Of a stretch of DNA of 7,030 nt, positions 1 through 7,030 are shown piece after piece. Within the stretch, counting starts at the first letter, position 1. Every line of letters starts with the position of its first letter. The stretch is taken from contig JAGHAJ010000142.1 in NCBI GenBank assembly GCA_021161545.1, positions 1 through 7,030 of the forward strand, read 5' to 3'. Position numbers and translations under genes: made by a program. Below the pieces are notes generated by a model that was not told the DNA's origin, searched no databases, and saw nothing but the letters and a program-made list of their open reading frames with translations. This DNA is from Synergistota bacterium (GTDB lineage Bacteria; Synergistota; JAGHAJ01).

Positions 1-1
1 G

Positions 2-778
2 GTAAATTTTAATGGAAAACTGCCTGAATGGGTCTCTGCTAAGGATTTGATCCTTTACCTTATAGGTAAGATAGGAATAGATGGGGCACTTTACAGAGCG
101 TTGGAGTTTGGTGGAAGCACTATAGATGCTATGGGTATGGATGGAAGATTTACTATCTGCAACATGGCTATAGAGGCAGGTGCAAAGGCTGGTATAATTC
201 CTCCGGATGAAACTACGCTTGGTTATGTCGAAAGTAGGGCAAAAAGAGGGTATGAGCCTCTGCTTCCTGATAAAGATGCCAATTACGAGCAGGTTATAGA
301 GATAGACGTGAGCGATATAGCACCGCAGGTTGCTTTACCACATCTACCTTCAAATGCCAAAGCAGTGAAGGATGTGGGTAAAATAAGGATAGATCAGGTG
401 GTCATAGGTTCTTGCACCAATGGCAGGGATACAGACATGGAGGTGACGCACAGAATATTGAAAGGTAAAAAGGTTGCTCCGTGGGTTAGACTCATAGTGA
501 TACCAGCTACTCAGAAGGTGTACCTCAATATGTTGGAGAAGGGATGGGTTAAAGACCTTATTGAGGTTGGTGCGGTTGTTAGCACCCCGACCTGTGGTCC
601 GTGTCTTGGCGGACACATGGGAGTCCTTGCGAAGGGGGAGAAGGCAGTTTCTACCACAAACAGAAACTTTGTTGGGAGAATGGGCCATCCTGAGAGTGAG
701 GTGTACTTGAGCAGTCCTGCTGTTGCAGCAGCTTCAGCTATAACGGGCTACATTACAGACCCATTGGAGGTGGTATAA
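2..778 (+). CDS. leuC: 3-isopropylmalate dehydratase large subunit, 5'-truncated by window edge
   Basis: This is the C-terminal part (258 codons) of an aconitase-superfamily large subunit that, with LeuD, converts 2-isopropylmalate to 3-isopropylmalate in cytoplasmic leucine synthesis. The frame is open from base 2, so the true start lies outside the window; the TTG at 47 is only an internal codon. The three cysteines that bind the [4Fe-4S] cluster are present: one in IGSCTNGR (codon 413-415) and two in [12 protein letters not shown] (codons 593-595 and 602-604). The family form of about 415-425 residues would put roughly 160 residues upstream. The gene ends TAA directly against the leuD ATG, and its last codons hold the leuD SD, which suggests coupled translation. 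This large-subunit class also contains homoaconitase, so the substrate is inferred from the general abundance of leuCD pairs. No frameshift is seen. Confidence 0.93.
766..772 (+). promoter_or_regulatory. Shine-Dalgarno site of leuD
   Basis: GGAGGTG sits six bases before the leuD ATG at 779 and lies wholly inside the last codons of leuC. It supports the first of the two adjacent ATG codons (779 and 782) as the start and links leuD translation to leuC. Confidence 0.7.
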
Positions 779-1273
779 ATGATGTTCAAGGGAAAGGTGT
801 GGAAATATGGGGACAATGTAGATACGGATGTGATTATACCAGCCCGTTATTTGAACACAAGTGACCCTGAGGAATTGGGAAGACATGCAATGGAGGATAT
901 AGACCCTGACTTTGTTAAAAATGTCCAGAAAGGTGATATAATAGTTGCTGGAAGAAACTTTGGCTCCGGAAGTTCAAGGCAACATGCACCTGTTGCCCTG
1001 AAGGCTTCTGGCATCTCAGCGGTAATTGCTAAATCCTTTGCGAGGATATTTTTCAGGAATGCAATAAACATAGGACTTTATGTTGTGGAAATCCCTGAGG
1101 CTGTTGATGAAGCACAAACGGGGGATGTAATGGAACTTGATGTCTCCAGAGGAGAGGCTAAGAATCTTACGAGAGGCAAGAGTTATCGAATACCTCCAGT
1201 GCCTGACTTTCTGAAGAAGCTGATGGATGCAGGTGGTCTTGTTAACTATGTGAGAAAAAGGATTGAGGCATGA
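779..1273 (+). CDS. leuD: 3-isopropylmalate dehydratase small subunit
   Basis: This 164-residue protein is the swivel-domain partner of LeuC and matches the usual length of the short (about 160-170 aa) LeuD class. Visible family motifs are [15 protein letters not shown] (residues 11-25), [17 protein letters not shown] (58-74), which contributes substrate-binding serine and arginine, and [19 protein letters not shown] (82-100). The loop after the first motif reads YLNT; in archaeal relatives this loop helps separate isopropylmalate from homoaconitate specificity, so the exact substrate is inferred. The gene begins immediately after the leuC stop and overlaps the next gene by ATGA, so it is the middle of a tightly coupled operon. 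No oddities are seen in the frame. Function as an isopropylmalate isomerase subunit is very likely; homoaconitase is the main alternative. Confidence 0.93.
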
Positions 1274-2181
1274 TTTCTCTTGGAAGAGAGGTCAAAGGTA
1301 GTATTCTTGCTGTGGTTTGTGTTCCTATCTTTGGCCTCTTTCCTGTTATTGTCAAGTATGGTGTTGCCACGCTGAATCCAATAGTGTTCGGTAGCTACGC
1401 TGCACTGGTATGTGCGGCGTTCCTCTTTGTAATACTCTTTGTTATGAGAGCTCCATTTAGTTTGTTAAAGAATGCCCGGATACAACTTAGACTTTTTGTG
1501 GTAGGGGCCTTTGGAACTTTTCTCTCTTCTGTTTTCTTCTTTATAGGTTCTACCATGACGACGGGTATAAATGCAGCTATATTGCTTCAGATAGAGCCAG
1601 TTTACTCCATGTTTATAGGTTACCTTTTCTTAAGGGAGAGAATAAGGGCAAAACAGATCTATGCGACGCTTCTTGTTGTATTTGGTACTCTTCTTGTTTT
1701 GTACAATGGTAGGCTTTCCGTAAACATAGGTGACATATTTGTTCTTCTGACACCGTTATGCTGGCAGGTCAGCCACTACAATGGGAAGATTCTTATGAGG
1801 AATACAAATGTAGGTCCTATAATGGTTTCTTTTGGCAGAACACTCTATGGGGGATTGTTCTTATTTGTCCTTGCGTTGATAATGTATAGGCATAGTGCCT
1901 TTACACAAAATATAAGGGAATTTCTCCCTTTTATACTCTTTCAGGGAGTTGTAACGTATGCGGTTGGTTTTATACTTTGGTATAAGACTCTCAGTCTTAT
2001 AAACCTGTCCAAGGCTACAGCCCTTATAACCCCTTACCCAGTCTTTTCGTTCTTCATGGCACAGTTCTTGCTGAAGGAGAGCCCTACTATCTACCAGATA
2101 GCAGGGCTCTCGGTAATTGTTGTAGGTATATACCTTCTGCTTCACGTAAAGAGCGAGATACTCAGTAGTACCAGCGCTTGA
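1270..2181 (+). CDS. EamA/DMT-superfamily transporter, ten membrane helices
   Basis: A 303-residue, very hydrophobic protein with ten predicted helices, roughly at residues 12-31, 37-59, 73-93, 98-120, 130-146, 153-170, 188-206, 218-237, 245-265 and 275-292. It shows the duplicated EamA layout: the first half contains [19 protein letters not shown] (105-123) and the second [20 protein letters not shown] (249-268), the equivalent helix with a conserved proline and a charged end. DMT carriers of this type move amino acids, nucleosides or other small metabolites across the inner membrane, often outward; the substrate cannot be read from sequence. The ATG overlaps the leuD stop (ATGA), with AAGGA at 1258-1262 seven bases upstream, so it is translated with leuCD. 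A link to branched-chain amino acids or their keto acids is only a context inference. Its 3' end overlaps the convergent gene by 20 bp. Confidence 0.88.
2077..2111. repeat. Long near-perfect inverted repeat (hairpin) in the transporter 3' end
   Basis: GAGAGCCCT (2077-2085) pairs with AGGGCTCTC (2103-2111), and inside it CTATCT (2087-2092) pairs with AGATAG (2096-2101) around a three-base loop. The single unpaired position (A2086 with C2102) becomes a G-U wobble in the minus-strand RNA, so that RNA can form an uninterrupted 16-bp stem. It lies about 50 bases past the stop of the minus-strand DUF4139 gene. No T-run follows on either strand, so a standard intrinsic terminator is not supported; a 3'-end stabilising or pausing structure is possible. 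Confidence 0.75.
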
Positions 2182-3688
2182 ACGTTATCTCTTTCCCTGT
2201 TGGATACACTATTTTGTAGTGTATTGTTAGCTGCTTTTGGGAATGTGCTGCTATTTTGACTTTCCATTTTACGATGCCATCTTTTTCTTCAGTTGGTTTT
2301 GGTGAGAATCTCACATCTACTACCTTTACTTTTTGGTTTTCGGATATGGGTATAATCTCTTGGATGATGACCTCTTTTGGTGTGTTGTGTGTGTTTTTGA
2401 TTTTGATGTTGTATGCGTATGTTATCTGCTTTTCCTTAGAGAATATGCCTTTTTCGCCCTTTAGAGCCTGTTTTTTGTACCTTTTTACTTCAAACCCTTC
2501 ATCTACGCCAAAGAACACTTCTGATTGCTCCTGTGGAAGTATGCTTTTTAGCATACCCTTTTGAAGTAGCTCGTTGTTAGCGAAGAATATAGCACGGCCT
2601 CTTATCCATGGAATCTTTGTTGTATTTTTCAGTGAGGCTTTTATGAACACATGGTTTGCAAGAAATGGTTTGGATACGTAGGAAAGGGTTGCAGGTATGT
2701 AACCTTGGTATATCTCTATGAAGTGTGGCTTTCCATCGGGTGGTATGCTAACCTTTCTGGATATCTGTATATTAAAACCGACTAACTCTTCCGATGTTAC
2801 TACTTTTTCCCTTATGAGATTGGTAGCAGCAGCTGGTAGGGAAAATGTCTTTTTTGTTCTGGTTGTTTTAGGATGTTTTGCTATATCTACAATCAACCGA
2901 TATGGCCTCGGTGGACTTTGTGGCATGAGTATCTTCTTTGTTCCGAGGTTTAGTCTGATATCTTTCCATTCCTCTTTAGTTCTTTGTTGCACAACTGCTG
3001 TATATGTAATATGTACCCTGTCTTTTTCTATGTTCAGTATGTATGTTGGTCTCCAAGAAGCAGACCTCACAAAGTAGCTAATGGTTAGTTTCTGCTCTCT
3101 TTTTGGTGCAGATTTAAGCAGGAGTTTTACAGCCTTTTGGAATACCTTCTTTCCTGATATAAGCTTAATTTCCCTTTCTATGGCTGCTATATCCTTCTTC
3201 AGTTTTTTGATATCCCTCTTTAGCCTCAGTTCCGCTGATGTGTATGTTTCTACTTTGTGTTGGATGTAGGCAAGAAGTTTATCTAAACCCTCTTTGTTTG
3301 CTGGTGGCTTGATGGATATCATTAGCTTTAGAGATTCTTTTAATGCCTTGACTTTTGCAAGTTTACTGTCTAATGCGTCTTGTTTTTCGGATAGCTTTTC
3401 CTTCAACTCTTTGATGTATGGTGATTGTCTGGCATTTGAGAGAACTTTTTTTATTGAGATACTTGTTGTGGGTATCTGGCTTTTTACCCTGATGGAAGAT
3501 GGGTCTGCTGTTTCTGGTATGGATATGTTGGCTGCTTGATTGTGGACCTGCACAATTTTCTCCACCATGGCACCATTTTGGTATAGGGTTACTGATGTTA
3601 CCTTGCCATTTAATAGCCTTTCTGCCGATGCCACTCCTGAAAGTGCAGTGAAGATTATACTCAAAGTGGCAATAGCTCGTATCTTCAC
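2162..3688 (-). CDS. Secreted DUF4140/DUF4139 (MuiA-like) protein
   Basis: A protein of 508 residues with a Sec-type signal peptide (about residues 1-22, ending ALSGVASA before ER). An N-terminal DUF4140-like beta region (about 25-90, with VTSVTLYQNGAMVEK) is followed by a charged lysine/glutamate-rich coiled coil (about 90-180) and then DUF4139 (about 200-495). The DUF4139 hallmark is YFVRSASWRPTYILNIEKD followed by TYTAVVQQRTKEEWKDIRLNLGTKK. The family, annotated as 'mucoidy inhibitor A' in some genomes, has no settled biochemical role; an envelope or periplasmic location is inferred from the signal. The GTG at 3688 is preferred over the in-frame GTG at 3700, because the latter overlaps the SD and the former lies eight bases after GGAGGTGA. 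It has its own promoter divergent from the ABC operon, so it is probably transcribed alone. Its end overlaps the EamA gene by 20 bp. Confidence 0.85.
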   Translation of the reverse strand: MKIRAIATLSIIFTALSGVASAERLLNGKVTSVTLYQNGAMVEKIVQVHNQAANISIPETADPSSIRVKSQIPTTSISIKKVLSNARQSPYIKELKEKLSEKQDALDSKLAKVKALKESLKLMISIKPPANKEGLDKLLAYIQHKVETYTSAELRLKRDIKKLKKDIAAIEREIKLISGKKVFQKAVKLLLKSAPKREQKLTISYFVRSASWRPTYILNIEKDRVHITYTAVVQQRTKEEWKDIRLNLGTKKILMPQSPPRPYRLIVDIAKHPKTTRTKKTFSLPAAATNLIREKVVTSEELVGFNIQISRKVSIPPDGKPHFIEIYQGYIPATLSYVSKPFLANHVFIKASLKNTTKIPWIRGRAIFFANNELLQKGMLKSILPQEQSEVFFGVDEGFEVKRYKKQALKGEKGIFSKEKQITYAYNIKIKNTHNTPKEVIIQEIIPISENQKVKVVDVRFSPKPTEEKDGIVKWKVKIAAHSQKQLTIHYKIVYPTGKEITFKRWYY

Positions 3689-3696
3689 TTTTTTTT

Positions 3697-3705
3697 TCAC
3701 CTCCC
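3697..3705 (-). promoter_or_regulatory. Shine-Dalgarno that decides the DUF4139 start
   Basis: On the minus strand GGGAGGTGA runs over the upstream in-frame GTG at 3700-3698. A ribosome bound here would start at the GTG at 3688-3686, eight bases further on after a run of nine A residues. This also gives a cleaner signal peptide beginning MKIRA. Confidence 0.65.
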
Positions 3706-3715
3706 TTGTATCAGC

Positions 3716-3744
3716 ATTATAGCAGAAAGGCTATCTTATTCCAA
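3716..3744 (-). promoter_or_regulatory. Sigma-70-like promoter of the DUF4139 gene
   Basis: On the minus strand TTGGAA (3744-3739) is followed 17 bases later by TATAAT (3721-3716), preceded by TGC, which makes an extended -10 (TGCTATAAT). Transcription would begin near 3709, giving a leader of about 20 bases that contains the SD. Its -35 abuts the -35 region of the divergent promoter. Confidence 0.7.
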
Positions 3745-3772
3745 TGTGAATATGCAGCCTGTATGTTATAAT
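3744..3772 (+). promoter_or_regulatory. Extended -10 promoter of the ABC/TPR operon
   Basis: A perfect TATAAT (3767-3772) carries an upstream TGT, forming the extended -10 TGTTATAAT (3764-3772). The -35 position 17 bases upstream (ATGTGA, 3744-3749) matches consensus at only three of six bases, which is usual when the -10 is extended. The predicted start near 3779 leaves a leader of about 25 bases with the SD at 3791-3796. Confidence 0.7.
3752..3764. repeat. Quasi-palindrome in the promoter spacer
   Basis: The 13 bases ATGCAGCCTGTAT fit the symmetric pattern ATnCAGnCTGnAT. They sit between the -35 and -10 of the rightward promoter and upstream of the leftward one, where a repressor could act. 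No regulator gene is in the window; an operator role is only a possibility. Confidence 0.3.
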
Positions 3773-3790
3773 CTTTATTAGTATCTTTCT

Positions 3791-3796
3791 GGAGGT
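3791..3796 (+). promoter_or_regulatory. Shine-Dalgarno of the ABC ATPase gene
   Basis: GGAGGT lies seven bases before the GTG at 3804 and selects that start; the ATG at 3802 is followed at once by TGA and cannot serve. Confidence 0.65.
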
Positions 3797-3803
3797 TATT
3801 GAT

Positions 3804-4514
3804 GTGAGAGTTGTTGAGGTGTATTCTGTCTCTAAGAGATTTGGTGATAGATTTGCTGTTAAAGATGTTTCCTTTTCTGTAGGTGAGGCGGAATGTGTAG
3901 GAATAATCGGGCTTAATGGTGCTGGAAAGACAACTTTGATTTCTGTGGTAGTTGGGTTACTCCTTCCTACCTCTGGAGATGTAAAAATATTTGGTAGACC
4001 TCCACGTTCCTTCGGGGTTAGGGGCAAGATAGGTTACCTGCCAGAGCTGTTTATACCTCCTGTTAGGCTCACACCCTTTGAATTATTGGGACTATTTTGC
4101 AAGCTGCTTGAAATTGATGAGAACCGTGTTAATGAGCTTTTGAGGCTTGTTTCCCTGTATGATGTTAGGGATAGGCTTATATTGAGGCTTTCCAAAGGAA
4201 TGAGACAGAGGCTTGGTATAGCACTCTCTCTTGTTGGTGATCCACCCATAGTTGTGCTTGATGAACCGTTTACGGGTTTGGACCCTCTGGGCAGGTATGA
4301 TATGAGGGAGACGATAAGGAGACTTAAAGGTAGAGGGAAGACTATAATCTTCAACTCCCACGTATTGCAGGATGTAAGAGAGATTGCAGATAGGGTTATC
4401 CTCATGCACGATGGCACAGTGCTGTATGATGGTTCAATTGCTGACTTTGTTTCTACAGTGTCTGATAAAAGCCTTGAAGACGCCTTTTTAATGAGGATTG
4501 GGGGTAGAGGTTAG
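3804..4514 (+). CDS. ABC transporter ATP-binding protein (CcmA/ABC-2 type)
   Basis: A complete 236-residue nucleotide-binding subunit of an ABC-2 type transporter, acting on the cytoplasmic face of the inner membrane. Motifs in order: Walker A GLNGAGKTT (36-44); Q-loop region GYLPE (77-81), where glutamate replaces the usual glutamine as in many ABC-2 ATPases; signature LSKGMRQ (129-135) in place of LSGGQ; Walker B and catalytic glutamate in IVVLDEP (149-155); D-loop TGLDP (157-161); H-loop histidine in NSHVLQD (H186). The subfamily includes NatA, NosF and Myxococcus PilH-like proteins, so the exact substrate is not defined by this chain. It begins with GTG and is the first gene of a three-gene operon; its TAG stop is two bases before the permease start. 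The enzyme looks catalytically intact. Confidence 0.95.
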   Translation: MRVVEVYSVSKRFGDRFAVKDVSFSVGEAECVGIIGLNGAGKTTLISVVVGLLLPTSGDVKIFGRPPRSFGVRGKIGYLPELFIPPVRLTPFELLGLFCKLLEIDENRVNELLRLVSLYDVRDRLILRLSKGMRQRLGIALSLVGDPPIVVLDEPFTGLDPLGRYDMRETIRRLKGRGKTIIFNSHVLQDVREIADRVILMHDGTVLYDGSIADFVSTVSDKSLEDAFLMRIGGRG

Positions 4515-4516
4515 GT

Positions 4517-5281
4517 GTGACGAGTGCGTTTTACATTGCAATAGCAACATTTAAGGAGGAGACAAGAAACAAGATTTTTTACCTAATACTGTTTGTTTTG
4601 CTGGGAGTTATAGCCTTTTCTGGGTATCTTTCTGTGCTTTCTATATCTGATACTGCTGTTGCATTTGGAGGTTTTGTGCTCTACTTTGTGAAGGTTGTTA
4701 CTGTATTAGGTGTTTTATTTTCAATGACACTTGGTTTATACGCTGAGAGGGAGAGCAAGGGCTATCACCTCTTTATCCTACAGCTTCGTTATCCATTTCT
4801 TTACATTCTGGGTAGATTCTTGGGATATAATCTATTGTTTGATTTTGTTGCTGCTGTATCTGTGATGGTGGTATATGTTCTGGAATTTACACTCTTTGGT
4901 GTGAATTTGTGGGGTATTTGGATATACTTATTAAATACTGTGCTTGTGTTTTACATGATTTCTGGTGTAGCCTTGTTCTTTTACACCATTTTCAGCACTC
5001 CCATCGTTTCTCTGCTTCTTTGTATGGCAACATTCTTTGTTGGGCACCTTTCTGTATCTTTTTACTTCTTTGTTTCCCACTATCCAAATGTGGTTGTTAG
5101 GTGGTTTCTTAAAGTTATATATTTTTTGGTGCCGAATTTGTCTATATTTTCGAGTGAGATTTCTGTGGTTCACGGAGCTGGGAATTTGTTAAGTTTTTTC
5201 TCTCTTTTTTATGCCTTGAGTTACGGCTCTATGATGGTAGTGCTGGCATCTTTGATTTTCTATATGTGGAGGGATTATTGA
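4517..5281 (+). CDS. ABC-2 type permease, NosY-like, six helices
   Basis: A 254-residue integral membrane protein, the channel partner of the upstream ATPase. Predicted helices lie near residues 20-41, 51-75, 102-127, 132-158, 162-187 and 225-249. The N-terminal amphipathic stretch ATFKEETRNKIFY, the cytoplasmic loop YAERESKGYHLFILQLRYPF (75-94), the following ILGRFLGYN, and VPNLSIFSSE (205-214) resemble the NosY/ABC-2 pattern in which a coupling helix precedes 'LGKxLG' and 'LPNLxxFN' follows the fifth helix. The GTG start is two bases after the ATPase stop, with GAGG at 4507-4510 six bases upstream; a GTG at 4515 is closed by TGA. A homodimer with two ATPases is expected. The substrate is unknown; the neighbours suggest an envelope or pilus-related role. 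Confidence 0.85.
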   Translation: MTSAFYIAIATFKEETRNKIFYLILFVLLGVIAFSGYLSVLSISDTAVAFGGFVLYFVKVVTVLGVLFSMTLGLYAERESKGYHLFILQLRYPFLYILGRFLGYNLLFDFVAAVSVMVVYVLEFTLFGVNLWGIWIYLLNTVLVFYMISGVALFFYTIFSTPIVSLLLCMATFFVGHLSVSFYFFVSHYPNVVVRWFLKVIYFLVPNLSIFSSEISVVHGAGNLLSFFSLFYALSYGSMMVVLASLIFYMWRDY

Positions 5282-5284
5282 GCT

Positions 5285-6073
5285 GTGAAGGTTGTGTTGA
5301 GCCTGCTCTTGGTAGTATTTTTTGCTGTTTCTGTGCTGATGCTTTCTTTACATGATACACATACTCTGATGGAAATTCATCCCATTGCACAATCACCGTG
5401 GTTAATGAGGTTTATCTTTCTCGATAACAGAGTGGCTGTAAGCCAGTATTATCTTATACGGGTTGCTATGGACATATTCAGGATCTGCAAGTATTCCAGT
5501 CTGGAATGTGAGAGGTTGTATTTGTCTTACAAGGCAGACCCTAACAATTCTGCTGCTTTGTTTTTCCTTGCCAATGTTGTTCCGTGTAACAAAAGAGGAG
5601 CTATTACGGTACTCAGGTATCTCAAGGCCTCCCTCTGTATAAAAGATACATGGAGGGGATATATGTATATTGGATTTTTATACTACTTTTATCTGGAGGA
5701 CTATAGCCGTGCAGCCAAGTACTTTAGACTGTCCGCTCGTATGCCAAATTCTAAACCTTATGTGCGGAGTCTTGCACTAATGGCATATTACCGTTCAGGC
5801 AGGCTCACATTGGCAAAGCAGTATTTGTTATCTGTTTACCACTCTACGAATGACAAGAGAAGGAAAAAAATACTCTTGAGGAAGATAAGATGGATAGATA
5901 CGCTTATTATCCTCAATAAAACAGTTGTCTTCTTTAAGAAGATAGAAGGAAGATACCCCCGTACACTAAGAGAACTTGTTGAAAAAGGATATATCAAGAA
6001 AATACCCGTTGACCCGTTTGGCAAAGGATACTATATAGACCCCAATACTCACAGGGTTAAGAGCAGAATTTAA
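5285..6073 (+). CDS. Membrane-anchored TPR protein with pseudopilin-like C-terminal tail
   Basis: A 262-residue protein that I do not recognise as a named family. Residues 4-21 form one hydrophobic helix (uncleaved anchor or signal), so the rest probably faces the periplasm. The middle (about 88-188) is helical with TPR-like repeats, clearest at 123-152 (GYMYIGFLYYF, then YSRAAKYFRLSARMP) and 158-188. The last 55 residues resemble the C-terminal part of GspG-type pseudopilins: a helix, then EGRYPRTLRELVEKGYI, then IPVDPFGKGYYIDPNTHRV, the 'dPfG-Y' pattern. No prepilin leader is present. It begins with GTG three bases after the permease stop, with GGAGGG at 5268-5273 (spacing 11), so it belongs to the ABC operon. 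Its stop shares TTAA with the stop of the convergent pilin. A scaffold or substrate-presenting partner of the transporter is an inference. Confidence 0.78.
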   Translation: MKVVLSLLLVVFFAVSVLMLSLHDTHTLMEIHPIAQSPWLMRFIFLDNRVAVSQYYLIRVAMDIFRICKYSSLECERLYLSYKADPNNSAALFFLANVVPCNKRGAITVLRYLKASLCIKDTWRGYMYIGFLYYFYLEDYSRAAKYFRLSARMPNSKPYVRSLALMAYYRSGRLTLAKQYLLSVYHSTNDKRRKKILLRKIRWIDTLIILNKTVVFFKKIEGRYPRTLRELVEKGYIKKIPVDPFGKGYYIDPNTHRVKSRI

Positions 6074-6660
6074 TAGTATTTTTTGTAAAGCATCATGGTC
6101 CAGCACTCTTTGCTGCTGTACTTTACATACTGAAAATATCCTTTGTTTCCGTTTACCTCTCCGTCTACATCCCTGTCTATCTTCTCTATTGCACTCTGCG
6201 GGAGTTTTAGGCTTCCTGCTGGGCTGTCCCATAATGCGCTTCCGCACCATACTTCGAGTTTTCCGTCGTCATCTGACCATGAGTAACCTGCATATGCGCC
6301 TGGATACTTTGCTGCAAATTGTGGAGAGCATGCGTATGCCCATGTGTACTTTCCGCCAAAGGGTGTGTTCTCCTGCCACCTATCCAGGTAAGGTCCATCC
6401 CAGTTTGGATCATGTGCAACATTTGTCACGAATCCGGGATCCTGTCCCACACCATTGCTGAATGCCTTGTCTGGGGGAAATCTGCCTGTGTCAGAGTAAT
6501 ATACAAGGGCAGCTGTTTTCAGCGTTGCCATGTCTGACTCTAACTTTGCTACCTTTGCTTTCTCCACACTCTTGAATGCGTTGGGCAACAACACAGCCAT
6601 CAGCACCCCTACGACTGCTATTACGATAAGCAATTCAACCAGTGTAAAGGCCTTTTTCAT
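6070..6660 (-). CDS. Type IV pilin / GspG-like pseudopilin precursor
   Basis: A 196-residue prepilin. Residues 1-26 are MKKA followed by FTLVELLIVIAVVGVLMAVLLP, the class III signal with glutamate at mature position 5 and the hydrophobic N-terminal helix that anchors the subunit and packs into the filament. The -1 residue is alanine where glycine is normal. The globular part has YYSDTGRFPP (54-63), DPNWDGPYLDRW (84-95) and TPFGGKYTWAY (99-109), a GspG-like block. It then has acidic segments SDDDG (129-133) and IDRDVDGEVNGNKG (161-174) that could bind calcium, and cysteines at 111, 139 and 186. The ATG at 6660 is chosen because the longer open frame to a TTG at 6714 runs through the -10 and -35 of the likely promoter. 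It may form a pilus or a type II-like pseudopilus; no assembly genes are in the window. Confidence 0.9.
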   Translation of the reverse strand: MKKAFTLVELLIVIAVVGVLMAVLLPNAFKSVEKAKVAKLESDMATLKTAALVYYSDTGRFPPDKAFSNGVGQDPGFVTNVAHDPNWDGPYLDRWQENTPFGGKYTWAYACSPQFAAKYPGAYAGYSWSDDDGKLEVWCGSALWDSPAGSLKLPQSAIEKIDRDVDGEVNGNKGYFQYVKYSSKECWTMMLYKKYY

Positions 6661-6672
6661 TTTTGTAAGTGA

Positions 6673-6679
6673 CACCTCC
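6673..6679 (-). promoter_or_regulatory. Shine-Dalgarno of the pilin gene
   Basis: GGAGGTG on the minus strand lies 12 bases before the ATG at 6660, a rather long gap. The predicted transcription start falls at or next to its first G, so the message would start almost directly with the ribosome site. Confidence 0.55.
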
Positions 6680-6685
6680 ATTTCT

Positions 6686-6714
6686 ATTCTAATATAGTTT
6701 TTGGAGCTTGTCAA
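6686..6714 (-). promoter_or_regulatory. Near-consensus sigma-70 promoter of the pilin gene
   Basis: On the minus strand a perfect TTGACA (6714-6709) is followed after 17 bases by TAGAAT (6691-6686), one mismatch from consensus. Transcription would begin near 6679 with a leader of about 20 bases. The strength fits an abundant structural protein. Confidence 0.75.
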
Positions 6715-6718
6715 ATAT

Positions 6719-6734
6719 TACTCTGTATAGAGTA
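6719..6734. repeat. Inverted repeat just upstream of the pilin promoter
   Basis: TACTCT (6719-6724) and AGAGTA (6729-6734) form a perfect 6-bp inverted repeat with a four-base spacer. Its centre is about 47 bases upstream of the predicted pilin transcription start, a typical place for an activator site. The regulator is unknown. Confidence 0.4.
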
Positions 6735-6832
6735 TTGCTTATTGGCATCCCTTTATAACCCCACATTTCTGGGCTTTTGGATTTTTGTAATATTATATCA
6801 CTAAATAATGGATTATTTGCTACTTTATTGGC
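6735..6832. other. AT-rich intergenic stretch with one small inverted repeat
   Basis: No open frame longer than about 15 codons and no RNA gene is recognised here. The only clear structure is AAATAAT (6803-6809) facing ATTATTT (6812-6818) with two bases between, an AT-only palindrome of uncertain meaning. Confidence 0.5.
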
Positions 6833-6861
6833 TTGATTTCAATCCGAGCGGTTGATAAAAT
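6833..6861 (+). promoter_or_regulatory. Possible promoter of the gene at the right edge
   Basis: TTGATT (6833-6838) and TAAAAT (6856-6861) are 17 bases apart and match consensus at four and five of six positions. A start near 6868 would give the right-edge gene a leader of about 128 bases containing the whole nested stem. Confidence 0.4.
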
Positions 6862-6911
6862 ACTTCTGCTTCATACCCATTTGTGGGGAATAGATAATTA
6901 GGCGGTAGTGT

Positions 6912-6923
6912 ACAATTAATTGT
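6912..6923. repeat. Perfect 12-bp palindrome
   Basis: ACAATTAATTGT is fully self-complementary and lies just left of the nested stem. It could be an operator or part of the end of a mobile element; the sequence alone does not decide. Confidence 0.35.
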
Positions 6924-6926
6924 GTC

Positions 6927-6987
6927 ACCCCCTTGAAGGACGAGAGGCTATAGTGTAACCTCTCATTAAAAATCCCTTCAAGGAGGT
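6927..6987 (+). promoter_or_regulatory. Nested stem that covers the ribosome site of the next gene
   Basis: CCTTGAAGG (6931-6939) pairs with CCTTCAAGG (6975-6983), and ACC (6927-6929) with GGT (6985-6987) after one mismatch. Inside, GAGAGG (6942-6947) pairs with CCTCTC (6959-6964) around an 11-base loop. The outer right arm contains the SD AAGGAGGT (6980-6987), so RNA that includes both arms should hide the ribosome site. A TATAGT in the inner loop (6949-6954) looks like a -10 but has no matching -35. Such an arrangement is known both from regulated leaders and from insertion-sequence ends that block translation of read-through messages. Confidence 0.6.
6980..6987 (+). promoter_or_regulatory. 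Strong Shine-Dalgarno of the right-edge gene
   Basis: AAGGAGGT lies eight bases before the ATG at 6996, an ideal spacing and near-perfect complement to the 16S rRNA end. This is the main reason for calling a gene that has only 35 bases inside the window. Confidence 0.65.
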
Positions 6988-6995
6988 CGAACAAA

Positions 6996-7030
6996 ATGAA
7001 CAATTTAATTATCACACAACTTCTAAAGGA
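6996..7030 (+). CDS. Start of an unidentified gene, 3'-truncated by window edge
   Basis: Only 11 full codons are visible, reading MNNLIITQLLK, too few to assign a family. The start is supported by a perfect SD at the right distance and by a structured leader. The palindrome and stem upstream resemble the left end of some insertion sequences, so a transposase is one possibility; an ordinary gene with a regulated leader is the other. Confidence 0.5.
   Translation, partial: MNNLIITQLLK

Follow-up and report, generated by a model that had tools for sequence, protein, structure and literature searches.

An ABC transporter trio found next to pilus or secretion-filament genes across four distant groups of bacteria is very likely an optional helper of pilus building

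The closest described counterpart of the genes considered here is the PilGHI set of Myxococcus xanthus, an ABC ATPase, a permease and an accessory protein that are encoded with the pilin in a single pilA-pilG-pilH-pilI operon (PMC3546991) and are required for pilus biogenesis (PMC3546991, PMC3724824, PMC6060248). The requirement for an ABC transporter in Myxococcus type IV pili was reported in 1998 (Wu et al., via PMC3724824), and PMC3724824, citing this work, describes PilGHI as essential for pilin translocation. pilDGHI groupings are reported in deltaproteobacteria (PMC6060248). The literature surveyed yielded no mechanism for the Myxococcus pilus transporter and, beyond PilGHI, no prior description of an ABC–TPR module in T2SS or T4P operons; the main text of a survey of type IV filament machines does not mention ABC transporters at all (PMC6668835). 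In this report we describe a three-gene set (hereafter the trio) encoding an ABC ATPase, an ABC-2 type permease and a membrane-anchored TPR protein, and ask how it compares with such systems.

Parts of the trio have counterparts elsewhere. In NosDFY, which acts in nitrous oxide reductase maturation, a NosF-like ATPase and a NosY-fold permease are likewise joined by a third protein on the outer face, but this partner, NosD, is a beta-helix protein in a copper-enzyme context, whereas that of the trio is an anchored TPR protein in a filament context. The major pseudopilin GspG (T2SSG/TIGR01710) has a C-terminal region that the tail of the TPR protein resembles, and the pilins encoded beside the trio are GspG-like; unlike the TPR protein, however, GspG has a prepilin leader (N_methyl). 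PilF/PilW is also a TPR protein found in a T4P context (2fi7, at rank 44 in the Foldseek search), but PilF is an outer-membrane lipoprotein that serves as pilotin for the secretin, whereas the TPR protein of the trio has an inner-membrane anchor and ABC partners.

The 7,030-nucleotide stretch of DNA analysed here (the window) is contig C192 of a 1.58 Mb genome that is 82% complete. Its gene order is leuC, leuD and an EamA transporter gene, an opposite-strand gene of the DUF4139/MuiA family, the trio (3804-6073) and a convergent pilin gene (Table 1). The ATPase gene starts with GTG, with GGAGG just 5' of the start, and is separated by 2 nt from the permease gene, which in turn lies 3 nt from the TPR gene, bearing out the tight operon proposed in an earlier note on this DNA. 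That note also gave zero intergenic space between the TPR and pilin genes, and the two stop codons (6071-6073 and, on the minus strand, 6070-6072) do indeed overlap by 2 nt. This convergence is a local feature; at the majority of the other loci, pilins and trio are read in the same direction. The pilin most likely starts at ATG 6660 (MKKAFTLVELLIV...), with a longer TTG frame extending to 6714. Its assignment as GspG/PilA-like is upheld by matches to TIGR01710 (GspG; E 3e-14, below the curated cut-off) and N_methyl (E 6e-6), and it is 30-35% identical to the Omnitrophota pilins that flank the trio in that phylum, with which it shares a WDGPYL segment.

Table 1. Features of the trio and the neighbouring pilin gene (window coordinates).
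Feature	Position	Strand	Basis
ABC ATPase, NosF/CcmA-like, 236 aa	3804..4514	+	ORF call, Pfam, NCBIfam, PDB search
ABC-2 type permease, 254 aa, predicted NosY fold	4517..5281	+	ORF call, AlphaFold model, relatives
Membrane-anchored TPR accessory protein, 262 aa	5285..6073	+	TM helix at the N-terminus (residues 2-29), then helical repeats and a tail resembling a pseudopilin
GspG-like (pseudopilin) tail at the C-terminus of the TPR protein, ...EGRYPRTLRELVEKGYIKKIPVDPFGKGYYIDPNTHRVKSRI	5897..6070	+	Kept in 15/15 own-phylum and Omnitrophota members
GspG/PilA-like prepilin, MKKA|FTLVELLIV, 196 aa	6070..6660	-	Pfam, NCBIfam, alignment with Omnitrophota pilins

The window ATPase has intact motifs (Walker A GLNGAGKT, signature LSKGM, Walker B VVLDEP and the SH switch) and matches ABC_tran in Pfam with E 5e-26. 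Among small bacterial proteins in the PDB it matches NosF best (E 3.5e-45), with ABCA proteins scoring even higher. It falls below the cut-off of every NCBIfam equivalog among its best 25 matches, so that the ATPase and permease are not clearly placed with a transporter of known, unrelated substrate. Sequence searches of Pfam, NCBIfam and the PDB return no match for the permease itself; its third-phylum homologue (see below) matches ABC2_membrane_2. The AlphaFold model of the window permease (14-sequence alignment, pLDDT 86; the structures used here are single-chain predictions) has NosY chains as its nine best PDB matches, with TM of about 0.6-0.7, in agreement with the NosY-like permease of the earlier note. 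The trio was also considered as a NosDFY set and this was rejected: the partner is an all-helical TPR protein instead of a NosD beta-helix, and Pfam and NCBIfam searches find no nos genes in the window.

For the window TPR protein, the TPR match is weak when the protein is searched alone (E 0.12), whilst its relatives give clear matches (TPR_1, down to E 3e-7) and its model comprises an all-helical TPR-like array followed by a well-predicted C-terminal tail. Pfam finds no N_methyl match and the protein has no prepilin leader, its N-terminus being a plain TM helix, and the possibility that the protein is itself a pilin was rejected on this ground. Judged from its sequence, the tail resembles the C-terminal region of a pseudopilin. 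By itself, the tail of the window protein gives a weak T2SSG match (E 0.19). Versions of a consensus, G(R)xPxxLxELVxKGxIxxIPxDPFGxGYYLDxxxxRVKSR, are found at the end of all 15 TPR proteins from the window's phylum and Omnitrophota, and a tail-only profile built from 15 sequences has as its best pilin match the GspG-like pilin of genome G153 (locus L014, E 3e-11). Several top matches of this profile sit in loci that were chosen by the tail pattern and are thus biased; the likeness is judged here from matches in other loci together with the L014 pilin. In loci not picked by the tail, every match other than a TPR protein is a pilin (E 0.001 to 0.4), and the pilins matched by the profile include one from the window's own genome. 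Profile-profile comparison of the whole TPR and pilin alignments aligns the same region, with E 0.054 only.

The tail is also borne by small Omnitrophota lipoproteins, and the domain is thus not restricted to pilins. It is missing from the G153 TPR protein, the one third-phylum member aligned in full, and in the other clear third-phylum TPR proteins the profile match ends before the tail. Being absent there, the tail cannot be essential to the core mechanism. The pseudopilin-like tail of the earlier note is therefore real, with matches to pilins, but is limited to Omnitrophota and the phylum of the window. Most simply, the last ancestor shared by the tailed branch, or a still earlier one, acquired it.

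Within its own phylum the trio is rare. A profile search found the TPR protein in two of 185 genomes (G000 and G006), the permease is present in the same two only among 41 genomes tested, and a single-protein search of 149 genomes returned one relative, that of G006. At this level the arrangement seemed to exist in this strain only, an impression that searches across phyla then dispelled. The G006 trio diverges from the gene for the prepilin peptidase PilD (A24_N_bact E 2e-37, Peptidase_A24 E 5e-13), beyond which lie further genes with pilin-like N-termini, without Pfam confirmation, and the genome also has a PilM-Q/PilB cluster and a secretin-GspE-GspF cluster. Two genes downstream of the G006 trio is a gene for a Wzy_C/TPR O-antigen-ligase-like protein, which would fit a glycan exporter. 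In the window genome, contig C166 encodes secretin, GspE and GspF, and contig C159 carries a partial second motor gene; the single adjacent pilin on the opposite strand, with machine genes on other contigs, argues against a filament-dedicated reading.

Omnitrophota members came to light on scanning named genomes with the TPR alignment and then searching the phylum. The patterns used for the scan came from the tail, leaving tail-less phyla under-sampled, most of the genomes are metagenome assemblies, and the set lay outside Myxococcota and Desulfobacterota. Of 384 Omnitrophota genomes, 12 carry the trio (13 loci, E < 1e-69), in the order ATPase-permease-TPR in every locus, one of which is cut by a contig end. 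Mostly it is embedded in an operon that runs secretin, GspE/PilB, one to three GspG-like pilins, the trio, minor pseudopilins, GspF/PilC, PilM and PilN-like; in one such operon Pfam confirms the secretin, T2SSE, N_methyl pilins, T2SSF and PilM. A third phylum, reached via a tail-pattern locus in genome G153, has 14 clear members among 95 genomes, with the order pilin(s)-ATPase-permease-TPR-PilD. In several of these loci the TPR gene directly adjoins the PilD gene or overlaps it (in L059 their start and stop codons overlap), and in some, genes for PilS/PilR-type regulators come next. Two other third-phylum loci (L100 and L101, E about 1e-14) were not accepted as members, having a different gene order and no filament gene nearby, and the trio was not found in 16 genomes of the phylum of locus L013.

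A fourth group came from plasmids. When the G153 permease was searched against 72,556 plasmids, three matches were obtained, all from one type of pilus gene cluster in Candidatus Manganitrophus (Nitrospirota): H1 and H3 adjoin PilM, and H2 has the same match. The TPR protein, unlike the permease, found no match in the plasmid search. On CP114559.1 the genes run pilin, ABC ATPase, permease, TPR, PilZ, secretin, PilM, PilN/O-like and PilP/GspC-like, and then a second ABC permease, GspK-like, pseudopilins, two GspE-like ATPases, GspF and PilT. The permease here (443 aa) matches the permease profile with E 3e-32, whilst the 276 amino acid TPR protein is a weak match to the TPR profile (E 9e-5 against a six-sequence set). 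The Nitrospirota plasmid set is a looser version of the trio.

Across the three phyla with clear members, 27 of the 28 clear loci have a pilin, PilD, GspF, GspE or secretin gene at most 3.3 kb from the trio, and in all linked loci but G006 these genes are co-directional with it. The exception, L087, is the sole clear locus without a filament gene nearby and lies on a contig that ends 310 bp upstream of the ATPase gene. The trio is collinear in 28 of 28 (one cut by a contig end). These 28 loci are not independent events; the differing arrangements in four phyla are. By a rough bound of our own, a random three-gene operon in a 2,000-gene genome would have about a 10% chance of lying so near one of some 30 filament genes, and our equally rough estimate for four independent linkages by chance is about 1e-4. 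Pairwise distances for the ATPase, permease and TPR proteins correlate (r 0.92-0.95 overall, 0.68-0.87 within phyla) and each phylum's trio proteins form one clade, both of which are expected if the trio is one functional unit. The trio is inherited as a unit, with the ATPase-permease-TPR order in clear members. The idea that these genes stay together across distant lineages has thus stood up, in that the trio recurs with pilin, PilD or machine genes in at least four phyla, and the linkage is not confined to this strain.

At the same time, the trio is not present wherever the motor is, as a core T4P/T2SS component would be: the motor gene (T2SSE) is found in 41 of 41 genomes tested in the window's phylum, against two of 185 for the trio. 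Its rarity (2/185, 12/384 and 14/95 genomes) implies that filament machines work without it, and the trio is an optional, not a core, part of these machines.

What, then, might the trio do? A general-purpose ABC exporter that adjoins a pilin gene by chance in the window genome would account for a convergent pilin lying outside the operon, and for flanking EamA transporter, DUF4139 and leuCD genes that are unrelated, but the linkage to filament genes recurs in four phyla, including in a plasmid search unbiased by pilins, and this reading is strongly disfavoured, to the point of being very improbable. A better case can be made that the trio is truly orthologous to PilGHI of M. xanthus, accessory protein included, and so a new member of a described system. 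By analogy, the trio resembles PilGHI in make-up and gene context: in both, an ATPase and an ABC-2 permease are encoded together with an accessory protein and are linked to a pilin and/or PilD gene. In the third phylum the trio lies between a pilin gene and PilD, an arrangement that recalls the pilAGHI operon and the pilDGHI groupings that place pilD nearby in some deltaproteobacteria (PMC3546991, PMC6060248). The gene order differs, however, the accessory gene being first in the Myxococcus set and last in the trio, and the trio's accessory is a TPR protein with, in two phyla, a pseudopilin-like tail; moreover, the trio also sits in T2SS-like operons. PilGHI is not known to carry such a tail, and NCBIfam offers no matching model for the accessory protein. 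Orthology in this full sense is a reasonable possibility to which we nevertheless give rather less than an even chance.

ABC-2 permeases commonly export lipids and polysaccharides, and the module could on that account export a small or lipid-linked substrate (a glycan, cofactor or modification donor) needed for decorating pilins or filament-secreted proteins, with the TPR protein as docking factor. The ligase-like gene of G006 would be in keeping with this. Yet neither in Omnitrophota nor in the third phylum is a glycosyltransferase or ligase conserved beside the trio, and the closest folds and sequences are those of NosFY rather than of Wzm/Wzt-kind polysaccharide exporters, making such an exporter unlikely.

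That the trio sits next to pilus or secretion-filament genes in four widely separated groups makes it very likely that it assists pilus building, as a dedicated yet optional factor. In a fuller form, towards which we lean with moderate confidence, it would be a dedicated accessory ABC module of T4P/T2SS machines, NosFY-like, whose TPR protein would have pilins, or the place where they are assembled, as its target. The ATPase and permease of this accessory module would work like NosFY, and the ATP-driven movement of the permease pair would pass to the TPR protein, which would replace NosD at the outer face of the inner membrane. The TPR protein would act on pilins, or on the site of pilin processing or assembly (PilD or the assembly platform, for example), and probably relays ATP-driven motion to them; pilins would thereby be helped in insertion, maturation or loading. 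In the window's branch, the pilin-head-like domain of the TPR protein could dock where pilins dock. A more specific version, which we offer tentatively and think rather doubtful, is that of a pilin-handling machine, widespread yet optional in type IV filament systems, in which a NosFY-like motor would move an anchored TPR arm, equipped in some phyla with a pilin-head mimic, that loads, extracts or proof-reads pilins.

A similar module of defined three-gene make-up thus recurs across at least four phyla in the neighbourhood of pilin, PilD and T2SS/T4P genes, and its sequences provide a set for structure prediction of the complex. The combination of a NosY-fold permease with, in two phyla, a pilin-like partner domain leads to a concrete model in which ATP would drive a mechanical action on pilins. 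The known motors of filament assembly are PilB and PilT; if the more specific version above is correct, there would be, alongside them, an ATP-powered filament-assembly step at the assembly platform or PilD.

The region of the window spanning the pilin gene and ~220 bp upstream of it (6195-6880) is 95% identical to a second stretch of the same genome (G000) on contig C199 (locus L068, 4896-5583). This copy lies at the extreme end of C199, adjoining rpsI/rplM, so that either the pilin has been duplicated or the assembly has been broken at a variant copy. Additional pilin paralogues are encoded on contigs C23 and C123. C123 also carries a match of 97% identity (L067, 1470-1504) to a 36-bp stretch near the window's right-hand end (6904-6939), suggesting that a dispersed repeat or mobile-element end lies there.

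The pseudopilin-like tail motif of the TPR protein is also found, without a pilin leader, in small lipoproteins at five loci (L007-L009, L011 and L012), mostly adjoining a nitroreductase-like gene. The T4P/T2SS-like operon on a Candidatus Manganitrophus plasmid (CP114559.1, 82143-99092) is complete and encodes two ABC permeases.

Two further neighbours of the trio deserve mention. In the own-phylum relative G006, a TPR-containing Wzy_C (O-antigen ligase) protein is encoded two genes from the trio (L045, 8697-10640), offering a lead towards pilin glycosylation. In five loci of the third phylum, a membrane protein of ~1,080 amino acids adjoins the trio.

Large membrane protein genes adjoining the third-phylum trio
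Locus	Coordinates
L059	2880-6149
L093	4925-8155
L094	2067-5348
L095	3443-6697
L096	6784-10029

In the L096 copy, the one scanned with Pfam, spermine-synthase and TPR domains were identified, and the N-terminus of this copy is common to the other four. This protein is possibly an additional partner of the trio.
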